DNA of 64,000 bases. Source: Suttonella sp. R2A3 (GTDB taxonomy: Bacteria > Pseudomonadota > Gammaproteobacteria > Cardiobacteriales > Cardiobacteriaceae). The notes below the pieces were generated by a model. That model was not told where the DNA came from. It ran no database searches and was given only the letters and a program-made list of their open reading frames with translations. Positions 1 through 64,000 of the stretch are shown piece after piece (positions within the stretch are counted from its first letter, which is position 1; every line of letters begins with the position of its first letter). The translations under genes and the position numbers were made by a program. The stretch covers positions 675,501-739,500 of the forward strand of contig NZ_CP090975.1 in the NCBI RefSeq assembly GCF_021513215.1. Reading direction: 5' to 3'.

Positions 1-9
1 GTGTGTTTG

Positions 10-453
10 ATGAAAATTGGCGAACTCGCAAAAAAAGCCGGCTGCCCGTCTGAGACCATTCGCTACTATGAACGCGAAGGTTTATTACCGGCCGCCGATC
101 GCGACCCGGAAAATAATTACCGTCGCTATGACCAAAACCATTTAGAGCGATTGATGTTTATTCGTCGCTGTCGAACCTTAGAAATGACTCAAGACGAGAT
201 TCGCGAACTACTCTATGCGCGCGCTGACCCTGATGCGAGCTGCGCAACGATCAATGAGTTAATTGATGCGCATTTAGTGCATGTTCAGCAACGGATGGCA
301 GAGCTTAGCGCACTTGAAGCAGAGCTTGCCGAGTTACGCGCGCAATGCCTGCACGCTCACAGCACTCGAGAATGTGGCATCTTGCGCGAATTAGATCATG
401 GCAGTGAAGAAGCCTTAGCCAACGCCCCACCCCCAGGACACAAGCATCCTTAG
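10..453 (+). CDS. cadR: MerR-family regulator, Cd(II)/Pb(II)-responsive (CadR/PbrR type)
   Basis: A MerR-family metal sensor that would activate a divalent-metal efflux gene by distorting promoter DNA. The 147-residue product opens with the canonical MKIGELAKKAG winged-helix start, followed by the ETIRYYEREGLL helix typical of MerR proteins. A long dimerisation helix follows. The cysteine pattern (one Cys before the helix, then two about 8 residues apart near the C-terminus, the last in a CGIL motif) matches CadR/PbrR rather than MerR or CueR. A GTG at base 1 is in frame, but the ATG at base 10 gives the family start. No partner efflux gene is visible downstream; it may lie left of the window. 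Confidence 0.8.
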   Translation: MKIGELAKKAGCPSETIRYYEREGLLPAADRDPENNYRRYDQNHLERLMFIRRCRTLEMTQDEIRELLYARADPDASCATINELIDAHLVHVQQRMAELSALEAELAELRAQCLHAHSTRECGILRELDHGSEEALANAPPPGHKHP

Positions 454-541
454 GCGGTAACAAATCACCCATCTCAAGAAAAGCAATCTAAAAACCGATA
501 AAAAAGTGTGCCAGCGATGAGAGAGCCAACTTATAAGATGG

Positions 542-949
542 TTATTCCATTTTATAGACAATCGTCCATACTGCTTCACTATCAACTCCTTCACCGTCAT
601 GAAGTGTGGGCGAAAAGCGCGCTTCTTTCGACGTTTCCAGTGCTGAACGATCAATGGTTTTATTGCCTGAAGACTCTATGATAGAAACATTAGTGACTTC
701 CCCTAAATGATTTATTTCAAACTTCAGCTTAACCTTCCAAATGTCTCCACTATTGGCTCTACTTGCTACCCGACGTGGGAAAGTCAGTTCGGGCTTGAAC
801 GTCATTTCAGCTGGTGTAACCACAGGTCCTTCTACTTCAACATCGTTATCCTTTGGGTAATTCACCCAAACCAACAGCAACAGGGTTACGACTAAGGCAA
901 TTAATGCCAATGTAGCCTGTACAATTGCTTTTCTCTCTTCTTGGTTCAT
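542..949 (-). CDS. TonB C-terminal-domain protein, short membrane-anchored
   Basis: The 135-residue product has one N-terminal transmembrane helix (about residues 9-29) and a C-terminal domain with the VKLKFEINHLGEVTNVSIIESSG pattern and closing aromatic strand of the TonB C-terminal fold. It lacks the long proline-rich spacer of a true TonB that crosses the periplasm, so energy transduction to outer-membrane receptors is uncertain; TolA-like or other roles are possible. Its ATG overlaps the stop of the upstream opp ATPase gene by four bases (ATGA), so it is probably translated as the last gene of that operon. The family call rests on the C-terminal pattern only. Confidence 0.6.
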   Translation of the reverse strand: MNQEERKAIVQATLALIALVVTLLLLVWVNYPKDNDVEVEGPVVTPAEMTFKPELTFPRRVASRANSGDIWKVKLKFEINHLGEVTNVSIIESSGNKTIDRSALETSKEARFSPTLHDGEGVDSEAVWTIVYKME

Positions 950-2550
950 AAATCAAATGCCGCCTTAATTAATGTTTGGGTGTATGGGGTTTGTGGGTGA
1001 TGGAAAATTTGGTCTGCGCTGCCACGCTCCATCACTTGTCCGCGCTGCATGACGATCACTTCATCACTCATCGCACGCACAACTGCCAAATCATGACTAA
1101 TAAAGATATAAGAGAGTGAAAATTTTTGTTGTAAATGGCGTAATAATTCCACCACTTTGACCTGGATTGAGCGATCCAGCGCTGAAGTTGGCTCATCAAG
1201 CAAAACAAATTTAGGCTCTAAAATCACCGCGCGGGCAATAGCAATACGCTGACGTTGCCCACCAGAGAATTCATGCGGATAGCGGTTAATCATACTCGGG
1301 CTCAAAGAGACTTCCTCAAGCATCGCCGCTACCTTTTCTAAACGCGCTTTTTTGCTCAATTGCGGCTGATGAACCTGTAAACCTTCGCCAATGATCTCAC
1401 CAATAGTCATCCGCGGTGAGAGTGAGCCAAACGGATCTTGAAAGACGATTTGACGGTCAGCTTTGAGCTTTTGGCTCTGTTTGTCATGCGTGGTGTGTAG
1501 CTGCTGCCCTTCAAAAAACACTTCTCCTTGATAAGGCAACATTTGCATAATCGCTTTACCCAGGGTTGATTTACCCGAACCTGATTCACCAACCACCCCA
1601 AGGGTTTGTCCTTTTTGCAGGGTGAGTGAAATATTATCCACGGCTGTAAAGACTTTGCGTGGCTGGCCAAAAAAACTACGCTCAACCACAAAATCCACCG
1701 TGATATTATTCGCCTTTAGCAACACGTCTGCATCTTCTGCCACAGCGTCTTTCAGTCCTTTCGGTGTCGCATTGAGCAGCATCTGGGTATAAGGCTGCTG
1801 CGGACGAGCAAAGACTTCTTTAATATCGCCCTGCTCGATAATCTCGCCATCTTTCATCACACACACGGTATCGGCGTAATGCTCTGCAAGACCAAGATCA
1901 TGGGTGATGAAAATAATCGCCATCCCTAATTCTTGCTGCAACTCGTTTAATAAATCGAGAATATCTGCTTGAATCGTTACATCGAGCGCGGTGGTCGGCT
2001 CATCAGCAATCAATAAATCAGGGCTATTGATTAACGCCATCGCAATCATGATGCGTTGCAACTGTCCGCCGGAAAACTCATGTGGATACGCCGATAAACG
2101 GCGCTCTGCTTGATCAATCCCCACTTTCTCTAACAACAATACCGTGTGCTTACGCACCGCCGCTTGGCTTTGTTTACTATCATGGGCAAGGATGGCCTCG
2201 CCGAGCTGCTTACCGATACGCATAAACGGATTAAGAGAAGTCATCGGCTCCTGGAAGATCATCCCGATACGACTACCACGAATCTCACGCAAAGTGCCTT
2301 CGCTCGCATCTAACAACGACTGTCCATCAAAATGCACGCGAGCATCAGCACCATATTGAGTAATATTATCAGGTAACAGTCGCACCAAAGACATTGCTGT
2401 CACCGATTTACCCGATCCAGACTCACCGACTAAAGCCAGCGTTTGCCCTTTAGCCAAACGAAAGCTCACATCTTTAACCGCGTGTACCGTTTCGTGGTTA
2501 AGCGCGAAATCGATGCGTAAATGCTCAACCTCTAATAGCGTTTGATCCAT
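946..2550 (-). CDS. Oligopeptide ABC transporter, fused OppD-OppF-type ATPase
   Basis: A 534-residue protein with two complete ABC ATPase domains in tandem. The first has a Walker A motif (GESGSGKS) near residues 42-49, an FSGGQ signature near 159-163 and the ADEPTTALD Walker B. The second repeats these near 321-328, 428-432 and LDEPTSALD. Each half ends with the PYTQ-type segment of the oligopeptide/dipeptide ATPase family. It powers peptide import with the two permeases encoded just upstream. In E. coli Opp the two ATPases are separate proteins; a fused layout is known for YejF, so this gene may be described as yejF-like although its permeases look like OppB and OppC. Confidence 0.9.
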
Positions 2551-2551
2551 A

Positions 2552-3445
2552 TTAACGGTCCTTAGGGTCTAGCGCATCGCGCAAGCCATCGCCAATAAAA
2601 TTAAAACACAACAGAATCAATGCAAGAAAAATAGCGGGAAATAGCAACGTCCACGGCGTACTCTCCATTTGATTCGCTCCTTCAGAAATCAACACGCCTA
2701 GACTGGTCATCGGCTCTTGTACACCCAAACCTAAAAAACTCAAAAAGCTTTCTGTGAGAATAACCACCGGAATGGTCAGAGTGACATAAACAATCACCGT
2801 ACCGAGCGTATTAGGGATAATATGGCGACGAATAATGCTGCCACTTGATACCCCCATCGCCTGCGCGGCAATAACAAATTCCTTATGTCGCAAGGACAAC
2901 GTCTGCCCACGCACAATACGCGCCATCGTCAGCCATTCAATCGCACCAATGGCAGCGAACATCAAAACGATATTCCGCCCAAAAAAGGCCATCAACAAAA
3001 TCACAAAGAACATAAACGGCATCGAGTACATGACATCGACGAAACGCATCATTAAATTATCCACACGTCCGCCCACATAACCGGCAACCGCGCCATAAGT
3101 CACGCCAATCAACAAACTGACACTGGTAGCCGCCAACCCAACCAATAAAGAAATGCGAATGCCATACATCGTGCGCACAAACAAATCACGTCCATTGCCC
3201 TCTGTACCAAACCAATGCCCGTTTTCCCAACTCGGCGGCATTTGATAATAGTCCCAAAAGATTTGATCGAATGCAAAAGGACGCAGCATCGGGCCAAATA
3301 TTGCCATCGCGCTGATACCGAGCAGGACAAAAATCGACGTTAGTGCCGCTTTATTGCTACGTAGGCGCTGCCAAGCGTTATGCCATAAGCTTTCACCTTT
3401 TGGTGCCTGAGTAATATCACCTGTGCTATGGATTTGCTCACTCAT
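2552..3445 (-). CDS. oppC: Oligopeptide ABC transporter permease OppC
   Basis: A 297-residue inner-membrane permease with one transmembrane helix after a short polar N-terminus, a periplasmic loop and the binding-protein-dependent transport domain. The EFVIAAQAMGVSSGSIIRRHIIPN segment is the EAA loop that docks on the ATPase. The stretch GVLISEGANQMESTPW closely matches OppC of enteric bacteria. It lies one base from the ATPase gene and overlaps the end of oppB by four bases, so the three are translationally linked. It pairs with OppB to form the peptide channel. Confidence 0.92.
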   Translation of the reverse strand: MSEQIHSTGDITQAPKGESLWHNAWQRLRSNKAALTSIFVLLGISAMAIFGPMLRPFAFDQIFWDYYQMPPSWENGHWFGTEGNGRDLFVRTMYGIRISLLVGLAATSVSLLIGVTYGAVAGYVGGRVDNLMMRFVDVMYSMPFMFFVILLMAFFGRNIVLMFAAIGAIEWLTMARIVRGQTLSLRHKEFVIAAQAMGVSSGSIIRRHIIPNTLGTVIVYVTLTIPVVILTESFLSFLGLGVQEPMTSLGVLISEGANQMESTPWTLLFPAIFLALILLCFNFIGDGLRDALDPKDR

Positions 3446-4365
3446 GCGGTTAACCTCACTTTTGGATCTAAGAAAGCATAGGCCAAATCAACCAACAGAT
3501 TAAACAAGACGATTAGTGAGCCATAAAACACCACAACCCCCATCACCAAGGTATAGTCGCGATTAAGCGCGCCTTGCACAAAATAACGCCCAATACCAGG
3601 AATGCCAAAAATCTGCTCAATCACCACCGAACCGGTAAGAATCGTCGCACATGCTGGCCCTAAATAACTCACTACCGGCATCAACGCCGGCTTCAAACAA
3701 TGTCGCAGAACCACATTAATTTCCGAGAGTCCTTTAGCGCGTGCGGTACGTACATGGTTGGCATGCAACACTTCAATCATCGAACCACGCATTAGTCGCG
3801 AAATATAGGCTATTTGCGGTAACGCCAGAGTGATAACTGGTAACACCATTTGCTGCCAACTTTGCCCCCACCCCCCAACCGGTAACCATTTCGCATAAAT
3901 CGCTAACAATAAAGTAAGTATCGGTGCCATGACAAAATTTGGGATGACAATCCCAATCATCGCCGAACTCATGACCGAATAATCCGTGGCGCTATTTTGG
4001 CGAATGGCCGCGATAGAGCCGAGTACGCATCCCACCAACACGGCAATCAACATCGCCATCCCACCCAACTTGAGCGACACAGGAAGCCCATAACCAATCA
4101 GCTCGGTTACTGTGCGGTCTTTATATTGAAAAGATGGACCAAAATCACCTTGGATAATATTACCGAGATAACGCACGTATTGTTTGGGCAGCGGCTCATC
4201 AAGATGATATATCACATTAAGGTTAGCCTGAATTTCTGCGGGTAAAGTCCGCTCTTGATCGAACGGGCCTCCTGGGGCGATACGGATCAGAAAAAAAGCC
4301 AAGGTGATGATAATCAATAGGGTAGGAACGGCAATCAGCAGCCGTTTCAAGACGTAGCGGAGCAT
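3442..4365 (-). CDS. oppB: Oligopeptide ABC transporter permease OppB
   Basis: A 307-residue inner-membrane permease. It starts with MLRYVLKRLL and an N-terminal transmembrane helix, then the conserved RIAPGGPFDQER motif and a YGLPVSLKLG segment. An EAA loop (ARAKGLSEINVVLRHCLKPAL) contacts the ATPase, and the final helix runs to DPKVR. Length and motifs fit OppB. It is the first gene of the minus-strand opp operon and faces oppA across a 135-bp gap, so both halves of the transporter are probably controlled from that divergent promoter region. Confidence 0.92.
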   Translation of the reverse strand: MLRYVLKRLLIAVPTLLIIITLAFFLIRIAPGGPFDQERTLPAEIQANLNVIYHLDEPLPKQYVRYLGNIIQGDFGPSFQYKDRTVTELIGYGLPVSLKLGGMAMLIAVLVGCVLGSIAAIRQNSATDYSVMSSAMIGIVIPNFVMAPILTLLLAIYAKWLPVGGWGQSWQQMVLPVITLALPQIAYISRLMRGSMIEVLHANHVRTARAKGLSEINVVLRHCLKPALMPVVSYLGPACATILTGSVVIEQIFGIPGIGRYFVQGALNRDYTLVMGVVVFYGSLIVLFNLLVDLAYAFLDPKVRLTA

Positions 4366-4500
4366 AATAAAATCAATAACTCAAAATAACCTCAGCAATA
4401 TATCACTGGAGTTATCGATGGATCAAAACTTATGATACGCTGAGCACACATGGAGACACCTTGTCGCCAGCTATTTTTTGCCACTTTTTAAGGAACTATT

Positions 4501-6075
4501 ATGCAACGTTTGTTATTCAGTCTGGCCGCCTGCTGCTTGATGATGGCCAATTTTGCCCAAGCTGAAATGGTTTTTAACCGCAGCAACGATGCCGAACCGT
4601 CAAGTATGGACCCACAGCTCGCGCAAGGGATCCCTGAAATGCACATTTTACGCGATATGTACGAAGGGCTGGTGAGCGAAAATGCCGCCGCGGAAACCAT
4701 TCCCGGGATGGCGCATTCTTGGGATGTATCAAGTGATGGCCTGACCTACACCTTCCACTTACGCGAAGCCACTTGGTCGGATGGTCAACCAGTCACCGCT
4801 GAAGATTTTGTTTATGCCTGGCAACGCGGTGTTGATCCTACCATTGGCAGCAATTACAGCTTTATGCTCTATCCGATTAAAAACGCGCAAGCGATTGCCA
4901 AAGGTGAGGCTGAGCTCAGCAGCTTAGGAGTGACAGCAATCAATCCACAAACTCTAGAAGTGCAACTGGAAAACCCAACCCCATATTTTATCGGCATGCT
5001 GACCAATGCCGTCGCCTATCCTGTACCCAAGCATGTGGTTGAACAATATGGCGATCAATGGACGCGCTTAGAGCATGTGGTGAGCAATGGTCCATTTGTA
5101 ATGCAGGATTGGCTGCCACAAGCCACCATCACTTTGGCTAAATCTGATCAATATTGGGATAAAGACAACGTTAGCTTAGATAAGGTGGTCTTTCATGTCA
5201 CCGAAGATAAGAATGCCGAACTGCGTCGCTACCGCGCAGGTGAGCTAGATTGGACATCTGATGTGCCTAGCGATCAGATGCAATGGATGAATGAACATCT
5301 TAGCGATGAACTGCACATCAACAACTACCTCGGTACCTATTATTACGGCTTTAACTTAACCAAAGCGCCATTCAAAGACAATATCGAACTGCGTGAAGCA
5401 TTGACGCTAGCGATTAACCGTGAGCTTATTGTCGATAAGATTACCGCTGCAGGGGAAACCGCCGCCTATAGTTTTGTTGTGCCAGGCGTAAGTCACTATT
5501 TTGAGGGTTATCAGCCGCCTTATACTTCGCTAACTAATGAAGAGCGCATCGTACGTGCGAAAGAATTATACGCAGAAGCTGGCTATAGCAAAGAAAATCC
5601 GCTGGAGATTGAATTGCTTTATAGCAACAGCGACAATAACCGCCGTATTGCCATCGCCATCGCTTCGATGTGGAAAGAGTCGCTTGGTGTAGAAACCAAT
5701 TTGGTCAATAAAGAATGGAAAGCTTATTTGAATGACCGCCGCGAGAAAAACACTCAAGTATTCCGCGCGTCTTGGATTGGTGATTACGATGATCCCAATA
5801 CCTTTTTAGAGCTGTGGCAAAGCGCCTCAACCTCAAACAGTATCGGTTTTAACGATCCTGAATATGACAAGCTCATTCAAGCCGCTGCTTCTGAACAAGA
5901 TATGGATAAGCGCGCACAATTACTGAGTCAGGCCGAACAGCGCTTACTGGATAATTACAGCTTAATTCCGATTTATTTCTATGTATCGAAGCACTTAGTG
6001 AAACCGTATGTCAGCGGCTATGCCGGCAATGTGATGAATCATTGGCCGTCAAAATATATTCAAGTGGATAAATGA
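4501..6075 (+). CDS. oppA: Periplasmic oligopeptide-binding protein OppA
   Basis: A 524-residue extracytoplasmic solute-binding protein of family 5. The N-terminus is a Sec signal peptide (MQRLLFSLAACCLMMANFAQA) with cleavage expected near residue 21. The mature part contains the EPSSMDPQ start motif, the GLTYTFHLREATWSDGQPVTAEDF family signature and the C-terminal YGxN-type ligand segments. No lipobox is evident, so it should be soluble in the periplasm. It delivers peptides to OppBC encoded divergently upstream. An AGGAACT ribosome-binding site lies upstream of the ATG, and an intrinsic terminator follows the gene. Confidence 0.93.
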   Translation: MQRLLFSLAACCLMMANFAQAEMVFNRSNDAEPSSMDPQLAQGIPEMHILRDMYEGLVSENAAAETIPGMAHSWDVSSDGLTYTFHLREATWSDGQPVTAEDFVYAWQRGVDPTIGSNYSFMLYPIKNAQAIAKGEAELSSLGVTAINPQTLEVQLENPTPYFIGMLTNAVAYPVPKHVVEQYGDQWTRLEHVVSNGPFVMQDWLPQATITLAKSDQYWDKDNVSLDKVVFHVTEDKNAELRRYRAGELDWTSDVPSDQMQWMNEHLSDELHINNYLGTYYYGFNLTKAPFKDNIELREALTLAINRELIVDKITAAGETAAYSFVVPGVSHYFEGYQPPYTSLTNEERIVRAKELYAEAGYSKENPLEIELLYSNSDNNRRIAIAIASMWKESLGVETNLVNKEWKAYLNDRREKNTQVFRASWIGDYDDPNTFLELWQSASTSNSIGFNDPEYDKLIQAAASEQDMDKRAQLLSQAEQRLLDNYSLIPIYFYVSKHLVKPYVSGYAGNVMNHWPSKYIQVDK

Positions 6076-6109
6076 GCCGCCGATCACGTGTCTCATAAAG
6101 AGAAAACCC

Positions 6110-6142
6110 ATCGGGTTAGTGAATGCTAGCCCGATTTTTTTA
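6110..6142 (+). terminator. Intrinsic terminator after oppA
   Basis: The inverted repeat ATCGGGTTAG / CTAGCCCGAT has one mismatch at most, a 6-base loop and a run of T directly after it. It lies 35 bp after the oppA stop and is oriented to end that transcript. Confidence 0.85.
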
Positions 6143-6356
6143 TACGATAAGATCAGGCTGCCAAGCCTTATTGCGAGAGCTATCTTAGCCTGAACATCCC
6201 TGTCTTTCTCACTCAATCCGACACATTCCTTCGAATCAAACAAAGCACAGCGCCGTCCTTAATCTCACCAAGATAGCTCTCACAAGAAGGCTATCATTGT
6301 TTAATTATTATTAAAGATAATTCAGACAAATACAAGTTATAAATTGTTACAGCGTT
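6143..6356. other. Intergenic stretch with no recognised gene
   Basis: The gap between oppA and pgk is about 360 bp. Apart from the oppA terminator and the 16-bp hairpin described separately, I see only short open frames without ribosome-binding sites and an AT-rich segment. No RNA gene was recognised. Confidence 0.5.
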
Positions 6357-6396
6357 ACACAAGAAAGCATGGCCTGATGACCATGCTTTCTTGTGT
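6357..6396. repeat. Perfect 16-bp inverted repeat downstream of pgk
   Basis: The arms ACACAAGAAAGCATGG and CCATGCTTTCTTGTGT are perfectly complementary and flank an 8-base loop. No T-run follows on either strand, so it is not a classical rho-independent terminator. It could stabilise the 3' end of the pgk mRNA, act as a protein-binding palindrome, or be a remnant of a small element. Confidence 0.7.
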
Positions 6397-6439
6397 TCTA
6401 AGCGTCACTGCTCTAGCCAAGAGCGCTTTTTTTAAAGTA

Positions 6440-7600
6440 TTAGCTTAATACAGCGATCCCAGGTAAGGTTTTACCCTCAAGATATTCAAGCATCGAGCCC
6501 CCACCGGTGGATACATAATCCACGCCGTTTTCAACGCCAAATACGCCAATCGCAGCAATCGTATCACCGCCCCCGGCAAAGCTAAATCCGTCACTTGCGG
6601 CAATCGCCTCACTCAATGCTTTGGTCCCAGCGGCGAACGGTGCCATTTCGAACACCCCGACCGGGCCATTCCAAACAATCGTACCGGCTTTCGCAATCGC
6701 TTGTTCGTAGCGTGCGGCACTCTTTGGCCCAATATCCAAAATCATTTCATTGCTTTGGATTTCATCGAGTGCGCAGATGCGATGTTCTGCATCTTCAGCA
6801 AATGCTTTAGCAACTACCACATCTTCGGGTAATAACAACGTGACCCCACGCGCTTTCGCCTTATTAATCATCGCCTTCGCATCAGCGAGCAAATCCGGTT
6901 CAGACAGCGAGCTACCGACCTCATAACCAGCGGCTTGTAAGAAGGTATTAGCAATGCCGCCGCCAGGAATCAGTACATCAACTTTTTCCAACAAACTTTT
7001 TAACACCAGTAGTTTAGACGATACTTTCGCACCACCAACAATCGCTAACATCGGTCGTTTAGGATCGTGTAGCAGTGCTTCGAGGGTGCGCACTTCTTTC
7101 TCTACCAATAAGCCGGCACACGCCTGTGGTGCAAATTTCGCCACCCCATGGGTTGAAGCTTGTGCGCGATGCACCACCCCAAAACCATCGCTAACAAACA
7201 CATCACACAGCGCCGCATAAGCTTTAGCAAGCGCTTCATCGTCTTTTTTCTCACCAACATTGAAGCGCACATTTTCTAACAAGACCACCTCGCCTGCGCC
7301 AACCTCTGGCGGATTATCAAGATAATCTTTCACTAAACGCACGTCTTGGCCAAGCGCTTTACTCAAATAGGCAGCGACAGGCGCTAACGATAGTGTTTCG
7401 TCGTATTCACCCTCTTTAGGTCGTCCTAAATGCGCCATAATCATCACTGAGGCATCGTGCGCTAAGACTTCTCGAATGGTTGGCAAGGCGGCTTGGATGC
7501 GCGCATCGCTGGTGATTTCACCATCTTTAAGCGGTACATTGAGATCGAGGCGCATCAAAACGCGTTGTTTGTCTAAAGTTACATCATTTAAGGTTTTCAT
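6440..7600 (-). CDS. pgk: Phosphoglycerate kinase
   Basis: Converts 1,3-bisphosphoglycerate and ADP to 3-phosphoglycerate and ATP in glycolysis. The 386-residue product has the RVLMRLDLNVPLKDGEI signature near the N-terminus, the AHLGRPKE substrate loop, the GGAKVSSKL nucleotide motif and a C-terminal GGGDTIAAI loop. An upstream in-frame start would add 17 residues, but the ATG at 7600 has a GGGAGA ribosome-binding site and gives the usual N-terminus. It follows gap on the same strand, separated by a strong terminator-like hairpin, so its expression may be partly uncoupled from gap. Confidence 0.96.
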   Translation of the reverse strand: MKTLNDVTLDKQRVLMRLDLNVPLKDGEITSDARIQAALPTIREVLAHDASVMIMAHLGRPKEGEYDETLSLAPVAAYLSKALGQDVRLVKDYLDNPPEVGAGEVVLLENVRFNVGEKKDDEALAKAYAALCDVFVSDGFGVVHRAQASTHGVAKFAPQACAGLLVEKEVRTLEALLHDPKRPMLAIVGGAKVSSKLLVLKSLLEKVDVLIPGGGIANTFLQAAGYEVGSSLSEPDLLADAKAMINKAKARGVTLLLPEDVVVAKAFAEDAEHRICALDEIQSNEMILDIGPKSAARYEQAIAKAGTIVWNGPVGVFEMAPFAAGTKALSEAIAASDGFSFAGGGDTIAAIGVFGVENGVDYVSTGGGSMLEYLEGKTLPGIAVLS

Positions 7601-7613
7601 GGTGTTCTCCCAT

Positions 7614-7643
7614 AAAAAACGCCGAATGCTATCGGCGTTTTTT
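7614..7643 (-). terminator. Terminator-like hairpin between gap and pgk
   Basis: Read on the minus strand, AAAAAACGCCGA and TCGGCGTTTTTT form a 12-bp stem with a 6-base loop and end in six T. It sits between the gap stop and the pgk start, only 13 bases before the pgk ATG. It should terminate most transcripts from gap or act as an attenuator. Confidence 0.8.
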
Positions 7644-7654
7644 CGTGTCATTAA

Positions 7655-8671
7655 TTAAGCGTGATACATCACTTTAGCGGTATCGAGCATACGGCAAGAG
7701 AAGCCCCACTCGTTGTCATACCAAGCCAAAACTTTCACTAAACGATCACCAATCACACGCGTTTCTAACGAATCTACCGTCGAAGACGCCGGGCAATGGT
7801 TGTAGTCAATAGACACTAATGGTTCATCGCTATAATCCAACGCCAGACCCAATGAATCATCGCCAGCGGCTGCTTTTTTCAACACTCGATTAATTTCTTC
7901 TACAGTCACATCCCGTGCTGCAGTAAAGGTTAAATCAACCATTGACACATTAGGGGTTGGTACTCGAATCGCCATCCCATCTAAACGGCCATTAAGCTCT
8001 GGGAGAACCAAACCAACCGCTTTAGCAGCACCAGTTTTGGTTGGGATCATCGACACACCCGCTGTACGCGCACGACGCATATCTTTATGCGATTTATCTA
8101 AGATACGCTGATCGTTAGTGTAGGCATGAATCGTGGTAATCAAACCGGTTTCAATACCGATTTTTTCATGGAGCACTTTAGCGACCGGTGCTAAACAGTT
8201 TGTGGTACAAGAGGCGTTAGAAACCACTTGCATATCAGCGGTTAAATCACCTTCGTTAACCCCGTAAACAACCGTGGCATCCACATCGCTACCACCAGGA
8301 GCAGAGAGTAAGACTTTTTTAGCGCCTGATTCGAGGTGCACCATCGATTTTTCTTTACTGTTAAAGAACCCGGTGCATTCAAGCACGATATCCACCCCAA
8401 GCTCGCCCCAAGGCAGATTCGCAGGGTCTCTATCAGAAAAGCATTTGATGGTTTTCCCTTTGACAACAATATCATGACCCGACAAGCTCGCTTCAAAAGG
8501 GAAACGGCCATGAGTTGAATCATAGCGCAATAAATGAATGCGCATTTCTGGGTCATCTAGGCTGTTAATCGCTACCAATTCAAACTCGTCGTCCATGCCT
8601 TGTTCATAAATTGCACGAAACACACAACGCCCAATACGGCCAAACCCATTAATGGCTACTTTTATCGCCAT
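7655..8671 (-). CDS. gap: Glyceraldehyde-3-phosphate dehydrogenase, type I
   Basis: Oxidises glyceraldehyde-3-phosphate to 1,3-bisphosphoglycerate using NAD(P). The 338-residue product starts with the NGFGRIGR nucleotide-binding motif and has the catalytic SNASCTTNC motif with its active-site cysteine. The [19 protein letters not shown] segment and the C-terminal [14 protein letters not shown] are also family features. E. coli epd (erythrose-4-phosphate dehydrogenase) sits beside pgk and is a close relative. This protein keeps the GAPDH-type IHAYTNDQ and [10 protein letters not shown] segments, so gap is preferred. It lies between tkt and pgk on the same strand. Confidence 0.9.
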
Positions 8672-8702
8672 AAGAACACTCCTTTATATACCTTCAAAAC
8701 CG

Positions 8703-10691
8703 TTATTTTAACAAACCGTCAGCGCGTTGCACGACAGTCTCAACATCAAATCCATAATGGGCAAACAATTCGCCTGCTGGCGCTGAGGCACCAAACTCAT
8801 CCATACTGATGACATCACCTTGCGTGCCAACCAAAGCGCGCCAGAGCGCGCCCGATCCAGCTTCAACAGCTAATGCTGGAATGTGTGCTGGCACAACGCT
8901 TTCACGATAATCCGCGCTTTGACGCATAAATACGTCGTAGCATGGTACAGACACCACTTGCACACGCCGACTCTGTTCACGCAACGTTTTTGCTGCCTGA
9001 ACCACCAGCTCCACTTCTGAACCGCTCGCTAATAATACGATCTCTGGCGCATCATCAGCGCTTAACACATACGCACCGTTATAAATCGAGTCAAATTGCT
9101 CACTCGTGCGTGCCTGCATCGGCAGACCTTGTCGTGATAAAGCTAACGCAGTTGGCGAAGACGGGTTAAGCGCCGCACGCCAAGCCACTAACGTCTCAAC
9201 CCCATCACACGGTCGCCAAACGTCTAAATTAGGGATTAAACGCAGCGATGACACATGCTCAACCGGCTGGTGGGTTGGACCGTCTTCACCCAAACCAATC
9301 GAATCATGGGTCAGCACATAAGTCACTGGCAGCTTCATCAGCGCTGATAAGCGCATTGCATTACGCATATAATCAGAAAAGACCAAGAATGTACCACCAT
9401 AAGGACGAATACCACCGTGCAAATACAGGCCATTCATGATCGCTGCCATCGCAAATTCGCGCACCCCATAATGCACGTAGTTACCGGCAAAATCGTGTGG
9501 CTTGATCGAGGTTGAGTGCTTACTCCACGTGTTATTAGAGCCACTCAAATCCGCCGAACCGCCAAATAATTCCGGCAAATGACCGGCAAGTAAGTTCAGC
9601 GCCTGCTCTGAGGCCTTACGGGTGGCAACTTTATCACCGCCATCTTGCAAATCTTGTAACGATTTCGCGACCACATCATCTAATTGCTCAGGTAACTCAC
9701 CCGACATCACGCGTTGATATTGCGCGGCCAACGCAGGATGCGCGGCGGCATAATCGTCAAATAATTGCTGCCAGTTTTTTTCAGCCGCAGCACCCTGATC
9801 TTTTAAGCTGGCTGCCTCATACACCCCTTCAGGTAAGGCAAAGGCTTTATTCGGCAAGCCCATAATGTCTTTCACTAAACCAATTTCTTCCTCACCTAGC
9901 GGTGCGCCATGGCTTTTTTCTGAACCGGCTAAATTCGGTGAACCATAGCCGATGACGGTGTGACAGATAATCAGCGACGGTTGATCAGTGTTTGCTTTGG
10001 CTTGATTAATCGCCGCGTCGATGGCTTGTGGATCATGTCCATCGACATCGCTGATCACTTGCCAGCCATAGGCTTCAAAACGCTTAGCAACGTCTTCGCC
10101 AAACCATGGCGCGACTTCACCATCGATAGAAATACCATTCGCGTCATAAAGCGCGATCAGCTTGCCCAGACCCAACGTGCCAGCCAGTGAACAGGCTTCG
10201 TGTGAAATACCTTCCATCAAACAACCATCGCCAAGCAAGCAATAGGTATGATGATCAACGATTGAATAACCCTCACGGTTATATTGTGCGGCAAGATGTG
10301 CTTCTGCTAAGGCAAAACCGACTGCGTTGGCAATCCCTTGTCCGAGTGGTCCGGTGGTCGTTTCCACACCGGGCGTTTCATGAACTTCTGGATGCCCTGG
10401 TGTTTTGCTGTGCATTTGGCGAAATGCTTTGAGATCATCCAGGCTTAAATCAAAACCGGATAAATGGAGTAAGCTGTATTGCAGCATCGATGCATGACCA
10501 TTTGAGAGCACAAAACGGTCTCGGTTGTCCCATTTTGGGTTAGCCGGATTGAGTGTAATATGCTTTTGCCACAGGACGCTCGCCATATCGGCCATCCCCA
10601 TCGGCGCACCCGGGTGGCCTGAATTAGCTGCTTGGACTGCATCCATACTCAATGCGCGAATCGCGCCTGCCATCAGTTCATGTTGGTTCAT
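8703..10691 (-). CDS. tkt: Transketolase
   Basis: A thiamine-diphosphate enzyme moving two-carbon units between sugar phosphates in the pentose phosphate pathway. The 662-residue length is normal. Visible motifs are the N-terminal [21 protein letters not shown], the ThDP/metal-binding [13 protein letters not shown], and the central [19 protein letters not shown] pyrimidine-domain motif. It ends 31 bp before gap, so tkt-gap probably form one transcript supplying and consuming glyceraldehyde-3-phosphate. Confidence 0.96.
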
Positions 10692-10708
10692 CGTTTCCTC
10701 AATTTAGA

Positions 10709-12868
10709 TCAATCATTAGTACTGGCGACGCTGATCTGTTGTTCATTCGAAATCAGCGTTAAATAATCATAGAGCACATTCAGTGCTTCAAAGAGCGCGA
10801 CATCAGGGACAAAATGCTCTTTGTCCGCTTCTTTATCGACGTATTGATTGCGCTCTTCAATATCGCTTAGACGCTTGGCATCAGATGCTAAAGCGGGCAG
10901 CGCTTCACGTTGCGCCAACTCATACTCATCACGGTAATCTTCCCAATCTTTAAACGTCGCCTGACGCTCGGCAAGATTCAACGACCATTGTTCACGGTTA
11001 TTATCCTCGGTGACCCGTTTGATAAATGCCTGATAACGCAATAGCGCGGGATCGGTGTGCATGCGCGCGAGATGCGCTTCTTTCAACTGCGCAATCGTGT
11101 TTTTCTCAATGCTCTGCGCGGCTTGATAGTCGCTGGCATCAATCTGCTTCCAAGGCAACGCGTGGTTTTCTGCCTGTTCACCAACCACATCCAGGCCCAG
11201 CCCTTCTGGCATGATGATATCAGGCGCAACCCCTTTGAGTTGTGTACTGTCGCCAGTTACGCGGTGAAACATCGCTACCGTAAATTTTAGCTTACCTAAC
11301 TCACTCTGGCCCTGCGGCACAAATTCGTTCAAATCAACCATCGTTTGCACAGTGCCTTTACCAAAACTGTTGCTGCCAATCACCAGGCCTCGCTTATAGT
11401 CTTGAATCGCGCCGGCAAAAATCTCTGATGCAGACGCTGAATAATGATCCACCATCACAGCCAATGGTCCGTCATATACTGCACCCGGCACATCATCGAC
11501 TTCTTCGCGCGGACTATCACGACGATTCGACACCATCACCACCGGCCCTTGGTCAATGAATAGTCCTACCGTGTGGACCGCCTCATAAAGTGAGCCACCG
11601 CCATTACCACGCAGATCAAGCACAATACCGGCAACGTCATCGGCTTTAAGTTCTTCTAACAGCGCTTTAACGTCACGACTGGTGCTGCGGTATTGTTTCT
11701 TGCCAGCCTGCGCTGCGCTAAAGTCCATATAAAACGACGGCAGACGGATCACGCCAATACGCTGGGTTTTGCCATCACGGGTCACTTCTTCCACATACGC
11801 CTGTGCGCTTTGATCTTCGAGTTTCACTTCTTCGCGAATTAAACTGATTTCTTTTGGCGCACCGCTGTTATTCGCGGGTTCGATTAACAAACGCACCAAA
11901 CTGCCCTTCTCACCACGAATCAAGCGCACTGCTTTATCGAGACGCCAACCGACAACATCAACCATCTCACCGTCTTCACCTTGAGCCACGCCGATAATCT
12001 GATCACGAATGCGTAATTTGCCGCTTTTCGCCGCTGGCCCGCCGGCAATCAATTCACGAATGGTGATTTTTTCATCGTCAATACTTAACACCGCGCCAAT
12101 CCCTTCTAAAGACAGACGCATATTCATGTCAAAGTCTTCACTGCTACGTGGAGATAAGTAATTTGAATGTGGGTCATAGCGCGTAGTCATCACATTCATA
12201 AAGATATCGAAAACATCATCTGCGCCGGTTTGCGCGAGCTGTTTTTGCGCATTGGTGTAACGCTTAGTGAGCGTTTCAATCGCTTCTTCTTCGCTTTTTC
12301 CACCCAACATTTGTCGAATAATCTGATCGGTGAGGCGTTTTTCTTGATAGGCGTGAACGGCTGCTAAATCCGGTAGCCAATCTCGGGTGGATTCCACATG
12401 AAAAGGCGGTGCGTAAAAACTTTGCTCACTTTGTAAATCAAAGGGTTGCTGCAGACGCTCCAGCGTCCAAGTATTGATCGCTTGCGCGCGTTGTCGATAG
12501 CGATCAAATATTTCAAATACGCTATCAAGGGTTGGCTCGCCGAGTTGCTTTAAAAAAGCCGCACGCTGGTTGGTAAACTGCTCAATATCATCACGTAAAA
12601 AATACAGTTTCGCTCGATCAAGGGTATCGAGGTAATCATCAAAAATATCTTCTGAGACGCCGTTGAGCGCTTCATTTTTGTAATGATGGCCTTCAAGCAG
12701 CTTAGCAACCAATAATAAAGCGCGTTTATAGCGCTCTTCGACCACTAACGGTTCAAACGTTGGCGTTATTTCATCGATTACCGGGGCGTCTTTGGGCGCG
12801 GTTGCTGAGGCACATGACAACATCAACGCCATCAACCACACACTCACAATCGCTCTTAGCATCACCAT
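10709..12868 (-). CDS. prc: Carboxy-terminal processing protease (Prc/Tsp)
   Basis: A periplasmic S41 serine protease that degrades misfolded and SsrA-tagged proteins and trims envelope proteins. The 719-residue product begins with a hydrophobic export segment ending in SCASA, followed by an N-terminal helical domain. A PDZ domain around residues 240-330 contains GIGAVL and the AGGPAAKSG loop. The protease domain carries the SASASEIFAGAIQD serine motif and the GKGTVQ lysine motif of the Ser-Lys dyad. A C-terminal DUF3340-like helical tail follows. Length is slightly above E. coli Prc (682). It lies 17 bp upstream of tkt on the same strand. Confidence 0.92.
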   Translation of the reverse strand: MVMLRAIVSVWLMALMLSCASATAPKDAPVIDEITPTFEPLVVEERYKRALLLVAKLLEGHHYKNEALNGVSEDIFDDYLDTLDRAKLYFLRDDIEQFTNQRAAFLKQLGEPTLDSVFEIFDRYRQRAQAINTWTLERLQQPFDLQSEQSFYAPPFHVESTRDWLPDLAAVHAYQEKRLTDQIIRQMLGGKSEEEAIETLTKRYTNAQKQLAQTGADDVFDIFMNVMTTRYDPHSNYLSPRSSEDFDMNMRLSLEGIGAVLSIDDEKITIRELIAGGPAAKSGKLRIRDQIIGVAQGEDGEMVDVVGWRLDKAVRLIRGEKGSLVRLLIEPANNSGAPKEISLIREEVKLEDQSAQAYVEEVTRDGKTQRIGVIRLPSFYMDFSAAQAGKKQYRSTSRDVKALLEELKADDVAGIVLDLRGNGGGSLYEAVHTVGLFIDQGPVVMVSNRRDSPREEVDDVPGAVYDGPLAVMVDHYSASASEIFAGAIQDYKRGLVIGSNSFGKGTVQTMVDLNEFVPQGQSELGKLKFTVAMFHRVTGDSTQLKGVAPDIIMPEGLGLDVVGEQAENHALPWKQIDASDYQAAQSIEKNTIAQLKEAHLARMHTDPALLRYQAFIKRVTEDNNREQWSLNLAERQATFKDWEDYRDEYELAQREALPALASDAKRLSDIEERNQYVDKEADKEHFVPDVALFEALNVLYDYLTLISNEQQISVASTND

Positions 12869-13027
12869 ATCCGAAAAAAATATCGCCTTATGCTACCACA
12901 GCTTGGCTGCTATGCGGCATTTCTATCCTTGCCAAATTAACATCTTCTTGGCGCAAAACCATTTTAATTTTGACGCAATGCACGCGACTGGTGATTAGTC
13001 ACATCTCACTAACATTTATTACCGCAG

Positions 13028-14044
13028 CTACATACTAAGCGATCGACTTAAGCGATGATTGATCAACCACACCAGTGATAGCATCACCGGCACCTCGACC
13101 AACACCCCAACCACAGTGGCCAACGCTGCACCAGAATTTAAACCAAATAAGGCAATCGCGACAGCGACGGCGAGCTCAAAGAAATTACTTGTACCAATCA
13201 AACACGCCGGTGCGGCAATATTTAGCGGAATACGCAGCACTTTTGCACCAAACCAGGCAATGAAGAAAATAAAGTAGGTTTGCAGGAGTAAGGGAATCGC
13301 GATAAGGAGCATGATCAGCGGTTGATCGAGGATCGTTTGTGCTTGAAAGGCAAACAGTAAAACAACAGTGAAGATCAGCCCCAAAATAGATAAAGGTTTC
13401 AGCTTTGCAATGAGCCCCGGTAAATTCTTTTGACGCAGGTGGTAATAACGTTGGGTCAAAATACCAGCCACTAATGGCAGGACAACATAGAGCACCACCG
13501 ATAGCAGCAGCGTCATCCAAGGAATACTGATGTCGCTTATGCCAAGTAACAACCCAGCGATTGGCACAAAAGCCACCACCATAATCACATCATTAACTGC
13601 CACCTGAACCAGGGTGTAATTGGCATCGCCTTTCACCAAATGACTCCACACAAACACCATCGCCGTACAAGGCGCGACGCCCAACAAAATCATCCCGGCA
13701 ATATATTCTTGCGCCGATTCAGGACTCACCCAGTTTGTGTAGAACACATAAAAAAACAGCCAGGCAATGAGCGCCATGGTGAACGGCTTAATCAACCAGT
13801 TAACGACTATAGTGAGCATCAACCCACGAGGCCTGGTACCGATGGCGCGTATCTCCGACCAGTTAATCTGTAGCATCATCGGATAAATCATCAGCCAGAT
13901 TAACAGCGCAATCAACAGGTTCACTTGCGCAAATTCAAAGCGCGCAACCCCTTGAATCGCCTGAGGCATAACAGAACCGACTATCAACCCCGCAATAATG
14001 CTCAAACCAACCCAAACACTTAGCCAGCGTTCAAAAAAGCCCAT
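13028..14044 (-). CDS. acr3: ACR3-family arsenite efflux permease
   Basis: A 338-residue inner-membrane carrier with about ten transmembrane helices that exports arsenite. The [15 protein letters not shown] segment contains the conserved cysteine of ACR3 proteins. [15 protein letters not shown] and the late [15 protein letters not shown] segment are also family hallmarks. The start codon overlaps the arsC stop by one base, so the two are translationally coupled. It is the last gene of an arsR-arsC-acr3 operon. Confidence 0.92.
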
Positions 14045-14475
14045 TATTGATCCCCCACATACTGGCCTTGCGCATCAACCAACAGTTCACCATCTTCTTT
14101 ATAAAAAGCCCCTTGTTGTGGTGCGTTTAAGATACTGAGTACCACCTCACTGGGACGGCATAATTTTGTGCCGAGAGAAGTCACTACAAAAGGTCGATTA
14201 ATCAAAATAGGATGCGTGAGCATCGCCTCAATTAACGCATCTTCACTGAGTGAAAGATCATCGAGTTGGCACACCTCATAGGCCGCAACATTCTTGCGTA
14301 ACGCGTCACGCGCACTTAGGCCACTGTCTTTTAGCAGGCTGCGCAACCTCTGCTCATCGGGCGGATTATCTAGATAATAGATAATCTCAGGCTCAATACC
14401 TGCATTACGAATGAGCCCCAACACATTGCGTGACGTGCCGCATTCAGGATTATGGTAGATCGTAATGTGTTCCAT
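14044..14475 (-). CDS. arsC: Arsenate reductase, glutaredoxin-dependent
   Basis: Reduces arsenate to arsenite, which the adjacent ACR3 permease exports. The 143-residue product starts [17 protein letters not shown], with the catalytic cysteine in the NPxCGTSRN motif of the glutaredoxin/glutathione-coupled ArsC class. The INRPFVV segment carries a conserved arginine used for oxyanion binding. An upstream TTG would add five residues, but the ATG at 14475 has an AAAGG site at proper spacing. Confidence 0.93.
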
Positions 14476-14548
14476 ATTATTACCTTTCAATAACTATTGA
14501 ATTATAAACCCAAGAAAACCTTCTTACATACAAGTGAGTTACAGCGAA

Positions 14549-14872
14549 CTAGAGGTTAGAAGTTGGTTGACAATCCGAAGGTGCAGACGCATCAACGCAG
14601 CATTCATCACCCAAAAAATGCAGCAAGCGCATCATCAAATCCGTATTGGCGTGATAACGCTGGAAACGCCCTTCTTGTGTACCATGAACCAAACCTGCAT
14701 AAGTGAGCGTTTTAAGGTGAAATGATAAATTCGAGGGCGCAATCGCAAGCATTGCAGCAATATCGCCAGCCACCATCCCTTCGCCCCCTTTGCGCACCAA
14801 CAGACGAAAAATATCAAGACGTACTTGCGTCCCTAAGGTAGCAAAAAGTTCACTGGCTTGTGTTTTATCCAT
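14549..14872 (-). CDS. arsR: ArsR-family arsenic repressor with C-terminal cysteines
   Basis: A 107-residue winged-helix repressor of the ars operon, released from DNA by arsenite. The recognition helix region (APSNLSFHLKTLTYAGLV) is typical. It lacks the CxCxxC metal site in the DNA-binding helix seen in E. coli ArsR. Its three cysteines are at 91, 92 and 101 (CC-x8-C) near the C-terminus, which resembles the alternative As(III) site described in Acidithiobacillus ferrooxidans ArsR. It is the first gene of arsR-arsC-acr3 and probably represses its own promoter through the palindrome at 14898-14915. Confidence 0.9.
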   Translation of the reverse strand: MDKTQASELFATLGTQVRLDIFRLLVRKGGEGMVAGDIAAMLAIAPSNLSFHLKTLTYAGLVHGTQEGRFQRYHANTDLMMRLLHFLGDECCVDASAPSDCQPTSNL

Positions 14873-14897
14873 GGCCGCATATTAACTCTATTAATCC

Positions 14898-14915
14898 AAT
14901 ATTTCAACAAATATT
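14898..14915. promoter_or_regulatory. Candidate ArsR operator
   Basis: A perfect 7-4-7 palindrome, AATATTT-CAAC-AAATATT, lies 26 bp upstream of the arsR start codon. Position and AT-rich dyad symmetry suit a SmtB/ArsR-family operator. The assignment is inferred from position. Confidence 0.55.
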
Positions 14916-15000
14916 AAAACATCACGCCGTTTATCTCTAGTCACTTTGGTTCAACAACATATGCCCTCACCGCGGCCTGCACAATGACAAGGCGTAGTTT

Positions 15001-15696
15001 TTATAACAGCGTTTCTACCCAGCGCGGGACTTCTTCGCTCGCCGCCCCATAATAGCCCTGATCAAAAATGCTACTGACTGCGGTTGGCTCAAGATTAATT
15101 TCCACACAGCGTGCACCATAATCTTTGGCTTGGGCAACAAACCCTGCTGCCGGATAAACCAAACCTGACGTACCAATCGCCACAAATTGCTCTGCTTGCG
15201 CTAAGGCGTGTTCAATCTCGCCCATAAAATACGGCATTTCACCAAACCAGACAATATCGGGTCGCATCTGTCCTTGAACACCACAATAGCTGCACTGTGT
15301 TGTCTCATCAACGTCGTGTGAAGTACGCTGAATCTGCACGCAGGCCATACAACGTATATTCAGTAACTCACCATGCATATGCCGCACTTCAGCACCAGCG
15401 CGTTCATGTAAATCATCAATATTTTGCGTAACGATGAACACTTTCCCCGGCTTGGCTCGCTGTAATTCAGCAAGTGCAACATGTGCCGGATTTGGCGCTA
15501 TCTCTGGGTTAAGCAGTTGTTGGCGGCGCTGATTGTAAAATCGTTGCACCAGTTCAGGATCGCGTACAAACGCTTCAGGGGTTGCCACATCTTCAACACG
15601 GTGGTTTTCCCATAGCCCATCATCGCCACGAAAAGTTGCCAAACCGGACTCGGCAGAAATCCCCGCACCGGTTAATACCACCACCTCAATCACCAT
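15001..15696 (-). CDS. cobB: NAD-dependent protein deacylase, sirtuin (CobB type)
   Basis: A 231-residue sirtuin that removes acyl groups from lysines using NAD. The GAGISAESGLATFRG motif binds NAD, TQNIDDLHERAG and the HMHGEL histidine form the catalytic core, and two CxxC pairs (CMAC, CSYC) form the structural zinc site. The FYNQRR segment carries the Tyr-x-x-Arg pattern of class III sirtuins, which act on succinyl and malonyl lysines. Its start overlaps the end of the upstream DUF423 gene by 11 bp, suggesting coupling. Confidence 0.92.
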   Translation of the reverse strand: MVIEVVVLTGAGISAESGLATFRGDDGLWENHRVEDVATPEAFVRDPELVQRFYNQRRQQLLNPEIAPNPAHVALAELQRAKPGKVFIVTQNIDDLHERAGAEVRHMHGELLNIRCMACVQIQRTSHDVDETTQCSYCGVQGQMRPDIVWFGEMPYFMGEIEHALAQAEQFVAIGTSGLVYPAAGFVAQAKDYGARCVEINLEPTAVSSIFDQGYYGAASEEVPRWVETLL

Positions 15697-16072
15697 GATT
15701 TTTTCCTAAGCAATAAGCGCTATAAATCAATGTTGCCCAACCTAACAAAAAGGATACCCCACCAATCGGCACTAACGCGTTTAAGGGTAAATCCCACACT
15801 GCCATGAGATATAAGCAACCGCTAAAAATCATCATACCGAGCAGCCAAAACCCTGCAATCCAGACGCGCCATTTAAGCGCCGGGATCACAGCCAACAACC
15901 CAATAAATAGCGTATGGATGATATGATAACGCTGCGCTTTTTCAAAATAGATCGCAGACTGGCCTTGCAACATACCGTGCCCGGTTGCGGCACCCAAACT
16001 CACCCACAAAAAACCGCTGATTGCAGCCAGCAATAACCATTTAGCGTCTGTGTTTTGTTGGCAATCCATCAT
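15686..16072 (-). CDS. DUF423 (YgdD-like) small membrane protein
   Basis: A 128-residue inner-membrane protein with four predicted helices. The segments LGAATGHG, YHIIHTLFIGLLAV and LVPIGGVSFLLGWATL match the DUF423/YgdD family, whose function is unknown. It overlaps cobB by 11 bp on the same strand and is divergent from the phosphatase gene at 16116. Confidence 0.8.
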   Translation of the reverse strand: MMDCQQNTDAKWLLLAAISGFLWVSLGAATGHGMLQGQSAIYFEKAQRYHIIHTLFIGLLAVIPALKWRVWIAGFWLLGMMIFSGCLYLMAVWDLPLNALVPIGGVSFLLGWATLIYSAYCLGKNHGD

Positions 16073-16115
16073 TTGCTCCTTATAATTTAACGAATTGTGT
16101 TATTTGGGCCAGATT

Positions 16116-16886
16116 ATGAACCTCGCCAATATTTTACCCTTTGCCAACCAGCTTTGCGACCAAGCCGCCACCATCACCCGATCATACTTCCGCGCCTCGA
16201 TCGATGTGATAAATAAAAGCGACGATTCGCCGGTGACTATTGCGGATCGTGAAACAGAAGCGCTGCTACGTGAGCACATTAACGAACGCTTCCCCGATCA
16301 CGCGATTATCGGCGAAGAATACGGCATAAGTGGTCAATCTGCCTGGCAATGGGTGATTGACCCGATTGATGGCACGCGCAGTTTTATCAGCGGTTTTCCA
16401 ACCTACGCCACCTTATTGGCCTTATTGCACGACGGTGCACCGGTGTTAAGCATCATTGACATGCCAATACTTGGTGAGCGCTTTATCGCCACACGCGAAC
16501 AACCAACAACCTTAAATGGCGCAGTCATACGCTGCCAGCAAACCCACGAATTAGCCAAAGCCAAACTACAAAGTACCGATCCGGATATGTTCACATCTGT
16601 ACAATGGCAAAAGCGTCAACAGCTCGCCAAGCAGGTTGCACTCAACCGCTTTAATGGCGATGGATATTTATACGCGATGCTCGCAGCTGGTTGGATTGAT
16701 CTAGTCTGTGAGGCCGATCTAAAGCCTTATGACTTTCTACCGTTGATGCTGATTGTTGAGCAAGCCGGAGGAGTGATTAGCGACTGGCAAGGCAAGCCGT
16801 TAACGCTAAACAGTTCGGGAGAAGTACTTGCCAGCGCCACTGGTGAACTGCATAGCGCAGCGCTCACTCACCTTAATAACTCATAG
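16116..16886 (+). CDS. Inositol monophosphatase-family phosphatase, HisN-like
   Basis: A 256-residue Mg-dependent phosphatase. The metal-binding residues are in IIGEEYG and in the WVIDPIDGTRSFISGFP motif, with the third site in CEADLKPYDFLPLMLIVEQAGG. In several gammaproteobacteria this subfamily is annotated as histidinol-phosphatase (HisN); no other histidine gene is nearby, so the substrate remains open. The listed start is the ATG giving a normal N-terminus; an upstream in-frame ATG would add seven residues. The gene stands alone on the plus strand before adk. Confidence 0.8.
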   Translation: MNLANILPFANQLCDQAATITRSYFRASIDVINKSDDSPVTIADRETEALLREHINERFPDHAIIGEEYGISGQSAWQWVIDPIDGTRSFISGFPTYATLLALLHDGAPVLSIIDMPILGERFIATREQPTTLNGAVIRCQQTHELAKAKLQSTDPDMFTSVQWQKRQQLAKQVALNRFNGDGYLYAMLAAGWIDLVCEADLKPYDFLPLMLIVEQAGGVISDWQGKPLTLNSSGEVLASATGELHSAALTHLNNS

Positions 16887-17029
16887 CTTACCCTGCTTGG
16901 ATACTAAAGCGTCTGTTAGCACACAGATTATCTATATCATCAGCTTATTGTATTGAGAGCGAACGTATTGCGTGGTAGGCTTAACGATTGCTTGGTACAA
17001 CCCAATTGATTTAACTTAAAGGAATCCCT

Positions 17030-17569
17030 ATGAATATCATCATTCTTGGCGCCCCTGGCTCTGGTAAAGGCACACAATCTGCGCTTTTGATTGATCGCTA
17101 CGATTTGCAGCATCTGTCAACTGGCGACATGCTACGCAGAGAAATTGCCCAGCAAACCGAGTTAGGTAAAGCAGCTAAGAAAGTCATGGATGCCGGACAG
17201 TTGGTCAGCGATGAGATTGTGATCGGCATGATCGCAAACCGCCTCGGTGAACAAGGTAATTTATTTGACGGCTTTCCGCGCACCCTTGCCCAAGCCGAAG
17301 CCTTAGATAAGCTCTTAAACGAACGCGATGAGGCGATTGATCACGTCATCTCCTTAGAAGTGAATGATGAAGAAATTATCAGCCGGATGCTTGAGCGTGG
17401 ACGCGCGGATGATAACGAAGCGACCATCCGCAATCGCTTGAATGTATTTGCCGAACAAACCCAGCCGTTGATTGCCTATTATGAAGGTCAAGGCAAACTG
17501 CATGGCGTAGATGGCACAGGCGATATTGAAGCGATTAGCGCGCGCATCATCAACGCCATCGATGCCTGA
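17030..17569 (+). CDS. adk: Adenylate kinase, short-LID form
   Basis: Interconverts ATP, AMP and ADP. The 179-residue product has the [11 protein letters not shown]-loop at residues 7-16, the STGDMLR AMP-binding segment, the DGFPRT motif and the [13 protein letters not shown] arginine motif. The LID between MLERGRA and the RADD motif is only a few residues long, whereas E. coli Adk (214 residues) has an inserted LID domain. It therefore belongs to the short class. A clear AAAGGAATC ribosome-binding site precedes the ATG. aroC follows after 2 bp. Confidence 0.93.
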
Positions 17570-17571
17570 TC

Positions 17572-18639
17572 ATGAGCGGTAACAGCATCGGGCGCAGCTT
17601 GATTCTCTCCACCTTTGGCGAAAGCCATGGTGTCGCTATTGGTGGCACACTCGATGGCTGCCCGCCAGGCATTGCGCTAGATGCCGCGATGATTCAACAA
17701 GACTTAGACCGCCGCAAACCGGGAACATCACGCCACGTTACCCCACGCCGTGAAAGCGATGAAGTTGAGTTACTATCTGGGGTTTTTGAAGGCAAAACGA
17801 CTGGCACACCGATTGGTTTATTGATTCGTAACGCCGACCAACGCTCACAAGATTACGGACAAATTAAAGAGCAATTTCGCCCGGGGCACGCGGATTTTAC
17901 CTATCAACACAAATACGGTCTGCGCGACTATCGTGGTGGCGGTCGCGCTTCAGCGCGTGAGACTGCAATCCGCGTGGCTGGTGGTGCGATTGCCAAAGTG
18001 GTTCTCGCCACGCTGTGCAACACACGCATCCGCAGTTATGTCTCACAAATTGGCGAACACAAGCTGCATTTTGACGATTGGGCTCATGTGACGAATAACC
18101 CATTCCAATGCCCGAATGCTGAACAAGTCCCGACCCTTGAACGCTATCTTTACGATATTCGAAAATCCGGCGATTCGATTGGTGCGGAAATCACCTTAGT
18201 TGCAGAATCGGTTCCAGTGGGCTTAGGCGAACCAGTTTTTGATCGCCTGGATGCCGAGTTGGCAAAAGCCTTGATGAGCATCAACGCGGTTAAAGGCGTG
18301 TCAATCGGTGATGGTTTTGATGTCATTACCCAAAAAGGCAGCGAACATCGCGATGAGCGCAACGCTAATGAAGGATTTCTGACCAACCGTGCTGGCGGCA
18401 TCCTTGGCGGGATCAGTAGCGGACAGCCAATTACCGCAAAAATCGCCTTCAAACCCACCTCAAGCATCTTAATTCCTGGACAAAGCACCAATATTCACGG
18501 TGAAGACGTATCGGTTGTGACTAAAGGTCGCCACGACCCCTGTGTCGCGTTGCGCGCCTGCCCAATTGTCGAAGCCATGGCGGCGTTAACCCTGTGTGAT
18601 CACTTCCTGCGTCAGCGCGGACAAACTGGTCGCATGTGA
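17572..18639 (+). CDS. aroC: Chorismate synthase
   Basis: Makes chorismate from 5-enolpyruvylshikimate-3-phosphate with reduced FMN. The 355-residue product has all three family signatures: [18 protein letters not shown] near the start, the [16 protein letters not shown] block, and the late [17 protein letters not shown] segment. It begins two bases after adk and overlaps the tmcA start by four bases (ATGA), forming an adk-aroC-tmcA transcription unit. Chorismate is the substrate for the trpE/trpG enzymes encoded elsewhere in the window. Confidence 0.97.
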
Positions 18640-20048
18640 CCCCGCGCCGCATTGAGCTGATTTCTTCAGAAGCGTTACCAAAAAATAGCGTTTTTGGCCG
18701 CGACCTAGATATTCGCCAATACCGGCAACAGCTAGGTCGCACGCATCACGAGCTTTTTTACGACGCCGAACACGGGCTACACCCAAACGCATTTGCCGCA
18801 CTCGCTGGAACACTCAGCGCGGGCGGCACCCTATATCTTCATTTACCCGAAACTTACCCTGCTGAAGGTGATCCCGACCATCAGCGAATGATTGACTATG
18901 GTGGCGATGTGAGCACTTGCACGAATCATTTTAACGCCCGCCTGCGTCATTTCATTCTCAATCCACCAGCGCAGCAAACCAACACTAGCACCAATCAACC
19001 CGCGGATTTTACACGGCAGGCACAAATTGTCGTTGGTCGTCGTGGACGGGGTAAATCGTATTGGTTAGGTGAAAAAATTAATTGGTTAGCCGAGCAAGGG
19101 TTTAAACAGATACTCCTTGTTGCCCCATTTCGTCATAACCTTGACTCACTACTTGCTGTGCTCAAAAATCCTACGGCAGTGACCATCCTGCCACCCGATG
19201 ACGCGCTCAACCGCCTGCCGAGCGCCGATTACCTGATTGTTGACGAAGCCAGCAGCATCCCGCTACATCAACTTCACGCGTTGCTTGCGCACTACCCACA
19301 ATTTTCCATGGCGGCAACCCTTGATGGCTACGAAGGTCAAGCGCAGCAATTCCGCCATAAACTGCGTCTACCTTGCGAGACGCAGTGGCTTACCTTTACC
19401 CAGGCTTACCGTTATCCAGCAAACGACCCGCTCGAGCGCATCATCGAACACGCGTTTTTACTCCATGAACCATTAAGCGAACCTACCCACAAGCAGGCTA
19501 AAGGTAAAATAGTACGGATTAACCCGCAACAGCTCGCCAACGATGAAGCACGATTGCGCGCCACCTTTGCCCTACTGCGTCACGCGCATTACCGTCACAG
19601 CCCAGCAGACCTTAAACGCTTACTCGATTTACCTGCGCAACAGCTATGGCTGATGGAACACGATAGTGCAGTGATCGGTGTATTACATGTCCTGCACGAA
19701 TCTCCTTTACCGCCCGAGCTGATCGAAGCGGTGATTGATGGCACGCGGCGTCCTCAAGGTCGCTTGTTGATGCAGCAATTGCTGCGTCGCACAGGCAAGC
19801 GCACTTACGGCATGAATCCGCTTAATCGCATCCAGCGCATTGCAGTACATCCCGACTTTCGTCGTCAAGGCATCGCCCGCGCATTAATTAGTGCGGCAAG
19901 CCATGAACTTAGCGCCCCACTCGGGGCAAGTTATGCTAAAAATGACGCACTTGAACACTTTTGGCACGCCCTTGGTTTTTACAACCTCACAGCAAATAAC
20001 CAGCAACGCTCAACCAGCAATATATGCCTGGAAGTTAACGCCCCTTAA
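18636..20048 (+). CDS. tmcA: tRNA(Met) cytidine acetyltransferase TmcA, short form
   Basis: TmcA acetylates the wobble cytidine of elongator tRNA-Met. The 470-residue product shows an N-terminal domain, a RecD-like ATPase with P-loop GRRGRGKS (about 134-141) and DEAS Walker B (about 203-206), and a GNAT domain with the acetyl-CoA loop [18 protein letters not shown] (about 401-418). It ends just after the GNAT fold. E. coli TmcA is about 671 residues with an extra C-terminal tRNA-binding region, which appears absent here. The 3' part, from about residue 289 onward, is the left end of the 2,063-bp tandem repeat, so a second partial copy lies downstream. Confidence 0.82.
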
Positions 20049-21564
20049 TACGTCGTTTATGCTAAACTTTGAGCGATATTTAACTAAGGTGACATCATGA
20101 GACATAGCGATATTATTGTGGTCGGCGGTGGACCTGCCGGTTTGAGTTTTTGTCGTTCATTAGCAGGTAGTGGCCTATCGATTACTGTGGTTGATAATCA
20201 CGACGCTGCAGAGCTTGAAAACGCGCCATTTGATGGTCGCGAAATTGCGCTAACCCACCCGTCAAAACATACTCTTGAAGCCACCGGGATTTGGCAACAT
20301 ATTCCCTCTAATGAGATTTATAACCTTCGCGAAGCTTCAGTGGTTAATGGTGATTCACCCTATTCATTGCATTTCCCACTACCTGAGACCAACCGCAAGA
20401 ATCAGCCGATTGAGACCTTAGGTTATCTGGTGACCAACCACCTGATTCGTCGAGCCGCTTATGCCGCGTGTCTTGAGCAAGACAACATCACTTGGTGCCT
20501 GGGACGTAAAGTCGTCTCCGCTAAAAGTGATGCTAATGCCGCGTATGTCACTCTTGATGACGAGACCCAGCTCTCTGCCGATCTGTTGATTGCTGCTGAC
20601 AGCCGTTTTTCATTCGTACGGCGTGAAATGGGCATCCCAACCGATATGCACGATTTCGGTCGCACGGTGATGGTGTTCCGCCTAGAGCACACCATCAGCA
20701 ATGATCATACCGCTTTTGAATGTTTTTTCTACGGTAGCACCCTGGCATTACTCCCACTCACCGATAATATGACCAACTGCGTGGTCACCATTGACACCCG
20801 CAAACTACACACCTTAAAAGCGATGAACGACGAAGAGCTTGCCAACCACATTGCCGAACAAGTCGATCATCGCTTTGGCGAGATGAAGCTAGCCAGCACC
20901 ATTCACGACTACCCACTTATGGGGGTTCATGCTCGCCGCTTTTACGCGAACCGCTGCGCATTGGTTGGTGATGCCGCCTGTGGTATGCACCCAGTCACCG
21001 CGCACGGCTTTAACCTCGGTCTACAAAGTCAGGCCATTTTAAGTCGGTTAATTTTACGCCAAGCGGGTCAAGGTAAAGATATTGGCGCGGCTGAAGTATT
21101 AACCCGTTATCACCGTGAGCACGTAAAAAACACCCGCTTGCTTTATCACGGCACCAATGCGATCGTGAAACTCTTCACCCAAGAATCGCGACCGGCAAAA
21201 ATCGTTCGTGATGGGGTGTTACGTTTGAGCAACCGCCTACCGCCACTCAAAACGCTAATCACACGCCAGCTCACGGGATAATGGCGAAGCATTCATATTT
21301 AACACTTGGGCTTTAAAGACAATCTTGCTACACTGCTCGCGTTATTTTTGTGGATCATAATCAGGAGTATCATTATGAACAAGAGCATTAAAGCCTTATC
21401 TCTAGCTGCCTTAGCTGCACTGAGTTTTGGCGCACAAGCCAAGGTAAGCGAAGGTCAGGCCTATGGCGACTGGAAAGGTGTGTGTAAAGACGGTGAGTGT
21501 GGTATTACACAAACGGTTAACAACGACAGCGGCCAACCAGTTGGACAAATTATCATCCGTAAAA
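19500..21564. repeat. Tandem duplication, copy 1 (2,063-bp period)
   Basis: This segment recurs at 21563-23627 with a constant offset of 2,063 bp. I found no mismatch by eye, and the encoded ubiM proteins are identical. It covers the 3' 40% of tmcA, all of the ubiM-like gene, and the first part of the ialB-like gene. The copies share only the two bases AA at the junction (21563-21564). No insertion sequence or transposase gene flanks them. Confidence 0.95.
20097..21281 (+). CDS. ubiM: FAD-dependent ubiquinone-biosynthesis hydroxylase, UbiM-like (copy 1)
   Basis: A 394-residue flavin monooxygenase of the UbiH/UbiF/UbiM group, which adds hydroxyl groups to the ubiquinone precursor ring. The GGGPAGLSFCRSLAGSG dinucleotide-binding motif opens the protein, a DGREIALTHPS arginine motif follows, and the late GDAACGMHPVTAHGFNLGLQ motif contacts FAD. 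The REIALTH segment resembles UbiM rather than UbiH or UbiF, but I assign the subfamily from recall. An AAGGTGAC ribosome-binding site precedes the ATG. An identical copy lies at 22160-23344 because of the tandem duplication. Confidence 0.75.
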   Translation: MRHSDIIVVGGGPAGLSFCRSLAGSGLSITVVDNHDAAELENAPFDGREIALTHPSKHTLEATGIWQHIPSNEIYNLREASVVNGDSPYSLHFPLPETNRKNQPIETLGYLVTNHLIRRAAYAACLEQDNITWCLGRKVVSAKSDANAAYVTLDDETQLSADLLIAADSRFSFVRREMGIPTDMHDFGRTVMVFRLEHTISNDHTAFECFFYGSTLALLPLTDNMTNCVVTIDTRKLHTLKAMNDEELANHIAEQVDHRFGEMKLASTIHDYPLMGVHARRFYANRCALVGDAACGMHPVTAHGFNLGLQSQAILSRLILRQAGQGKDIGAAEVLTRYHREHVKNTRLLYHGTNAIVKLFTQESRPAKIVRDGVLRLSNRLPPLKTLITRQLTG

Positions 21565-21575
21565 AGGTAAAATAG
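21375..21575 (+). pseudogene. Truncated ialB-like gene at the duplication junction
   Basis: The first 63 codons match the intact gene at 23438, including the signal peptide and the YGDWKGVC segment. At the junction (21563-21564) the frame runs into tmcA sequence and stops after a few foreign residues (KVK). The product would be an exported fragment of 66 residues lacking the C-terminal half. It keeps the original ribosome-binding site (AGGAG), so it is probably transcribed and translated, but function is unlikely. Confidence 0.85.
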
Positions 21576-22111
21576 TACGGATTAACCCGCAACAGCTCGC
21601 CAACGATGAAGCACGATTGCGCGCCACCTTTGCCCTACTGCGTCACGCGCATTACCGTCACAGCCCAGCAGACCTTAAACGCTTACTCGATTTACCTGCG
21701 CAACAGCTATGGCTGATGGAACACGATAGTGCAGTGATCGGTGTATTACATGTCCTGCACGAATCTCCTTTACCGCCCGAGCTGATCGAAGCGGTGATTG
21801 ATGGCACGCGGCGTCCTCAAGGTCGCTTGTTGATGCAGCAATTGCTGCGTCGCACAGGCAAGCGCACTTACGGCATGAATCCGCTTAATCGCATCCAGCG
21901 CATTGCAGTACATCCCGACTTTCGTCGTCAAGGCATCGCCCGCGCATTAATTAGTGCGGCAAGCCATGAACTTAGCGCCCCACTCGGGGCAAGTTATGCT
22001 AAAAATGACGCACTTGAACACTTTTGGCACGCCCTTGGTTTTTACAACCTCACAGCAAATAACCAGCAACGCTCAACCAGCAATATATGCCTGGAAGTTA
22101 ACGCCCCTTAA
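21563..22111 (+). pseudogene. tmcA 3' fragment (GNAT half) from the duplication
   Basis: Codes for the last 182 residues of TmcA, identical to the intact copy, with the complete acetyl-CoA-binding loop but without the ATPase domain. Its own start codon was lost. A TTG at 21617 could start a 164-residue GNAT-only protein, but no good ribosome-binding site is visible. It is best regarded as a remnant. Confidence 0.85.
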
Positions 22112-22159
22112 TACGTCGTTTATGCTAAACTTTGAGCGATATTTAACTAAGGTGACATC

Positions 22160-23344
22160 ATGAGACATAGCGATATTATTGTGGTCGGCGGTGGACCTGC
22201 CGGTTTGAGTTTTTGTCGTTCATTAGCAGGTAGTGGCCTATCGATTACTGTGGTTGATAATCACGACGCTGCAGAGCTTGAAAACGCGCCATTTGATGGT
22301 CGCGAAATTGCGCTAACCCACCCGTCAAAACATACTCTTGAAGCCACCGGGATTTGGCAACATATTCCCTCTAATGAGATTTATAACCTTCGCGAAGCTT
22401 CAGTGGTTAATGGTGATTCACCCTATTCATTGCATTTCCCACTACCTGAGACCAACCGCAAGAATCAGCCGATTGAGACCTTAGGTTATCTGGTGACCAA
22501 CCACCTGATTCGTCGAGCCGCTTATGCCGCGTGTCTTGAGCAAGACAACATCACTTGGTGCCTGGGACGTAAAGTCGTCTCCGCTAAAAGTGATGCTAAT
22601 GCCGCGTATGTCACTCTTGATGACGAGACCCAGCTCTCTGCCGATCTGTTGATTGCTGCTGACAGCCGTTTTTCATTCGTACGGCGTGAAATGGGCATCC
22701 CAACCGATATGCACGATTTCGGTCGCACGGTGATGGTGTTCCGCCTAGAGCACACCATCAGCAATGATCATACCGCTTTTGAATGTTTTTTCTACGGTAG
22801 CACCCTGGCATTACTCCCACTCACCGATAATATGACCAACTGCGTGGTCACCATTGACACCCGCAAACTACACACCTTAAAAGCGATGAACGACGAAGAG
22901 CTTGCCAACCACATTGCCGAACAAGTCGATCATCGCTTTGGCGAGATGAAGCTAGCCAGCACCATTCACGACTACCCACTTATGGGGGTTCATGCTCGCC
23001 GCTTTTACGCGAACCGCTGCGCATTGGTTGGTGATGCCGCCTGTGGTATGCACCCAGTCACCGCGCACGGCTTTAACCTCGGTCTACAAAGTCAGGCCAT
23101 TTTAAGTCGGTTAATTTTACGCCAAGCGGGTCAAGGTAAAGATATTGGCGCGGCTGAAGTATTAACCCGTTATCACCGTGAGCACGTAAAAAACACCCGC
23201 TTGCTTTATCACGGCACCAATGCGATCGTGAAACTCTTCACCCAAGAATCGCGACCGGCAAAAATCGTTCGTGATGGGGTGTTACGTTTGAGCAACCGCC
23301 TACCGCCACTCAAAACGCTAATCACACGCCAGCTCACGGGATAA
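22160..23344 (+). CDS. ubiM: FAD-dependent ubiquinone-biosynthesis hydroxylase, UbiM-like (copy 2)
   Basis: Encodes the same 394-residue flavin monooxygenase as the gene at 20097-21281, with the same AAGGTGAC ribosome-binding site and about 110 bp of identical upstream sequence. Both copies should be expressed if the promoter is in or before the repeat. This copy is followed by the intact ialB-like gene, as in the inferred ancestral order tmcA-ubiM-ialB. The FAD motifs are intact, so the duplication would raise dosage rather than inactivate the enzyme. Confidence 0.75.
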   Translation: MRHSDIIVVGGGPAGLSFCRSLAGSGLSITVVDNHDAAELENAPFDGREIALTHPSKHTLEATGIWQHIPSNEIYNLREASVVNGDSPYSLHFPLPETNRKNQPIETLGYLVTNHLIRRAAYAACLEQDNITWCLGRKVVSAKSDANAAYVTLDDETQLSADLLIAADSRFSFVRREMGIPTDMHDFGRTVMVFRLEHTISNDHTAFECFFYGSTLALLPLTDNMTNCVVTIDTRKLHTLKAMNDEELANHIAEQVDHRFGEMKLASTIHDYPLMGVHARRFYANRCALVGDAACGMHPVTAHGFNLGLQSQAILSRLILRQAGQGKDIGAAEVLTRYHREHVKNTRLLYHGTNAIVKLFTQESRPAKIVRDGVLRLSNRLPPLKTLITRQLTG

Positions 23345-23437
23345 TGGCGAAGCATTCATATTTAACACTTGGGCTTTAAAGACAATCTTGCTACACTGCT
23401 CGCGTTATTTTTGTGGATCATAATCAGGAGTATCATT

Positions 23438-23908
23438 ATGAACAAGAGCATTAAAGCCTTATCTCTAGCTGCCTTAGCTGCACTGAGTTTTGGCGCACAA
23501 GCCAAGGTAAGCGAAGGTCAGGCCTATGGCGACTGGAAAGGTGTGTGTAAAGACGGTGAGTGTGGTATTACACAAACGGTTAACAACGACAGCGGCCAAC
23601 CAGTTGGACAAATTATCATCCGTAAAATTGCTGAAGCGGATAACCAATTGATGATGTTTGTCACCGTTCCTTTAGGCGTTAACTTGCGTGCCGGTATGGC
23701 CCTTGCCGTTGATGGTAAAGAGTTAGGTGTTGCCCCTTATGACTTTTGTACAGAAGGTGGCTGTAATGCCGCGGTTGCGCTGACTAATGAAATCGCAGGT
23801 AAGATCAAAGCCGGGAATGTCCTACAAGTTGCCGCGTTTATTGTTGACGAACAGCAAACTATGGGATTCTCGCTTAAAGGTGTCACCAACGGTATTAATA
23901 GCCTATAA
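23438..23908 (+). CDS. Invasion-associated locus B (IalB)-family periplasmic protein
   Basis: A 156-residue exported protein with signal peptide MNKSIKALSLAALAALSFGAQA and cleavage after AQA. The mature part has the YGDWKGVC start, two further cysteines in a DGECGI segment and FCTEGGC, and the VPLGVNLRAGMALAVDG core typical of the IalB family. The name comes from Bartonella, but in most bacteria the role is unknown; disulfide bonds are likely. A CAGGAG site precedes the ATG. The gene is followed by an intrinsic terminator. A truncated duplicate lies at 21375. Confidence 0.85.
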   Translation: MNKSIKALSLAALAALSFGAQAKVSEGQAYGDWKGVCKDGECGITQTVNNDSGQPVGQIIIRKIAEADNQLMMFVTVPLGVNLRAGMALAVDGKELGVAPYDFCTEGGCNAAVALTNEIAGKIKAGNVLQVAAFIVDEQQTMGFSLKGVTNGINSL

Positions 23909-23931
23909 GGTTAGCCACCATAATGCACACA

Positions 23932-23957
23932 ATGCCCGACTTGCTCGGGCATTTTTA
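23932..23957 (+). terminator. Intrinsic terminator after ialB-like gene
   Basis: An 8-bp perfect stem ATGCCCGA / TCGGGCAT with a 5-base loop is followed by TTTTATTTTT. It closes the adk-aroC-tmcA-ubiM-ialB region. Confidence 0.9.
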
Positions 23958-24010
23958 TTTTTATCGACAAATCTATTACACTAGCGGTTACCTACTGCTT
24001 TGGGACAACT

Positions 24011-24679
24011 ATGACCGCTTTATCTTTTACGCCGGATGGCGTTCTTTTTGATTGTGATTCTACCCTCTCCACCATTGAAGGCATCGACGAACTCGCAGAA
24101 ATCACCGATTGCCAAGAGGAAATTGTCACCCTTACCAATCAAGCAATGAACGGTGAAGTCCTGCTAGAAGACGTTTACGCCAAACGCTTAGCCATCATCC
24201 GACCACACCGATTCGATATAGAGCATGTCGCTAATATGTATTGCGAAACGATGACCACGGGCGCAAAAGCAGTCATCGCCGCGCTAAAAGCGGCCGGCAT
24301 TCGTGTTGGTATTGTCAGCGGTGGACTGCGCGAAGCCATTCTTCCGCTGGCAGAGGAATTATCCATCGCTCCTGAAGACGTTTTTGCCGTTGATATCGCT
24401 TTTAACGATAGCGGATACTACGAAAACCTGATCCCGTCGCCCTTAGCAACCGCAAAGGGTAAATACGAAGTAGTTGCCGCGTGGAAAAAGCACCATCAAC
24501 TGGAGCGCGTTGTGTTGATTGGTGATGGCGCGAGTGATGTTGCCGCATTAGGTGCAGCCGATGCAGTGATTGGTTATGGCGGTGTGGTCGCACGTGAAAA
24601 TGTGCGTCATGACGCGAGCTTGTTTTATACTGAACGTGATTTGCTCGGTTTGCTAGCCCTTCTAGGAGTACAGGGATGA
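24011..24679 (+). CDS. HAD-family phosphatase, SerB-like
   Basis: A 222-residue HAD hydrolase of the phosphoserine-phosphatase subgroup. Motif I is FDCDSTLSTIEGIDELA with the nucleophilic and acid aspartates, motif II is GIVSGGL, and motif III/IV is GDGASDVAALGAAD. Length and motifs suit SerB of the plant/short type, which produces serine from phosphoserine, but related enzymes act on other phosphomonoesters. Its stop overlaps the start of the HerA-like ATPase gene by four bases. Confidence 0.78.
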   Translation: MTALSFTPDGVLFDCDSTLSTIEGIDELAEITDCQEEIVTLTNQAMNGEVLLEDVYAKRLAIIRPHRFDIEHVANMYCETMTTGAKAVIAALKAAGIRVGIVSGGLREAILPLAEELSIAPEDVFAVDIAFNDSGYYENLIPSPLATAKGKYEVVAAWKKHHQLERVVLIGDGASDVAALGAADAVIGYGGVVARENVRHDASLFYTERDLLGLLALLGVQG

Positions 24680-27006
24680 ACATCGAAGAACAGATTGGCC
24701 AGTTTTATATCGGCACCGATATTGATGATAAAAACGCTGCGATCAATTACGATGCCGCCGATTTAACCACCCATGCGGTCATCGTTGGCATGACAGGTTC
24801 GGGTAAAACCGGCCTCGGTATCGGCCTGCTTGAAGAAGCCGCACTGGATAGCATTCCAGTGATTGCGATTGATCCTAAAGGCGATTTGGGTAACTTGGCG
24901 CTCAATTTCCCCCAAACCCGTGCGCAAGATTTCGCACCGTGGGCGGATGAGGCCATGCTAACCCAAGCTGGAATGAGTCGCGACGAGTGGGCAGAAAAAA
25001 CCGCCAAAACCTGGCGTGAAGGCATTGCCGGAAGTGGGCAAGGTCCTGAGCGCATGCAGGCGCTTAAAGACGCCAACCCGGTCACTATTTATACCCCGGG
25101 CAGCCAAGATGGCGTCCCCTTATCGTTACTTGCCGATCTTGCACCACCCAATCAAACCATACGCAGCGACATCAACGCCTATAGTGAGGCACTCGATGCC
25201 ACAGCCGCCGCGCTACTCTCACTCATCGGCAACGCCGGCGATCCTCTCGCACCCACCCATGTGTTCCTGACCCAAGTTTTACGCCACCATTGGGACGCCG
25301 AACGCTCGCTAACCCTTGCCGAACTGATCAAAGCGATTCTCGAGCCGCCCTTTGCCAGCCTTGGTGTGATGCCGCTCGATGATGTGATTAGCGCTAATGA
25401 ACGCCGTAAACTGGCGATGAGCTTAAACAGCCTGCTCGCCTCTCCATCATTTGCCAACTGGATGAATGGCAAACCGCTTGATTGTCAGCGCCTGTTTTAC
25501 GATAGCGAATTGCGCCCACAAACTGCAGTACTCAATATCGCACATTTAAGCGACAGTGAGCGGATGTTCTTCGTCACCCTGTTACTGTCCAACTTAATCT
25601 CATGGATGCGTCAGCAACCCGGCAGTGGCTCGTTGCGCGCGATTGTCTATATGGATGAAATTTTTGGCTACCTACCGCCAACCGCCAATCCACCGAGCAA
25701 AACCTTATTTCTTACTCTACTTAAACAGGCGCGTGCTTACGGCCTGGGCTTGGTCCTTTCCACGCAAAACCCGGTTGATCTTGATTATAAAGCGCTGTCA
25801 AACGCCGGTACATGGTTTGTCGGTCGCTTACAAACCGCACAAGATCGCGCCCGTCTGCGCGATGGACTGCTGTCTGCCAGTAGCGCTCAATTCTCAGCCG
25901 ATGATCTCGACAATGCCTTAGACAAACTCGGCAAACGGGTGTTTTTACTGCATAACATTCACGAACAAACGCCTTGTCTATTCCACACCCGTTGGGTGAT
26001 GAGTTATTTAGCCGGCCCGATGGATAGCCAACGCCTGAAACAACTCAAACCCAAAGACTTTGCCGAAACAAACACGATTCAAGCCCAGTCAAAGCTCGAA
26101 AGTGCACCCGTTCTCCCTGAAGGGGTTCGCGCGTATTATGCGCCAAGCGTGGCAGATGACAGTGGCCTTACCCATTATCATGCCCATTTGCTCGCCCATG
26201 CTAAAATTTTCTACAGTGATAAAGTCAGCGATACGCGCCACGAAACCTTACTCAAACTGCGTATCCCATTTAATGACAACGCTGAGCCAGATTGGCAAAA
26301 AGCCACGCCGTTAAAACTTGCCCAGGCACAACTGGGCAATACCCCACAACGCCCGGTAAATTTTGACGGAGTGCCATCAACACTCAGTAACGCCGATCAC
26401 TGGAAAACCTGGGATAAAGCACTTGGCACATACTTACGCCAAGAGCAAACCCTCAGCGTGCTCTTCCACAAAGAAATTGGTATCTATAGCGAGGCTGATG
26501 AAGACGAGCAGAGCTTCCGTCAACGTATCATTCCTGAGGCGCACGCGGCGCGCGACAGCGCGATGAATGCCTTACGCCAAAAATACGCGAGCAAACAGAG
26601 TACGTTAGAAAGACAGCTGATTACCGCAGAGACTCGCGTTGATCGCGAAAGCAGTCAAAGCAGCCAAAGTATGATTGATGCGGGCCTTAGCATTGGTAGC
26701 GCCCTGCTCGGCGCGTTTATGGGGCGCAAGGTGATGAGCAAAACCAATATGCGCGCGGCAAGTAGCGCCTTACGTCGTGCCGGACGCGTTCAGCAGCAAC
26801 GTCAAGATGTAGCAAACGCGGAGGCAAAACTCACCATCATCCAAGAGCAGCTCGACACGCTAGATGCCAACCTTGCCGCAGAGCTGATGGCGCTGCGTCA
26901 ACAATTCGACCCTCAGACTATGCCCTTAGAAACCCGTACCATTACCGCGCTGGCTCGTGACATCGACATTAAGGAACTCGCTGTGCTTTATACCACCCAA
27001 AGCTGA
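24676..27006 (+). CDS. HerA/DUF87-like ATP-binding protein
   Basis: A 776-residue P-loop ATPase related to HerA and FtsK-type pumping ATPases. The P-loop GMTGSGKTGLG lies near residue 40, the Walker B is IVYMDEIFGYLPP near 325-337, and a sensor segment LVLSTQNPVDLDYKAL follows. The last 200 residues are rich in Glu, Arg and Gln and probably form a coiled coil. A glycine-rich stretch (GLSIGSALLGAFMGRKV) interrupts it. Function is unknown; relatives are often annotated as helicase HerA-like or DUF853. It overlaps the SerB-like gene and precedes minC. Confidence 0.75.
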   Translation: MNIEEQIGQFYIGTDIDDKNAAINYDAADLTTHAVIVGMTGSGKTGLGIGLLEEAALDSIPVIAIDPKGDLGNLALNFPQTRAQDFAPWADEAMLTQAGMSRDEWAEKTAKTWREGIAGSGQGPERMQALKDANPVTIYTPGSQDGVPLSLLADLAPPNQTIRSDINAYSEALDATAAALLSLIGNAGDPLAPTHVFLTQVLRHHWDAERSLTLAELIKAILEPPFASLGVMPLDDVISANERRKLAMSLNSLLASPSFANWMNGKPLDCQRLFYDSELRPQTAVLNIAHLSDSERMFFVTLLLSNLISWMRQQPGSGSLRAIVYMDEIFGYLPPTANPPSKTLFLTLLKQARAYGLGLVLSTQNPVDLDYKALSNAGTWFVGRLQTAQDRARLRDGLLSASSAQFSADDLDNALDKLGKRVFLLHNIHEQTPCLFHTRWVMSYLAGPMDSQRLKQLKPKDFAETNTIQAQSKLESAPVLPEGVRAYYAPSVADDSGLTHYHAHLLAHAKIFYSDKVSDTRHETLLKLRIPFNDNAEPDWQKATPLKLAQAQLGNTPQRPVNFDGVPSTLSNADHWKTWDKALGTYLRQEQTLSVLFHKEIGIYSEADEDEQSFRQRIIPEAHAARDSAMNALRQKYASKQSTLERQLITAETRVDRESSQSSQSMIDAGLSIGSALLGAFMGRKVMSKTNMRAASSALRRAGRVQQQRQDVANAEAKLTIIQEQLDTLDANLAAELMALRQQFDPQTMPLETRTITALARDIDIKELAVLYTTQS

Positions 27007-27103
27007 TAAAATGATTTGCAGATTATGCACATCTTGGGCTTGAGCCTGACCTTATAAAACCGTATCATTAGCGCATTAACGTAATCATTATTTTGGATTT
27101 TTT

Positions 27104-27814
27104 GTGTTTAAAACACGTCATACCCCTATCACAACGATTGAGCTTAATGATTTAAGCGCCGAAGGCGTCCGCAACACCCTAGCAGAAAAGCTAAAATCCG
27201 CACCGTCGGATTTTTTTACGGCCATGCCGATTGTCGCTGACCTGCAGCAAGCGAGCGCTGATCGGTCTTCTTTAGAAGCGCTCAAATCATTATTTGCCGA
27301 CCAACAGCTCACCTTAATTGGTCTGTGCAACCACCAAGTCAGCACAGACGTTTTACATGCGGTTCAATTAGCTGATATTACCCTACAAACCGCTGCTAAT
27401 AATCCAGGCGAGTCACAAAGCAAACCAGCGAGCAAAGCAAAGCCTGAAACAAAATCGCCAGCTAAAGCACCAAATAACAGTGCTGCGCAAACGATGGTGA
27501 TTCGTCGCCATGTTCGCTCAGGACAGCGTATCTACGCCCAAGGTAGCGATTTAGTGATCATCGGCACAGTAGGTGCTGGTGCTGAAATTATCGCTGATGG
27601 TAATATTTCGGTTTTTGGCTCCTTACGTGGCCGCGCTTTTGCTGGTGCTAAAGGCGATAATGCGTGTTTCATCTATTGCAGTGAATTAACTGCTGAGATC
27701 CTTTCCATCGCAGGTTGCTATCAGAATATGGAGCAGCTTGAGGTATATAAAGGGCAAAAGAATTGTTTGATAACCTTAACCGACGATGCGAGCATGAAAG
27801 TCGTATCGATATGA
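27104..27814 (+). CDS. minC: Septum site-determining protein MinC
   Basis: Inhibits FtsZ assembly away from midcell. The 236-residue product has an N-terminal FtsZ-binding domain, a Pro/Lys/Ala-rich linker around residues 103-125, and a C-terminal beta-helix (RSGQRIYAQGSDLVIIGTVGAGAEIIADGNISVFGSLRGRAFAG) that binds MinD. The start appears to be GTG at 27104. It is the first gene of minC-minD-minE. Confidence 0.94.
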   Translation: MFKTRHTPITTIELNDLSAEGVRNTLAEKLKSAPSDFFTAMPIVADLQQASADRSSLEALKSLFADQQLTLIGLCNHQVSTDVLHAVQLADITLQTAANNPGESQSKPASKAKPETKSPAKAPNNSAAQTMVIRRHVRSGQRIYAQGSDLVIIGTVGAGAEIIADGNISVFGSLRGRAFAGAKGDNACFIYCSELTAEILSIAGCYQNMEQLEVYKGQKNCLITLTDDASMKVVSI

Positions 27815-27841
27815 TTTTTACTAAAATAAGGATAGCCGTAA

Positions 27842-28660
27842 ATGAGTAAGATAATCGTCGTTACCTCCGGCAAAGGTGGCGTAGGCAAAACAACAACCAG
27901 TGCCAATATCTCAACAGGACTCGCGCTGAAAGGCCACAAAACGGTGGTTATTGATTTTGATGTAGGCCTGCGTAACTTAGATTTGATCATGGGCGTTGAA
28001 CGCCGTGTGGTTTATGACTTAGTTAATGTCATTAATGATGAAGCGAACCTCAGCCAAGCATTAATTCGCGATAAACGGGTCGAAAATCTGTATATTCTGC
28101 CAGCCTCACAAACCCGTGATAAAGATGCGCTCACTATTGAAGGCGTGGCAAAAGTCATGGATGAACTTAAAGCGATGGATTTTGAGTATATTATTTGTGA
28201 CTCACCAGCCGGTATTGAGCGTGGCGCATTGATGGCGCTCTATTTTGCTGATGAGGCGATCATCACGACCAACCCGGAAGTCTCTTCGGTACGCGACTCT
28301 GACCGGATTTTAGGCATTTTATCAAGCAAATCCCGACGTGCTGAAGAAGGCGAAGAGCCGGTTAAAGAGCACCTTGTCATCACCCGCTATAACCCACAGC
28401 GGGTTAGCATGGGCGAAATGTTGAGCGTTGAAGATGTGATCGAAATTCTCGCGATAAAATTGCTGGGGGTTGTTCCAGAATCAGAAGCGGTGCTTTCTGC
28501 CTCAAACCAGGGTGAACCAGTCATTTTACAAAGCGAGTCCAACGCCGGACAAGCGTATTCCGATATGGTTGAGCGCTTACTTGGCGACGAACTTCCCCAC
28601 CGATTTTTAGAAGCCAAACGTAAAGGCTTTATGTCTAAACTGTTTGGAGGTAGATCATGA
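27842..28660 (+). CDS. minD: Septum site-determining ATPase MinD
   Basis: A membrane-associated ParA-type ATPase that recruits MinC and oscillates with MinE. The 272-residue product has the deviant Walker A KGGVGKTT, VIDFDVGLRNLDLIMG, and a C-terminal amphipathic targeting helix (about EAKRKGFMSKLFG). It is followed by minE with a four-base overlap (ATGA). Length is normal for the family. Confidence 0.97.
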   Translation: MSKIIVVTSGKGGVGKTTTSANISTGLALKGHKTVVIDFDVGLRNLDLIMGVERRVVYDLVNVINDEANLSQALIRDKRVENLYILPASQTRDKDALTIEGVAKVMDELKAMDFEYIICDSPAGIERGALMALYFADEAIITTNPEVSSVRDSDRILGILSSKSRRAEEGEEPVKEHLVITRYNPQRVSMGEMLSVEDVIEILAIKLLGVVPESEAVLSASNQGEPVILQSESNAGQAYSDMVERLLGDELPHRFLEAKRKGFMSKLFGGRS

Positions 28661-28947
28661 GTATTTTTGATCGCTTTTTCCGCCGCACACCTTCTTCTGC
28701 ACAAAAAGCCAAAGAGCGTTTGCAGATTATTGTCGCCCATCAACGTGATGGTCGCGAAAGCAATAAGCGTAACGAGCCAGCGTTTATGGCCGATATGAAA
28801 CGTGAAATTCTCGAAGTCGTCAAAAAATATGTCGATATTGGAGAACAAGACGTGGAAGCCAATATTTCTAAAGAAGGCGATACCGATGTCCTTGCGCTCA
28901 ATATCAACCTCCAAGATCATGAAAAGGTTGAGCAGCAAGAAAGCTAA
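28657..28947 (+). CDS. minE: Cell division topological specificity factor MinE
   Basis: Stimulates MinD ATPase to drive pole-to-pole oscillation. The 96-residue product begins with an amphipathic MSIFDRFFRR helix, followed by the anti-MinCD segment AKERLQIIVAHQRD and the topological specificity domain ending in INLQ. Start codon overlaps minD. Confidence 0.96.
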   Translation: MSIFDRFFRRTPSSAQKAKERLQIIVAHQRDGRESNKRNEPAFMADMKREILEVVKKYVDIGEQDVEANISKEGDTDVLALNINLQDHEKVEQQES

Positions 28948-28952
28948 CAAAC

Positions 28953-29345
28953 ATGAGCACTTCGGCGCGGTTAGACCAATGGCTATGGGCGGCAAGATTT
29001 TACAAAAGCCGCCCATTAGCGGTTAACGCGATCAAAAATGGTCGTGTGCAGGTTAACGGTCAACGCGCCAAACCAGCGCGCCAGATTAGCGAAGGTGATA
29101 CCCTCTATATTTGCAAACAAGCTGGACTCGAATTTGATGTTGTGGTCTTAGAGGCAGCCGATAAACGTGTCTCAGCGAGCATCGCACAAACCTTTTATCG
29201 TGAAACCGAGGAAAGTATTGCGCGCCGTGAAGCATTGCAAGAACAAATGAGCGCTGCAAAAGCTATGGTTGATTTTCCAAACCGCCGCCCCGATAAACGT
29301 GATAGACGTAATATTCGTGCGATAAAGCACCATAGAGAGGAATAA
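28953..29345 (+). CDS. hslR: S4-domain heat-shock RNA-binding protein Hsp15
   Basis: A 130-residue S4 RNA-binding protein that in E. coli binds stalled 50S subunits carrying a nascent chain. The [31 protein letters not shown] segment is the S4 fold. The C-terminus is basic ([20 protein letters not shown]). It starts five bases after minE and shares one base with the gor start, so it lies in the same transcription unit as its neighbours. Confidence 0.9.
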
Positions 29346-30700
29346 TGAGTAATACCTTTGATTTAATCTGTATTGGCGGTGGCAGCGGCGGCATTGCCAC
29401 TGCGCGACGCGCGGCTGAATATGGCGCTAAAGTAGCGGTTATCGAGAATTCACGCCTAGGCGGCACCTGTGTCAACGTCGGTTGTGTGCCGAAAAAGATC
29501 TTTTGGTATGCCGCCAATACCGCTGAAGCATTAGAAAATGCGCCAATTTATGGTTTTAACGATGTTGGCAATGCGGCGAGCTTTAACTGGCGCGCGTTTA
29601 AAAAAGACCGTGACGCTTACATCACGCGCCTCAACGGTATTTATGCCAACAATCTTGAAAAAGATGGGATCACACGCATCGAAGGGTTTGCACAATTTGT
29701 CGATGAACAGAGCATTGAGGTTAACGGCGAAATCTATCAAGCCAAACATATCGTGATTGCTACGGGTGGCAAACCCTTTATCCCGAATATCGAAGGCGCT
29801 GAACACGGCATCACATCCGATGATTTTTTTGCCCTGGCCGAGCAACCCAAACAAGCCATCATCGTCGGCGCTGGTTATATCGCCTGTGAGTTAGCCGGTG
29901 TTTTACAAGCGCTCGGCACGCAATGCACTCTGGTTGTGCGCAAGCCGCGTATCTTGCGCGAATTAGATAGCGATATCAGCGAGAGCCTCGAAGAAGCGAT
30001 GAGAGAGCAAGGCATCAATTTACGCCTGGAAAGCGAAATCAGCAGCGTCAGTAAACAGGAAAATGGCCATTTATTGGTTAAATTAAACAACGGCGATACG
30101 CTACAAAGCGATTGTTTGCTGTGGGCAACCGGGCGTACGCCGAATGTTGATGCGTTGAACTTAGCGGCCACTGAAGTGGCGCAAAATGATGACACTACCA
30201 TTACGGTAGATGACTATCAAAACACCAATATTCCCGGCATTTACGCCTTAGGCGATGTCACCGGTCAGATGGACCTTACCCCTGTCGCGATTGCGGCCGG
30301 ACGTAAACTTGCCGCACGCCTGTTTGACGACCAACCTGAGTCCAAGCTTGATTATGAGAACATCCCTACAGTGATGTTTACCCACCCACCGATCGGCACT
30401 GTGGGCTTGGGCGCAGAAGAGGCGATTAAAACCTATGGTGAAGATGAGATTACCGTCTATCGTGCCAAATTTACCCCGATGGCGCGCACCTTTGCCGCGC
30501 ATAAACCGAAAACGCTGATGAAATTAATCTGCCAAGGTAAGGCTGAGCGCGTGATTGGTATTCAAATGATTGGTGATGGGGTTGATGAAATGCTGCAAGG
30601 CTTTGCTGTTGCGGTCAAGATGGGGGCGGCGAAAGCGGATTTTGATGACACGGTTGCCATTCACCCAACCAGCGCTGAGGAATTAGTAACCCTGCGCTAA
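29345..30700 (+). CDS. gor: Glutathione reductase
   Basis: A 451-residue FAD/NADPH disulfide oxidoreductase that regenerates reduced glutathione. The [14 protein letters not shown] motif binds [16 protein letters not shown] holds the redox-active cysteine pair, the second dinucleotide fold is [17 protein letters not shown], and the C-terminal HPTSAEE motif carries the active-site His-Glu pair. The start overlaps hslR by one base. It would supply glutathione for the glutaredoxin-dependent ArsC. Confidence 0.95.
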
Positions 30701-30717
30701 AACGTTGTGAGAACTCT

Positions 30718-31320
30718 ATGCTAAAAAACACCACCTTACTGCTCGTTGATATCCAAAATGGCTTTATGCCTGAGGGTGAACTCCCGGTAGCAGAAGGTGA
30801 TCAGATTGTACCGATCGTCAATGCACTGATCCCAGATTACCCCTTAGTGGTCGCGAGCCAAGACTGGCACCCGAGCAATCACAGTAGTTTTGCCGCTAAT
30901 CATCCAGGCAAACACCCTTTTGAACAAATTAATTTGCATGGCCTGGAGCAGGTACTCTGGCCGATTCATTGCGTGGCTGGCTCGCATAGCGCAGCGTTTC
31001 ATCCGGATTTAGACGAACGCCAAATAGCCGCTGTTTTCCGTAAAGGGATGAACCCGGATATTGACAGCTATAGCGCCTTTTATGATAACGGTCATCGCCA
31101 GCACACCGGCCTTGCCGATTATCTGCGCGCCCATCAAATTAGCACGATCCATATCGCAGGACTCGCTGCCGATTACTGCGTGTATTTTACGATTAAAGAC
31201 GCCCTCGCAGAAGGATTCAACGTCACCTTACACCGCGCAGCGACCCGCGCGATTGACCCCGAACAATATAAACAGCAGCTTAGCGAACTCAACAAACACC
31301 CTGCATTCAGCACAACCTGA
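30718..31320 (+). CDS. pncA: Nicotinamidase
   Basis: Hydrolyses nicotinamide to nicotinic acid for NAD salvage, which also recycles the product of the sirtuin CobB. The 200-residue product has LLVDIQNGFMPEGELPV with the catalytic Asp, the metal-binding SQDWHPSNHSSF segment, the FRKGMNPDIDSYSAF lysine motif and the nucleophilic cysteine in IAGLAADYCVYFT. It stands 17 bp after gor. Confidence 0.93.
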   Translation: MLKNTTLLLVDIQNGFMPEGELPVAEGDQIVPIVNALIPDYPLVVASQDWHPSNHSSFAANHPGKHPFEQINLHGLEQVLWPIHCVAGSHSAAFHPDLDERQIAAVFRKGMNPDIDSYSAFYDNGHRQHTGLADYLRAHQISTIHIAGLAADYCVYFTIKDALAEGFNVTLHRAATRAIDPEQYKQQLSELNKHPAFSTT

Positions 31321-31410
31321 CCTGTCGAGCATTTTCTCACTGCTGAATTGGTCAAACTGCCCTGAATTTCGTTATACTGTCGGCTTTCTCGAACAAGTTA
31401 AGGAATACGT

Positions 31411-32019
31411 ATGGGCGCAAAGCTCACGGTGATGATTTCAGGTGGTGGCAGCAATTTAAAGGCGTTGATTGACGCTTGCGCTAATCACACCATCGATGCA
31501 GAAATTATTGCTGTCATGGCCGATCGTGAATGCGCTGGTCTCAACCATGCCGTTAGCGCCCACATTCCCTTTTATCAGATCGACCGCAAACTGCCCCGCG
31601 AGCAATTTATCGATAGCTTGCAACGCACAATTCCTGAACAAACGGATCTGATTATTCTCGCCGGTTATTTAAGCATTATTCCTGCTGCGCTCATTGATGC
31701 CTACCCACAGCGGATCATCAACCTACACCCTTCTTTACTGCCAAAATTTGGCGGTGCCGGTATGTATGGCTTACGTGTTCATCAAGCCGTGTTAGATGCT
31801 GGTGAGACCCAAAGTGGCTGCAGCGTACATTATGTCGATCATGGTATTGATACCGGTGAAGTCATCGCCCAAGCTGAAGTTCCTGTTCACCCTGATGATG
31901 ATGCACAACGCTTACAACAACGCGTACAACAGCAAGAACACGCCCTGCTTACGCGCACCGTTGCTGATTTATGCCACACTTTTACCCATAAAACCAACCA
32001 ACAGGATACCCCATCATGA
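31411..32019 (+). CDS. purN: Phosphoribosylglycinamide formyltransferase PurN
   Basis: Transfers a formyl group from 10-formyltetrahydrofolate to GAR in purine synthesis. The 202-residue product has the ISGGGSNLKALI phosphate loop, the catalytic IINLHPSLLPKFGG asparagine/histidine segment, and the SGCSVHYVDHGIDTGEVIAQ motif with the catalytic Asp. It overlaps purD by four bases (ATGA). Confidence 0.96.
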   Translation: MGAKLTVMISGGGSNLKALIDACANHTIDAEIIAVMADRECAGLNHAVSAHIPFYQIDRKLPREQFIDSLQRTIPEQTDLIILAGYLSIIPAALIDAYPQRIINLHPSLLPKFGGAGMYGLRVHQAVLDAGETQSGCSVHYVDHGIDTGEVIAQAEVPVHPDDDAQRLQQRVQQQEHALLTRTVADLCHTFTHKTNQQDTPS

Positions 32020-33269
32020 TTCATGTGCTGATTATTGGCGGCGGTGGTCGCGAACACGCCATCGCCTGGAAACTCTCACAAGACCCACGCATCGGAACGA
32101 TTTATGTTGCACCAGGTAACGGCGGCATCGATGAACTTGAACGCACGGAAAATATTGCCTTAACCGGGGTTGATGAATTATTCGAATTTGCCAAAGACCG
32201 CGATATCGACCTGACTTTTGTCGGCTCAGAAGCGCTGTTAGTTGAAGGGATTGTTGACCGCTTTCAAAGCGCCGGCCTGACCATTTTTGGCCCTGACCAA
32301 CAAGCCGCGCAACTTGAAGGCAGTAAAGCGTATGCTAAATCGTTCATGAAAAAATACGGCGTAAAAACCGCCGCTTATGAGCGTTTCATCAACCTTGATG
32401 CCGCTAAAGAATATGTTGCAAACGCTGATTATCCTTTGGTGATTAAAGCCAGCGGTCTTGCGGCCGGTAAAGGGGTGATTATTTGCCAAAACCAGGATGA
32501 GGCCGAGACAGCATTACACGAGATGATGGTTGATAAACGCTTTGGTGAAGCTGGAGAAGAAATTGTCATTGAAGCTTTTTTAACCGGTTTTGAAGCCTCC
32601 ATTTTGAGCTTTACTGACGGTAAAACCATCCTCACCATGCCAGCCGCTAAAGACCATAAAACGATTGGCGAAGGCAATACCGGCGAAAACACCGGTGGCA
32701 TGGGGGTAGTTTGCCCACATCCCGCGTTTAGCGCAGAACACGAAGCCGCTTTTCAACAAGACATTGTTGCGCCGACCTTGGCCGGCCTGCAAGCTGAAGG
32801 TATGGCTTTTGCCGGCGTGATCTTCTTCGGGTTAATGATCAACGATGACGGCGTCTTTTTGCTTGAATACAATATGCGTATGGGCGACCCTGAAACTCAG
32901 GCCATTTTACCCTTGTTACGCAGCCCACTGCTCGATCCGGTGATGGCGGCGATTGAACAGCGCTTAGACGAAATCACCCTCGACTGGCGAGATAAACATG
33001 CCGTTTGTGTGGTTGCCGCGGCTGAAGGATACCCTGGCGACTACCAAACCGGGGAAACGATTGAATATATCGAACAAGCGCGTTTCTTCAGCCAAGTCTT
33101 TTTAGCTGGCGTCAAACACCACAATGATGAATACCTCACCAACGGTGGACGTGTGCTGAATGTGGTCGGTTTGGGTGACTCACTCGAGCAAGCGCGTAGC
33201 ACCGCTTACAGCAGTATCGATAAAATTGCCTTTAAAGGGATTACCTACCGCCGTGATATTGGCGAATAA
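32016..33269 (+). CDS. purD: Phosphoribosylamine-glycine ligase PurD
   Basis: An ATP-grasp enzyme making GAR, the substrate of the adjacent PurN. The 417-residue product has the IIGGGGREHAIAWKL start, the ATP-grasp loop KASGLAAGKGVIIC, and the late LEYNMRMGDPETQAILP metal-binding motif. Length is normal. The overlap with purN places both purine genes in one unit. Confidence 0.97.
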   Translation: MIHVLIIGGGGREHAIAWKLSQDPRIGTIYVAPGNGGIDELERTENIALTGVDELFEFAKDRDIDLTFVGSEALLVEGIVDRFQSAGLTIFGPDQQAAQLEGSKAYAKSFMKKYGVKTAAYERFINLDAAKEYVANADYPLVIKASGLAAGKGVIICQNQDEAETALHEMMVDKRFGEAGEEIVIEAFLTGFEASILSFTDGKTILTMPAAKDHKTIGEGNTGENTGGMGVVCPHPAFSAEHEAAFQQDIVAPTLAGLQAEGMAFAGVIFFGLMINDDGVFLLEYNMRMGDPETQAILPLLRSPLLDPVMAAIEQRLDEITLDWRDKHAVCVVAAAEGYPGDYQTGETIEYIEQARFFSQVFLAGVKHHNDEYLTNGGRVLNVVGLGDSLEQARSTAYSSIDKIAFKGITYRRDIGE

Positions 33270-33304
33270 GCCTTCTTGATATCTTACCAAGGTATTGTAG
33301 CGTT

Positions 33305-33338
33305 AAGCCGCACAAGAGAATCTCTGTGCGGCTTTATA
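33305..33338. terminator. Terminator between purD and the convergent phosphate transporter gene
   Basis: The arms AAGCCGCACA and TGTGCGGCTT form a 10-bp perfect stem around a purine-rich loop, with TTATATT after it. It lies between convergent genes and can stop transcription from purD. Confidence 0.75.
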
Positions 33339-33342
33339 TTAT

Positions 33343-34869
33343 TCAGATGAACTGATAGCCGAATAAGAAGCACAATGCAGCAATCAGTGCCGCCGCTGGC
33401 ACCGTAATGACCCAAGCAGCAGCAATCGGCTTCATTAACGCCCAATTGGCGTTGCGGTTAGCCAAACCAATACCCAGCACCGCGCCAACCAAAATATGCG
33501 TACTTGAAACCGGCAAACCAAAGACTGACGCGAGCAGTACTACGATCGCTGCCGATAACTCAGCGGTAAACCCAGAAGCCGGGTTCATTTCCGCTAAATG
33601 CGTACCAACCGTGGCAATCACTTCTTTACCGATAAACCACAGTCCGGCCACCATCGCCATACCAAAAGCGACCATTGCCATCGTCGGCACTGGCGCAGCC
33701 GTGGAGATAGCATTGTTACGAAGCGCATCCAAAATCGCGACAAACGGACCAATCGCGTTAGCGATATCGTTCGAACCATGACTAAAAGCGAAGGCAGAGG
33801 CGGTAAACACTTGCATCCAGCTAAATAAAATATAGACCTGACGACGTAATTTTTTGCGCTTCATACGCTTGATAAAGCTATAAACCAGCATCCAAATAAC
33901 CATACCAAACATCAGAATCAACATCGTTTTTTCAAAGCCGCTAAAGCCTAATTGCAGGTTCTTTAGCCCTTTGAGCAACAACATCGCCACGATCATCATG
34001 CCCCCGAGCGCGGCCAGCACCGGCGCCCAACGCTGCATGGCAGCAAACGCCTGCTCGTCTTGATGCTTCTTCTCTTCTTTATCCAGCGGAGTTTCAACAG
34101 GTTCAACTTGCAACATATTGCGCATTGCGACAATTTGTTTGCTCATATTACGGTGAAAACTCGGGCGGATATTTTTTACCCGGCGTGCGTAGTCATCGTG
34201 ATCGTGCTTACCCGGTTTATAAATCAGAATATATTTACGAATCAAACGGAACACAGTAAACGACATCAAGCCACCAAGTAGCGGAGAGAGCACCCAAGAA
34301 GCAACAATTTGTCCAATTTTTGACCACTGGACCAACGCCAGCGCATCAGCATCCGGTAACACAAAAGCCAAGGCAATCGACGCGCCAACAATCCCGCCGA
34401 TAATAGAATGCGTGGTCGAGACTGGCCAACCGCGCCGTGTCGCGAACAGTAGCCATAAAGCTGCGGAAATCAGCGCGGCCATCATAATCAACACAAACGC
34501 TAACGGCTCAACATCAATCACCGACAAATCAACAATCCCTTTACGAATCGTATCGGTGACATGCCCACCAGCGAGCACCGCCCCACTGACTTCAAAAACT
34601 GCGGCAACCGCTAGCGCTTGCGGGATAGTTAGCGTCCCAGCACCTACCGATGTGCCGAATGAGTTCGCCACATCATTACCGCCGATATTAAACGCCATGA
34701 ACAGGCCAAATACAGCAGCAAGAAAAAAGAGCGTAATATGGTTAAATTGGGTGTAGTTGAGCCCCCAATAGAGAAAGGCGGCCGTTGTGAGTAAGAATAA
34801 GATAATTAAACTGCGATTAAGCGACTGGTTAGCGTCCGCCATACTCGACGGTTTGGATGCTTTACTCAT
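33343..34869 (-). CDS. pitA: PiT-family inorganic phosphate transporter
   Basis: A 508-residue inner-membrane phosphate symporter. The duplicated PiT signatures are present: FNIGGNDVANSFGTSVGAGTLT in the first half and FSHGSNDIANAIGPFVAIL in the second. About ten or more transmembrane helices flank a charged central cytoplasmic loop (EEKKHQDEQAF region). The GWPVSTTHSIIGGIVG and LPVSSTHILVGAVLG segments are repeat partners. Family proton-phosphate or metal-phosphate transport is inferred. Confidence 0.9.
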   Translation of the reverse strand: MSKASKPSSMADANQSLNRSLIILFLLTTAAFLYWGLNYTQFNHITLFFLAAVFGLFMAFNIGGNDVANSFGTSVGAGTLTIPQALAVAAVFEVSGAVLAGGHVTDTIRKGIVDLSVIDVEPLAFVLIMMAALISAALWLLFATRRGWPVSTTHSIIGGIVGASIALAFVLPDADALALVQWSKIGQIVASWVLSPLLGGLMSFTVFRLIRKYILIYKPGKHDHDDYARRVKNIRPSFHRNMSKQIVAMRNMLQVEPVETPLDKEEKKHQDEQAFAAMQRWAPVLAALGGMMIVAMLLLKGLKNLQLGFSGFEKTMLILMFGMVIWMLVYSFIKRMKRKKLRRQVYILFSWMQVFTASAFAFSHGSNDIANAIGPFVAILDALRNNAISTAAPVPTMAMVAFGMAMVAGLWFIGKEVIATVGTHLAEMNPASGFTAELSAAIVVLLASVFGLPVSSTHILVGAVLGIGLANRNANWALMKPIAAAWVITVPAAALIAALCFLFGYQFI

Positions 34870-34926
34870 ATTTGTTAGGTTGTTACATTAATTTTTTGCG
34901 GATTGTACGAGCAAAGCATAGAACAA

Positions 34927-35850
34927 TCAAGCTATGCTCAAGCGTCGTTGTTGACGATACGCGCCGTATTCTGATGTCGCAATACCACTAAAGACCAACA
35001 GCAGCGATAAGACATGATAGTTTGCGAGCTGTTCATCAGCAAAAACAGCCACCCCCATCAAGGCGCCAAAAACAGGTAAGAAATTCATCGTCAGCGCAGC
35101 ACGACTCGCACCAATCTGCAGCACACTTTCCATATAAAACAGCTTAGAGATAATCGAAATCACCACCGCAGCATAAGCCACCATAGCCACGCTCTGCCAA
35201 GAGAAATTTGATAGCGCTCCTTGGTTAACGCCATAAGCATAAAAAGGTAGCGAAGCGAGCAAGCCCCCCACGCACATCGCCCATAAAAGACTTAACCAAT
35301 GCACTTTAGGCGCATAACGCAACGCTACAGAATACACAATATAAATCGCTGTGCTGAGCAGCGCTAAAGAGTCCCCACGGGCAAAATTCAGCTGCAGTAG
35401 TTGGCTCAAATCACCACGACTAAGCACCACACACACGCCAATAAACGCACACAACACCCCAAGCCATTGAGCGAAATGCGCGCGTTCGCGGAACACCAGC
35501 ACATTAATCAGTAACACCCCAACCGGAATCAACGCCGTAATAATCGATACATTAATCACCTGCGCGCCTATTTGAAAAGCGCTATAAAGAATGATGTTAA
35601 ACAGGCCAAAAGAAAACCCACCCATCAGCAATAAATAGAGCCAGCGTTTTTTAAGTACTGACCAATCGGTGCGAATCACTTTTCGACCAAACCAACTAAG
35701 CACAAGCACCGCCAGTAACCAGCGATAACAGGTCAGCTCAAACGGCGTAATTACACCACGTGCTAGTTTACCAATCACATTACTACTCGCCCAAATAATC
35801 GGCGCTAAGACAAGCATCACATACGGATGCGGTAGGATATTTTGTTTCAC
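34927..35850 (-). CDS. DMT-superfamily (EamA) transporter
   Basis: A 307-residue inner-membrane protein with ten predicted helices in two EamA repeats. The first repeat starts PIIWASSNVIGKLARG and the second runs through LALLSTAIYIVYSVALRYAP. Substrates of this family cannot be told from sequence; export of metabolites or amino acids is common. The gene begins one base before the end of gmk, so it is probably co-transcribed with it. Confidence 0.8.
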   Translation of the reverse strand: MKQNILPHPYVMLVLAPIIWASSNVIGKLARGVITPFELTCYRWLLAVLVLSWFGRKVIRTDWSVLKKRWLYLLLMGGFSFGLFNIILYSAFQIGAQVINVSIITALIPVGVLLINVLVFRERAHFAQWLGVLCAFIGVCVVLSRGDLSQLLQLNFARGDSLALLSTAIYIVYSVALRYAPKVHWLSLLWAMCVGGLLASLPFYAYGVNQGALSNFSWQSVAMVAYAAVVISIISKLFYMESVLQIGASRAALTMNFLPVFGALMGVAVFADEQLANYHVLSLLLVFSGIATSEYGAYRQQRRLSIA

Positions 35851-36462
35851 TTATTGACCCAATTTACGCAACAACGGTTCTAAATCAACCTGACGACGCT
35901 CACGCTCCAAACGTGCTGAACGCAACAAGCACCGCAAATCATTTGCCGCACGCGCAAAATCATCATTGACAATCACATACTCAAAATGACGGTAATGGCT
36001 GATTTGCTCAACCGCTTCATCCATACGTTGTTCAACCACCGCTACATCATCTTGCCCGCGTCGCGTTAAGCGCTCATGCAACGCTTGCAAAGAAGGTGGC
36101 AATAAAAAGACGCTTTTTGTGTCAGGACGCTTTTGCATCACTTGTTCTGCGCCCTGCCAGTCGATGCTCAAAATCACATCTTGTCCGGCGTCAAGCAGCG
36201 CATCCACCTGAGCACCAGAGGTCGCATAAGCATGATTAAATACTTGCGCCCACTCAAGAAAATCACCCGCTTGCGCGAGTCCGTCAAACGCTTCTTGGTC
36301 GATAAAATGATAGTGCACACCATCTTGTTCGCCCGGCCGGCGAGCACGCGTGGTATGCGACACTGATTCAACCACATGGTCTAAAGTAGCGACCATTTCT
36401 GCAATCAGTGAGGTTTTCCCGCCACCAGAAGGTGCGGCGATAATCCAGAGCTGCCCTTTCAT
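35851..36462 (-). CDS. gmk: Guanylate kinase
   Basis: Phosphorylates GMP to GDP. The 203-residue product has the P-loop IAAPSGGGKTSLI and the GMP-binding SVSHTTRARRPGEQDGVHYHFID segment. The listed ATG is preceded by GGGAATAG; an upstream TTG would add five residues without a better site. It follows zapA by about 22 bp on the same strand. Confidence 0.96.
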   Translation of the reverse strand: MKGQLWIIAAPSGGGKTSLIAEMVATLDHVVESVSHTTRARRPGEQDGVHYHFIDQEAFDGLAQAGDFLEWAQVFNHAYATSGAQVDALLDAGQDVILSIDWQGAEQVMQKRPDTKSVFLLPPSLQALHERLTRRGQDDVAVVEQRMDEAVEQISHYRHFEYVIVNDDFARAANDLRCLLRSARLERERRQVDLEPLLRKLGQ

Positions 36463-36484
36463 GTCTATTCCCAGCAAATGATGC

Positions 36485-36796
36485 TTATTTATTTAGTGGT
36501 AATTCACCATTAGCCATATCGAGTGCGCTGATTAACCGCGCACTCAACTGATTCACGCTACTGACCTCATGTGCTAACGTTTGGCGTTCTTGTAATAAAT
36601 CAAAGGTCATTTGTAGCGCGCCCATAACCAATAGTCGTTCGTGTGAGAGCTTAGGGTTGGCATTGCGTAGATCTTGTAAATGGGTATTGAGCAATTCAGC
36701 CGATTCGATCAACAAGTTACGGTCATGTGGTTCACACATCAGCTGATAGGGATTTTCTAATACGCTGAGCGAGACTTTAATTTTCTCTTTACTCAT
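36485..36796 (-). CDS. zapA: Cell division protein ZapA
   Basis: A 103-residue protein that bundles FtsZ filaments. It starts with the conserved VSLSVLENPYQLMCEPHDRNLLIESAELLN globular head and ends with a helical coiled-coil tail. The start overlaps the stop of the coiled-coil gene upstream by four bases. In E. coli 6S RNA follows zapA, but here only 22 bp separate it from gmk. Confidence 0.88.
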   Translation of the reverse strand: MSKEKIKVSLSVLENPYQLMCEPHDRNLLIESAELLNTHLQDLRNANPKLSHERLLVMGALQMTFDLLQERQTLAHEVSSVNQLSARLISALDMANGELPLNK

Positions 36797-37239
36797 ACTT
36801 CAACTCCTCGCACACGATCAATCAAGGCATCCTTAACACAATTCGCTGCTTCTAATTGTTCAGTAAATTGCGCTTTTTGTTGCGCTAAGGTAGCTTGTAA
36901 TTCTTTTAACTCATTATGATGGGCTTGCTCGAGCTGTTGGACTCGCTCGCTCGTTTGCGCTTCGAGCGCTGCATATTGTTGCTGCCAATGCTGCTCGACA
37001 CCAGCGACTTTCGCTTGGTACGCCTCATTCTGCTGCTGTTTTTGCCCATCACTTTCTTTACGCAGCTCATCCAGCGAGCGTTCATGCGTATTTTTCTGCT
37101 GTTCATGCTTGTCTAACAGCTGCTGATGGTCTTTTTCTAATTGACTGTATTGTTGATTGAGCTTACGCCACGCTTTCAATAATGCATTAACGCCTTGCTC
37201 TACACGTTTTAATTCGTCAAGATGTAAACGTTCAGGCAT
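36793..37239 (-). CDS. Coiled-coil protein upstream of zapA
   Basis: A 148-residue protein made almost entirely of Gln, Glu, Lys and Leu heptads from about residue 20 to 135, so a long parallel or antiparallel coiled coil is expected. No signal peptide or membrane segment is visible. In many gammaproteobacteria a short ZapB-like coiled-coil protein occupies this place before zapA. This one is about twice that size, so orthology is unproven. It overlaps zapA by four bases and is divergent from ygfB. Confidence 0.7.
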   Translation of the reverse strand: MPERLHLDELKRVEQGVNALLKAWRKLNQQYSQLEKDHQQLLDKHEQQKNTHERSLDELRKESDGQKQQQNEAYQAKVAGVEQHWQQQYAALEAQTSERVQQLEQAHHNELKELQATLAQQKAQFTEQLEAANCVKDALIDRVRGVEV

Positions 37240-37301
37240 AGAACTTACTCCCTAGGTTATCTTTAGCTATACTATCATTTTTCATATTTATAGGGCATCG
37301 A

Positions 37302-37829
37302 ATGTCAGATTTTTTACACTACAACGCATTTGCTGAACTGATTGAACATCAAGGTTGGTGGTTTCATCCCAGTGAAGCACATGGCATTTTGAGCGGACTC
37401 ATTTGTGCTGATCATGAAAACCAACGCAATACGCTGCTCTTCCCAGAGGGCGAAACTGAGCTAGGCGAACAAACCTTAGAAGCGCTGAGCACGCATATCC
37501 AAAGTAAATTGGCTGGCCGAGAGCTACGTTTTCAACTACTGCTTCCTGAAGATAAAGACTTAAGCGCTCGTGCAGAAGCGCTGGGCTTTTGGGCACAAGG
37601 CTTTCATCTGGCCGTACAATACCTGCGCGAAAAAACGCTTTTTACCCCGAGCGATGATGCCCGTGACGCATTGGAAGATTTAGAAGCGATGAGTCAACTT
37701 GATCCGGATATCAAGGATAATGAAAAAAACCGCCGCCTGCTCAATACCCTCGAAGAACACGCACGCATGGTTGCGCTATTAATTTATGCCGATACGCGAC
37801 AAGCGAAACCACAAAACACAGCATCGTAA
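37302..37829 (+). CDS. ygfB: UPF0149/YgfB-family protein
   Basis: A 175-residue acidic helical protein. The segments EAHGILSGLICA and the later LGFWAQGFHLAVQYL are family marks of YecA/YgfB (UPF0149). Its divergent arrangement with zapA matches the order seen in E. coli and Haemophilus. Function is unclear in most species; in Pseudomonas aeruginosa YgfB affects gene regulation. Confidence 0.85.
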   Translation: MSDFLHYNAFAELIEHQGWWFHPSEAHGILSGLICADHENQRNTLLFPEGETELGEQTLEALSTHIQSKLAGRELRFQLLLPEDKDLSARAEALGFWAQGFHLAVQYLREKTLFTPSDDARDALEDLEAMSQLDPDIKDNEKNRRLLNTLEEHARMVALLIYADTRQAKPQNTAS

Positions 37830-37860
37830 TAAAAAACGCACTAGAAAAATCGCGCAACAC

Positions 37861-37889
37861 TTGACATCGCCTTCGCTGCTCGGCATAAT
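37861..37889 (+). promoter_or_regulatory. Sigma-70 promoter for tRNA-Met
   Basis: TTGACA at 37861-37866 and CATAAT at 37884-37889 are separated by exactly 17 bp. The discriminator that follows is GC-rich (GCCGCGC), as in stringently controlled stable-RNA promoters. The tRNA starts 18 bp after the -10 box. Confidence 0.88.
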
Positions 37890-37907
37890 GCCGCGCTTCT
37901 CATTTTT

Positions 37908-37984
37908 GGCTACGTAGCTCAGCTGGTTAGAGCACATCACTCATAATGATGGGGTCCCCTGTTCGAATCAGGGCGTAGCCACCA
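37908..37984 (+). tRNA. tRNA-Met (CAT), elongator
   Basis: A 77-nucleotide cloverleaf with GGCTACG acceptor stem, GCTCAGCTGGTTAGAGC D-arm, CATCA-CTCATAA-TGATG anticodon arm with CAT at the anticodon, GTTCGAATC T-loop and encoded CCA. The body closely matches E. coli elongator tRNA-Met and differs from tRNA-Ile2 (CAT) in the acceptor stem. It is the expected substrate of TmcA encoded at 18636. Confidence 0.96.
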
Positions 37985-38067
37985 ATACCACATTTTTATA
38001 AAATAAGCTTGAATAAAGATAAGCATTGGTTTATTATCAATTGTGATCTAATAAAACGGTAACTTTT

Positions 38068-38688
38068 ATGATGCAAAGAAATGCCTCTAAGCGCCCTATT
38101 TCTTTTACCGATTTTGAACATGGCGATGATTGCCCGTGTTGCACACATCAACACCGACGTACATTTATTAAAACCTTAGCGGTTGCGAGCGCCGGGATTT
38201 TACTGCCCAGCGAATGGGTAAAAGCGGCTAGTAGCCGTGAGCGCCTGATCAAAATGCACAATCCGCACACTGGCGAAAATCTTCGTACCGTGTTTTGGAC
38301 GCCAGATTATGGCTACATTCAGCCATCAATGAATCAAATCAACACCTTTTTCCGCGATTTCCGTCAGAATAAAGTCGTACCCATCGATATTGATTTGTTA
38401 AATATCTTGCATTATGTGCAAAGCAACATCGGGCAAAGCCGCACGTTAGAATTACACAGCGGTTACCGTTCACCAGCGACCAATAATATGCTGGCAAGCC
38501 GCTCCAATAACGTTGGCAAAAAAAGCTATCATATGCGCGCACAAGCTGCTGATATTTCGGTCAAAGGCATCGGTTCCCGCGAACTAAAGAGCATCGCTAA
38601 ACGCCTTAACGCTGGCGGCATCGGTCTATACCGTGGATCAAGCTTTATCCACGTTGATAGCGGCCCTGTTCGCGAGTGGTACTATTAA
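38068..38688 (+). CDS. mepK: Tat-exported murein endopeptidase, MepK/YcbK-like
   Basis: A 206-residue periplasmic protein of the DUF882/M15-like peptidase group. A twin-arginine motif (RRTFIK) precedes a hydrophobic stretch, so export by Tat is likely. The SGYRSPATN, KSYHMRAQAADISV and SFIHVDSGPVREW segments hold the zinc-binding His/Asp/His residues seen in E. coli MepK, which cleaves peptidoglycan cross-links. A CPCC segment before the Tat motif is unusual. Start codon is an ATG pair; the first is listed. Confidence 0.85.
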   Translation: MMQRNASKRPISFTDFEHGDDCPCCTHQHRRTFIKTLAVASAGILLPSEWVKAASSRERLIKMHNPHTGENLRTVFWTPDYGYIQPSMNQINTFFRDFRQNKVVPIDIDLLNILHYVQSNIGQSRTLELHSGYRSPATNNMLASRSNNVGKKSYHMRAQAADISVKGIGSRELKSIAKRLNAGGIGLYRGSSFIHVDSGPVREWYY

Positions 38689-38860
38689 AAAATCCAGATC
38701 AAGCGCGATCTCGAATCAACGCCATCATTGAACGCAATAGTTGATGATGGCGTAAGTTTTATACTTGCAAGACAATAAAAAACCAGCAAAACGCTTTCTT
38801 TTTCTAAAAAAATCCGTACAATATCCCTCTTTTTTACACCGTTTCATTTACGAGGAACCT

Positions 38861-39115
38861 ATGTTAGCTATTCGTCTCGCCCGTGGTGGCTCCAAAAAAC
38901 GTCCATTTTATCATGTAGTTGCCACTGACAGCCGCAACGCTCGTGATGGTCGCTTTATCGAACGCCTGGGCTTTTTCAACCCAATCGCGCGCGGTCAGGA
39001 AGAAGAACTTCGCTTAGACATCGAGCGCATCGAATACTGGGTTAGCCAAGGTGGCAAACTTAGCGATCGCGTTAACAGCCTGATCAAACAATACAAAAAA
39101 GCACAAACCGCTTAA
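38861..39115 (+). CDS. rpsP: 30S ribosomal protein bS16
   Basis: The 84-residue product begins [20 protein letters not shown], the diagnostic bS16 start. An upstream in-frame ATG would add 32 residues, but ACGAGGAACCT immediately precedes the listed ATG and this gives the family length. It heads the rpsP-rimM-trmD-rplS group. Confidence 0.97.
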
Positions 39116-39130
39116 TTTTTTCATACCGCC

Positions 39131-39658
39131 ATGAATACCCCGCCCAATCTCATTGTGCTCGGGCGGATTGTCGGCGTGCATGGTGTCCGCGGCTGGGTCA
39201 AAGTCTATTCTGACTGTCGGCCGCGAGAAGCCATTTTTTCTTACGCGAACCTCTACGCACAGCGTGGCAATCAACCGCCAACAACCCTCAAGCTCGAATG
39301 TGGCAAAATGCAAGGCAAGGGCCTGATTGCCAAGTTTAGCGAGTGTAATGACCGTGATAGCGCTTATGCCTTACATGGCCTTACCCTGCTTGTCGATCGA
39401 GCTGACCTGCCCACAACTGCTGATAATGAATATTATTGGGCCGATCTTAAAGGCCTGGAAGTGGTTAATTTAGACAATCAGCCGCTTGGCACGGTAGCAG
39501 ATTTATTTGAAACCGGCGCTAACGATGTGATGGTGGTCAAAAACGCACACAACAAAGAGCAGCTCATCCCATTCGTTCAGCCTGATTATGTTCGTGAGAT
39601 TGATTTTTCATCATCCAGGATCATCGTTGACTGGTCAGATGATTGGTTAAGCGACTAA
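39131..39658 (+). CDS. rimM: 16S rRNA processing protein RimM
   Basis: A 175-residue 30S maturation factor. The LGRIVGVHGVRGWVKV start and the EYYWADLKGLEVVN linker to the PRC-barrel domain are both present. The end IIVDWSDDWLSD is typical. It stands between rpsP and trmD in the conserved operon. Confidence 0.95.
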   Translation: MNTPPNLIVLGRIVGVHGVRGWVKVYSDCRPREAIFSYANLYAQRGNQPPTTLKLECGKMQGKGLIAKFSECNDRDSAYALHGLTLLVDRADLPTTADNEYYWADLKGLEVVNLDNQPLGTVADLFETGANDVMVVKNAHNKEQLIPFVQPDYVREIDFSSSRIIVDWSDDWLSD

Positions 39659-39662
39659 TCTC

Positions 39663-40409
39663 ATGCAATTTGATCTTGTCTCCATTTTCCCGGAAATGAT
39701 CACCCAGTGGTTTGAGCAAGGGGTGGTCGGACGCGCTGTGGCCAAAGAGTTGATTACAATCAACACATGGAATCCACGCGAATACAGCGAAGACCGTCAC
39801 CAACGCGTTGATGATCGTCCTTTTGGTGGTGGTCCTGGGATGGTGATGCAATACGCACCATTGGCTGAAACCGCAAACGCGATTAATGCCAGCGAACCAA
39901 AGCCTTTTCATGTTTATCTCAGCCCTCAAGGTGAGCCTTTAACCCAAGCCTTAGCAGGTAAACTGGCTGAACAGCCGCGCTTAGCATTATGGTGTGGTCG
40001 TTATGAAGGCGTTGACCAGCGCTTTATTGATCAACATATTGATTTAGAAATCTCTATCGGCGATTTTGTCCTCTCCGGAGGCGAATTGGCAGCGGCCGTG
40101 CTCATCGATACGGTCAGCCGATTAATCCCTGGCGTGCTAGGAGATGCAAATTCTGCAGCTGAAGATTCGTTTCAACAAGCAATATTTGATCATCCGCACT
40201 ATACAAGACCGGAAATTGCTGGTAGAATCCCCGCCCCTGAAATCCTACTCAGTGGCAATCATGCGCACATTGCTAAATGGCGCCTGAAAGAAGCGCTGGG
40301 TCGAACATTTTTACAACGCCCCGATTTAATCACCCGGCTGGTGCTCACAACAGAGCAGGAAGCGTTGTTAGCTGAATTTTTGCAAGAATATCATATCGGA
40401 GAGCTGTGA
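39663..40409 (+). CDS. trmD: tRNA (guanine-37-N1)-methyltransferase TrmD
   Basis: A 248-residue SPOUT methyltransferase that modifies G37. The [13 protein letters not shown] segment, the trefoil-knot motif [31 protein letters not shown] and the [15 protein letters not shown] segment are present. Its stop overlaps the rplS start (TGATG). Confidence 0.97.
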
Positions 40410-40771
40410 TGAGCAACATCATTGATACATTAGAACAAGAGCAGTTCAAGAGCGATCTGCCTGAATTTAACCCTGGCGACACGGTTGTTGTGCAGGTTAA
40501 AGTTCGTGAAGGTAACCGTGAGCGTCTACAGGCGTTTGAAGGCGTCTGCATCGCGAAACGCAACCGTGGCATCGGTTCATCATTTACCGTGCGTAAAATC
40601 TCACACGGTGAAGGTGTTGAGCGTGTATTCCAAACCCACAGCCCGTTAGTTGACTCTATTACAGTCAAGCGTCGTGGCGATGTTCGTCGTGCTAAGTTGT
40701 ACTACTTACGTGGCTTGGAAGGTAAAGCAGCGCGTATTAAAGAGAAGCTGGCTAGCAAAAAGCCTGCCTAA
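40409..40771 (+). CDS. rplS: 50S ribosomal protein bL19
   Basis: The 120-residue product has the [33 protein letters not shown] and [13 protein letters not shown] segments of bL19. A GTG three bases upstream is also in frame. The ATG at 40409 overlaps the trmD stop and has a GGAGAG site. Confidence 0.97.
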
Positions 40772-40775
40772 GCGC

Positions 40776-41615
40776 ATGTTAACATCTCGCGATCAGCAAC
40801 TGGTTGCGCAACTCACCGCGCTGTGTCATGAAACCAGCGCGGTGATTTTGTCTTATTACCGTGATCAGTCCACGCTGAACATCACTCAGAAAGACAATAA
40901 CACCCCGCTTACTGAAGCCGACCTTGCCGCACATGATGCCTTACTCAATGGCTTACCCAAGATTCTTAAGCTACCGATTATCAGTGAAGAATCCAGCCCA
41001 GAAGTGCATCAGCAGCGCCATAGCGACTATTGGTTGATTGACCCGATTGATGGCACACGAGAATTCATCGAACACACCGATGAATTCTGTATCGCTATCG
41101 CGCGCATCGAGAACCACCGCCCTACGCTAGCCTATATCTACGCACCAACCACTGGTAAGTATTGGTTTGCGCTGCACGGCAAAGGCACTTATAAGGGTGA
41201 TAGCACTTCACCTGAAGTCAAACGTCTTTACGGGCGCAGCATTGCAGACCCGGCTACGATTATTACCGCACGCATCAAGCTTTCTAGGCGTATGAATGGT
41301 TATCTGCGCAATCTTTTTGGCGACTATACCCGCACCACGCGTGGCAGCGCCTTGAAGTTTTGTGTGATCGCTGAAGGTGGTGCGGATATTTATCCAAAGC
41401 TGTCTTATACGACCAGCGAATGGGATATTGCCGCCGGCGATTTACTTTTGTCCGAAACCGGCGGTGGCATCGTTTTATTTGACAACACTGTCCCGCGCTA
41501 CGGCTGTAAGGATGACACACTTAACCCCCCTTTTCTCGCCTATGGTGGTGGCATCAGCGAAACACAAATAGCTGAGTATTGCCGGATCATGCGCGAAGTC
41601 CTTACGCAAAACTAA
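40776..41615 (+). CDS. cysQ: 3'(2'),5'-bisphosphate nucleotidase CysQ
   Basis: A 279-residue lithium-sensitive phosphatase of the inositol-phosphatase fold that removes the 3'-phosphate from PAP. Metal sites are in PIISEESSPE and the WLIDPIDGTREFIEHTDEFC motif, with the third acidic residue near TSEWDIAAGDLLLSETGG. The ATG lies four bases after the rplS stop, so it is probably co-transcribed. It is a second member of the same fold family as the gene at 16116, with different surroundings. Confidence 0.9.
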   Translation: MLTSRDQQLVAQLTALCHETSAVILSYYRDQSTLNITQKDNNTPLTEADLAAHDALLNGLPKILKLPIISEESSPEVHQQRHSDYWLIDPIDGTREFIEHTDEFCIAIARIENHRPTLAYIYAPTTGKYWFALHGKGTYKGDSTSPEVKRLYGRSIADPATIITARIKLSRRMNGYLRNLFGDYTRTTRGSALKFCVIAEGGADIYPKLSYTTSEWDIAAGDLLLSETGGGIVLFDNTVPRYGCKDDTLNPPFLAYGGGISETQIAEYCRIMREVLTQN

Positions 41616-41674
41616 TCGCTTGCGCTGGCACACGATCATACTGATAATGGTTCTATCTGTCAGACGAGGTCATC

Positions 41675-42223
41675 ATGCACGAATTTAAATGCCCAAACGA
41701 TAGCGAAATCCTCATGGCGCTGTTGATGCAGCCTGAATACGCCAATTTTGGTGGCAATATCCACGGCGGCTATTTACTCTCACTCATGGACCAAGCAGCG
41801 TATGCTTGTGCCAGTAAACACGCTCAGGCTTATTGTGTAACCGCTTCGGTCAATACGGTTAATTTTCGCACCCCGATTCATGTCGGCGATCTCATCTCTA
41901 TCAAAGCCCGTGTGAACTACACAGGCGCCACTTCAATGGTGATCGGACTGCGTGTTGAGGCGGAAAACCTCATTCAAGGCACGGTACGCCACAGTAACTC
42001 GAGCTACTTTACGATGGTCGCAAAAGATAATGACGGCCATCCACAACGCGTCCCTGGCCTGATTTTGCGTAATAATGAAGACGTGCGCCGCTTTGTTCGT
42101 TCGCACGAACGTCGCGAGGAAAGAAGAAGTAGTGAACAACGCTTCAATGATCGTCAGTTTAGTGTTAACGACGATATTTTAGATTGGTTAAACAGACAAA
42201 ATGCACAATTAAAGCTCGATTAA
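41675..42223 (+). CDS. Acyl-CoA thioesterase, hotdog fold (YciA/BFIT type)
   Basis: A 182-residue hotdog enzyme that hydrolyses acyl-CoA. The NFGGNIHGGYLLSLMDQAAYACA segment contains the catalytic Asp on the central helix. The TASVNTVNFRTPIHVGD segment is the expected second strand block. The C-terminal 50 residues are charged (ERREERRSSEQRF) and of unknown role. A GACGAGGT site precedes the ATG. It ends at a bidirectional terminator. Confidence 0.85.
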   Translation: MHEFKCPNDSEILMALLMQPEYANFGGNIHGGYLLSLMDQAAYACASKHAQAYCVTASVNTVNFRTPIHVGDLISIKARVNYTGATSMVIGLRVEAENLIQGTVRHSNSSYFTMVAKDNDGHPQRVPGLILRNNEDVRRFVRSHERREERRSSEQRFNDRQFSVNDDILDWLNRQNAQLKLD

Positions 42224-42254
42224 GCAGTTAATACGGTGTTTAAATCGTGTAGAC

Positions 42255-42287
42255 ATTAAAAAACCAGCATGACGCTGGTTTTTTAAT
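42255..42287. terminator. Bidirectional intrinsic terminator
   Basis: ATTAAAAAACCAGC and GCTGGTTTTTTAAT form a perfect 14-bp stem around a 5-base loop, with T-runs on both strands. It separates the convergent thioesterase and lipoprotein genes. Confidence 0.92.
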
Positions 42288-42310
42288 GAACGAAAGAGGT
42301 GTGCTCTTAA

Positions 42311-42619
42311 TTATTGAGCATTCTGCAACTCTTTCATTTCTTCCATCATTCCTTTCATTTTTTCCATTTCTGCTTGAGCGCTAACACACTCTTGTTCCGC
42401 TTTTTTGCGATCATCATCGCTCATATTTTTCCATTCTTCGCGCGCTTTTTCCATATCCGCATCCAGCTGTTTCAGCATGTCTTTAGCCTCTGGCATATCT
42501 CCTGCCATTTCTTTGACCGAATCAGCGAGATCCGTACACGCCTTAGGCAACTCATCATTACTGCCACACGCTGCTAAACCCAATACCGCAGCCATACTCA
42601 AAGCCATCCATTTTTTCAT
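42311..42619 (-). CDS. Small lipoprotein
   Basis: A 102-residue predicted lipoprotein. The signal peptide MKKWMALSMAAVLGLAAC ends in a LAAC lipobox, so the cysteine at 18 would be lipidated. The mature part is very acidic with many Met and Lys, a second cysteine pair likely forming a disulfide (C33 and a later CVSAQ cysteine), and long helices. I do not recognise a firm family; it resembles small DUF5339-type lipoproteins of Pasteurellaceae. No function is claimed. Confidence 0.7.
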   Translation of the reverse strand: MKKWMALSMAAVLGLAACGSNDELPKACTDLADSVKEMAGDMPEAKDMLKQLDADMEKAREEWKNMSDDDRKKAEQECVSAQAEMEKMKGMMEEMKELQNAQ

Positions 42620-42686
42620 CGTGCTATCCTTTCATTGTGTTAACCAGTGTTTACCTTAGCATTATTTGCCCTATTCGGGAATTTTT

Positions 42687-43316
42687 TTAACGATTTTGCG
42701 TCAAAAAATGCCCCAACATCACCTTAGCACCTTCGGTAGCAAACGACTCTGGATGAAATTGCACCCCTTGCATCGGATAGTCGCGATGACGCAGGCCCAT
42801 AATCGAACTATTTCCACGGGCAGCCGCAGCAAAGCCTTGTTCACCATCGCCCACAACCGCAGTAATTTCCAGGCAATCCGGTAACGGTCGTGCGGCGCAT
42901 AATGAGTGATAACGCATAATCTCCACCCCTTGCGGCAAGCCTTGAAACACCCCCTCGCCATTATGCACAATCGCTGAAGTCTTGCCGTGCATGGGGCGCT
43001 CATCGCGCACAATCTGTCCACCATAAACATGCACCATACCCTGCATGCCCAAACACACCCCAAGCATCGGAATCGTTGGCGCAAATTCACGGATGACTGA
43101 AGCGCAAATGCCAAAATACGCTGGATCATCGGGCGAACCCGGCCCCGGAGAAATCACAATCCGATCGGGCGCAAGCGAGGCCACATCATCTAAACTCAGC
43201 GCGTCATTACGTCGCACCAAGACCTCTCCACCGCCCTGTTCTTCAAGCAGTTCACCAATATACTGGTAGAGGTTAAACACAAAAGAATCATAGTTATCGA
43301 TCAATAGCACCTTCAT
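42687..43316 (-). CDS. trpG: Anthranilate synthase glutaminase subunit
   Basis: A 209-residue class I glutamine amidotransferase. The GPGSPDDP loop, the nucleophile in GVCLGMQG and the catalytic HPES are present. It supplies ammonia to the partner TrpE encoded just upstream, whose stop it overlaps by one base (TAATG). A dual PabA role is common for such subunits and cannot be excluded. It ends the trpR-trpE-trpG group. Confidence 0.9.
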   Translation of the reverse strand: MKVLLIDNYDSFVFNLYQYIGELLEEQGGGEVLVRRNDALSLDDVASLAPDRIVISPGPGSPDDPAYFGICASVIREFAPTIPMLGVCLGMQGMVHVYGGQIVRDERPMHGKTSAIVHNGEGVFQGLPQGVEIMRYHSLCAARPLPDCLEITAVVGDGEQGFAAAARGNSSIMGLRHRDYPMQGVQFHPESFATEGAKVMLGHFLTQNR

Positions 43317-44716
43317 TATTCGCCCTCCGCTACCCTAAATTCATCGAGTACGCGTCGCATCGCCATCAGTTTACGCTCGATTTCTAAGTATTCATCGGCC
43401 GCGTTGGAGTCATAGACATTACCGCCACAGGTCTGCGCGTAGGCAGTGTCACCACTGATAAACACACTGCGAATCGGAATCGCAAAAATACAATCGCCAT
43501 TAAACGAAAACTGCCCAACCGCGCCACCATACGGTCCTCGTCCATCAGGTTCTAAACGGTTGATGATTTTCATCGCCTCAACCTTTGGTGCGCCAGACAA
43601 TGTCCCAGCCGGAAAATTCGCCGCTAAGGCGCTAAACATATCTTCATCGCTGGCCAAAATACCAACGATTTCTGATGAAATATGCTGGACATGTGAAAAG
43701 CGTTTGATGTCCATTAAATTACGCACTTTAACTGTGCCGAATCGCGCGACGCGCCCAATATCGTTACGGTGTAAATCGACCAGCATATTGTGCTCGGCAA
43801 TCTCTTTTGGGTCATTGAGTAAGGCACGAGCGAGCTGGCGGTCTTCTTCTTCGGTCTCACCTCGTTTGGCTGTGCCCGCCAATGGAAACGTTTCTAACTC
43901 ACCCTGACGCAAACGCAAAAGCAACTCCGGGGAAGCACCAATAATATGCTGATTAGCAAATTTAACGTAAAACATATGCGGCGATGGGTTCACTTCGCGC
44001 AAGCGGGCATAAATTGGCACTTTGTTGCCGGAAATTTGGTAATGCGATTTAAAGCCCACTTCGCACTGAAACACGAACCCCGCTTTAATGTCTTCTTTGA
44101 CTTCATCAACCGCAAGCGCATGTTGCTCACGACTCATGCCATCGCCCAAATAACGGACTTCTGGCGGCCTATATTCTGGCATGGGCGCAGCAAGCAAGGC
44201 TTCAATCAGCTCAATCCGGCTGTCGTGATAATAAAAATAAAATAGCTCTCCGGTCATCTTGTCGTAGGTCAGCCCATCTAAATAAAGGCCAAACTTAAAC
44301 GCTTGGAAATGCTCGCTCGCTTTCGCCCCTACGCTCGGTTCAAAAAAGTTAATCGCATCATAACCAATATAACCAAATAAACCGCCACTATGTTGTCTCG
44401 CAATCACATGATTGGGCGTCATCTCACGCAACAGCTGATAAGGATTGTCACACGAATAATCATGACGCGTCCCACTATCACGCTCAATAATCGACAGCGT
44501 ATGTGGATTATCAGCGAATACCACCGCCGCTGGGTCGAAACCGATCCCATGGTAGCGCGACATATGGCTTTCGCGACCTAGCGATTCTTGCAAAAAACAG
44601 GTATCAAAACGTGCTTCCACACGACAGAATAGCGAGAAAAAGTCGATATCCTGGCTGATTTTAACCAGTTTAGGCTTAGCAGGAATATTGAATAAGTCTG
44701 GGCGATTGGTCATCAT
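43316..44716 (-). CDS. trpE: Anthranilate synthase component I
   Basis: A 466-residue chorismate-using enzyme. The AGTAKRG motif carries Ala where aminodeoxychorismate synthase PabB has a Lys, which favours TrpE. The N-terminal CFLQESLGRESHMSRY segment resembles the tryptophan feedback site (LLES). The LVDLHRNDIGRV, FPAGTLSGAPKVEAM and GGAVGQFSF motifs form the chorismate site. The start overlaps trpR by four bases. At 466 residues it is shorter than E. coli TrpE (520). Confidence 0.88.
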   Translation of the reverse strand: MMTNRPDLFNIPAKPKLVKISQDIDFFSLFCRVEARFDTCFLQESLGRESHMSRYHGIGFDPAAVVFADNPHTLSIIERDSGTRHDYSCDNPYQLLREMTPNHVIARQHSGGLFGYIGYDAINFFEPSVGAKASEHFQAFKFGLYLDGLTYDKMTGELFYFYYHDSRIELIEALLAAPMPEYRPPEVRYLGDGMSREQHALAVDEVKEDIKAGFVFQCEVGFKSHYQISGNKVPIYARLREVNPSPHMFYVKFANQHIIGASPELLLRLRQGELETFPLAGTAKRGETEEEDRQLARALLNDPKEIAEHNMLVDLHRNDIGRVARFGTVKVRNLMDIKRFSHVQHISSEIVGILASDEDMFSALAANFPAGTLSGAPKVEAMKIINRLEPDGRGPYGGAVGQFSFNGDCIFAIPIRSVFISGDTAYAQTCGGNVYDSNAADEYLEIERKLMAMRRVLDEFRVAEGE

Positions 44717-44997
44717 AGGTTATCCAAAGACAATTGTTTTAACTGGGGCAGGCGTTGCTCTAGTTGATACTGTTGGTAGGCACGCGCGCCACGAGAAACG
44801 GTAGCAACCCCAACGCCTAAACGATCCGCGATATCGCGCTGAGTATGGCCTTGTGCGAGCATCACAAAAATGCGTAAACGGTTCATCAGCTCGCGCCATT
44901 CCGTATCGGTGAGAAAAATAGCAAATAGTTGTTGTGTCGCTAATAAGCTATCTGCATCGTGAAATAACTCAAGCAACGCACGTTCGGTTTCATTCAT
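44713..44997 (-). CDS. trpR: Trp operon repressor TrpR
   Basis: A 94-residue all-helical repressor that binds DNA when loaded with tryptophan. The RLRIFVMLAQGHTQRDIADRLGVGVATVSRGARAYQ segment aligns with the E. coli TrpR helix-turn-helix (QRELKNELGAGIATITRGS). The ATG has an AGGAACCTC-type upstream region on the minus strand. It heads trpR-trpE-trpG and has a trp operator directly upstream, so autoregulation is likely. Confidence 0.9.
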   Translation of the reverse strand: MNETERALLELFHDADSLLATQQLFAIFLTDTEWRELMNRLRIFVMLAQGHTQRDIADRLGVGVATVSRGARAYQQYQLEQRLPQLKQLSLDNL

Positions 44998-45018
44998 TTG
45001 AGGTTCCTGTTTCAGTAA

Positions 45019-45032
45019 ACTAGTACACTAGA
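45019..45032. promoter_or_regulatory. Trp repressor operator
   Basis: ACTAGTACACTAGA contains two CTAG half-sites separated by four bases, the spacing of the E. coli trp operator (CTAG-TTAA-CTAG). It ends 22 bp upstream of the trpR start codon. A further lone CTAG half-site occurs at 45061. Confidence 0.75.
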
Positions 45033-45191
45033 ATAACAAAGTTTCTCAATAATAAATAGACTAGTTCGATAATTTTTTCTAAGAAAAATCTCATCAACTC
45101 AAGTGCGATATAACAGATGGCTTAACCAGCAAAATGGTGCTTATGATTGTTCATATATACTCGGATTTTTATACATTATTTATTCTATTTT

Positions 45192-45200
45192 TGATATAAT
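45192..45200 (+). promoter_or_regulatory. Extended -10 promoter element for frdABCD
   Basis: TGATATAAT matches the extended -10 consensus (TGnTATAAT) and ends 29 bp before the frdA ATG. No good -35 is visible at 17 bp, as expected for an activator-dependent or extended -10 promoter. Confidence 0.6.
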
Positions 45201-45229
45201 CATCGAAAACTACAACACTGAGGCAAAAT

Positions 45230-46996
45230 ATGGATATCATCCAAACAGATGTCGCGATTATCGGCGGCGGCGGTGCCGGTTTACGCGCAGCGATTGAGAT
45301 TGCGCGCGGCGCCAGTCACAAAACCGTGACCCTTATTTCCAAAGTTTATCCAATGCGCAGCCATACAGTGGCCGCAGAGGGCGGTTCTGCAGGCGTGGTG
45401 CGCGATGATGATTCCCTCGATAATCATTTCAACGACACGGTTTCTGGTGGTGATTGGTTGTGTGAGCAGGATGTGGTGCAGTATTTCGTCGAACACGCCA
45501 CTGAAGAAATGATCCAGATGGAGCATTGGGGTTGCCCTTGGTCACGCCTGCCTAATGGCCGCGCAAACGTGCGCCGCTTTGGTGGGATGAAAATTCCACG
45601 CACCTGGTTTGCCGCAGACAAAACCGGCTTTCATATGCTGCACACCTTATTCCAAACCTCAATGCAGTTTGACAATATTAAGCGACTCGATGAGCATTTT
45701 GCGCTCGATTTAATCGTTGCTGATGAGGCGGTTGAAGGCGTGCTGTGCTATGACGTGCAAAATGGGGTTAAACGCGCTGTGCAAGCAAAAAGCGTGATCA
45801 TCGCTACTGGCGGCGCAGGTCGTGTCTATGCCTTTAATACCAACGGTGGCATTGTCACTGGGGATGGGATGGCGCTGGCGTATCGCCATGGTGTCCCCTT
45901 ACGTGACATGGAATTTGTTCAATACCACCCCACCGGCCTGCCTGGATCGGGCATTTTGATGACCGAAGGTTGTCGTGGTGAAGGCGGTATTCTGACCAAT
46001 AAAGACGGCTACCGTTATCTACAAGACTACGGTTTAGGGCCTGAAACGCCGGTCGGTGAACCGAAAAATAAATATATGGAATTAGGCCCTCGCGACCGAC
46101 TCTCGCAAGCGTTTTACCATGAATGGAAAAAAGGCCGCACGATTGAAACCTCCCGCGGCGATGTAGTGAATCTTGACCTGCGCCATTTAGGTAAAACCTA
46201 TTTAGAAGAACGCCTGCCATTTATTTGCTCTTTGTCGAAAAAATTTGTTGGCGTCGATCCAGTGCTTGAGCCGATTCCTGTGCGCCCTACCGCTCACTAC
46301 ACGATGGGCGGCATCGAAACCGATCAACGTTGCGCCACACGCATTAGCGGCTTATACGCTGTGGGTGAATGCTCTTCAGTGGGTTTGCACGGCGCGAACC
46401 GTCTTGGTTCAAACTCACTAGCTGAGCTGTGTGTGTTTGGCAAAGTGGCTGGCGAAGAAGCGCTAAAACACGCCTCCGGTCGTGATTTCAACATGAGTAA
46501 AGAGCAGTTTACACGCCTAGCTGAAACAGCCTTCACCCCACACGGCGAATTACTCAACCGCAGTAATGGCACCGAAAAACCTTCTGACATCCGCAACGCC
46601 TTAGGCGAGATGATGGAGAAAGATGTCGGCATTTATCGTAGTGCGGAAAACAGCGAAGACGCGATTAAAGCCATTGGCGAGCTAAAAACCCGTTATCAAA
46701 ATGTGCGGGTTACCGATCACAGCGATATCTTTAACACCGATTGGCTAACCACCATCGAATTAGGCTATTTACTAGATGTCGCTGAAACGATGATTTACAG
46801 CGCCGCAAAGCGCACTGAATCACGCGGCTCACATCAGCGCCTTGATTATCCTGAACGTAACGACGAGCAGTTCCTCAAACATTCTTTGGCGTTTTATCAA
46901 GGCAATGACGCACCGAGCATCGTCTATAGCGATGTATTGATTACTAAATCCCAACCAGCACAACGTGTCTATGGCGCGGCTGGGGATAAAAAATAA
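45230..46996 (+). CDS. frdA: Fumarate reductase flavoprotein subunit
   Basis: The 588-residue catalytic subunit reduces fumarate to succinate with covalently bound FAD. The [14 protein letters not shown] motif, the flavin-linked [13 protein letters not shown] histidine, the [21 protein letters not shown] and the [10 protein letters not shown] active-site segments are present. Subunit order A-B-C-D with two short membrane anchors identifies the quinol:fumarate reductase form rather than sdhCDAB. It supports anaerobic respiration. Confidence 0.93.
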
Positions 46997-47010
46997 GAGG
47001 GCCTATCATC

Positions 47011-47766
47011 ATGAGCAATACGATTACACTTGAGGTCATGCGCTATCGACCTGATCAGGACGATACCCCATGGGCGCAAACCTTTGATATCGAATGGACC
47101 CAGGATATGTCAATTCTCGATGCCCTTGGGATCATTAAAGACGATTTTGCACCAGAATTAGCGTATCGCTGGTCGTGCCGCATGGAAGTGTGTGGTTCCT
47201 GCGGTATGGTGGTCAATGGCGTACCCAAACTGGCGTGTTCCACTTTTGTGCGTGACTATGCGGACGAAGGCAAAATCACCATTGCACCGCTCGATCAAAT
47301 GCCGGTAGAAAAAGATCTGGTGGTTGATGTGAATCCTTTTGTGGAAAAACTCGCCTCCGTAACCCCCTATATCGTGCCGAAAAAAGCACGCAGCATTACC
47401 GAGAAAGAATATAAACAAACGCCCAAGCAACTCGCTAAATTCAAGCAATATACGATGTGTATTAATTGCATGCTGTGTTATCAAGCTTGCCCGCAAATCG
47501 GCATCAATGCAGATTTTTTAGGCCCGGCAGCAATTTCTTTAGCACACCGTTATAACCTTGATAACCGTGATGCTGGCAGTAAAGAACGCTTCAAAACGCT
47601 GAACAAAGAAGATGGTGTGTGGCCGTGCACCTTCGTCGGCTACTGCTCTGAAGTCTGCCCGAAACACGTTGACCCAGCCGGCGCTATTCAGCAGGCTAAA
47701 GCACAAGGTGTTCCATATTGGGCGCTGTCATGGTTCAGTAAAGAAAGTGAGGAGAGCGCATCATGA
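47011..47766 (+). CDS. frdB: Fumarate reductase iron-sulfur subunit
   Basis: The 251-residue subunit carries the [2Fe-2S] site ([21 protein letters not shown]), the [4Fe-4S] [12 protein letters not shown] motif and a final [17 protein letters not shown] cluster. It passes electrons from menaquinol at FrdCD to FrdA. Its stop is followed by frdC with a four-base overlap. Confidence 0.95.
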
Positions 47767-48158
47767 GTCGAAAACCTTATCAACACCAACAGCCCGCTAA
47801 CTGGTATATGGCGAGTAATTTTTACAAGCTCTATATGTTGCGCGAACTGACCAGCGTACCGGTTGCCATTGCCTCGTTCAATCTATTCTGGGGCATCGCC
47901 GCACTCGCGCTAGCTTCTCCTGAAGCGTGGACAAAATGGCTGGCTGTACAGGCCCATCCGCTGATGATTATCTTTAACTTATTTGCCATTGTTGCTGCGC
48001 TGTTTAACACCATCAAATGGTTTGAGGCGATGCCAAAGGCGATTCGCGTACAAATTGGTGAAAAATTTGTCGAAGACAAAAAAATGATTCTCGGTAACTG
48101 GGTGGTATTCGCAGCGATCACCATCGTCCTACTCGCCCTCGTCATCCTCATGGCTTAA
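47763..48158 (+). CDS. frdC: Fumarate reductase membrane anchor FrdC
   Basis: A 131-residue protein with three transmembrane helices. It starts MSRKPYQH and has the [16 protein letters not shown] segment that aligns with E. coli FrdC (FYRFYMLREGTAVPA). It anchors FrdAB and forms part of the quinol site. Confidence 0.92.
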
Positions 48159-48167
48159 GGAGCAAAT

Positions 48168-48518
48168 ATGTCTCACAAACACCTCAAACCCTTATACTGG
48201 GGACTCTTCTCGGTTGGCGGCACCACTGCTGCCTTATTCCTTGCGCCAATTGTGCTGGTGCTGTGTATTTTATTGCCGCTGGGCGTCCTCGGCGATCCAC
48301 AAACCTTCTACGAAAACGCGCATCCTTGGCTAAGCAATTGGTTTATTTTCCTAATTGCTGCAGGACTGATTTTTACTTTTTTGTGGCACGGCATGCACCG
48401 TTTTTATTACATCCTGCACGACTTACACATTCATGTGGGCAATAAAACCCGCTTAACGTTCTACGCCATCGCGATCATTGCGCTGTTAATTACCTTGGGT
48501 ATTGGCTGGTTTGGCTAA
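48168..48518 (+). CDS. frdD: Fumarate reductase membrane anchor FrdD
   Basis: A 116-residue protein with three transmembrane helices, starting with KPLYWGLFSVGGTTAALFLAPIV as in other FrdD proteins. The HGMHRFYYILHDLHIH segment is histidine-rich. It completes the frdABCD operon and is followed by a terminator. Confidence 0.92.
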   Translation: MSHKHLKPLYWGLFSVGGTTAALFLAPIVLVLCILLPLGVLGDPQTFYENAHPWLSNWFIFLIAAGLIFTFLWHGMHRFYYILHDLHIHVGNKTRLTFYAIAIIALLITLGIGWFG

Positions 48519-48555
48519 TGCCTTAGCAGATTAAGAGGCTTGGTGGTTGCCCTCC

Positions 48556-48604
48556 CCCGCATCATCAGGTGCGGGTTTGCCCGCTCGCCTCAGCGGGCTT
48601 TTTT
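48556..48604 (+). terminator. Terminator after frdABCD
   Basis: Two adjacent hairpins lie here: CCCGCA / TGCGGG and then GCCCGCT / AGCGGGC followed by six T. The second is a standard terminator; both lie between the convergent frdD and racemase genes. Confidence 0.85.
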
Positions 48605-49720
48605 AGACAACCACGCGTGGATTGCACCGCCCCCACACCGTATAGAGATCTTCCATCAGCGCTTGGTTAATTGTCTCAATTTCCGATTCGCTGATGCATT
48701 CTTGTCCTTGGCGGCCAAAAATCACCACTTCATCGCCTAAACGTGCCTCTGGGATATCGCTGATATCAATGGTGGTGACATTCATCGACACCCGTCCAAT
48801 TACCGGCGCACGCTGCCCGCGCACCAACATCTCACCACGATGACTAAACGCGCGCCGATAACCGTTAGCATAACCAACCAGCACGGTTGCGACCCGACTA
48901 TCCCGACGCAACACATGCTCACGCTCATAACTCACGCTGCTGCCTTTAGGATATTCATTGATGCTGGCAATACGCGTTTTAAAGCGCATAATACTGCCAC
49001 CGAGCGACACCCCGGGTATCGCCATCTCGCCATACAGCGCCTCGCCTGCGCGCACCCTATCTAAATGGGTGTTGGCATCACTCAACAGCGCATACGAATT
49101 CGCCGCATGACAACAGATTTTTTCACGATTTAGCCCCCCACTTCGATCAACCAATCACATTCCTCTCTAAATCGTGCCAGACTTTGGCTGATATCATCGC
49201 GGTGCTCTTTCGGAAAGTGCGTCATGATGCCGCGTGGGGTCAAACCTGGCAACTGTAGAATCGCGCGCGCCTGTTCGCGACCATCGCCATGGCGCAAATC
49301 GAGACCATTACGGCCCATACCGGCAGAATTGAGTTCAAAATGATATGGGATTTTGATCCCAGCAGCTTGCGCATGAGTGCTCATCTGCGCGGCATTATCA
49401 AGATGACCAATAAGCTCAGTCACCCCATATGGCGCCGCTTCAATCACTTCCTGCTCTGTAGCGCTGCGAAGGCGGATAATTTCGCCCTCGTAGCGAGGCT
49501 GCTGCTGGGCAACTATCGCGAACAGCTCACTATTATCAGCAATAGCAACACAAGAAATATTTTCTGCAATAACCGTCGGTAACACATTAGCAATCCCCAT
49601 GCCGTAGGCATCCGCCTTCATGACCACACAGAGCTCACTACGCCCAATCACGTCCTTCACAGCACCAATATTGTCCGCTAATTGCGCACAATCAACCTCC
49701 AACCAAGCAGGATATTGCAT
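48603..49720 (-). pseudogene. PLP-dependent alanine/broad-specificity racemase, frameshifted
   Basis: The 5' part (49720 to 49130) carries the PLP lysine in VVMKADAYGMG and the NSAGMGRNGL and GIMTHFPKEH segments. The 3' part carries the catalytic tyrosine region VGYANGYRRAFSHRG, the RAPVIGRVSMN motif and the C-terminal barrel. They are in different frames. The break is at a run of six G (minus strand, 49134-49139); one more G restores a single frame of about 372 residues reading EVGGLNREK. The full-length sequence resembles Bsr-type broad-specificity racemases. Either the gene is inactivated, phase-variable, or the base is missing in the assembly. Confidence 0.8.
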
Positions 49721-50064
49721 AACCCAAAGTCCTAAAATCAAAACCCAAGCATCATATAACCAAAAGTTGCGCAGACCAACTATGCACCAGCACAACACCT
49801 CATTATAGGCCAACCACTCAACACAACTTAACCCCCAACACACTGTTAACATTAAAAATAAGTTAATTATTCACAAGCCACCCCTCTCCTGATTTTAACA
49901 AAAAAAGAGAATATAAATGATTGTCATTAACTTTAATATTAGCAAAAACAATATCTTAGGGATGAAAAATGCGTTAAGAAGGCGTATGATTAAAGAAACA
50001 AATGACGACGATTGCGTTCGCATGATTATAACGCTCGATGAGGCATGTCGAAACGGAGAGTAGT
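49721..50064. other. Divergent intergenic region with no recognised gene
   Basis: This 344-bp AT-rich region separates the racemase and the decaheme cytochrome. It should contain both promoters. I see no FNR-box match of good quality, no RNA gene and no ORF with a ribosome-binding site. AATGATTGTCATTAAC at about 49917 is a weak Fur-like palindrome. Confidence 0.5.
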
Positions 50065-52326
50065 ATGAAAACACGAATAAACCAGTTTATCTGTCTAAGC
50101 GCTCTTATGGTTATAGAGCTGTTTTTTAGTCCGGCAATCGCAGCAGAAGACTTCCCTGCTCCTAGCGAGGGTTGTCTCACTTGTCACCAAGGCATTGAAC
50201 CGATTAGAGATCATGATTCGTTGATGATGCAGCAAATCTATGCCATGAGTAATGGTATGGGCGACCCTAATGGCTGTGTGGTCTGTCATGGTGGTACCCC
50301 AGAAGAAACAGAAGACGCCGACCTCGCCCATAGCGGGACACCAAAAGGCAGTCCACTTGAAAACTTCACCCCGGTTCCTGCCTCATTTGCTGTGATGGAT
50401 AAAACCTGTGGCATGTGCCATTACCAGCAAACGCAAAGTATCCGTAAATCGATCATGTCCAATGAGTCTGGCAAGATCAAAGTCATCACTTATGGCTGGG
50501 GCGTTAACAACGATGATTATCTCCACCGCTATGGCAACCAGGACATGCAAGACAGCGACGGACCAACCCCTATTTACGGTTCGCCGGAATATAAAGCGTA
50601 TGTAACAGAGATTGTCGCGCAACATGCTGACCGCATCCCGAGCGAACTCAAGAAGATCCCTCAAGCCGATATGTCTTCACTGGAAGAGTTTCCTGAGCAA
50701 GCCGCTTATAGCTTCCTGCGCAACTGTAACGCCTGTCACTTACCAGGCAAAGGCAAACCGAAAAAAGGTCATTACCGTGGCCTAGGCTGCGCTGGCTGTC
50801 ATATTCCTTATGGTTTAGAAGGTCAATATGAAGGCAACGACCCATCTATTGACCCTGAAGCAAAAGGGAAAATGTTAGTCCACTCAATGCAAGGGACTGA
50901 AAAATCGAAAGTGCAAGTGCATGACACGGAATATTCCGGTATTCAGATTGCCACCTGTAATGCCTGTCATAGCTCAGGTCGTCGCGTTAGCCTCTCCTTC
51001 CAAGGTTTGTTCGCGGCCGATAGAACAACCACTTATGCACCGTTTGACGCTGAAGGGAATATGCAAGGCCCTAGCTCAACGTATTTATACAAACACCTCA
51101 GAGCCGATGTACACTTCGACGCTGGCATGATCTGTCAGGATTGCCACACCTCGCCAGACTTACACGGTAACGGCAATATTGGCACAGTCGCATTGGCCAA
51201 CGTTGAGCCAGAGTGTCAAGACTGCCACGGCACACCAACTGACTACCCTTGGGATCTCCCATTGGGCGTTGGTGATGAGCTCATCGATCGCGCGAAACTC
51301 AGCGAAGATAGCGCTGTGTTGAGCCTGCTCGACGAGCCTAGAGGTTTAGCAGAAAATTCGATGACGATTACCCAAACCTACGCCACCACTTACGATAAGA
51401 AAGATGGCTATTTAATCTCTTCACGTGGTAATGCTTTTGGTAACGTGGTTAAAGACGGGGATAAAGTTATCCTGCATTCAGCCACCGGCAAAACCCTTGA
51501 AGTGCCTATCTTGAAAGATATCGAAGACAACAACCTCTGGCAAAACCCTGAAGGTCGTCTAGCGATGGTCGGTGCACCGAAACATTTAGAAACCATGGAA
51601 TGCTACGCCTGCCACGCCACTTGGGCGCCTTCATATCTCGGTTACACCTATAAACTCGACTATTCTGAAGGTAACGAAATGGTTGATTGGGTTGAATCTT
51701 CGGCGAAAATCAATCCTGATGGTACAACCTCAGATACTGATGGTGAGAGCATGGTGATGCAAAAAGGCGCACCGTCTGGTGACTACTCGCATGCGCGCTG
51801 GGAAGAACCTGTATTGGGTATTAACGGCGAAGGTCGCGTCACACCACTGGTTGGGGTAATCCAAACCACCGGTACGGTTGTTGACGAAGAAGGTAAGGTC
51901 GTGTTGTTGAATAATGTGGCTAAACGCGAAGAAGATGGCATGCTAACCATCGATATGCAGCCATTGAACCCACACACCACGACCAGACAAGCCCGAGGCT
52001 GTAGCGATTGTCACCTCAATGAAAAAACCATGGGGTATGGCATGAGCGGCGGTGATGTGAGCGCTGATCCACAAAGTCAGTTCTATCTGGGTCTAAAAGA
52101 TGACGACGGCCAGCCGATAGCCAAGCAAAATACAGCACCTCAAATCGAGTCCATCAAAAACTTGAACAATGGTGACTATATGACGATCTTGGATCAAGAC
52201 GGCAACCAACAGATGGCTGTTGGACCACACTTCGAACGTTCAGGACCGCTTTCTGAAGCACAACGTGATTCACTGAAAGACCCTGACTATTTAGACAAAG
52301 CCAAAGCGGCGTTAGAAGCACAGTAA
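50065..52326 (+). CDS. Secreted decaheme c-type cytochrome
   Basis: A 753-residue exported multiheme cytochrome. The signal peptide (start MKTRINQF, hydrophobic ICLSALMVIELFF core, AIAA cleavage) leads to ten CxxCH motifs with first cysteines near residues 37, 71, 115, 221, 242, 298, 357, 384, 513 and 646. No lipobox or membrane helix is seen. Spacing is unlike the tight packing of the small decahemes MtrA/DmsE, and there is no classical MtrC lipoprotein start. It is clearly a redox protein, but enzyme or electron carrier cannot be told. A GGAGAG site fixes the start at 50065. No partner gene adjoins. Confidence 0.85.
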   Translation: MKTRINQFICLSALMVIELFFSPAIAAEDFPAPSEGCLTCHQGIEPIRDHDSLMMQQIYAMSNGMGDPNGCVVCHGGTPEETEDADLAHSGTPKGSPLENFTPVPASFAVMDKTCGMCHYQQTQSIRKSIMSNESGKIKVITYGWGVNNDDYLHRYGNQDMQDSDGPTPIYGSPEYKAYVTEIVAQHADRIPSELKKIPQADMSSLEEFPEQAAYSFLRNCNACHLPGKGKPKKGHYRGLGCAGCHIPYGLEGQYEGNDPSIDPEAKGKMLVHSMQGTEKSKVQVHDTEYSGIQIATCNACHSSGRRVSLSFQGLFAADRTTTYAPFDAEGNMQGPSSTYLYKHLRADVHFDAGMICQDCHTSPDLHGNGNIGTVALANVEPECQDCHGTPTDYPWDLPLGVGDELIDRAKLSEDSAVLSLLDEPRGLAENSMTITQTYATTYDKKDGYLISSRGNAFGNVVKDGDKVILHSATGKTLEVPILKDIEDNNLWQNPEGRLAMVGAPKHLETMECYACHATWAPSYLGYTYKLDYSEGNEMVDWVESSAKINPDGTTSDTDGESMVMQKGAPSGDYSHARWEEPVLGINGEGRVTPLVGVIQTTGTVVDEEGKVVLLNNVAKREEDGMLTIDMQPLNPHTTTRQARGCSDCHLNEKTMGYGMSGGDVSADPQSQFYLGLKDDDGQPIAKQNTAPQIESIKNLNNGDYMTILDQDGNQQMAVGPHFERSGPLSEAQRDSLKDPDYLDKAKAALEAQ

Positions 52327-52333
52327 AACGCCA

Positions 52334-52375
52334 GCCTGCCATAGCAATATCCATTTACGCTATGGCAGGCTTTTT
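52334..52375 (+). terminator. Terminator after decaheme cytochrome gene
   Basis: GCCTGCCATAGC and GCTATGGCAGGC form a perfect 12-bp stem with a 13-base loop and TTTTT after it. It isolates the cytochrome gene from the next cluster. Confidence 0.93.
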
Positions 52376-52496
52376 CGTTCAGCCCACTCACCATAGTTGG
52401 CATTTCTACCCTGTTCCCCAAAAAACAAGTTTTTATTGTGATCTTGACGATAGTATTGCACTATAAGTGCTCGTTATCTTAGCCAAAGAGGACGCG

Positions 52497-53171
52497 ATGC
52501 GCCCCCAAGAAATCAGAGATAAGAATGTCGACAAACTCATGTCACTCGGGTTTAAGCCCGCACAATGGCTACCGCTTTCTGAGCAGCAAACGCTACGTCC
52601 TTATGAGGAAATCGCCGCTCGCCTTTATGCCCTCGATGCCCTCATTTGCTGGGTAGTTTTTAGCGAAGAGCAAACTGCCTCACAGCGTATTAAGCGCTAT
52701 ATGGATAATAATCATTTATCTGCGTTTATGACTGATGACGAGTTAGCAATATTCTCACTAACGCGCAGCAAAGCCAATCAAACCTATATTGATAACATTG
52801 GCTGGTATTTGGAAAACGTCTGGGCCTTAGCCTGGGTATTAGGATTTACTATTGAACCTGAGGTTAGCATCGGACAACTGCCCAACGACATCACCAGCGC
52901 GTTGATGTATGATTTTTTACCGGGCTTAGAGGCCAGTGTTGACGACATACTGTCTGCCAACCAACCGCGCAGCCTGGAAGAAGTGGTCAAACTCGAAGAC
53001 CTTTATTATTGCGCACACAACGCTGTAAGAAGCGCACAACTCGGCCACGACACGCTCCCTGAAGGCTACCACCCCATCAGCGATGGTGGCGCTATCCATG
53101 AACGCAGACACAGCCTGACTTGGTGTTTATCTCCAGGTATTAGCTGGGAAGATACCGACCTGAGCACTTAA
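52497..53171 (+). CDS. DUF4272-domain protein
   Basis: A 224-residue soluble protein. The RDKNVDKLMSLGF start, the AARLYALDALICWVVF core and the ERRHSLTWCLSPGISWEDTDLST ending fit the DUF4272 family. No enzymatic motif is visible. AGAGGAC precedes the ATG at 52497. It opens a closely spaced run of small plus-strand genes, and DUF4272 proteins are often found in such immunity-like arrays, but this specific role is inferred. Confidence 0.75.
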   Translation: MRPQEIRDKNVDKLMSLGFKPAQWLPLSEQQTLRPYEEIAARLYALDALICWVVFSEEQTASQRIKRYMDNNHLSAFMTDDELAIFSLTRSKANQTYIDNIGWYLENVWALAWVLGFTIEPEVSIGQLPNDITSALMYDFLPGLEASVDDILSANQPRSLEEVVKLEDLYYCAHNAVRSAQLGHDTLPEGYHPISDGGAIHERRHSLTWCLSPGISWEDTDLST

Positions 53172-53187
53172 ATACTGAGATAAGCTT

Positions 53188-53769
53188 ATGGGGACACACT
53201 TTAGCTATATTGCCGATCAGGCGCTCCCTTCACTCGAAGAAGAAGAGGTGTGTCAGCACTGCGAGCAAGAAGGCATCAAGGCGTATGCGGTCCGAGCGAC
53301 TATCTTAGATCCTTCATTAAGCGCTGACCCTGAGCTTGCAGAAGAAGAACCTCAGCTTAACTATGCCTGTGAAAGCTGCATTAAATCTGGCAATCTCGCC
53401 TTAGACGAAGATTATCTCAATGATTTAAAAGCCAGCTTGCCCAAAGGCCTTCATAACCGCATTGAAAACCCTCAGTTTGCACATCAACCGTATATCCAGT
53501 TTCTACACCATAACGATTGGCCGTTTTGCTGCCATGATTTGACCGAATATATCGGTGAAACACCCGAAGCCGATGAAGATTATGCGACCTTCACCTGCTG
53601 GCGACCCATGTCGCCATCGGTTGCTGATTATGCGTTACAAGATTTTTATCCCTTAGAAAATATTGAGCCGTTTTTTACCATGCGGCTTTTTCGCTGCCTT
53701 CATTGCGCAGCAAAATATTGGAATTTTCAATATAGCGGATTGCTATGGCCTGGCCCAACACACAGTTGA
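53188..53769 (+). CDS. Cysteine-rich small protein, possibly CbrC/UPF0167-related
   Basis: A 193-residue acidic protein with paired cysteines (CQHC, CESC, CC, CLHC) that probably bind zinc. The HNDWPFCCHDLTEYIG segment and the RLFRCLHCAAKYW ending resemble CbrC-type proteins, but I cannot confirm this. No signal peptide or membrane segment. It lies 16 bp after the DUF4272 gene. Confidence 0.6.
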   Translation: MGTHFSYIADQALPSLEEEEVCQHCEQEGIKAYAVRATILDPSLSADPELAEEEPQLNYACESCIKSGNLALDEDYLNDLKASLPKGLHNRIENPQFAHQPYIQFLHHNDWPFCCHDLTEYIGETPEADEDYATFTCWRPMSPSVADYALQDFYPLENIEPFFTMRLFRCLHCAAKYWNFQYSGLLWPGPTHS

Positions 53770-53810
53770 TTCAGCGTAGAAATTTCTTTACCAACCAATG
53801 AGAGCCCATC

Positions 53811-54236
53811 ATGAACGAGATCGACGATAAAACCTATGCAGAGATTCAAGACTTATGCGATAAAGGCGACGATTTTGCAGATAACGGCGATTATCATAAC
53901 GCCCTAGCCCATTTCTGGCAGGCCTTTGATTTAGTCCCTGAACCCAAAACAGATTGGGATACCGCCACATGGATTTTAGCGGCCATTGGCGACACGAATT
54001 TTTTGGATAAAGATTTTCAAGCAGGCGTTGAACACTTATCTCAGGCGATGCACTGCCCTGACGCGATTGGTAATCCGTTTATTCATATGCGCTTGGGGCA
54101 ATGTCAGTTAGAGATTGGCAATCTCGATAGAGCGACAGACGAATTACTGCGCGCTTTCGCTCTAGAAGGTGATGATATTTTTGCGGAAGAAGATCCAAAA
54201 TATCTCGCTTTTCTCAAAGCGCGTGTCGATATTTAG
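53811..54236 (+). CDS. Tetratricopeptide-repeat-like protein
   Basis: A 141-residue helical protein with about three TPR-like helix pairs (GDDFADNGDYHNALAHFWQAF, AIGDTNFLDKDFQAGVEHLSQAM, RLGQCQLEIGNLDRATDELLRAF). Such repeats mediate protein contacts. No enzymatic motif is seen. It sits in the middle of the immunity-like run. Confidence 0.7.
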   Translation: MNEIDDKTYAEIQDLCDKGDDFADNGDYHNALAHFWQAFDLVPEPKTDWDTATWILAAIGDTNFLDKDFQAGVEHLSQAMHCPDAIGNPFIHMRLGQCQLEIGNLDRATDELLRAFALEGDDIFAEEDPKYLAFLKARVDI

Positions 54237-54267
54237 TATTTCTAGAATCTGCTCCAGAGGCTATAGC

Positions 54268-54759
54268 ATGAGCCAACAAGCGATAGATAACATCCTTAAT
54301 CGCTGTCCTAACGAGAAACGGATCGCGCTGGTTAAGGCGTTAGATAATCCTGCTGATTTATTTACCCTGCTGTGTCAATACAATTGGGATGATGGGTTTG
54401 AATTACCTTACGCCGTAGTGACCCACGAACAGTGTGATCTAGGTTTAGCACTGATGCTCTTTTGGGAAGAGGCTATTGTGCAGTTATATTATTTTAATCC
54501 TGATAAATATTGGCTGAATACATCGGCGAGTAATCACGAAGGGAGGTTGTACGAGCTTAATTTTTGTAAAGTGATTGTTGATGGCATCAGAACACAGGCA
54601 TTTAAAAAAGCCGTTAATGAATATGACACGGGTTTCTATGGCGAGCACCTACACCCAGAGAATGAACGCAAGGCCAAAATCAGAGCGTATAAAACACGTA
54701 TCGCGCTGAGAAGAGGAGAATTTGAACCTGTTTTCTTACAACCCTGTTTTATCGAATGA
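54268..54759 (+). CDS. DUF4274-domain protein
   Basis: A 163-residue soluble protein. The YNWDDGFELPYAVVTHEQCDLGLALMLFWEEA segment is characteristic of DUF4274. An AGAGG site lies upstream of the ATG at 54268; a longer frame beginning inside the preceding gene is unlikely. Its stop overlaps the next start by four bases. Role unknown. Confidence 0.78.
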   Translation: MSQQAIDNILNRCPNEKRIALVKALDNPADLFTLLCQYNWDDGFELPYAVVTHEQCDLGLALMLFWEEAIVQLYYFNPDKYWLNTSASNHEGRLYELNFCKVIVDGIRTQAFKKAVNEYDTGFYGEHLHPENERKAKIRAYKTRIALRRGEFEPVFLQPCFIE

Positions 54760-55187
54760 CTTACCCATTATTAAAAGAAGCCATCAAAACGGCTACACGA
54801 AAAACTTATCAAGCGATGCTTGCATATGTTGGCGATGAGCAAATCTATTATTTTGTACTAACCACAGTTGGGGAGGCCTTATCTCCCGGACAATCTGCTT
54901 GGACAGAACAGTTGTTAGAGGAAAAAACACAACAAAGCCTCGGCTTATATCTTGATAACTACGAAGCATTAAAAGACGACTTAAGATGGTCGTATTCAGA
55001 TTCGCCTCTTTTTTGTTTTGGAGCGCAATATTTCGAACCCGTGACACAATTATTCCTCGCTCGGCCAGAATTGACCTATACCATGAGCGATGAGGCGTGG
55101 GAAAAAGAATATCAATTTAGAATCTCTGAAATGACTCAAGCGCTCATAGAGCTCGATGAAGAAGGTCTTTTTGGCGTTAATGCGTAA
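54756..55187 (+). CDS. DUF4303-domain protein
   Basis: A 143-residue soluble protein with an N-terminal helix, the IYYFVLTTVGEALSPGQSAWTEQLLEEKT pattern and a DLRWSYSDSPLF segment, fitting DUF4303. It overlaps the DUF4274 gene by four bases (ATGA), so these two are translated together. Role unknown. Confidence 0.75.
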   Translation: MTYPLLKEAIKTATRKTYQAMLAYVGDEQIYYFVLTTVGEALSPGQSAWTEQLLEEKTQQSLGLYLDNYEALKDDLRWSYSDSPLFCFGAQYFEPVTQLFLARPELTYTMSDEAWEKEYQFRISEMTQALIELDEEGLFGVNA

Positions 55188-55199
55188 AGACAAAAGATT

Positions 55200-55310
55200 A
55201 TGGTCAACCTTGAAATCAATCCAGCAGATGACTCAAATAGTGCACGCGCAAAGCGACTCAATCCCAATGGTGGGGTTGTTGATCAGTGGTTACAAGCCTG
55301 TGCAGAATGA
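55200..55310 (+). CDS. Short ORF, 36 residues
   Basis: An open frame (MVNLEINPADDSNSARAKRL start, WLQACAE end) lies between the DUF4303 gene and the SMI1 gene. No clear ribosome-binding site is visible. It may be a remnant of a larger immunity-like gene or spurious. Confidence 0.25.
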   Translation: MVNLEINPADDSNSARAKRLNPNGGVVDQWLQACAE

Positions 55311-55327
55311 ACAACCTATAGCCCGTT

Positions 55328-55744
55328 ATGCCCTTTCCAATCGATATCACAGTTATTGCTGAGACCGAACAGACCTTAGGGTTGACGTTCCCACCGCGCT
55401 TTAAAGCAAGAATGTGCCTTAGCAACGGCGGGGAGTTGTGTACAAAGAAAGCAGTTTGGCAGCTGTTTCCTTTTTGGGATAAATCCAGCAAGAAACATAT
55501 CAGCAGAACAGCTAACCATATTATTATAGAAACTGAACAAGCCAAAAAATGGATTGGGTTTCCGCATGAAGCCATCGCTATTGCCGCAAATGGTTTTGGG
55601 GATTTATTGATCCTCTTACCAAGTGCAAAAAGCAGTAAACAATTAGGCGAAAAACTCTATGTCTGGTCTCACGAAACTGGAAAAATCAGAAAAGTAGCCG
55701 ATACAATAGACGCCCTCGACTTCCCAAGCGAAAAACGTCTCTGA
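55328..55744 (+). CDS. SMI1/KNR4 (SUKH)-family protein
   Basis: A 138-residue protein whose LGLTFPPRFKARMCLSNGGEL start and FGDLLILLPS block match the SUKH fold. In established work this superfamily includes many immunity proteins against polymorphic toxin nucleases and deaminases. It is the last gene of the run beginning with DUF4272. No signal peptide, so cytoplasmic protection would be expected. Confidence 0.8.
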   Translation: MPFPIDITVIAETEQTLGLTFPPRFKARMCLSNGGELCTKKAVWQLFPFWDKSSKKHISRTANHIIIETEQAKKWIGFPHEAIAIAANGFGDLLILLPSAKSSKQLGEKLYVWSHETGKIRKVADTIDALDFPSEKRL

Positions 55745-55917
55745 TTTTTAATATGTTCTTTTTTAGTCTTCAGCATAAAATAACCAGACCGCAAATTTTT
55801 ACTGTAGTTAATCAGGTGGTAACTTCAAAAAGAATTATATCTGTCTGAACACCATAGATTGCATCACGCCAATAGTTTAAATACTGTATAGCATGAAAAC
55901 CAAGGTAGAGTTATTTT

Positions 55918-56583
55918 TTAGAGTTTATTTGGTAGTTCTTGGCTGTATTGATTAGCGAAAACTGCCGCTTGCACACGGCTGCGTAAATTCAGTTTTTTTA
56001 GAATATTTTGCACATGTACTTTGATCGTATTTTCCGACAACGACAGTTTGGCGGCGATCGCTTTATTGCTGATGCCGCGAGCGATGTAATGCAGGACTTC
56101 TACTTCTCTTCGCGTCAGAGCAGACAACGCGTTAAGACGGTCTACACTCTCTGCCGGATGCAATTCTTCCACTAAATGACTGACCATATCCGGTGACAAA
56201 ACTTTGTCTCCCGCCATGATTCTCCGAATAGCATTGATGAGAAATGAAGTATCTGCATTTTTCAGAACATAACCTTTCGCACCTAGGGATAGACACTTCT
56301 GTAAATCAGCCGCGTTCTCAGAAATCGTCAGAATCAGTACCGGTAATTCTGGGCAAACTTCACTAATACGGATTAAGGTTTGCAAACCGTTGATATCCGG
56401 CATGTCCAAATCCAATAGGACAATATCGGGTTGGCAGGTTGTGATGAGTGCCACACCATCCACTCCATTCGCAGCTTCTCCTATGACAGTAAATTCTGGT
56501 TCTTGTATCAACAAAAAGCGCAAGCCTTGCCGGAAGAGCGCATGGTCATCAATCAATACAATTTTGACGAGTGGCTTGTTCAT
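55918..56583 (-). CDS. NarL/FixJ-family response regulator
   Basis: A 221-residue regulator. The receiver domain has the acidic pair near residue 12, the phospho-acceptor Asp58 in VLLDLDMP and the K in YVLKNAD. The C-terminal LuxR-type helix-turn-helix is LTRREVEVLHYIARGISNKAIAAKL with SENTIKVHVQNIL as recognition helix. It overlaps the sensor gene by four bases. By partnership with a NarX-like sensor it probably answers nitrate or nitrite. I call it NarL/NarP-like without choosing. Confidence 0.88.
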   Translation of the reverse strand: MNKPLVKIVLIDDHALFRQGLRFLLIQEPEFTVIGEAANGVDGVALITTCQPDIVLLDLDMPDINGLQTLIRISEVCPELPVLILTISENAADLQKCLSLGAKGYVLKNADTSFLINAIRRIMAGDKVLSPDMVSHLVEELHPAESVDRLNALSALTRREVEVLHYIARGISNKAIAAKLSLSENTIKVHVQNILKKLNLRSRVQAAVFANQYSQELPNKL

Positions 56584-58475
56584 GAATTACCTTCTGGCAG
56601 TAGGCGAGGGATAATGAGCCGGATTCTGGTGCCACATCCGGGGGAAGAATCAATATACAGCGTGGCATTGATTTGATCAGCACGTTCACGCATGATAAAC
56701 AAGCCAATGTGCGCTTCTTCCGCTTCTGACAAGCGTTGTACTTCGTCGTAATCAAACCCACATCCATCGTCCTCAATATTCATGCAGAAATCACCGTCAT
56801 TATCGATGACCACGCTGATATTTTGTGCCCCAGAGTGTTTGCGGATATTGGATAAAGCTTCTTGCAGAATAAAGATTACTTGGGTTTGTTGCGCTGCATC
56901 CAGATAAATTTCATCACTGAGAATATACAAGCGCGTCGGTAGTCCGACCTGTTTCTGATAGTGGACAATCACCGCCTCAATCGATTCATGAACACTTTGG
57001 TATTGGATACGTGTGCGGAAATTATTCAATAATTCGCGCACATCTTCGTAACAATGATGGATACCATTTTGAATCAGCGTAATATTTTCTTGCAGGGATA
57101 TCTCCTTACTTAGGTTCGGATGACGACACAAAATCTGGAACTGCATATTGAGAAAAGACAAAGATTGAGCGATGCTGTCATGCAACCCGCGCGCAATCAA
57201 ATTACGCTCTTCCAGTACAGCGTATTGTTTGTGCAGGCTGTTTAAGTAAGCGTTCTCATGGGTGATGGCCAATTGTGCGTTTAAGAGTTTTAATAACCGC
57301 ACATTTTCTTCGGATAAGGTTTTATCGGCGCCTAAGTACAGCACTAAGAAGCCTTTAATAGTGTTTACATACCGAACCGGTAATAACCATAATGATACCT
57401 CCGATTTCCCATCACCACGTATCCGCAATAATGCGGTATCGTCATCATCACAGTGGGATGCGAAATATTCATCCAGTGAGATATTGTGTAACTTTGCCAA
57501 AAGCGGTTCGGAAAGCTGATACGCGGCGTTTAATTTTTGCTGTGTCGCATCCGTTAGCGAGAGATAGCCACCATCCACCGCTTGTGGTGACAGAATCTTC
57601 TCCAGAAATATCTGTAACGTTTCCTGGCCAAAAGTATTGGCATGCAGATAGGAGGTAACTTGATACAATAATTCCCAATCCTGTTTTTGGCGCAGCAAGG
57701 CGTGGGTCTTTATCGCAATTTTATCTTCCATATGCGCGTACATATCTTGTAGATGATGCGCCATCAGGTTGAATTTTTTCGCTACTTCTTCGAATTCGTC
57801 ATGCGAATGCAGATGCAGACGTGCCGATAGCTGTCCTTGTGTGAGCCTATCAATGGTTTGATTGAGTAAGGTCAGCGGATTGATTACCCAGCGGCGCAAC
57901 ATCCAAAAACTAGCGGCCACCGAACACAAAATCAGTGCAATCAAACACAGACGAATAATGCGTAACAGATGAATATTGTCGGTATTATCTCGTTCGATGG
58001 CTTGCGCGTGCAGATTAATATTTGTAGTTAGGATATCGGCCTGCTGCATTAACTCCGAGAGATTATCTGTTCCTTGATAAGCTTTTGTAGCAGCAACGAT
58101 GAAATGATCTACTCCTTGTTCAATATCCACTAACGTGTGTTGCACAGTAGTATTATCAGCACGATATGTTGTCACCGAATCGACATTTTCGCTAAGCCGA
58201 GCTAAAGCCTCACGAGTGAGAGTAATCTGTTTAGTGAATTGCTTGGATGATTCCTCTCGACTACTGGTTAACAACAGGCGATAAATCTGTTTATTCAAGT
58301 TTCCCATTTGGTTGATTACCACACCGCGATCTTCCAAGCGCCAAGTAATCAACACCGTTTGACTGACAAATACCAAAATGCATAACGCCCAGATAAAAAT
58401 CGTCGACAACAGTTTATACGATAAACTTTTGAAGCCCGCTACCGGGATAATCGAAGGAGCGTGCAACGATGTCAT
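56580..58475 (-). CDS. NarX-type sensor histidine kinase
   Basis: A 631-residue inner-membrane sensor. Two transmembrane helices flank a periplasmic region with INQMGNLNKQIYRLLL, which resembles the nitrate-binding P-box of NarX/NarQ. A HAMP segment (NPLTLLNQTIDRLTQGQLSARL), a GAF-like middle and a HisKA_3 H-box (LIARGLHDSIAQSL) follow, then the HATPase with HIGLFIMRERADQINATL. The start at 58475 gives a normal N-terminus; longer frames reach 58583. It pairs with the response regulator by overlap. Confidence 0.85.
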   Translation of the reverse strand: MTSLHAPSIIPVAGFKSLSYKLLSTIFIWALCILVFVSQTVLITWRLEDRGVVINQMGNLNKQIYRLLLTSSREESSKQFTKQITLTREALARLSENVDSVTTYRADNTTVQHTLVDIEQGVDHFIVAATKAYQGTDNLSELMQQADILTTNINLHAQAIERDNTDNIHLLRIIRLCLIALILCSVAASFWMLRRWVINPLTLLNQTIDRLTQGQLSARLHLHSHDEFEEVAKKFNLMAHHLQDMYAHMEDKIAIKTHALLRQKQDWELLYQVTSYLHANTFGQETLQIFLEKILSPQAVDGGYLSLTDATQQKLNAAYQLSEPLLAKLHNISLDEYFASHCDDDDTALLRIRGDGKSEVSLWLLPVRYVNTIKGFLVLYLGADKTLSEENVRLLKLLNAQLAITHENAYLNSLHKQYAVLEERNLIARGLHDSIAQSLSFLNMQFQILCRHPNLSKEISLQENITLIQNGIHHCYEDVRELLNNFRTRIQYQSVHESIEAVIVHYQKQVGLPTRLYILSDEIYLDAAQQTQVIFILQEALSNIRKHSGAQNISVVIDNDGDFCMNIEDDGCGFDYDEVQRLSEAEEAHIGLFIMRERADQINATLYIDSSPGCGTRIRLIIPRLLPEGNS

Positions 58476-58610
58476 AAACGAGTGTGGCGTTAAATAAAAA
58501 TAGTTATTATTTATTTTAGCAGTATCCAGAATATCTGTCAGCCACCTTGTCACCTTCAGAAGCATTTGGACGAGTGTGCCCACGCACCACGAATATCAAC
58601 CTGTCCCTTA

Positions 58611-59060
58611 TTACCAAGCCCAATAAAATATCGCCTTTGCCAGAAAAATAATTAAAATCATATGGGTAAATACACTAAGATGGATGATTTTGAAGTATGC
58701 GCTTTTCATTCTTTTGCTAATCAGCAGAAACATGGCCGTAAAAAAATGACACAGTACGCTTATTGCTAGAATGATTTTAAGTAGTAGCAAGCTGGCGAAT
58801 CCTGTTTGCAATGGGTGTTCCAGCATCGGTAAATAACGCCCCCATATCATCCCCAGCCCTCCGCCATAGAGCATCAGCAGCACCCATGGCATAATTTTAC
58901 GCGCGCGGGATCCAATAGAAATTTCCAGTGCATTCATAAACTCCGCTGGAAATTGTTTGCGGATGCCTTCTAAAATCAACACCTCAAAAAATACAGCGCC
59001 AGCAAAAATTACTGCGGCAAATAGATGTATGGTTAGAAAAACAGGGTAATAGGCTTCCAT
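58611..59060 (-). CDS. CopD-like four-helix membrane protein
   Basis: A 149-residue inner-membrane protein with four helices. Histidines near helix starts (TIHLFAAVIFAG, CHFFTAMF, IHLSVFTHM) could bind heme or copper, as in CopD-like families. It lies 5' of the sensor gene and 450 bp 3' of a TonB receptor on the same strand, with a Fur-like half-site upstream. Function is not certain. Confidence 0.55.
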   Translation of the reverse strand: MEAYYPVFLTIHLFAAVIFAGAVFFEVLILEGIRKQFPAEFMNALEISIGSRARKIMPWVLLMLYGGGLGMIWGRYLPMLEHPLQTGFASLLLLKIILAISVLCHFFTAMFLLISKRMKSAYFKIIHLSVFTHMILIIFLAKAIFYWAW

Positions 59061-59514
59061 AAAAATAATTCTTTAAAATAAATATTTTAAATTCAGTATG
59101 ATCTCACTTTGTTGATAACGATAAAATGCAGAATTACTGTACTGTATTGTACGTTTAAAGCGCAGCTTGGGATAAATACCTTAGACCACCATTGCCGAAC
59201 ACCTACCTTAGCCATCAATATAGTTTGTTTAAGGAAGCCCTGAGAAGCTTACGTAGCGACTTTCGTCATTCTTTTTCTGTCATGGGAAAAGAAGAATCAC
59301 TATTCTTCGCAAAAGCCACCTTATCTGTGCCATGTATCCTTACAAACAAGTTTCTTATAGATTGCTTAGAGATAAAAATCTCCTTATCACAAGTTAAAAA
59401 AAACTACCGCCGTTTTTTTGCAAGATGAAAAAACCGGTAAAAAAAGAGGTAGGTTGTTTGCCAGATTATAACAATCTGGCGTTATTTTATGTTTATGCGT
59501 AGTCAAGCTTAAAA
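59061..59514. other. Intergenic stretch with weak open frames
   Basis: About 450 bp separate the TonB receptor stop from the membrane-protein start. It contains the Fur-like site at 59114 and a 78-codon plus-strand frame (59192-59428) without a ribosome-binding site or recognisable family. GCCAGATT / AATCTGGC at 59460-59480 is an 8-bp hairpin that may terminate the receptor mRNA. Confidence 0.45.
59114..59132. promoter_or_regulatory. Partial Fur-like box upstream of membrane protein
   Basis: GATAACGATAAAATGCAGA shares its first half with the Fur box at 63165, then diverges. It lies about 55 bp upstream of the gene starting at 59060 on the minus strand. A weak candidate only. Confidence 0.35.
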
Positions 59515-62500
59515 TCAGAACCTGCCTTTAAACCCGACGCTAAAGGTACGTCCTGGTCCGGGTACGGCGACACTGGACATAGGGTCAAGATAATAGCGGT
59601 CGGTTAGATTAGTAATCCCAAAATTCACGGCGAAGTTCTTATTGATTTGATAGCGGCCATAGGCATCTATTACCAAAGAAGAATCCCAGCTATAAGGTTT
59701 GCCGGTCGTATCATACATCGAACCAAAACCTTCTTTGAGCAAGCGGTCATAGCCGGAATTGTCCACCTTGCTGTGATAAACCCCACGCATACCCAGCTCC
59801 AGTTTCTCATCCAGCAAGCGCGTACCCACATCCAGATTGAGTGAATATTTAGGCTGCAGAGCTTGGTAAGAGCGGGTTTTGCCAAAGCTGCCTTCCACAC
59901 ATTGTGGTGCACGACGCAAATACATATCGTGCAAAAAAGCTACTTGGCGGTCACACATTTTTTGTGACAAACGATAGGTGGCGCCGAACGAAGCAAAGTA
60001 ATTACCAGTGTCAATGCGGCTTTGCAGCTCCAACCCTTTGCTGGTTTTTTTATCGTACTGATAAATCGCCCAGTCATTAGAAGTATCAATCACATTTTTT
60101 ATCGTATTGCTGTAATAGGTCAGGCGTACATCACCATAGCGCAGCTGTGGCCAATAGGGGGTAAAGGTAAAGCCATAGCCTATTTCCCAATTGGTGCTGC
60201 GCTCAGGTTTGAGCACAAAACCAGGCTTGATTGGTACATCAAACTTAGCCACACCTTCACTGGAACTGGCAATTTCATAAACGCTAGGGAAGCGGGTTAA
60301 CTGTGCATAGCGGGCAAAAATGCGCTGGTTATCGCTAAGGTGGTAGGTAACCGCCAGCATAGGCGACCAGGCTTGGTGATTGAGTTTGGGTGGGATCGCC
60401 CATTTTTGCTCTTCAGTAAGACCTTTAACGATGTATTGGTATTCAGGTCCACCAATATCTTGTATATAACCATGTCCGGGCTTTCTGGCATCCCCTGCGT
60501 ACGCAGACGCAGAAGCACCGTTGGTGTAGCGTAATTTATTTGTCTCATAACTGTTCGGATTACTGCCAGTTGGTATAAGGTGCTTGTAATAAGAACCACT
60601 CAACCCTTGGACATTGCTGACTTTCTCATCAAAAAACCCGGGAGTAAAGGTTTTTTCCACCTCAGAAATATCCAGTCGCTTATTATGATAGGGCACATAA
60701 ATGGCACGGCTACGGTAATAGGCCTTCGGGTTAGGGTTCGTACGGCCGCCATCCCCATAGCTGTCGGCAGTGGTAATGTTGATCCGATAGGTATCTGAAT
60801 TATAATAGGTGCCATAACCCCATTTTTTGCCGTGAGCTTGCTTTGATTCGGTCAATGCTTTGGCGGAAGCAGTCCATTCTGGTGTGCCAGGAGTAGACGC
60901 ACTAAACACTCTTTCAGCTTCTTCTACTTTTCTCCAATCTTTTAATTCAGCATCACTGAGCAATTCTTTATAGCCCATATTGTAGCCGTCTATATAAGTG
61001 GTTTCGCCATTGCCGCCGCCACCGTAGCGTGGGTTGCGGCTTTTGCGTGCTGCGGCCAGTGCGACATCTTCGCCTTGAAAGCTTTGATAACGCACGCCTG
61101 CTTGAATCTCTAAACGATCGGTAGGCTGCCAGTCAAAACTGATATTAGTGCCCCATTCATACCGTTCAGCACTGCGCGGTCCGGCCGCCGCCGCCATACC
61201 GGTGACAATGCCATACATATTAAACAGATCATTGGAATTGATGATTTTTGTGCTTTCTTCTAGTTTTTCACGTTGGTAATCCGCCGATATCGTCATGGCT
61301 AAATTATCGTGCAAGAGAAAACGGTTACTAATATCAAAGCCGCTGCGAGTAACATTTGTGCTTTGCTGGGCACCAGAAATCACCTCATAGCGGTTGGGGC
61401 TGAGTTTATTGTACTGATCCTGATTGTGTGCCTGTGCCATTTTAATGGTTCTTTCAATATCCGATGGAGTAGCGGGAAGACCCATACCTTCCAGCATTTG
61501 TTTGATGCTGGCGGGATCGGTTGGTATATATTGCGGTGCTGGCTTATTGGCATCGGATAGTTTAATTATTTCGGCTTCGGTAGTATTTTCGTCCCAATCT
61601 ATACCATAAAAGGTTTTGTACTGATTACGGATATCAGCACAGGTTTGACCAATACTGGCTCGTTCCGGAGACGGTTTACCGCGTACATTACACCAACGCC
61701 AGGCATCATAAAGCTGATCCGGTTTATTAACAACCAGTGGCATAGCGCCACTTTGATGGCGTTCACTGTCGGTACGTACATGCCAGGCATTGGCTTGCAA
61801 GTTAATCCATTTGTTGTTTTCCGGCTGCCATTCATAGTCGATTTTATAAGTGCCAGTTTGAATTTTACTGCTGATATTCGGTACTTGTGGTGGTGGAGGT
61901 ATCTTGGAGTAACGCGAGCCTTCGCTATAATTTAAAATATAGCTGGTAACAAACGGATTAACCTCACCAAACAGGATATTGGTATTCATATATTGCAGAC
62001 CGATTTTCTGTTCATTCGGCAAATACCAGTTGTTTTTCAATAGCAGGGTGTTGGTTTCAGTATTGCTGTTAAATACTTCTTCGCCCGGGCTGTACATTTT
62101 TGCCATATTGGGTACAAAAGAAGCCGAAGTTCGGCAATCGTCATGTGTGCCGCCATTTTCAGAACATGTTATCGAACCAAAAATCGGATTATTCATATAG
62201 GCATCCGCGCCGTGCTTACCGGCAAAGTAATTGCCTTTACTGCGGTAGCTGTAGGCGGCCAAGCCATCGACCACATCCGTTTTAAAGGCGGCTGATAAGA
62301 GGTAAGACTGATCACCACCAAATTTAAAATTATCGGAACCGTTTTTTTGTTTGGGCGGTTCAGCGCTATCTAAAATTAATGAATGCGGGCTTTTGGTGTA
62401 TAAAAAAGGATCAATCCCACCACCCGGACCATCGGCCGTTGCGCCACCGGGTAAGGTGCGATAGTCTTCCCAGCCAAGATATTTGCGCAAATCATTTTGA

Positions 62501-63117
62501 TTTTCGGTACTGTTGCCGGAAAAAGAGGTTTTAATTTCAAAGCCCCATTTATCGCCTTCTGGGATGACATCTTCCGCTTCTATGGTACGGATCGTCATGG
62601 AGCCGCCAACCCCAGATTTTACGCCACGCGTCATCGCTGGGCTTTTTTCCACCGCGATACTACGAAACAGCGCCGGGTCAACATAATTGCGATCCCCTAC
62701 ACCATAGTTATTCAACCACACATCCACAGTCTGTTCGGTGCCGTCTATGGTCACTGGAATACGCCCTTTGCCAGCAATACCACGAATATTGGGGGTAATC
62801 GCGCTACCTGCAGTACGGCTATTCATGTTGTACACACCATTAAGGCCTTTGAGCACATCACCCGCCGAATCAACACGATAACGCTCCAAGTATTCTTGAC
62901 CAACATAAACATTGGATACGTTTTTGCTGTATACCTGCTCCGCACCTTTTTCATCTTGGGTCAGTTTTCTACCCATGACTTCAATTTCAGACAACGACTC
63001 TTTAACTAGCTGTTCTGTATCGTTGGTATTTTGAGCTGCTGCAGGAAAAACCATGAGACAGCCTGAACCGGTAATCAACATAACCAATGTGCTACCTCTA
63101 AAGACGTTATTATTCAT
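59515..63117 (-). CDS. TonB-dependent outer-membrane receptor, large (1,200 residues)
   Basis: An outer-membrane receptor with a signal peptide ending near AAAQ, a TonB-box-like SEIEVMGRK segment, an N-terminal plug (VLKGLNGVYNMNSRTAGSAITPNIRGIAGKGR) and a long beta-barrel whose last strand ends FSVGFKGRF with a terminal Phe. The size exceeds typical siderophore receptors (700-900 residues) and recalls large Neisseria receptors such as TdfG. Large extracellular loops are likely. The ligand is unknown; iron, heme or host protein is inferred from the Fur box at 63165. Confidence 0.85.
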   Translation of the reverse strand: MNNNVFRGSTLVMLITGSGCLMVFPAAAQNTNDTEQLVKESLSEIEVMGRKLTQDEKGAEQVYSKNVSNVYVGQEYLERYRVDSAGDVLKGLNGVYNMNSRTAGSAITPNIRGIAGKGRIPVTIDGTEQTVDVWLNNYGVGDRNYVDPALFRSIAVEKSPAMTRGVKSGVGGSMTIRTIEAEDVIPEGDKWGFEIKTSFSGNSTENQNDLRKYLGWEDYRTLPGGATADGPGGGIDPFLYTKSPHSLILDSAEPPKQKNGSDNFKFGGDQSYLLSAAFKTDVVDGLAAYSYRSKGNYFAGKHGADAYMNNPIFGSITCSENGGTHDDCRTSASFVPNMAKMYSPGEEVFNSNTETNTLLLKNNWYLPNEQKIGLQYMNTNILFGEVNPFVTSYILNYSEGSRYSKIPPPPQVPNISSKIQTGTYKIDYEWQPENNKWINLQANAWHVRTDSERHQSGAMPLVVNKPDQLYDAWRWCNVRGKPSPERASIGQTCADIRNQYKTFYGIDWDENTTEAEIIKLSDANKPAPQYIPTDPASIKQMLEGMGLPATPSDIERTIKMAQAHNQDQYNKLSPNRYEVISGAQQSTNVTRSGFDISNRFLLHDNLAMTISADYQREKLEESTKIINSNDLFNMYGIVTGMAAAAGPRSAERYEWGTNISFDWQPTDRLEIQAGVRYQSFQGEDVALAAARKSRNPRYGGGGNGETTYIDGYNMGYKELLSDAELKDWRKVEEAERVFSASTPGTPEWTASAKALTESKQAHGKKWGYGTYYNSDTYRINITTADSYGDGGRTNPNPKAYYRSRAIYVPYHNKRLDISEVEKTFTPGFFDEKVSNVQGLSGSYYKHLIPTGSNPNSYETNKLRYTNGASASAYAGDARKPGHGYIQDIGGPEYQYIVKGLTEEQKWAIPPKLNHQAWSPMLAVTYHLSDNQRIFARYAQLTRFPSVYEIASSSEGVAKFDVPIKPGFVLKPERSTNWEIGYGFTFTPYWPQLRYGDVRLTYYSNTIKNVIDTSNDWAIYQYDKKTSKGLELQSRIDTGNYFASFGATYRLSQKMCDRQVAFLHDMYLRRAPQCVEGSFGKTRSYQALQPKYSLNLDVGTRLLDEKLELGMRGVYHSKVDNSGYDRLLKEGFGSMYDTTGKPYSWDSSLVIDAYGRYQINKNFAVNFGITNLTDRYYLDPMSSVAVPGPGRTFSVGFKGRF

Positions 63118-63164
63118 AGTGATTCCCTATAAAGTAAGATTAATTAATATATTTTAATAGCAAT

Positions 63165-63183
63165 GATAACGATAATCATTAGC
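63165..63183. promoter_or_regulatory. Fur box upstream of TonB receptor
   Basis: GATAACGATAATCATTAGC matches 17 of 19 positions of the Fur consensus GATAATGATAATCATTATC. It lies 48 bp upstream of the receptor ATG, where it would repress transcription when iron is ample. Confidence 0.85.
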
Positions 63184-63397
63184 TAAAAATGATTAATTTA
63201 CCTAGTTATTTATGATTAGTTATCCGCAGAATAGAGAGATCCATTTGCAGAAAAAATGTGTATTTTTTCGATCTTAACCCCAGATAAGAGGCATATAGAG
63301 TGGTGTGATGTTTAAGTAAAGAAGCGTTATTTTATTCGCCGAATATACACAAGTATTGTTGCAGTGCTACCGGATTTATAGAAAACACAATCATCAA

Positions 63398-63427
63398 GAA
63401 AAGAAAAACCGCTGATAGAACAGCGGT
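63398..63427 (-). terminator. Terminator after the ssrA 3' segment
   Basis: Read on the minus strand, ACCGCTG and CAGCGGT form a 7-bp stem with a 6-base loop followed by TTTTCTTTTC. It lies 26 bases after the CCA end of the tmRNA segment and fits its native terminator. Confidence 0.75.
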
Positions 63428-63452
63428 CTTTGAACTTAATCAGAAAAACAAT

Positions 63453-63570
63453 TGGTGGAGATGGGGAATTTGAACCCCCGTCTGCGAATTCGCCACTACG
63501 GTAGCGCATGCTTAGCGCCGTTATTTGTGCTGACTCATCGCCTCGCCAACGCTAAACATCAGCGATGTCA
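63453..63570 (-). ncRNA. ssrA: 3' part of tmRNA (ssrA), 5' part absent
   Basis: On the minus strand the segment ends CTAAGCATG...ACCG...GAATTCGCAGACGG, then GGGGTTCAAATTCCCC and CATCTCCACCA. This is the conserved tmRNA 3' end with T-arm and CCA. Upstream a pseudoknot-like region (GCTGAC...GTCAGC pairing) continues to about 63575. The 5' acceptor strand (GGAGATG), the D-like region and the tag-peptide frame are not found, because aqpZ coding sequence begins at 63643. The 5' limit of similarity is approximate. It could be a leftover of an ssrA integration event or a misassembly. Confidence 0.75.
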
Positions 63571-63642
63571 GCAAAGTCTAATGTCGCAAAAGGCGTGCAG
63601 CTTTGCTGCGTCCCTACCAGCAAGTTATGACGATTTCTGAAG

Positions 63643-64000
63643 TTATTCTTTCTCACTACCGATAAAACGATAGACGACGGCACCAAGCACACCGCCAACG
63701 ATCGGAGCTACCCAGAAAAGCCAAAGCTGTGCAACTGCCCAGTCACCAACAAAAATAGCAACACCTGTGCTACGTGCAGGGTTTACAGATGTATTTGTAA
63801 CCGGGATGCTAATTAAATGGATCAATGTTAAGCACAAACCAATGGCAATAGGTGCAAAACCCTGTGGTGCACGTTTATCCGTAGCGCCAAGAATGACGAC
63901 AAGAAACATCATAGTCATCACAACTTCAGTGATCAAAGCAGCTTGCAAACTATATCCACCCGGTGAATGGTCGCCATAGCCATTTGAAGCAAAACCTGCA
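63643..64000 (-). CDS. aqpZ: Aquaporin Z, C-terminal part (runs off the window)
   Basis: A water channel of the inner membrane. The window holds the last 119 residues: [30 protein letters not shown], the second NPA motif in [16 protein letters not shown], and the [20 protein letters not shown] last helix. These align closely with E. coli AqpZ. The N-terminal part lies right of the window. It ends about 70 bp before the tmRNA-like segment. Confidence 0.93.

Follow-up and report, generated by a model that had tools for sequence, protein, structure and literature searches.

The single-contig record of Suttonella sp. R2A3 carries two adjoining head-to-tail copies of a 2,063-bp unit that includes the whole of ubiM, and this arrangement is probably a real and very recent direct tandem duplication that arose in the lineage of the strain by illegitimate joining. 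In the window, which is the whole 64,000-nucleotide stretch of DNA that was analysed, exact self-comparison shows positions 19500-21564 and 21563-23627 to be identical across 2,065 bp at an offset of 2,063, and this is the sole exact direct repeat that 40-base seeds detect within the 64,000 bases. The unit measures 2,063 bp, to which an overlap of two bases is added at the join, and nothing lies between the two copies. When the strain's own genome (one contig of 1,989,117 bp) is searched with the unit it is matched twice, each time at 100% identity (G000:C1:695000-697062 and 697063-699125). An exact repeat of 2,065 bp is no chance match. The original prediction had given the coordinates, the constant offset, the identity of the copies and the AA-only junction, all of which are borne out to the base, and the duplication of ubiM as it stands in the record is an event of an ordinary kind. 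The copies and the genes that they contain or interrupt are as follows.

18636..20048, + strand: tmcA-like gene, intact ORF of 470 aa, its 3' part inside copy 1 (ORF, family search, related loci)
19500..21562, + strand: unit copy 1, identity extending to 21564 (exact self-comparison, own-genome search)
20097..21281, + strand: ubiM copy 1, 394 aa (ORF, NCBIfam PRK09126.1)
21375..21575, + strand: truncated ialB, 63 native codons (21375-21563), then KVK and a stop past the join (sequence, related loci)
21563..21564, no strand: AA, 2-bp microhomology, the sole sequence common to both sides of the join (self-comparison)
21563..22111, + strand: tmcA 3' remnant, codons 289-470, the acetyltransferase part, with a 164-aa ORF open from TTG 21617 (ORF, family search)
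21563..23625, + strand: unit copy 2, identity extending to 23627 (exact self-comparison, own-genome search)
22160..23344, + strand: ubiM copy 2, 394 aa, identical to copy 1 (self-comparison, ORF)
23438..23908, + strand: intact ialB, 156 aa from ATG, the mechanical ORF start being TTG 23369 (ORF, family search, related loci)

The unit begins at codon 289 of tmcA and ends after codon 63 of ialB, and comprises the last 182 codons of the former, the whole of ubiM and the first 63 codons of the latter. The record thus reads intact tmcA, ubiM, the truncated ialB', the remnant tmcA', a second ubiM and intact ialB, and once the second copy is taken away the genes run adk-aroC-tmcA-ubiM-ialB-serB, with adk named by eye. 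As with any direct tandem duplication no gene is lost, and the earlier description of ubiM as doubled whole, with one intact and one partial copy each of tmcA and ialB, is correct in its gene content. UbiM belongs to the NCBIfam equivalog PRK09126.1 (561.6 bits against a cut-off of 420) and IalB to Pfam PF06776 (83.8 bits against 22.1). The tmcA-like protein is short, at 470 aa compared with the 483-aa ORF of the same-genus genome G001, and its TmcA_N domain falls below the cut-off (21.2 against 22.7 bits), so that its activity is uncertain.

The nearest named relatives of UbiM are those of the Cardiobacteriaceae, namely Cardiobacterium hominis, C. valvarum, Dichelobacter nodosus, Rappaport israeli and MAGs; Psychrobacter UbiM lies at similar identity to these and burkholderial records are more distant. 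It had been proposed that a single-copy form be sought among related strains, and this form was found in G001, which has the order aroC-tmcA-ubiM-ialB, and in eight other family genomes, which have one ubiM each. The order in G001 together with the copy numbers identifies the single-copy arrangement as ancestral. At a threshold of E <= 1e-60, ubiM is present once in nine of the 11 other family genomes and absent from two, both of which are incomplete (72% and 78%), and none of the 11 has two. The single-ubiM genomes include G004, with one contig, and G009, with two, assemblies in which an exact repeat is less likely to have collapsed. The 14 related loci examined (eight from the family and six more distant; 14 of 18, with L041, L042, L044 and L045 left out) also show no second ubiM, in a comparison that has limited flanks to draw on and in which drafts may have collapsed exact repeats; the eight family loci are drawn from genomes among the 11 and are not independent of that count. 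In these eight, ialB follows ubiM in seven, and tmcA precedes it in two (G001 and Rappaport israeli). In the Rappaport israeli draft (L039) ubiM, tmcA and serB each appear in several tblastn pieces, as if frameshifted. The identity of the copies and the single ubiM in G001 and the eight other family genomes support the view that the duplication, if real, would be recent. The original prediction had left the choice between a very recent event and an assembly artefact; its recency stands on the condition that the duplication is real, and the artefact has been made less likely by the evidence set out below.

It is proposed that a point following codon 63 of ialB was linked back to one at codon 289 of tmcA with the use of at most two shared bases, either by replication template switching or by break-and-rejoin between sister chromosomes. 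The absence of long homology at the ends suggests that such a duplication would probably be RecA-independent, and the shared AA falls within the zero to a few bases by which illegitimate duplications are recognised. Two or more shared bases are found in 16.87% of 20,000 random pairs of sites at the same spacing, so the join does not exceed chance and is no guide to whether the origin was biological or an artefact. The longest substring common to both ends within 40 bp is 7 bp, a length of at least 7 being reached by about 32% of 5,000 random pairs. The join is also spanned by a 7-bp inverted repeat, ATCCGTA / TACGGAT, of a kind (at least 7 bp) found in 2.94% of 5,000 random pairs, which is not counted as evidence because it was sought after the sequence had been seen. 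A homologous origin mediated by repeats or IS elements was rejected, as the microhomology is only 2 bp and no transposase family was found by Pfam and NCBIfam in the seven proteins, encoded between 17572 and 27006, that were searched, in agreement with the transposon-free locus described before. Over-represented 9- to 12-mers of the DNA-uptake type are likewise missing from the window, where no 9-mer exceeds 10 counts on both strands together. The sampled GC skew, negative before, becomes positive between the stretches at 1.20 and 1.30 Mb, close to a DnaA match at 1.306 Mb, and negative again between 0.30 and 0.40 Mb, which places the duplication mid-arm with its genes read against the inferred direction of the fork; no weight is given to this as evidence.

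Several features of known duplications bear on this reading. Joins with microhomology or none are on record for bacterial gene amplifications, as are frequencies of duplication that range from about 1e-2 to 1e-6 per locus (PMC11721125). The locus resembles these spontaneous tandem duplications and amplifications in its head-to-tail copies, its short or absent homology, the one intact copy kept of each boundary gene and its expected instability; it differs in that its 2.1-kb unit is smaller than the 7-13 kb of the sdrM amplifications, and in that it is known from an assembly alone and has no known selection or phenotype (PMC11721125). Other records count against it. For the spontaneous duplications confirmed by probe in Salmonella, five of eight tested, junction microhomologies of at least 11 bp are reported from a set in which only joins of at least 7 bp were tested (PMC3411829), and next to these a 2-bp join looks no different from a chimera. 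Tandem duplications are also rare in Escherichia coli mutation-accumulation lines, with none in 67 wild-type lines and one in 37 mutS lines (PMC10292909), and this rarity too weighs against a real event. Judged from titles and the starts of abstracts, no report of a tandem ubiM duplication was found in the literature on UbiM/ubiquinone hydroxylase or ubiM duplication.

The structure should be unstable, as recombination between the 2-kb copies would restore a single copy or add further ones. A variant that overlaps with the duplication as proposed is that the culture was mixed, with one-, two- and more-copy cells of which the assembler gave one state. This is possible and is given an appreciable minority chance, in keeping with the typical instability and copy-number heterogeneity reported for amplified tandem repeats (PMC11721125).

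An artefact of assembly, the chief alternative, is rather unlikely. It would entail that an untrimmed overlap between the start and end of the circle, or a merging of contigs with a 2-kb overlap, was followed by a re-cut within a hisD-like gene, and that the true chromosome has one ubiM. The exact identity of the copies and the chance-level join both fit such an origin, and overlaps of thousands of bases are usual with some assemblers (PMC6966772). Identity says little by itself, since short-read polishing would equalise near-identical copies. The two ends of the contig lie inside one hisD-like gene (named by eye; L029:6000 / L028:1) without a shared overlap, and joining them disrupts the frame as a single surplus base would, in keeping with an off-by-one circularisation, which could stem from an off-by-one cut made by hand. 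However, the artefact requires two break points, one in hisD and one at ubiM. Untrimmed circular overlaps are normally found at the ends of a record, the end point here is 0.70 Mb away from the duplication, and an internal position would call for an arbitrary re-cut. The record shows no sign of deliberate rotation, since it begins within a gene and not at a gene's start or at dnaA, and the DnaA match at 1,306,192 shows that it was not turned to dnaA. Were the join a raw end, the cut would fall at 697,062 or 1,292,055 bases, neither of which is half of the contig (about 994,558) or a round number.

The assembly also preserves, with a single-base difference between copies, a second and far longer tandem array of 23.6 kb that is nearly exact, which again speaks against the artefact. 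This array consists of 2.86 copies of an 8,226-bp unit (G000:C1:896185-919751; L077, L057, L078) and encodes, besides a PTS EIIC-like and a TPR protein, a bacterial Ig-repeat (Big_6) protein of 1,759 aa; the presence of related Ig-repeat ORFs at its edges suggests that the array originated by homologous recombination. The resolved 8.2-kb array and the closure of the contig elsewhere favour a real event and make the artefact less likely. A survey for exact repeats took in the window and 44 stretches of 20 kb, which together amount to 943,500 distinct bases (including 9,000 N) or 47.4% of the contig. Each stretch was examined by itself, so that a tandem copy across a boundary could escape, and apart from the ubiM unit no housekeeping gene was seen in exact tandem copies. 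The long exact tandem repeats were the ubiM unit, the 8,226-bp array and, in long ORFs of the region of that array, repeats of 258 to 774 bp (L077, L057, L078), and the smaller ones a CRISPR array (L053), a 9-bp microsatellite (L082) and one 45-bp repeat (L089). The CRISPR array (L053:20-2200, from G000:C1:499020) has a 60-base spacing with 37 copies of a 20-base repeat core in the stretch, and its repeat switches part way from GTTCACC... to GTTAGCC....

An old duplication held identical by frequent gene conversion would also show exact identity but is highly improbable, given that a second copy is present in none of the 11 other family genomes, that the identity covers non-coding and broken-gene parts, and that direct repeats of 2 kb would hardly be expected to persist for long without being lost by recombination.

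If the tandem duplication is real, its consequences for expression would depend on the putative promoters, which follow the extended -10 pattern TGnTAnAnT and are listed here with the terminator-like site at the end of the locus.

20060..20068, + strand: putative extended -10 promoter of ubiM copy 1, TGCTAAACT (pattern TGnTAnAnT)
21326..21334, + strand: putative extended -10 promoter of ialB copy 1, TGCTACACT, followed in the record by ialB', tmcA' and ubiM copy 2 (TGnTAnAnT columns)
22123..22131, + strand: putative extended -10 promoter of ubiM copy 2 (TGnTAnAnT pattern)
23389..23397, + strand: putative extended -10 promoter of intact ialB (TGnTAnAnT columns)
23931..23953, + strand: terminator-like hairpin 3' of ialB (terminator scan)

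The pattern, which has a background frequency of 0.03 in 160 bases on one strand, occurs within 150 bases upstream of ubiM in five of nine loci compared, and is missing in C. valvarum, L035, L038 and Rappaport israeli. Upstream of ialB it is invariant in all six loci aligned, a set that left out L038 and Rappaport israeli, neither of which has it within 150 bases; a fixed 150-base scan finds it in five of eight loci, the D. nodosus copy lying further upstream. Against these promoters, a sigma-70 consensus scan lists none of the putative extended -10 sites, and its 11 promoter-like sites are at background level (8.8 +/- 3.1 expected). The terminator scan found 14 sites where shuffles give 9.4 +/- 3.0, with none listed on the + strand from 21334 up to ubiM copy 2, which starts at 22160, and with matches inside ubiM itself (22183-22205 and 23081-23098, + strand).

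As the putative ubiM and ialB promoters are both inside the unit, ubiM copy 2 keeps its own and sits downstream of a second ialB promoter. Both ubiM copies would then be expressed, each from its own putative promoter, with read-through from the second ialB promoter perhaps contributing to copy 2, and UbiM would be roughly doubled as the outcome. The join, in setting a second putative promoter upstream of ubiM copy 2, is akin to promoter capture by tandem duplication in the Salmonella his genes (cited in PMC11111574), but differs in that copy 2 retains a putative promoter of its own, so that capture is not needed for expression.

The possible weight of such a change lies in the role of UbiM. 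In the strain's own genome only the two ubiM copies exceed the curated cut-off of the UQ-hydroxylase family TIGR01988, and COQ7 was not found there; of the eight family relatives searched, seven have exactly one protein above the cut-off and the eighth, which is 72% complete, has none. A further FAD_binding_3 protein (1624862-1625878) reaches 91.2 bits against the family cut-off of 224.65. UbiM therefore looks like the sole recognised UQ hydroxylase of the genome. The oxygen-independent ubiquinone pathway employs two U32-peptidase-type proteins, UbiU and UbiV, whereas the genome has one U32-peptidase match, in an open frame of 449 aa; UbiA-type prenyltransferases are matched twice. Compensation for a broken second ubiquinone hydroxylase was considered and rejected, since the split FAD protein at 1028328-1029595 is not one of the proteins in this genome that the UQ-hydroxylase family matches; its similarity to PF01494 is weak (26.5 and 20.7 bits) and it is, by its look, presumably a halogenase-type flavoprotein. 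Its gene (L091, G000:C1:1028328-1029595) extends over two frames of 127 and 346 aa, either as a true pseudogene or through a residual assembly indel.

The UbiM of Neisseria meningitidis, expressed in E. coli, hydroxylates three positions (PMC5069965). The likeness to this generalist is that here too UbiM is the only recognised UQ hydroxylase; the difference is that N. meningitidis has a single UbiM (PMC5069965) and this strain two identical copies. By analogy UbiM may carry out all three ring hydroxylations in this strain as well. Dosage could matter for an enzyme that is the sole recognised hydroxylase and perhaps performs all three steps, the more so as the gene is duplicated together with its putative promoter. 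The original prediction had named a selected amplification of ubiM as one form that the recent event might take. That the duplication is a selected dosage amplification, in which a sole generalist hydroxylase acting three times per ubiquinone limits respiration and has its gene doubled with copy 2 also under the ialB promoter, is nevertheless doubtful.

Should the second copy be an artefact, it would caution users that a false second copy of a core gene stands in a single-contig record from this group. If the duplication is real, it presents a fresh tandem duplication caught before any divergence, in an organism where one enzyme seems to do all of the ubiquinone ring hydroxylations, and would allow a test of dosage limitation in a generalist enzyme.

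What the first reader, a model, noticed from the sequence alone, without database searches (positions are those of the whole stretch)
52497..55744. Compact array of immunity-like genes without a visible toxin
Six small plus-strand genes (DUF4272, Cys-rich, TPR-like, DUF4274, DUF4303, SMI1/KNR4) lie in 3.2 kb with short gaps and overlaps. SUKH proteins are established immunity proteins for polymorphic toxins, and from recall several of the others often share such arrays. No toxin, Rhs or secretion gene is in the window, so this may be an orphan immunity bank against neighbours or an uncharacterised defence operon.
Basis: partly seen in the sequence, partly recalled or inferred. Interest (0 to 1): 0.65.

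Follow-up and report, generated by a model that had tools for sequence, protein, structure and literature searches.

The report
Orphan toxin-immunity gene array without toxin
Six small neighbouring genes look like a store of antidotes against other bacteria's protein toxins, kept by a bacterium in which the common contact-delivered toxin systems were not found; one antidote gene is cut short, and several of the six belong to families not yet listed as antidotes.

Summary
The six plus-strand genes are real: DUF4272, UPF0167/CbrC, a 141-aa TPR protein, DUF4274, DUF4303 and SUKH-1. Gaps are -4 to 41 bp, except 140 bp after DUF4303; that gap is DUF4303's own leftover 3' end, because an in-frame TAA at 55185 removes about 40 C-terminal residues. 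Each of the four DUF/UPF families occurs in at most 3 of 369 sampled genomes of the class, and no other sampled genome has two, so the cluster is not chance. The genome has no TPS/CdiA, Rhs or Hcp match.

Best reading: a small orphan heterogeneous polyimmunity locus. TPR relatives sit beside polymorphic toxins in four contexts; in a Ruminococcus phage the TPR gene directly follows one toxin while SUKH follows a sister toxin with a similar N-terminus. DUF4303 follows an Rhs-AHH/Imm11 pair. A DUF4272 gene lies in a SuFu/Imm50 array. DUF4274 has no such support, and most close DUF4272 relatives lie in mixed accessory neighbourhoods. The kind is known; some immunity assignments look new. No function was tested.

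The parts
52333..52375 (+). Perfect 13-bp inverted repeat followed by T run: terminator-like end of the upstream cytochrome gene, separating it from the array
   Evidence: read directly in the sequence
52497..53171 (+). DUF4272 protein, 224 aa (GTG start at 52467 possible; homologues favour the ATG at 52497)
   Evidence: PF14094 98 bits; 63% identical to a Vibrio protein over its whole length; alignment of 37 homologues
53188..53769 (+). UPF0167/CbrC-like Cys-rich protein, 193 aa
   Evidence: PF03691 28 bits, cut-off 25; conserved Cys pairs with Chryseobacterium homologues
53811..54236 (+). TPR protein, 141 aa, candidate immunity protein
   Evidence: full-length relatives 33-54%; relatives beside polymorphic toxins
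54268..54759 (+). DUF4274 protein, 163 aa
   Evidence: PF14096 45 bits
54756..55187 (+). DUF4303 protein, truncated to 143 aa by in-frame TAA at 55185
   Evidence: PF14136 95 bits, 116 bits when read through; homologues are longer
55188..55310 (+). Detached 3' remnant of DUF4303, open in the same frame
   Evidence: translation; matches the C-terminus of homologue L119
55328..55744 (+). SMI1/KNR4 (SUKH-1) protein, 138 aa
   Evidence: PF09346 52 bits; only SUKH-1 match in the genome

Best explanation
A small orphan heterogeneous polyimmunity locus: unrelated small proteins, co-oriented and probably co-transcribed, each of which binds and blocks (or once blocked) one class of toxin domain delivered into the cell by neighbouring bacteria. 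Shown: the array; its rarity and non-random clustering; the absence of TPS, RHS and Hcp genes from the genome; the truncated DUF4303; and relatives of the TPR, DUF4303 and DUF4272 proteins inside toxin-immunity or polyimmunity loci elsewhere. Inferred: co-transcription, toxin binding, horizontal arrival. [quoted passage not shown]
For: Four rare families and a lone SUKH clustered in 3.2 kb. TPR relatives: directly 3' of a HINT toxin in a Ruminococcus phage, where SUKH follows a sister toxin whose first ~476 residues are 60% identical but whose C-terminus differs; after a HINT toxin and SUKH in Hymenobacter; after VgrG, PAAR-like/LHH nuclease and SUKH in a Rhodobacteraceae plasmid; after PAAR-like toxin genes and a Tdi1-type immunity gene in Rhizobium. 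A Salmonella Rhs-GH-E effector is reported with a TPR protein as putative immunity (PMC11669294). DUF4303: directly after Rhs-AHH/Imm11, near Imm1. DUF4272: in a SuFu/Barstar-like/Imm50/LRR array. CbrC protects against colicin E2 (PMC3599342). Layout fits the published features of polyimmunity loci (PMC3482391). Family members carry CdiA-like systems.
Against: DUF4274 relatives lie among housekeeping genes. Close DUF4272 relatives have no dominant neighbour family; only 2 of 144 near neighbours are SUKH. Several TPR and DUF4303 relatives lie outside toxin loci. DUF4303 is truncated. The phage toxin's GH-E match is below cut-off. No expression or function data.
Confidence: 0.64

Rival explanations
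1. Decaying remnant: the genes are immunity genes left over from imported or deleted toxin loci and now drift without selection, so the array protects against nothing at present.
For: DUF4303 carries a premature stop; relatives keep CdiA-like loci that this genome lacks.
Against: Five of six frames are intact with tight junctions, not expected after long drift. None of the six proteins matches an ORF in the CdiA stretches of relatives that were read, so they are not simply left over from those loci. The stop could be a base-calling error.
Confidence: 0.19
2. Mixed accessory cargo: small mobile genes of unrelated function gathered at an insertion hotspot, only some (SUKH, TPR) being immunity genes.
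For: Relatives of DUF4272 and UPF0167 lie in integron cassette arrays (L079, L105); close DUF4272 relatives have varied neighbours such as GNAT acetyltransferases and glyoxalases; DUF4274 has no toxin link.
Against: The window array has no attC-like repeats and gaps are too short for them; three further families have their own immunity-locus examples.
Confidence: 0.14
3. A multi-subunit defence operon (for example anti-phage) whose six products act together.
For: Tight co-orientation with one 4-bp overlap.
Against: No convincing PADLOC or PHROGs match; no nuclease, ATPase or membrane effector family among the Pfam hits; no other sampled genome of the class holds two of the four rare families, so the set is not conserved as a unit.
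Confidence: 0.03

Closest known systems
Heterogeneous polyimmunity loci (Zhang et al. 2012, PMC3482391)
   Same: Tandem small co-oriented genes of unrelated families, short gaps, no toxin inside, differs between relatives, single locus, SUKH present
   Different: Only SUKH of the six is in the held table of immunity families under a name I could match; no recombinase beside it; one member truncated; no other known toxin system found in the genome
rAID systems of Bacteroidales (PMC12247911)
   Different: No adjacent tyrosine recombinase, no shared intergenic motif, GC 41-48% rather than under 41%, different phylum
Integron cassette arrays
   Same: Hold relatives of DUF4272 (Vibrio, L079) and UPF0167 (G154, L105)
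   Different: Window array has no attC-like repeats and nearly no intergenic space
PT-HINT toxin cassettes of Ruminococcus phage NatCom_28775 (L143)
   Same: A relative of the TPR protein, and a SUKH protein, each follow a toxin
   Different: Window holds the immunity-type genes only

Membership tests
Heterogeneous polyimmunity locus | Never interrupted by toxin genes or cassettes | tested here: met
   All ORFs in the array are the six small families
Heterogeneous polyimmunity locus | Small intergenic distance, same orientation | tested here: met
   Gaps -4 to 41 bp; the 140-bp gap is DUF4303 remnant
Heterogeneous polyimmunity locus | Several structurally unrelated immunity proteins | tested here: inconclusive
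   SUKH yes; TPR, DUF4303, DUF4272 by neighbourhood; UPF0167 by literature only; DUF4274 none
Heterogeneous polyimmunity locus | Content varies between close relatives | tested here: met
   Congener G005 has none of the four rare families
Heterogeneous polyimmunity locus | Usually a single locus per genome | tested here: met
   SUKH-1 and each rare family have one match in the genome
Heterogeneous polyimmunity locus | Proteins neutralise toxins | not testable with these tools
   needs co-expression or binding assays
rAID system | Adjacent predicted tyrosine recombinase | tested here: not met
   Flanking genes are cytochrome, response regulator, histidine kinase
rAID system | Conserved intergenic motifs and GC under 41% | tested here: not met
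   No shared repeats in the array; gene GC 41-48%
Integron cassette array | attC site in each intergenic gap | tested here: not met
   No attC-like pairs or repeats, gaps too short. The pattern scan also missed the arrays in L079 and L105, so the repeat search and the gaps carry this
Polymorphic toxin locus (CDI, Rhs, T6SS) | Toxin with delivery domain beside the immunity gene | tested here: not met
   No TPS, RHS or Hcp in the genome; MafB, colicin and other types not searched

The most novel reading that the evidence does not exclude
The TPR protein, DUF4303 and DUF4272 (a confidently predicted helical fold without a significant structural match in the searches run) are immunity families not yet catalogued, and the locus is a minimal anticipatory immunity bank in a species that lacks the contact-dependent toxins still found in its relatives: defence kept without offence.
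Probability: 0.3. Interest if true: 0.6.

Novelty: new member of a known kind. Interest (0 to 1): 0.42.

Why it matters
It turns several families of unknown function into testable immunity candidates and gives a specific pairing to try first (the TPR family against GH-E-like HNH/ENDO VII nuclease toxins). If right, it is a simple case, in a 2-Mb genome without CdiA, Rhs or Hcp, for asking how selection keeps orphan immunity genes.

Tried and rejected
Viral contigs held no relatives of DUF4272, DUF4303 or the SUKH protein. NCBIfam, PADLOC and PHROGs gave nothing convincing. Fold searches with the DUF4272 model (pLDDT 96.7) found no significant match; this does not show that the fold is new. The UPF0167 model was unusable (pLDDT 41). 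An integron cassette array was considered because of L079 and L105 and rejected for the window; my attC pattern scan also failed to flag those two arrays, so it carries little weight. rAID was considered and rejected. Promoter-like sites did not exceed chance. DUF4274 near toxins: six loci read, none seen; one paper lists a DUF4274 gene among VgrG-flanking genes in Stenotrophomonas LM091 (PMC6653060), a lead only. No DNA-level match of the array on plasmids.

Full report
OBSERVATION. The six plus-strand ORFs lie at 52497-53171, 53188-53769, 53811-54236, 54268-54759, 54756-55187 and 55328-55744. Pfam gives DUF4272 (98 bits), UPF0167 (28, cut-off 25), sub-cut-off TPR models, DUF4274 (45), DUF4303 (95) and SMI1_KNR4/SUKH-1 (52). 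Gaps are 16, 41, 31, -4 and 140 bp. Upstream is a multihaem cytochrome gene ending in a terminator-like hairpin (52333-52375); downstream a convergent response regulator/histidine kinase pair.

A BROKEN MEMBER. The 140-bp gap is the 3' end of DUF4303. The six-frame Pfam match runs through an in-frame TAA (55185-55187) and rises from 95 to 116 bits. The frame then stays open to 55310, and homologues carry the corresponding C-terminus. The gene is therefore truncated in this assembly, by mutation or by base-calling error. The alanine racemase gene nearby is also split by an apparent frameshift, so sequence error cannot be excluded in either.

CHANCE. In 369 genomes of the class, this one included, DUF4303 occurs in 3, DUF4272 in 2, DUF4274 in 2 and UPF0167 in 2, and the other carriers are all different genomes. 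Independent co-occurrence would be of order 1e-10 (2 x 1 x 1 x 1 over 368 to the fourth power). The congener G005 has none of them. The SUKH-1 match is the only one in the genome. Gene GC falls from 48% (DUF4272) to 41-43% (last three genes), but the downstream neighbours are equally low, so composition does not prove import.

NO OWN WEAPON OF THE COMMON KINDS. The genome has no TPS domain, no RHS repeat and no Hcp. Relatives do have CdiA-like genes: the congener G005 has a 4431-aa TPS ORF whose 3' end is followed by a 148-aa ORF, and genomes of another genus have 3-4 kaa TPS ORFs with small ORFs among toxin-like modules. None of the six proteins matches an ORF in those stretches. Other delivery types were not searched.

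TPR PROTEIN. Full-length relatives (33-54%) occur on plasmids and in two phages. Hymenobacter volaticus: PAAR-like/HINT protein with a sub-cut-off AHH match, Imm11, HINT toxin, SUKH, TPR, HINT fragment, TssD. Rhodobacteraceae plasmid: VgrG, DUF2169, PAAR-like/LHH nuclease, SUKH, TPR-like, TPR. Rhizobium beringeri: PAAR-like toxin genes, Tdi1-type immunity gene, TPR-like, TPR. Ruminococcus phage NatCom_28775: a HINT toxin with a weak, sub-cut-off GH-E tail (15 bits) is directly followed by TPR; a HINT cassette by a Tdi1_C gene; a HINT/WHH toxin by SUKH. The first and last toxins are 60% identical over about 476 N-terminal residues and differ in the C-terminal part. The TPR gene thus sits where a cognate immunity gene is expected, a position that SUKH fills in the sister cassette. 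Independently, a Salmonella Rhs-GH-E effector is reported with a TPR protein as putative immunity (PMC11669294); whether that TPR protein belongs to this subfamily was not tested. Three further contexts are not clear toxin loci (L129, L130, L133).

DUF4303. In G376 the order is Rhs C-terminus with AHH nuclease, Imm11, DUF4303. In G381 it lies in a run of small co-oriented genes that includes Imm1. In G387 it is next to DUF5071, and in G415 next to DUF6892 with a DUF4272 gene about 3.5 kb upstream. Several other carriers show no such context.

DUF4272. Eighty loci were retrieved. The window-like subfamily has no dominating neighbour family; 2 of 144 near neighbours are SUKH. The closest relative (63%) lies in a Vibrio integron-like cassette array with repeats in the gaps. 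A more distant member in Neobacillus lies in an array with SuFu, a Barstar-like gene (sub-cut-off), DUF3885, Imm50, LRR and a sub-cut-off SUKH match. In two Chryseobacterium genomes DUF4272 and UPF0167 lie about 3 kb apart. The predicted fold is helical and confident (pLDDT 96.7), without a significant structural match.

UPF0167 AND DUF4274. UPF0167 is the CbrC family; CbrC is reported to protect E. coli against colicin E2, possibly by altering the outer membrane, and its gene is induced by colicin M (PMC3599342). One relative lies in a cassette array with repeats in each gap. DUF4274 relatives lay among unrelated genes in the six loci read.

READING. The anatomy fits the published description of heterogeneous polyimmunity loci: no toxin inside, small gaps, same orientation, variable between relatives, a single locus (PMC3482391 section 39). 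rAID membership fails on recombinase, motifs and GC. The mechanism is inferred from the families: each protein binds one toxin domain in the cytoplasm and blocks it, as shown for SUKH orphan immunity proteins in Bacteroidales (PMC12247911). The main doubts are whether all six are immunity proteins and whether the array is selected or decaying.

ORGANISM. The genome is 1.99 Mb in one contig. From recall, the family's make-up would suit Cardiobacteriaceae; this was not tested.

Noticed in passing
window 48603-49852, minus strand: Alanine racemase gene split into N- and C-terminal ORFs in different frames: an apparent frameshift near 49130-49154, real or a sequence error.
   Followed up: partly
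window 50038-52326: 762-aa multihaem cytochrome (MtrC/MtrF-like domain) upstream of the array is found in no other of the 12 genomes of the family, so the neighbourhood itself may be accessory.
   Followed up: partly
L143 1576-11240: Ruminococcus phage carrying several PT-HINT toxin cassettes, each followed by a different immunity-type gene (TPR, Tdi1_C, SUKH); all annotated hypothetical.
   Followed up: partly
L079 and L105: Integron-like cassette arrays with long repeats in every gap (Vibrio sp. LaRot3 and G154), holding relatives of DUF4272 and UPF0167 among many unknown small genes.
   Followed up: partly
L106-L109: CdiA-like ORFs of the congener and another genus of the family with small ORFs and toxin-like modules downstream.
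   Followed up: partly
window 52497-53171: DUF4272 has a very confident helical model with invariant R34, R42, W103, E106, H174 and an ERR motif (202-204), which might mark an active or binding site.
   Followed up: partly
window 20097-21281 and 22160-23344: Two 394-aa ORFs with identical composition statistics 2 kb apart, perhaps duplicated elongation factor Tu genes; not checked.
   Followed up: no
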